DNA of 11,572 nucleotides from Desulfuromonadales bacterium (GTDB lineage Bacteria > Desulfobacterota > Desulfuromonadia > Desulfuromonadales > BM103): contig DAOWJU010000225.1 in NCBI GenBank assembly GCA_030640215.1, forward strand, positions 1-11,572, written 5' to 3'. Made by a program: the position numbers and the translations under genes. Positions 1-11,572 of the stretch are shown one piece after another (the stretch's first letter is position 1; every line of letters starts with the position of its first letter). The notes under the pieces were generated by a model that ran no database searches, had not been told where the DNA came from, and saw nothing but the letters and a program-made list of their open reading frames with translations.

Positions 1-32
1 CTTACGCCACTATGACAGGTGCAGTTTCTTGT

Positions 33-78
33 ACTGTTAATCCGCTTGTCGTTGGTTCGAGTCCAACTCGGGGAGCCA
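33..78 (+). other. Putative integration attachment site (distal att) in tRNA-Asn
   Basis: Tyrosine-recombinase islands and prophages commonly recombine within the anticodon loop or T-arm of a tRNA. They rebuild a full tRNA at one end and leave the 3' part as a direct repeat at the other. Here tRNA-Asn identity starts abruptly at about base 33, next to the anticodon loop, and runs to the CCA. The native-looking tRNA terminator lies directly downstream, so the chromosomal flank is to the right and the element would be to the left, outside the window. No integrase is visible here. The site is inferred from the truncated tRNA alone. Confidence 0.65.
34..78 (+). tRNA. 3' fragment of tRNA-Asn (anticodon GTT), 5' half absent
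   Basis: The anticodon loop CTGTTAA (34-40) carries anticodon GTT at 36-38. It is followed by the 3' anticodon strand (41-45), variable loop (46-50), T-stem GTTGG/CCAAC with loop TTCGAGT (51-67), the 3' acceptor strand TCGGGGA (68-74), discriminator G and encoded CCA (76-78). All of this matches a bacterial tRNA-Asn. The bases that should form the 5' acceptor strand, D-arm and 5' anticodon strand (1-33) do not: there is no TCCCCGA, no D-loop GGTAGAGC-like motif, and the 5' anticodon strand mismatches. The fragment therefore cannot fold as a tRNA and is probably non-functional. A group I intron inserted in the anticodon loop is a less likely alternative. Confidence 0.85.
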
Positions 79-87
79 TAAATTTTC

Positions 88-116
88 AAGGGTCAGCTTA
101 ATTGCTGGCCCTTTTT
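88..116 (+). terminator. Intrinsic terminator downstream of the tRNA-Asn 3' end
   Basis: The stem GGGTCAGC (90-97) and GCTGGCCC (104-111) pairs over 8 bp with one G-U, around a 6-base loop. Two further A-T pairs lie at the base, and T112-116 form the U-tract. It lies 11 bases after the CCA, as expected for a tRNA terminator, and only 26 bases before the next start codon. Confidence 0.85.
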
Positions 117-142
117 CTGTTTCGGTATTTTTCGGAGCCATC

Positions 143-1747
143 ATGACAGCCTTATTGTCAAATTCCGTTTTTCTGCTCTTCACAATCATCATCCTCGGTG
201 AGGCCCTCGGCCACATTCGGCTCAAGTCTTTTTCCTTCGGCTCTGCGGCGATCATCTTCGTTGCCATGGCCTTTGGTCACTTCGGCTACCTGTTGCCATC
301 GGAATTCCAGACTCTCGGGCTGGTGCTTTTTATCTATTCCGTCGCGGTAACCGCCGGGCCGGGCTTTTTCACGTCATTCAATAAGCAGGGGATTAAGCTC
401 GCTATCGGAGCCGCGACCATTATTGCCGTTGCTGCACTGATGACGGTATTGAGTTGTTGGCTGTTTAATTTTGACGTTTCCACTGGAGCGGGTTTGTTTG
501 CCGGGGCCTTGACCAGTTCGCCGGGCCTTGCCGTTGCCGTTGAGGCTGTGGAAGGGAATGCCGCGGCCGCCTATGGTGTCACCTACGCCGGTGGTATTAT
601 CAGTGTGATTGTCTTTGTGAATCTCCTGCCCAAAATCCTCCGCATCGATGTCAAGAATGAAGAGATAAGCATCGACAAAGAGCGAACTGAGAACAATCCA
701 CCCTTTACCTTTCACCACATCGAGGTGACCAACACCAATTTGTTTGGCAAGAAAATCATTGACCTGAAGCTCAAAGAGATAGCACCCGTGGTCTTAACTC
801 GTCTTCTCCGTAAAGACGCGAAGGAGCCTATCCTGGTGACGGGTGAAACCATTCTCCGTGAAGGGGACAAACTCAGGATCGCGGGCCGCGAAAATGATCT
901 GGAACGAATCGAACTGTTTTTGGGGAAACCCATCGACGGCGAAATCGCCTTCAACAAAGTACTGACCAAAAAAAGCATTATCATTTCCAAGCAAAGCGCC
1001 GCGGGTCACACGCTGGGCTTTTTGAACCTGAGGGAGACATTCGGGGTCCAGGCGACCCGCATAACGAGAAACGACATCGATCTCCCTGCATCGTCCACGA
1101 TCAAACTCCATCTTGGTGACATCATTCATGCCGTCGGTGAAGAGGATGCCTTAAAAAATGTAAGTCGGATCCTCGGTAACGATGTGAAGCAAACATACAA
1201 GGCCAGCCTTCTGCCCATCCTGATAGGTCTGGTCGCCGGGTTTATCCTCGGCCAAGTTCCCTTAAACCTCCCCTTGCTCGGTCGTTTCTCCCTGGGTGTC
1301 ACCGGCGGGGTTCTGGTCTCGGGACTCATTCTCGGTTATCTCTACAAAACCGGTCCCTTTATCTGGGAAATGCCGACCACTGCCAATGCCTTATTGAGGG
1401 AGTTCGGTCTCATGTTCTTTCTGGCGACGGTTGGCACCAAAACCGGTGCCACGATCGTTGAGACGGTAACATCGCAAGGGGCTGAGCTTGTTGTAGCCGG
1501 ACTTATTGTGACGTTAACGCCAATGATGGCTTGCGTTGCAATGAGCAAGTATGTCCTGAAAATCCCATTCCTGCGGATGCTCGGTGTCTTGACCGGCGGC
1601 ATGACAAGCACACCAGGACTCGCGGCCATAAACTCGTACACCAGTTCATCCTACCCGTCTTCAGCTTACGCAACGGTTTATCCGGTCGGGCTGATCGGAA
1701 TGATTTTGGGTACCAAAGTGCTCGTCTATATATTGTCGCTCATGTAA
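143..1747 (+). CDS. AspT/YidE/YbjL-family transporter with two RCK_C (TrkA_C) domains
   Basis: This 534-aa inner-membrane protein belongs by its pattern to the aspartate:alanine exchanger family (AAEx; E. coli YidE and YbjL, Tetragenococcus AspT), whose members are about 540-560 aa. It has an N-terminal hydrophobic block (about 8-165), a soluble middle (about 170-350) with two TrkA_C/RCK_C-like units (about 190-262 and 275-346), and a C-terminal hydrophobic block (about 353-533). The two membrane halves carry matching motifs, ALTSSPGLA at 122-130 and GGMTSTPGLAA at 485-495, as expected from internal duplication. The ATG at 143 is preceded by CGGAG. The substrate cannot be told from sequence; an amino acid or dicarboxylate antiporter is the family expectation. 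It sits immediately after the tRNA terminator with almost no room for its own promoter. Confidence 0.88.
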   Translation: MTALLSNSVFLLFTIIILGEALGHIRLKSFSFGSAAIIFVAMAFGHFGYLLPSEFQTLGLVLFIYSVAVTAGPGFFTSFNKQGIKLAIGAATIIAVAALMTVLSCWLFNFDVSTGAGLFAGALTSSPGLAVAVEAVEGNAAAAYGVTYAGGIISVIVFVNLLPKILRIDVKNEEISIDKERTENNPPFTFHHIEVTNTNLFGKKIIDLKLKEIAPVVLTRLLRKDAKEPILVTGETILREGDKLRIAGRENDLERIELFLGKPIDGEIAFNKVLTKKSIIISKQSAAGHTLGFLNLRETFGVQATRITRNDIDLPASSTIKLHLGDIIHAVGEEDALKNVSRILGNDVKQTYKASLLPILIGLVAGFILGQVPLNLPLLGRFSLGVTGGVLVSGLILGYLYKTGPFIWEMPTTANALLREFGLMFFLATVGTKTGATIVETVTSQGAELVVAGLIVTLTPMMACVAMSKYVLKIPFLRMLGVLTGGMTSTPGLAAINSYTSSSYPSSAYATVYPVGLIGMILGTKVLVYILSLM

Positions 1748-1807
1748 ACAACGCCCCGACCGCTGAACCGAGAGCTTGGCGGTCAGATGCGAGACAAAGG
1801 AAAAAAT

Positions 1808-1981
1808 ATGAACGAATACAAACTGACATTCACTGTGACTATCAAGGATCAGGACGATCCAGCCGCCAGAAAACAAGCGAAAGGTATCATTGAAGCTTTG
1901 GGCGAGGTTGTGGCGGGTGCCGAGGTGAAGTTGCAGCAGGTACATCAGGACAAGCCCCCGAGGGGCGTGCGGATGGGCTGA
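1808..1981 (+). CDS. Small hypothetical protein (57 aa)
   Basis: The start ATG at 1808 has AAAGG about 7 bases upstream. An earlier in-frame ATG at 1787 would place that ribosome-binding site inside the gene, so 1808 is preferred. The product starts MNEYKLTFTVTIKDQDDPAA. It has an N-terminal strand-like segment, a helix-like segment (PAARKQAKGIIEALGEVV), a second strand (AEVKLQQV) and a basic PPRGVRM tail, suggesting a small soluble beta-alpha-beta fold. I do not recognise the family. It follows the transporter by 60 bp on the same strand and may be co-transcribed; an imperfect hairpin without a U-tract (about 1757-1785) lies between them. Confidence 0.7.
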   Translation: MNEYKLTFTVTIKDQDDPAARKQAKGIIEALGEVVAGAEVKLQQVHQDKPPRGVRMG

Positions 1982-2025
1982 ATGTGTATGGATATCCCCT
2001 GTCTCTGTTGTGAAACCCGCAAAGA

Positions 2026-2193
2026 TCAGGGATTGTTTTCACCGAGTAAAACCAAAAGGAGAGTTGTTAAATACAGTACGACGTACGTCCCCAGAGCAAA
2101 GTAGAAGCGCTTTTTCCTGGAATACCCACCCCTGAGCCCCGTCACATAATAGACAAAAGCAGAAGCCCCAAACAGTATTGCCATGATTCTCAT
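2026..2193 (-). CDS. Small two-TM membrane protein, hypothetical (55 aa)
   Basis: Read on the minus strand from ATG at 2193 to TGA at 2026, this gives 55 aa beginning MRIMAILFGASAFVYYVTGL. A first hydrophobic helix (about 3-20) is followed by a very basic turn (RGGYSRKKR, 21-29) and a second hydrophobic helix (about 32-51). A hairpin topology with the basic loop inside the cell is the usual reading. GGGGA lies 6 bases before the start. A start at the second Met (2184) is possible but has no ribosome-binding site. It is convergent with the 57-aa gene that ends at 1981. I do not recognise the family. The case rests on the strong membrane pattern and the plausible start; no homology is claimed. 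Confidence 0.6.
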   Translation of the reverse strand: MRIMAILFGASAFVYYVTGLRGGYSRKKRFYFALGTYVVLYLTTLLLVLLGENNP

Positions 2194-2336
2194 AGGTCAT
2201 CCCCATATCAGTTGAACGAACACACCATAAGACTACCACGACTCACTTCAATAACACGGGAGGATTTTTCATTCCTGAGGAGAAATTGAAAACGATCAAT
2301 CTAAAGCTTTAACCGTCGGTCCCGGCCGACAACCGG

Positions 2337-2368
2337 GTCACTTTCTTGCCAAGCCCCAAGAAAGTAAC
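2337..2368. repeat. Degenerate intergenic hairpin repeat
   Basis: ACTTTCTTG (2340-2348) and CAAGAAAGT (2357-2365) form a 9-bp inverted repeat with an 8-base loop. With one C-A mismatch it extends to GT...AC, 11 more-or-less paired positions. Flanking GC-rich pieces (CCCGGCCG and AACCGGG upstream, TTGCGCTGCGCTGGGC downstream) fit the layout of a widespread proteobacterial intergenic repeat that I recall with a core like GTTACTTTCTTTTGC...AAAAGAAAGTAAC. This copy looks decayed. Family membership is from memory and should be tested against the rest of the genome. Confidence 0.45.
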
Positions 2369-2578
2369 ATAAAGAATGACTTGCGCTGCGCTGGGCATGT
2401 TGTGCGCCTAAGAGCTGTGGTTTTATATGATTTCCGATAACGAGACAAGAGACTGTCTGGTTTTGTTTGTGCTGCTGATGAGATGGTGGTTTGCTAGATT
2501 CTCGGTAGGGCTGTTGCAGCGACGGGCTACTGGGTTGAAAAGCCAAACTGGAAAATGAAAATATTTTAACTTTTCTTG

Positions 2579-2607
2579 TTGACATGAGTTTATCTTAATG
2601 TTAAAAC
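2579..2607 (+). promoter_or_regulatory. Sigma-70 promoter for the tandem small membrane proteins
   Basis: A perfect -35 TTGACA (2579-2584) is followed 17 bases later by TAAAAC (2602-2607), a fair -10. Directly upstream is an AT-rich tract (2551-2576) containing the palindrome AAAATATTTT flanked by GAAAA and TTTTC, which may act as an UP element or a protein site. The first start codon is about 45 bases downstream of the expected transcription start. Confidence 0.6.
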
Positions 2608-2658
2608 TTTAATCAACAACGAGGAACAAATTACTAGCAAACCGATCAGGAGGTCGTC

Positions 2659-2805
2659 ATGAAAACACAAAGCAACTTTATGGACACAGTAAAAAGTAGT
2701 TATCTGGTTCTGATCATTGCCGCTCTCGGCGTATTTGCTTTCATCTCGGCCGTTCTGATTGCCTGGCCTGCACTCGCCTACATCGGCGCGAAACTTTTCA
2801 ATTAA
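2659..2805 (+). CDS. Small single-pass membrane protein, copy 1 of a tandem paralogous pair (48 aa)
   Basis: The start ATG at 2659 has a strong AGGAGG (2648-2653) 5 bases upstream. The 48-aa product has a short polar N-terminus (MKTQSNFMDTVKSS), one long hydrophobic helix (about 15-40) and a conserved end, with WPAL at 36-39 and GAK.FN at 43-48. It has no cleavable signal motif, so it is probably an integral inner-membrane microprotein. It matches the next gene at 29 of 48 positions without gaps, which strongly supports translation and selection of both. I do not recognise the family. It is followed after 59 bp by its paralog and shares the promoter at 2579-2607. Confidence 0.85.
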   Translation: MKTQSNFMDTVKSSYLVLIIAALGVFAFISAVLIAWPALAYIGAKLFN

Positions 2806-2864
2806 GAACCTGAACTTCAACAACCAACTCTTTCGCCAAGCGAGAGAAACATAGGAGCAACGCC

Positions 2865-3011
2865 ATGAAAAACGCAGCCAATATCGTCAATACCGTAAAA
2901 GCCAATTACACCATCTCCATCATGAGCGTGCTCGGCGTCTTCGCCTTTGTCTCCGCTACTCTGATCGCTTGGCCAGCACTGTCCTACCTTGGTGCAAAGA
3001 TGTTTAACTAA
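2865..3011 (+). CDS. Small single-pass membrane protein, copy 2 of a tandem paralogous pair (48 aa)
   Basis: The ATG at 2865 is preceded by AGGAG (2852-2857 region) at good spacing. The product is exactly as long as copy 1 and aligns end to end with it. Shared blocks include MK at the start, TVK..Y at 10-15, LGVFAF.SA.LIAWPAL.Y at 23-41 and GAK.FN at 43-48. Differences are mostly conservative (I/V, L/M, A/S) in the membrane segment, while the polar N-terminus (3-9) is less conserved. The Trp-Pro inside the membrane helix and the invariant GAK.FN end may form an interaction surface. The function is unknown. Tandem duplication of a microprotein gene suggests either a hetero-oligomer or dosage effects. 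Confidence 0.85.
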   Translation: MKNAANIVNTVKANYTISIMSVLGVFAFVSATLIAWPALSYLGAKMFN

Positions 3012-3025
3012 GCAAGAAGCGGAAA

Positions 3026-3045
3026 GGCCAGGCTCAAGCCTGGCC
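3026..3045 (+). terminator. Perfect hairpin after the small membrane-protein pair (possible terminator)
   Basis: GGCCAGGC (3026-3033) and GCCTGGCC (3038-3045) form a perfect 8-bp GC-rich stem with tetraloop TCAA, 14 bases after the stop codon of the second gene. There is no U-tract, so it could be a transcript-stabilising 3' hairpin or a weak or Rho-assisted terminator. Confidence 0.5.
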
Positions 3046-3064
3046 CTGAAAGAGAAAAACTGAA

Positions 3065-3132
3065 AAGGCTGCTCTCCTCTGGGGGTGGCCTTAGTCGTTT
3101 GCAACCCGGGAGTGTCAAGACAACCAGAGGAG
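3065..3132 (+). promoter_or_regulatory. Two mutually exclusive RNA stems in the region before the LTXXQ gene
   Basis: Bases 3065-3076 can pair with 3081-3092 over 12 positions, several of them G-U, around a 4-base loop. Alternatively CTCCTCTGG (3074-3082) can pair perfectly with CCAGAGGAG (3124-3132), which would mask a GAGGAGG Shine-Dalgarno-like sequence (3127-3133). Each stem uses 3074-3082, so only one can form. The SD-like element leads only to a few-codon frame (GTG at 3141, then TAG at 3150). Whether this is a leader, an sRNA or chance cannot be told. No promoter is clear between 3012 and 3180. Confidence 0.3.
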
Positions 3133-3237
3133 GTACACTTGTGTTAGAGTAGACGGGTATTAAACAGGAACGCTTAAATAAGCTTGCTTTGGATTTACGA
3201 CCCGCCTCTATAGCAAAGGTAAAAGGAGAACATCGAG

Positions 3238-3690
3238 ATGTTTAAAAAAATCATTCTGTGCCTCGCGACCATAACCATAATATTTTCGCTATCAGGTGCC
3301 ACCTTGATGGCGCAGGGTAACAATTCAGACAATCAGAAGAAGAATCAATCTCCGTTCTTGATCACCAGCGAACTTCCACACTTAACAAAGACGTTAATGC
3401 AACAATGGGATAATCCAACATTACAGCTCAGCGAGGAGCAAAAGACGCAATTACTTGTGGTCAGAAAAGAAACCATGACAGGAGTTAAAAGTCTCGCACC
3501 GCAAATCACCTCCCTGCAGAAACAGGTAACAGAGGGTATCTTCCTCGGCAAAACTCCTGACGAGCTGAATGCTGCCGTTCAGTCTATCTCTAAATTGAAG
3601 AGTGAGGCAACGATGATCCACCTGAAATGCATCTACGATACAAGCAAGATTTTGAATCAACAACAACTTGATAATCTATTAAAATATTGA
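3238..3690 (+). CDS. Secreted Spy/CpxP-like LTXXQ-motif protein
   Basis: This 150-aa protein has a signal peptide: Lys-rich start (MFKK), hydrophobic core (5-20) and likely cleavage after LMA (23-25). The mature part is polar and helical. It carries LSEEQ (64-68) followed by a long helix, and LNQQQ (139-143) near the C-terminus. This two-copy L[TS]xxQ pattern is that of the Spy/CpxP/LTXXQ family of periplasmic chaperones and envelope-stress or metal-responsive proteins. A Gln- and Asn-rich linker (27-38) follows the signal. The start has AAAGGAG about 10 bases upstream. A weak promoter candidate, TTGCTT-N19-TATAGC (3184-3214), lies upstream. Assignment is by motif and layout only and similarity to E. 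coli Spy is low; a general extracytoplasmic helical protein is the fallback. Confidence 0.65.
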   Translation: MFKKIILCLATITIIFSLSGATLMAQGNNSDNQKKNQSPFLITSELPHLTKTLMQQWDNPTLQLSEEQKTQLLVVRKETMTGVKSLAPQITSLQKQVTEGIFLGKTPDELNAAVQSISKLKSEATMIHLKCIYDTSKILNQQQLDNLLKY

Positions 3691-3759
3691 GCAATCTATG
3701 CTTCTAAATGTTATGCTTGATTTTTTTAGTAAAGAACGAATTCAAGGCTCGAGAACATT

Positions 3760-4128
3760 ATGAAAAAACATATTCTGGTCATAGATGATGACCCTGTGCT
3801 GTTGGCCATGGTCAGTGATTATCTTGACGAAGCAGGGTTTGCTGTCTCGACAGCGAACTGCGGCATTTATTCAAACAACATCATTTACGGCAACAATCCC
3901 CCAAGCCTGATTGTACTCGACGTCATCATGCCGCTCATGTCCGGCGTCAAAAAGGCCAAGCTGCTCAAGCAGCGCGAAAAAAGTGCCCATATTCCTATTA
4001 TCCTGATGTCTTCCAAGGAGGAGCAGGAGCTCAAGGGGCTGGCCGAAGAAGCGATGGTCAATGATTCTCTGTGTAAGCCCTTTAGTGCAGAACAACTCAT
4101 TGATAAGGTTAAAAAGCTGCTGTCCTAA
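3760..4128 (+). CDS. Stand-alone response-regulator receiver domain (CheY-like)
   Basis: This 122-aa protein consists of one receiver domain and no output domain. The acidic triad is at DDD 9-11, the phospho-acceptor Asp54 lies in LIVLDVIMP, the switch Ser84 in IILMSS, and the conserved Lys106 in CKPF. A complete set of catalytic residues means it should be phosphorylatable. No histidine kinase is nearby, so it is an orphan that may act by protein-protein contact, as a phosphorelay intermediate or in chemotaxis-like control. The start has only a weak AAGG upstream. The upstream gap (3691-3759) holds a T-rich run but no convincing terminator or promoter. Confidence 0.92.
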   Translation: MKKHILVIDDDPVLLAMVSDYLDEAGFAVSTANCGIYSNNIIYGNNPPSLIVLDVIMPLMSGVKKAKLLKQREKSAHIPIILMSSKEEQELKGLAEEAMVNDSLCKPFSAEQLIDKVKKLLS

Positions 4129-4174
4129 CCCATGTTACAGGGTCTTGCCGTCCTGCCAGTTCTCCTTCTCCCGC

Positions 4175-4202
4175 TTGCCTCAAGCCCATCTTGGCTTACA
4201 CT
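4175..4202 (+). promoter_or_regulatory. Candidate sigma-70 promoter before the RelA_SpoT/TPR gene
   Basis: TTGCCT (4175-4180), a 16-base spacer and TACACT (4197-4202) each match the consensus at four of six positions. The spacer holds a small inverted repeat, AAGCC...GGCTT. The start codon is about 36 bases past the expected transcription start. Confidence 0.35.
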
Positions 4203-4244
4203 GTAAGAGTTCGGACTACCCACTTCAAAACTACGGAGTTCTGC

Positions 4245-5486
4245 ATGAAGGACCCCGCAACAAACCATACCCGGCTCCCGGAACGGAACAAGGCCAAAGC
4301 GCTTTATGATCGACAGCTGCCGCGGTACAAGTCGGCTATGCAGCAACTCGCCCAGGATGTTCGCTTAATCCTTGAGCAACAGGGTCTCACTCCGGCGATC
4401 AAGTATCGCGTCAAAAGCTTTGAGGCGTATTTTGACAAGCTTCGCAAACAGAATGCCACCAGCACCAACTCCCGCAGGATGACAATCAACGATTTTTTCG
4501 GTCTGCGTATCGTCTGCCCATTCCTCGAGGATATTGAAACGGTCTCCAGCCTCATTGCCAATCATTTTGAGATTCTGGAAACAGAGCGCAAGGCCAACCA
4601 GCATTCATTCCGTGAGTTCGGCTACGATTCGGTGCATCTGGCTATTCGCCTCGACACGCAGTTGACAGAACGATCAATGCCAGGGGTGCGTAAAGTCTGT
4701 GAGATCCAGCTGCGGACCACATTACAGGAGGCCTGGGCCGAAGTGGAGCATGAGCTGGTCTACAAGTCTGACATATCACTGCCGAACCAGTCGATTCGCC
4801 GCAAGCTGGCTTCTCTCAATGCGACCCTGACCCTCTCTGACTTGATTTTTCAGGAAATTCGCGATTACCAAAAAGATATCCGTCAACACGACCGCAAGCG
4901 TCGCGCTACGATTGAGCGAGATCTCCATGACCCCGACTTTATCGCCATCTCCCATCCTACGAGTACAGTGCCACCCGGCCAAATAGATCCGAGGCCATCA
5001 ACCATGGCCAGTCATCTGGAAAAGACCATGCTGAGCGCCCTGAAAGCCCACAGCAATCACGATCTTGAAAATGCTATTGCCCTCTATGGGCAGTTGCTCG
5101 GCATGCAACTTGACCGTAAAATGCGCGGCCTGGTCTACAACCACCGTGGCATGGCTTACTTCGCCACGGGCAGCTACCAGCGAGCACTCAAAGATTTCTC
5201 CAACGCAATCAGCTACGATCCGGAAAGTGATCGGGGTTATGCCAATCGCGGCCTCTGCTATCGCGTTTTAAAAAAACCTGAAAAGGCCCTGCAGGATTTC
5301 AATCAATCCCTGAGACTCAACCCAAGCCACCCTGATAGCTACTTTGGACGGGCTCAGACTCATTATGATATGCAACAATACCAGCAGGCTCTGGAAGATT
5401 GCGAAAAGGCTCTGAACATCCATTCCGGCTATCAACCCGCTCGAGAGTTGATTAAAACCTTACAGTGCGAATTCTCTGCAGATTGA
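4245..5486 (+). CDS. RelA/SpoT-domain (p)ppGpp synthetase-like protein with C-terminal TPR repeats
   Basis: This is a 413-aa cytoplasmic protein. The N-terminal half (about 45-175) has the RelA_SpoT nucleotidyltransferase pattern: RVKSFEAYFDKLRK (55-68), NDFFGLR (82-88), GYDSVH (126-131), EIQLRT (153-158) and AEVEHELVYK (165-174). These include the Gly-Tyr, His and Glu-Arg positions used for GTP/GDP binding and pyrophosphate transfer. There is no HD hydrolase domain, TGS or ACT, so it resembles a small alarmone synthetase. The C-terminus (about 262-400) has about four TPR units, clearest at 296-327, 330-361 and 364-396, with a Pro-rich linker (237-252). ATG 4245 is chosen because CGGAG precedes it; a TTG at 4191 in frame overlaps the promoter candidate. 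The TPRs suggest control by a partner. Synthesis activity is inferred. Confidence 0.82.
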   Translation: MKDPATNHTRLPERNKAKALYDRQLPRYKSAMQQLAQDVRLILEQQGLTPAIKYRVKSFEAYFDKLRKQNATSTNSRRMTINDFFGLRIVCPFLEDIETVSSLIANHFEILETERKANQHSFREFGYDSVHLAIRLDTQLTERSMPGVRKVCEIQLRTTLQEAWAEVEHELVYKSDISLPNQSIRRKLASLNATLTLSDLIFQEIRDYQKDIRQHDRKRRATIERDLHDPDFIAISHPTSTVPPGQIDPRPSTMASHLEKTMLSALKAHSNHDLENAIALYGQLLGMQLDRKMRGLVYNHRGMAYFATGSYQRALKDFSNAISYDPESDRGYANRGLCYRVLKKPEKALQDFNQSLRLNPSHPDSYFGRAQTHYDMQQYQQALEDCEKALNIHSGYQPARELIKTLQCEFSAD

Positions 5487-5534
5487 ATATCTTGTGACAA
5501 AAGCCAGCAGTCTGTATCATGCCGTGCAACGATC

Positions 5535-6071
5535 ATGACCAAGCAACCAACAAATTCAGACCTTCGGCAACAAGCCGAATCAGCGGTCCGGCAAGCGGAA
5601 GATCGAGCCCGTTACTATTACTCGATCAAGCTACCTGATGCTGCCATCGACTTCTCCTTACGCGGTCGCTGTGCGGGTCAGGCCAGGGTTGATCGCAACG
5701 GTGACACCAACCTGCGCATCAACCATCAGTTACTTGCGGAAAACCTCGATGATTTCCTGAGCAATACCATTCCGCACGAAGTCGCCCACCTGATCGTCAA
5801 CTGGCAAGCCCGTAAAAATCGTCAACGGCCGCGACCACATGGGCCGGAATGGCAAGCTGTCATGCAGGCCTGTTTCAACCTTGAGCCAAAACGTTGCCAC
5901 AGTTATCAGACGACGTCGGCCCGTATTGTACCAAGGCCCTTTCTTTACAGCTGCAACTGCCGTGAGCACCTCCTGACCAGCATCATGCATAACAAGATCT
6001 CTCGTAGCTATCAAGCCCTCTGCAAGGCCTGTAGATCACCCCTCAAATTTATTGTCAAACAGCAAGCATAA
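5535..6071 (+). CDS. sprT: SprT-like zinc metalloprotein
   Basis: This 178-aa protein is close to the usual SprT length (E. coli SprT, 165 aa). The zinc-metalloprotease motif HEVAH is at 81-85, with a third ligand His102 in PHGPEW. A C-terminal zinc-ribbon pattern is formed by Cys140 and Cys142 (CNC), His145 and Cys163-x2-Cys166, as in SprT rather than WSS1. The family includes eukaryotic SPRTN, which cleaves DNA-protein crosslinks; the bacterial role is not settled. The ATG at 5535 lacks a clear Shine-Dalgarno sequence. The gene begins 48 bp after the RelA_SpoT/TPR gene and probably shares its transcript. Confidence 0.88.
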   Translation: MTKQPTNSDLRQQAESAVRQAEDRARYYYSIKLPDAAIDFSLRGRCAGQARVDRNGDTNLRINHQLLAENLDDFLSNTIPHEVAHLIVNWQARKNRQRPRPHGPEWQAVMQACFNLEPKRCHSYQTTSARIVPRPFLYSCNCREHLLTSIMHNKISRSYQALCKACRSPLKFIVKQQA

Positions 6072-6088
6072 GAATCAGGAAACTTACA

Positions 6089-6115
6089 GTGCTACGATTT
6101 TACGATTCGTAGCAC
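6089..6115. promoter_or_regulatory. NikR-like operator upstream of the cbiMQO operon
   Basis: GTGCTAC (6089-6095), 13 bases, then GTAGCAC (6109-6115) make a perfect inverted repeat; the arms extend to 9 bp (GTGCTACGA/TCGTAGCAC). This resembles the GTGTTAC-N13/14-GTAACAC type that I recall for NikR in deltaproteobacteria, and its position, ending 7 bases before the -35, fits. The same hairpin lies 18 bases after the sprT stop and is followed by TTTCC, so a weak sprT terminator is a second reading. Confidence 0.55.
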
Positions 6116-6122
6116 TTTCCCC

Positions 6123-6152
6123 TTGACCAACTCCCCCATGCAACACTAGAGT
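6123..6152 (+). promoter_or_regulatory. Candidate sigma-70 promoter for cbiMQO
   Basis: TTGACC (6123-6128) matches -35 at five of six positions. TAGAGT (6147-6152) after an 18-base spacer matches -10 at four of six. It lies between the NikR-like operator and the leader palindromes, about 110 bases before the cbiM start. Confidence 0.45.
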
Positions 6153-6160
6153 GTCACGAA

Positions 6161-6231
6161 AGCACATATTGTGCTACGTACAGATCCCGTAGCTTCTGCA
6201 TGATTTCACTTGATCCCATGAGAACAAGTGA
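6161..6231 (+). promoter_or_regulatory. Palindromes in the cbiM leader
   Basis: AGCACATATTGTGCT (6161-6175) is a perfect 6+3+6 palindrome whose right half runs into another GTGCTAC half-site (6171-6177). GCTACG (6173-6178) also faces CGTAGC (6188-6193). Further down, TCACTTG (6206-6212) pairs with CAAGTGA (6225-6231) over 7 bp with a 12-base loop. The half-sites repeat the motif of the upstream operator but with different spacing, so they may be secondary repressor contacts. No cobalamin riboswitch core was found. Confidence 0.4.
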
Positions 6232-6271
6232 GCTCCAATCAAGCACAGCGGAGCGAAAAGGAAAACTCACT

Positions 6272-7315
6272 ATGCATATGGCAGATGCACTCGTCTCCCC
6301 GGCCGTAGGTGGAGCGTTCTGGGTGGCCGCCGCCGGAACCATCGCTTACTGTTCGGCGCGTGTACGCAAAGATTTCGATGATCGCAAAGTACCGCTCATG
6401 GGAGTGCTCGGAGCCTTTGTCTTCGCTGCGCAGATGATCAACTTCACCATCCCGGCAACCGGTTCAAGTGGTCATCTTGGCGGAGGACTGCTGCTGGCCA
6501 TTCTGCTCGGCCCCTCTGCGGCCTATCTGACCATCGCCTCGGTGCTGATGGTACAAGCCCTCTTCTTCGCTGATGGCGGCCTGCTCGCTTTAGGCTGCAA
6601 CATGTTCAATCTCGGTGTTTTCCCGGCCTTTATCGCATATCCCTTCATCTACAAAAAACTGGTCGGCCGTGAGCCGCGCCAGGCCAGAATGGTCACCGCA
6701 TCAATCATCGCTGCGGTGGTTGCCTTGCAATTCGGCTCTCTGGGGGTTGTGCTGCAAACGGTTGCTTCGGGGGTCTCCGCCCTGCCGTTCAACGCCTTTG
6801 TCTTGCTGATGCAGCCGATTCATCTCGGCATTGGCGTCGTCGAAGGTGTGGTCACAGCACTGGTTGTTTCCTTTATCTATCAAGCCAGGCCGGATATTTT
6901 AGAGAGTGTTTTACAGGAAAAGCCCCTTGGCAAGATGCCGACAAAATCCCTGTTGGCAGCTTTTCTGATCGCGACCGTACTGATCGGCGGTGTGCTATCC
7001 TGGTTCGCTTCCGAAAATCCTGACGGGCTGGAATGGTCAATTGCGAAGATCACTGGCTCTGCCGAATTGCCGGAGACGGAGCACAAGGAACATGCGAAAC
7101 TGGCCAACCTGCAGGAGAAGACCAGCATCCTTCCCGGCTATGCTCTGCCTGCAGAAGAGGGCCACAGCGAAGATTCGGCCCAGACAGCCAGCGCTGAGCG
7201 AGTTGGCACCAGCCTCTCCGGAATTATTGGCGGAACGCTCACCCTGGTGATCTGCACTCTGATCGGCGTATTCTTAAAGAGACGAACTTCTGCACATCCA
7301 CAACAGGCAAAATAG
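6272..7315 (+). CDS. cbiM: ECF transporter S component CbiM/NikM with fused PDGLE domain (nickel/cobalt uptake)
   Basis: This 347-aa membrane protein captures the metal ion in an ECF-type importer. It starts MHMADALVSP, the CbiM/NikM N-terminus in which the free amine and His2 bind Ni or Co. The further ligand His68 lies in GSSGHLGGG, and FADGGLLALGCNMFNLG (about 117-133) is the usual core motif. After the CbiM domain (about 1-210) come a membrane helix, the PDGLE motif at about 249-253, a long polar loop and a last helix. This replaces a separate CbiN/NikN. ATG 6272 is chosen for its N-terminal His2 and the upstream AAAAGGAAAA; an in-frame start at 6200 would destroy the metal-binding terminus. 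The NikR-like operator suggests nickel, but cobalt is not excluded. Confidence 0.9.
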   Translation: MHMADALVSPAVGGAFWVAAAGTIAYCSARVRKDFDDRKVPLMGVLGAFVFAAQMINFTIPATGSSGHLGGGLLLAILLGPSAAYLTIASVLMVQALFFADGGLLALGCNMFNLGVFPAFIAYPFIYKKLVGREPRQARMVTASIIAAVVALQFGSLGVVLQTVASGVSALPFNAFVLLMQPIHLGIGVVEGVVTALVVSFIYQARPDILESVLQEKPLGKMPTKSLLAAFLIATVLIGGVLSWFASENPDGLEWSIAKITGSAELPETEHKEHAKLANLQEKTSILPGYALPAEEGHSEDSAQTASAERVGTSLSGIIGGTLTLVICTLIGVFLKRRTSAHPQQAK

Positions 7316-7363
7316 CGACGTGATTATCAGCCTCCTAAATAATCCGGGCAACGGGGAACCCTG

Positions 7364-8179
7364 ATGCTGGCAATCGACGGCTCGTTTCTCGATTTTAAAC
7401 AGCTCGATCTGCTCGCTCTGCGGCAGACGCCCGTCCATCGCCTCGACTCGCGCGCCAAGGTTCTGACCACGCTCTGCTTCACCATCTGCGTGGTCTCTTT
7501 CGATCGCTACCAGATATCCGCAATGCTACCGTTTCTGATCTATCCCGCAGTTTTGATGGCAATCGGCGACCTGCCTTTCGGCTATATCATGCGCAAAATC
7601 GTCATTGTGATTCCCTTCGCCCTGATGATCGGCCTGTTCAACCCGATCTTTGACCGCCAGGTACTGATGCAGATCGGTTCACTCGATATCTGGGGTGGCT
7701 GGATCTCCTGCATCTCGATCCTGGTTCGCGCTATTCTCACGGCCAGCGCCGCCATTATCCTGGTTGCGATAACCGGCTTTCCGGCAATCTGTGAGGCACT
7801 GGAAAAGCTGAAAATGCCGCAGACTTTCGCCGTACAACTGCTCTTTCTCTACCGCTACATATTTGTCCTCACTGATGAGGGCGTGCGCACCGCACGGGCT
7901 CGTCAGCTACGCACCTTCGGCAAGCGGGGGCTCGGTATCCGTCATTTCGGTTCTCTGGTCGGCCATCTGCTGCTGCGCACCTGGGAGCGGGCCGAACGCA
8001 TCCATATGGCGATGCTGGCGCGCGGCTTTGCCGGAGAAGTCCACTCAACCCGTCGGCAAAGCCATTTTGGTCGAGCGGAGCTGCTTTTCATGAGCGGCTG
8101 GATCAGCCTTTTTATTCTGCTGCGTCTCTACAATGCCCCGCAACTGCTCGGCGGCCTTTTTACAGGAACACTGCCATGA
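7364..8179 (+). CDS. cbiQ: ECF transporter transmembrane component CbiQ/NikQ
   Basis: This 271-aa T component links the metal-binding S component to the ATPase. It has several hydrophobic helices (about 35-55, 58-75, 85-102, 115-145 and 240-260). The conserved cytoplasmic coupling region includes TARARQLRTFG (about 181-191) and ERAERIHMAMLARGF (about 212-226); the second Ala-Arg-Gly motif is intact and the first reads Ala-Arg-Gln. The N-terminal VHRLDSRAKV is typical of CbiQ. The start ATG has GGGGA upstream. The gene follows cbiM after 48 bp, and its stop overlaps the cbiO start by 4 bases (ATGA), indicating translational coupling. Confidence 0.92.
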   Translation: MLAIDGSFLDFKQLDLLALRQTPVHRLDSRAKVLTTLCFTICVVSFDRYQISAMLPFLIYPAVLMAIGDLPFGYIMRKIVIVIPFALMIGLFNPIFDRQVLMQIGSLDIWGGWISCISILVRAILTASAAIILVAITGFPAICEALEKLKMPQTFAVQLLFLYRYIFVLTDEGVRTARARQLRTFGKRGLGIRHFGSLVGHLLLRTWERAERIHMAMLARGFAGEVHSTRRQSHFGRAELLFMSGWISLFILLRLYNAPQLLGGLFTGTLP

Positions 8180-8997
8180 GTCATCATATTGTCCACGTCA
8201 AGAATCTGCAGCACACCTACCCTGATGAAACCGTTGCTCTGCGCGACGTCTCTTTTCTGATTCATCATGGCGAATCGGTGGGCATTATTGGCGCAAATGG
8301 TGCTGGCAAATCGACCCTACTACTTCACCTCAATGGCTACCTCTCGGCAACTTCGGGTGAAATTATCATCGGCGATGACCAGCTCTCGAAAGAAACATTG
8401 CCTGAGATCAGACGCACCGTGGGGATGGTCTTTCAAGACCCGGAAGATCAGCTCTTTATGCCGACAGTTTACGATGACGTTGCCTTCGGTCCGCTTAACC
8501 TTGGTCTTGATCCGGACGAAGTCGAAACCCGAGTGATGGAAGCGCTGCAGCGCGTTGAGGCCGTCGAATTGCGCAATAAACCTCCTTACCACCTCTCCGG
8601 CGGTGAGAAAAAACGTGTGGCCATTGCCACCGTGCTCTCCATGCTACCCGAGATACTGGTCCTCGATGAGCCGACTAACGGTCTCGATCCGCAGGCACGC
8701 CGACAATTGATTGCCCTGCTTCAGGCCTTTCATCATACGCGTATTGTTACCAGTCACGACCTGGATATGGTTCTGGAGCTATGTGAACGCACCATTGTTC
8801 TGCACGAAGGTAAGGTCATGGCCGATGGCCCGACTCTGGATATTTTCAACAACGAGGAATTACTCAAAACCTGCAGGCTCGAAAAACCGTTTGCCATGCA
8901 GGCCTGCCCGGTCTGTTCTCCTGACAAACGACCTCTCGTCAGCCAGCCTCCCCTGGTCCCTCCGCACAGCAATAAACCGCATGATCATGAACATTGA
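8176..8997 (+). CDS. cbiO: ECF transporter ATPase CbiO/NikO with Cys/His-rich C-terminal tail
   Basis: This 273-aa cytoplasmic ABC ATPase energises metal uptake. It has Walker A GANGAGKST (39-47), Q-loop Gln87 in VFQDPEDQLF, signature LSGGEKKR (140-147), Walker B LVLDEP (161-166, catalytic Glu165), the D-loop after it, and switch His194. The PEDQLF stretch is characteristic of ECF-type ATPases. The C-terminal tail after the core has CPVC (244-247) and ends HSNKPHDHEH (264-273), a likely extra metal-binding segment. It is co-transcribed with cbiM and cbiQ. One ATPase gene only, so the ATPase pair is probably a CbiO homodimer. Confidence 0.93.
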   Translation: MSHHIVHVKNLQHTYPDETVALRDVSFLIHHGESVGIIGANGAGKSTLLLHLNGYLSATSGEIIIGDDQLSKETLPEIRRTVGMVFQDPEDQLFMPTVYDDVAFGPLNLGLDPDEVETRVMEALQRVEAVELRNKPPYHLSGGEKKRVAIATVLSMLPEILVLDEPTNGLDPQARRQLIALLQAFHHTRIVTSHDLDMVLELCERTIVLHEGKVMADGPTLDIFNNEELLKTCRLEKPFAMQACPVCSPDKRPLVSQPPLVPPHSNKPHDHEH

Positions 8998-9087
8998 CTG
9001 GCATCAACACTTCTTAAAACAAAAGTTTCATTTCGTCAGCAGACCCACCCAGCATCAGCAACCCTTTCAGCGCTACAAAAACAAACC

Positions 9088-9114
9088 ATTGTTTTATTAA
9101 AAACAAACAATTTT
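9088..9114 (+). terminator. Weak AT-rich hairpin after cbiO
   Basis: ATTGTTT (9088-9094) and AAACAAT (9105-9111) pair perfectly and are followed by TTT. An overlapping stem TTGTTTT/AAAACAA (9089-9106) is also possible. The stem has little GC, so termination strength would be low. Confidence 0.25.
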
Positions 9115-9185
9115 ACTTAGACAAAACCTGATAATCGCGTTACTTTACCAAGCGGGAAAAAGGTCTGACCAAAGAACCATTTTCA

Positions 9186-9230
9186 CCACAAAATGTGGAT
9201 TTTCGCCAATCTTGGCAAAAAAACATTGGT
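9186..9230. promoter_or_regulatory. Candidate activator sites upstream of the sigma-54 promoter
   Basis: CCACA-AAA-TGTGG (9186-9198) is a perfect palindrome. GCCA-atct-TGGC, flanked by TTTT and AAAA, follows at about 9201-9220. CCAAT at about 9206 is repeated in inverted form as ATTGG at about 9225. These lie about 80-120 bases before the expected transcription start, the normal place for a sigma-54 enhancer-binding protein. Confidence 0.4.
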
Positions 9231-9280
9231 GTCGATTTGACAAACACCTATTTCTGCGGGACTTTTTAACACGGTAACAC

Positions 9281-9295
9281 TGGCACTATCTTTGC
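9281..9295 (+). promoter_or_regulatory. Sigma-54 (-24/-12) promoter for sucCD
   Basis: TGGCAC (9281-9286), a 5-base spacer and TTGC (9292-9295) match the RpoN consensus TGGCAC-N5-TTGC exactly, with the invariant GG and GC 10 bases apart. Transcription should begin near 9307, leaving a leader of about 60 bases before the sucC start. Confidence 0.75.
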
Positions 9296-9313
9296 CATTA
9301 CTCTACACAGGGA

Positions 9314-9329
9314 CGGTCGAGGGCGACCG
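9314..9329 (+). promoter_or_regulatory. Hairpin in the sucC leader
   Basis: CGGTCG (9314-9319) and CGACCG (9324-9329) form a 6-bp stem with an AGGG loop, just after the expected transcription start. It could stabilise the 5' end of the mRNA. It lies clear of the GGAGG ribosome-binding site at about 9353. Confidence 0.4.
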
Positions 9330-9367
9330 GCCCATAAAAACCTATTGCTTGCGGAGGTTAAACACCC

Positions 9368-10531
<1,164 letters not shown>

Positions 10532-10543
10532 GGAGAGATAACG

Positions 10544-11416
10544 ATGAGTATATTAATCGATAAAAACACCAAAGTTATTACCCAGGGGATCACCGGGTCC
10601 ACCGGTCTGTTCCATGCCCAGGGCGCCCGTGACTACGGCACCCAAATGGTTGGTGGGGTAACCCCCGGCAAGGGTGGCACCACAGTTGACGGATTTCCGG
10701 TCTTCGATACGGTCGAAGATGCTATTAAAGAAACCGGTGCCAACGCTTCGGTAATCTATGTGCCGCCGATCGGTAGTGCCGATGCGATTATGGAAGCGGT
10801 CGATGCAGGTATCGAGCTGGTGATCTGTATTACCGAAGGTGTGCCGGTGCTCGACATGGTCAAGGTTAAGAAATACATGGAAGGCAAGGACTGTCGACTG
10901 GTTGGTCCCAACTGCCCCGGTGTTATTACTCCAGGTGAGTGCAAGATAGGCATCATGCCCGGCTATATTCACAAGCCCGGCCCGGTCGGTGTAGTCTCCC
11001 GTTCCGGCACCCTGACCTACGAAGCCGTCTGGCAGTTGACGACCCGCGATATTGGCCAGACCACCTGCGTCGGTATCGGTGGAGACCCGGTCAACGGCAC
11101 CAGCCACCTTGATGTACTGAGAATGTTCGAAAACGATCCGGCCACCGAGGCGGTAATCATGATTGGTGAGATCGGTGGCGACGATGAAGAACAAGCCGCC
11201 GCCTTCGTTCGTGATCACATGACCAAGCCAGTGGCGGCATTCATTGCTGGGGCAACGGCACCTGCTGGCAAACGCATGGGTCATGCTGGCGCCATCATAT
11301 CCGGTGGCAAAGGTGACGCAGCGAGCAAGAAAACATTTCTAGCCGAGTGTGGCGTCAGTGTCGCTGACAGTCCGGCCGAGATGGCTGAAGCGTTGCTGAA
11401 AATCTGGCAACCCTGA
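10544..11416 (+). CDS. sucD: Succinyl-CoA synthetase alpha subunit
   Basis: This 290-aa protein (E. coli SucD is 289) carries the CoA-binding site and the phosphorylated histidine. The Rossmann-type CoA-binding N-terminus contains [12 protein letters not shown] (14-25) and GGVTPGKGG (37-45). LVGPNCPG (119-126) is the family signature. The active-site His247 lies in [14 protein letters not shown] (242-255), matching His246 of E. coli SucD. A strong AAGGAGA precedes the ATG, and only 12 bases separate it from sucC, so the two are co-transcribed and give a balanced alpha/beta complex. The strong terminator at 11440 ends the operon. Confidence 0.97.
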
Positions 11417-11439
11417 AACAGGTAAAAAAGACAGGATCG

Positions 11440-11469
11440 AAAAGGTCGCCCCTCCGGGTGACCTTTTTT
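11440..11469 (+). terminator. Intrinsic terminator of sucCD
   Basis: GGTCGCCC (11444-11451) pairs with GGGTGACC (11456-11463) over 8 bp with one G-U and a 4-base loop. Four A-T pairs extend the stem at the base and a run of six T (11464-11469) follows. It starts 24 bases after the sucD stop. Confidence 0.92.
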
Positions 11470-11500
11470 CGTCTCGCATGAGCAGAAAGAGACTGACAAG

Positions 11501-11539
11501 AAAAAAAACGCCCCACAGTCAGGAGGGAGACTGCGGGGC
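11501..11539 (-). terminator. Strong minus-strand intrinsic terminator for a gene right of the window
   Basis: Bases 11510-11520 pair with 11529-11539 over 11 positions (one G-U when read on the minus strand) around an 8-base loop. On the minus strand the stem is followed by G and then eight T (complement of A 11501-11508). A minus-strand TAA at 11559-11561 lies about 20 bases before the stem, consistent with the end of a convergent gene whose body is outside the window. Confidence 0.7.
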
Positions 11540-11560
11540 AAAAGGTTTTGGGTTACTCTT

Positions 11561-11567
11561 AGGAGGT
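11561..11567 (+). promoter_or_regulatory. Shine-Dalgarno-like AGGAGGT at the right edge
   Basis: AGGAGGT occurs 5 bases before the end of the window and could serve a plus-strand start just beyond it. It competes with the reading that this is the C-terminal codon region of a minus-strand gene, which the facing terminator favours. Confidence 0.25.
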
Positions 11568-11572
11568 AAAAA

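Follow-up and report, generated by a model that had tools for sequence, protein, structure and literature searches.

Putative accessory single-helix membrane proteins encoded near quinol-oxidising cytochrome genes in Desulfuromonadia

What might a bacterium do with two adjacent genes that each encode a membrane protein of only 48 residues and belong to no described family? The question is raised by the window, i.e. the whole stretch of 11,572 nucleotides that was analysed, which is contig DAOWJU010000225.1 (here C180) of the Desulfuromonadales draft genome GCA_030640215.1 (2.7 Mb, 83% complete). A sequence-only reading of the window had singled out the two genes, here called A and B, and had proposed that they form a hetero-oligomer, a subunit of a larger membrane complex or a stress-induced membrane factor.

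The gene pair and its surroundings in the window

The basic description given by that reading holds. The two genes of equal length, said to match at 29 of 48 residues without gaps, are both intact and 60% identical over 48 residues; a strong ribosome-binding site can be read upstream of each, the pair has a promoter of its own inside a block that is kept upstream of 17 aligned units, and the shared 3' hairpin is found as a perfect stem, with the T run absent. The features are as follows.

2557..2578, + strand: A+T-rich block directly 5' of the -35 box, which we take to be UP-element-like, kept across the 17 aligned units
2579..2607, + strand: promoter, with -35 TTGACA (2579-2584), a 17-base spacer and -10 TAAAAC (2602-2607), from the 17-unit alignment
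2648..2653, + strand: ribosome-binding site of gene A, AGGAGG, read directly, with GGAGG invariant in the 17-unit alignment
2659..2805, + strand: gene A, 48-residue membrane protein (open reading frame list, protein search, dN/dS)
2853..2857, + strand: ribosome-binding site of gene B, AGGAG, read directly
2865..3011, + strand: gene B, 48-residue membrane protein, 60% identical to A (open reading frame list, alignment, dN/dS, AlphaFold model)
3026..3045, + strand: 3' hairpin with a perfect 8-bp stem and a loop of 4, without a T run (folding)

The hairpin folds with -18.2 kcal/mol (z -2.4) and is a possible transcript end; the equivalent 3' region forms a strong terminator-like hairpin in genome G302 (z -6.6) and does not fold above shuffles at the copy on contig C323 of the window's own genome (z -0.17). 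TTGACAT is present upstream of 17 of the 17 aligned units and the -10 box is variable. A consensus promoter scan, with 9 matches against 8.6 in shuffles, did not list 2579-2607 because its rule needs a final T. In the own genome the exact element TTGACAT-N10-TAATGTTAA is confined to the three loci of the protein family described below; G302, G312 and G308 have it at two sites each, all of them family loci, and at a further such locus, the third of G308, it has one mismatch.

In several members of the window's taxonomic family a looser form of this element stands before the small pair, before CbcL and before a cytochrome-FeS-NrfD operon; in the own genome the CbcL that follows it is cut off by the contig end. 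A shared regulon of the pair, CbcL and the NrfD operon was considered and rejected, since the same element also precedes nucleoside diphosphate kinase (Pfam NDK) in a scan of eight genomes (20 stretches viewed) and, with one mismatch, tRNA genes, the tRNA-Val/threonyl-tRNA synthetase region, a class-III aminotransferase and an IclR-type regulator. As it stands before NDK and tRNA genes, the element is a general promoter form and no evidence of co-regulation; judged by its sequence it is read as a mark of probably strong general transcription and not of a regulon. For the same reason the idea of a stress-induced membrane factor gains no support.

The neighbours of the pair, as named by profile scans, are an AspT-like antiporter, a 64-residue open reading frame, a 150-residue protein and a lone receiver domain, followed by RelA/SpoT-TPR, SprT and CbiM-CbiQ genes and by CbiO- and SucCD-like frames (the last two named by eye), and they include no obvious partner for A and B. 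A hydrophobic 55-residue frame without a Pfam match lies 5' of the pair on the opposite strand (2026-2193, -). The segment 3238-4128 (+) encodes the 150-residue protein, which has a signal-like start and no Pfam match, and then the stand-alone receiver domain. At 4191-5486 (+, scanned from 4245) a RelA/SpoT synthetase domain is joined to C-terminal TPR repeats, to our knowledge an unusual architecture, and at 6200-8997 (+) a cobalt ECF transporter consists of CbiM fused to a PDGLE (CbiN-like) domain, CbiQ and an ABC ATPase-like frame.

A conserved family of small membrane proteins

A and B belong to a real, undescribed family of proteins of mostly 47-54 residues. A protein search with A returned 319 proteins at E <= 10, the best 120 of which all have E <= 2.4e-16 and 105 of these 120 are 48 residues long; a profile built from 28 relatives gave 191 matches at E <= 0.01. 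Among the matches listed, the source names are hypothetical proteins of Desulfuromonadales, Desulfuromonadaceae, Geobacteraceae, Desulfuromonas, Trichlorobacter thiogenes or no named organism, with the exception of P0305, which is labelled 'cytochrome c oxidase assembly factor CtaG'. B as query against species genomes, a scan which covers close relatives only, yielded 28 loci with titles of Desulfuromonadales, Deltaproteobacteria or Geobacteraceae. The case in which homologues were absent outside this locus, which the sequence-only reading had allowed for, does not apply: the family is present in 61 of the 277 genomes and 30 of the 82 genera of the window's class (50 of 277 genomes with B alone as query, including 22 listed genomes of the window's taxonomic family). 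Among 297 sampled genomes from across the phylum six match, five of them inside the class; the only match outside it in this sample is partial, 27 residues within a 752-residue open frame.

The statement that no described family has this pattern agrees with the searches of Pfam, NCBIfam, PHROGs, PADLOC and PDB. Neither A and B nor the 28 relatives match a Pfam or NCBIfam family above cut-off (the best scattered matches of the relatives have E 0.0083 and 0.0058), and placement in a known small-subunit family, the other case that had been foreseen, is likewise without a profile above cut-off. With PHROGs, A and B reach only E 0.15 or worse; with PADLOC, the 28 relatives reach two families at E 0.026 and 0.037 with one member each; PDB and Rfam searches gave nothing usable, and no account of such proteins was seen among the titles and abstract openings of the open-access literature searched. 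A phage or defence protein was set aside on the PHROGs and PADLOC results. Chance open reading frames or a non-coding repeat are refuted by the homologues, by the conserved ribosome-binding sites and by dN/dS near 0.1, the values in 21 related units being 0.08 for A and 0.11 for B (159 of 210 pairs kept for each, dS 0.1-1.5), which shows purifying selection. In the topology of a midpoint-rooted tree of these 21 units A and B form separate groups, and the duplication which gave rise to them therefore predates these genomes.

The alignment of 28 members has nearly invariant columns at G24, W36, P37 and L39. The residues at positions 24, 27, 31, 35 and 38 are each small in at least 93% of the 28 rows and therefore form a small-residue ridge on one helix face, and position 45 is Lys or Arg in 26 of 28 rows. 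A single AlphaFold model shows helices at 2-34 and 36-47 with a break at 35 (mean pLDDT 88) and, together with the hydrophobicity, predicts a single-pass topology. The alignment has no conserved Cys, and at position 41 Tyr and His are equally frequent, with 12 of the 28 rows each; the frequent Tyr led to the rejection of His41 as a haem ligand. In several lineages the WPAL type is joined by a second archetype, 50-54 residues long and with W-S instead of W-P, whose profile has 97 matches. The WPAL and WS profiles align with a probability of 95.8% (E 7.5e-9), so that the two archetypes are akin; an earlier joint search was seeded with both and carries no weight for their kinship. In seven hand-picked pairs the partners have between 4 and 8 of their ten N-terminal residues in common, and a few members have extended N-termini and reach up to 72 residues.

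The 60 loci hold two members in 34 cases, one in 17, three in four, four in three and five in two, as counted within the sequence stretch taken, and some single-member loci lie at contig ends (L048, L054). Single members on the ImcH side are found at L059, L066, L069 and L076 and on contig C283 of the own genome. With 17 of 60 loci holding one copy, several of them on the ImcH side, the hetero-oligomer deduced from the tandem duplication is not supported in the form of an obligate A/B complex. The single gene on C283 (G000:C283 5102-5248, L039) matches gene A at its front and B of C323 at its 3' end and in the downstream DNA, and from its sequence looks like a chimera produced by deletion between tandem genes, or an assembly error.

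Near-identical units occur at two loci with unrelated flanks in G302 (100% over 531 bp), G312 (97% over 457 bp) and G310 (94% over 543 bp), and paralogous units are less alike in G000 (0.82), G309 (0.79) and G308 (0.82-0.91). Most genomes are metagenome-derived drafts with contig ends sometimes inside these repeats. Transposition of the units of about 450-540 bp and 94-100% identity was considered, and it seems simpler to assume that the transcription unit was duplicated or underwent gene conversion. An AspT antiporter also lies within about 5 kb of the pair in the stretches from G309 and G311, and the A and B of the window cluster with the A and B of G309 and its B also with that of G311. The copy in the window counts among the dispersed duplicates and has no respiratory gene beside it.

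Linkage to CbcL-, ImcH- and NrfD-type genes

When the neighbours at 60 loci were clustered, and each cluster named by scanning one member, a class of 615-residue proteins was found at 15 loci, one of 487 residues at 13, NrfD proteins at 12 and iron-sulphur proteins at 11. All 48 sequences of the 615-residue protein contain nine CXXCH motifs, and its C-terminal half is hydrophobic; the protein is regarded as CbcL-like because this agrees with CbcL, which is described as having nine c-type haems and six helices (PMC9129911, PMC6295460). The 487-residue protein, with a hydrophobic N-terminal part and, as counted by eye, one CX3CH and five CX2CH motifs, is regarded as ImcH-like because its architecture agrees with the published ImcH description, and the cytochrome, FeS and NrfD neighbour genes resemble CbcSTU (PMC11434368); all of these identifications rest on architecture and published descriptions and not on Geobacter sulfurreducens reference sequences.

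A CbcL- or ImcH-like gene lies within 1, 3, 5 and 10 kb of a family site in 32, 39, 41 and 42 of the 61 family-bearing genomes, as compared with 0.2, 0.4, 0.5 and 1.0 genomes expected from uniform placement in a 3.2-Mb genome, and the corresponding counts by site are 33, 41, 43 and 45 of 111; these are counts among the matches listed, with the CbcL positions for three genomes taken from the locus sequences. At distances under 3 kb, adjacency to such an enzyme is thus a property of the family (39 of 61 genomes) and not of the window copy, which with most rubrerythrin-side copies is among the 70 of 111 sites more than 3 kb away. In 19 of the 61 genomes no site lies within 10 kb, a part of which may be explained by broken contigs or by matches outside those listed. 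Since the genomes are related, which inflates the linkage counts, these counts and the tree shuffles described below are not independent evidence. On C283 of the own genome the family copy is flanked by NrfD (3537-4841) on one side and by an ImcH-like gene (5525-6988) on the other; in G302 and G312 the gene order is the same, with a pair at this position and CbcL 6-10 kb away. G548 has three family loci, one of which is 0.8 kb from CbcL. Of the earlier proposals it is therefore the subunit of a larger membrane complex that receives genomic support, through the linkage to CbcL, ImcH and NrfD genes. At L038 (3731-4195) a 154-residue gene is convergent to the pairs, likewise at L041, L042, L044, L053 and L055, and the L038 member matches rubrerythrin.

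A one-strand order of small membrane proteins, a Zn-ribbon HTH gene and CbcL is found at loci of families f4, f2, f106, f109 and f112. At L081 (2828-4375) and its equivalents, a frame of 103-137 residues without a Pfam match stands before the pair, and a 253-residue protein with a transposase-like Zn ribbon stands between the pair and CbcL. All 14 of the best-scoring CbcL-like rows (73-100% identity) have a family member within 0.9 kb. An 81% CbcL-like row on contig C79 of G452 is incomplete and starts at a contig end, and as the family match of G452 is likewise at the end of another contig, this case says nothing either way. Of 48 CbcLs chosen for a tree, the 13 of the operon type stand together with a single change (mean of the shuffles 10.4, none of 500 as low) at a weak branch support of 81/39; they span families f4, f5 and f112 and are apart from 14 CbcLs of family-free genomes, congeners included. 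Five other family-adjacent CbcLs need two changes, and 16 ungrouped CbcLs from the window's taxonomic family fall on the family-free side, so that the small proteins are not confined to one CbcL lineage. As regards co-inheritance, one CbcL lineage groups by family presence at this weak support, and most genomes with CbcL or ImcH are without the family. Of the 277 class genomes, 214 have CbcL-like genes (E <= 1e-60), 182 have ImcH-like genes (E <= 1e-40) and 61 have the family, which is therefore not needed by either enzyme. In genus g8 an ImcH-like match is found in none of 11 family-bearing genomes and in two family-free ones; this pattern is a lead only, and G498 and G478 have both.

A putative role beside quinol-oxidising complexes

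It is proposed, with a probability of roughly 45%, that the A/B family are putative accessory single-helix subunits of CbcL-, ImcH- and CbcSTU/NrfD-type quinol-oxidising complexes. A helper role in the machinery of electron export is probable because family copies often adjoin these enzymes. The host complexes would be the inner-membrane quinol oxidisers that start extracellular electron transfer in Desulfuromonadia. The helix would lie in the cytoplasmic membrane, where the ridge of G24, A27, A31, A35 and A38 could pack on a cytochrome helix or on another copy, the nearly invariant Trp-Pro would kink the helix near one membrane face, and Lys/Arg 45 may anchor its end. Working in the manner of CydX or CcoQ, the subunit might then lend stability to the b-type or NapC-like part in the membrane or influence the form of the quinol site, an effect ascribed to CydX in cytochrome bd. 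The multi-copy unit, its strong-looking promoter and the near-identical copies in some genomes would be consistent with subunits supplied in trans, and such supply would explain the copies away from cytochrome genes, including the one in the window.

Small subunits are easily overlooked by annotation and proteomics. If the proposal is true, a component is missing, for many Desulfuromonadia, from the models of how extracellular electron transfer begins. CbcL and ImcH, which decide the redox potential at which Geobacter respires metals and electrodes (PMC6148476), are each described as one polypeptide with its domains (PMC9129911, PMC6295460). A further idea, which we regard as speculative and somewhat doubtful, is that the small proteins set the working of this quinol gate, that CbcL and ImcH enzymes with them differ in potential or stability from those without, and that a homogenised cassette supplies several quinol oxidases per membrane.

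The same observations can be read in other ways. The proteins could be general membrane modulators, i.e. abundant single-helix proteins which tune the bilayer or the proton-motive force and have been inserted repeatedly beside strongly expressed loci, as is suggested by the many dispersed copies with unrelated neighbours, by the promoter form common to NDK and tRNA genes and by the near-identical copies in one genome (G302, 531 bp, 100%); E. coli YohP, a small membrane protein, is a precedent in that it lowers the membrane potential (PMC12719787). Neither the one-strand arrangement with one CbcL lineage nor the 33 of 111 sites within 1 kb of CbcL or ImcH is predicted by this explanation, however, and it is considered unlikely. 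The linkage data would serve equally well for assembly or maturation helpers which assist the insertion or haem loading of the CbcL, ImcH or NrfD partners and are absent from the finished enzyme, and the CtaG label of the relative P0305 points weakly the same way; the missing conserved Cys in 28 rows and a position 41 divided between Tyr and His argue against it and make it quite unlikely.

A role as regulators or sensors, in which single-pass proteins would restrain or adjust the quinol oxidases or a sensor in the membrane, depending on redox state, could be seen in the Zn-ribbon HTH gene that adjoins the pair in the CbcL operon and in a receiver-like neighbour cluster at nine loci including the window (the window's member alone was scanned), but receiver domains are common genes and no sensor partner is conserved across the 60 loci, which leaves such a role distinctly improbable. 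Type I toxins or leaderless two-peptide bacteriocins that depolarise membranes would share the length, hydrophobicity, tandem paralogues and several copies per genome. Type I toxin mRNAs usually hide their translation start by folding, whereas around the start of gene A folding does not exceed that expected by chance (z 0.44), the promoter of the gene looks strong, and no toxin family was found above cut-off in Pfam, NCBIfam or PADLOC, so that this explanation is very improbable indeed.

The accessory subunits proposed here can be compared with several known systems. Cytochrome b6f has several different one-helix subunits, PetG, PetL, PetM and PetN, around its cytochrome b core, and A and B match none of them in the libraries searched. 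The YqaE/Pmp3 stress peptides are of about 50 residues and often occur in several copies, but they have two helices and their own Pfam family, whereas A and B have no Pfam match and a single kinked helix in the AlphaFold prediction. YohP of E. coli (27 residues; PMC12719787) and the stress-linked small membrane proteins of that bacterium are likewise small, but the promoter form of A and B is common to housekeeping genes. CydX, the small subunit of cytochrome bd, and CcoQ and CcoS are small proteins of membrane electron-transfer complexes (PMC10903887), from which A and B differ in matching no curated profile, in being tandem paralogues with several copies per genome and in that their partners would be of the CbcL/ImcH type. 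What they have in common is that all are small membrane proteins, and the placement of A and B in electron-transfer complexes is the proposal made here.
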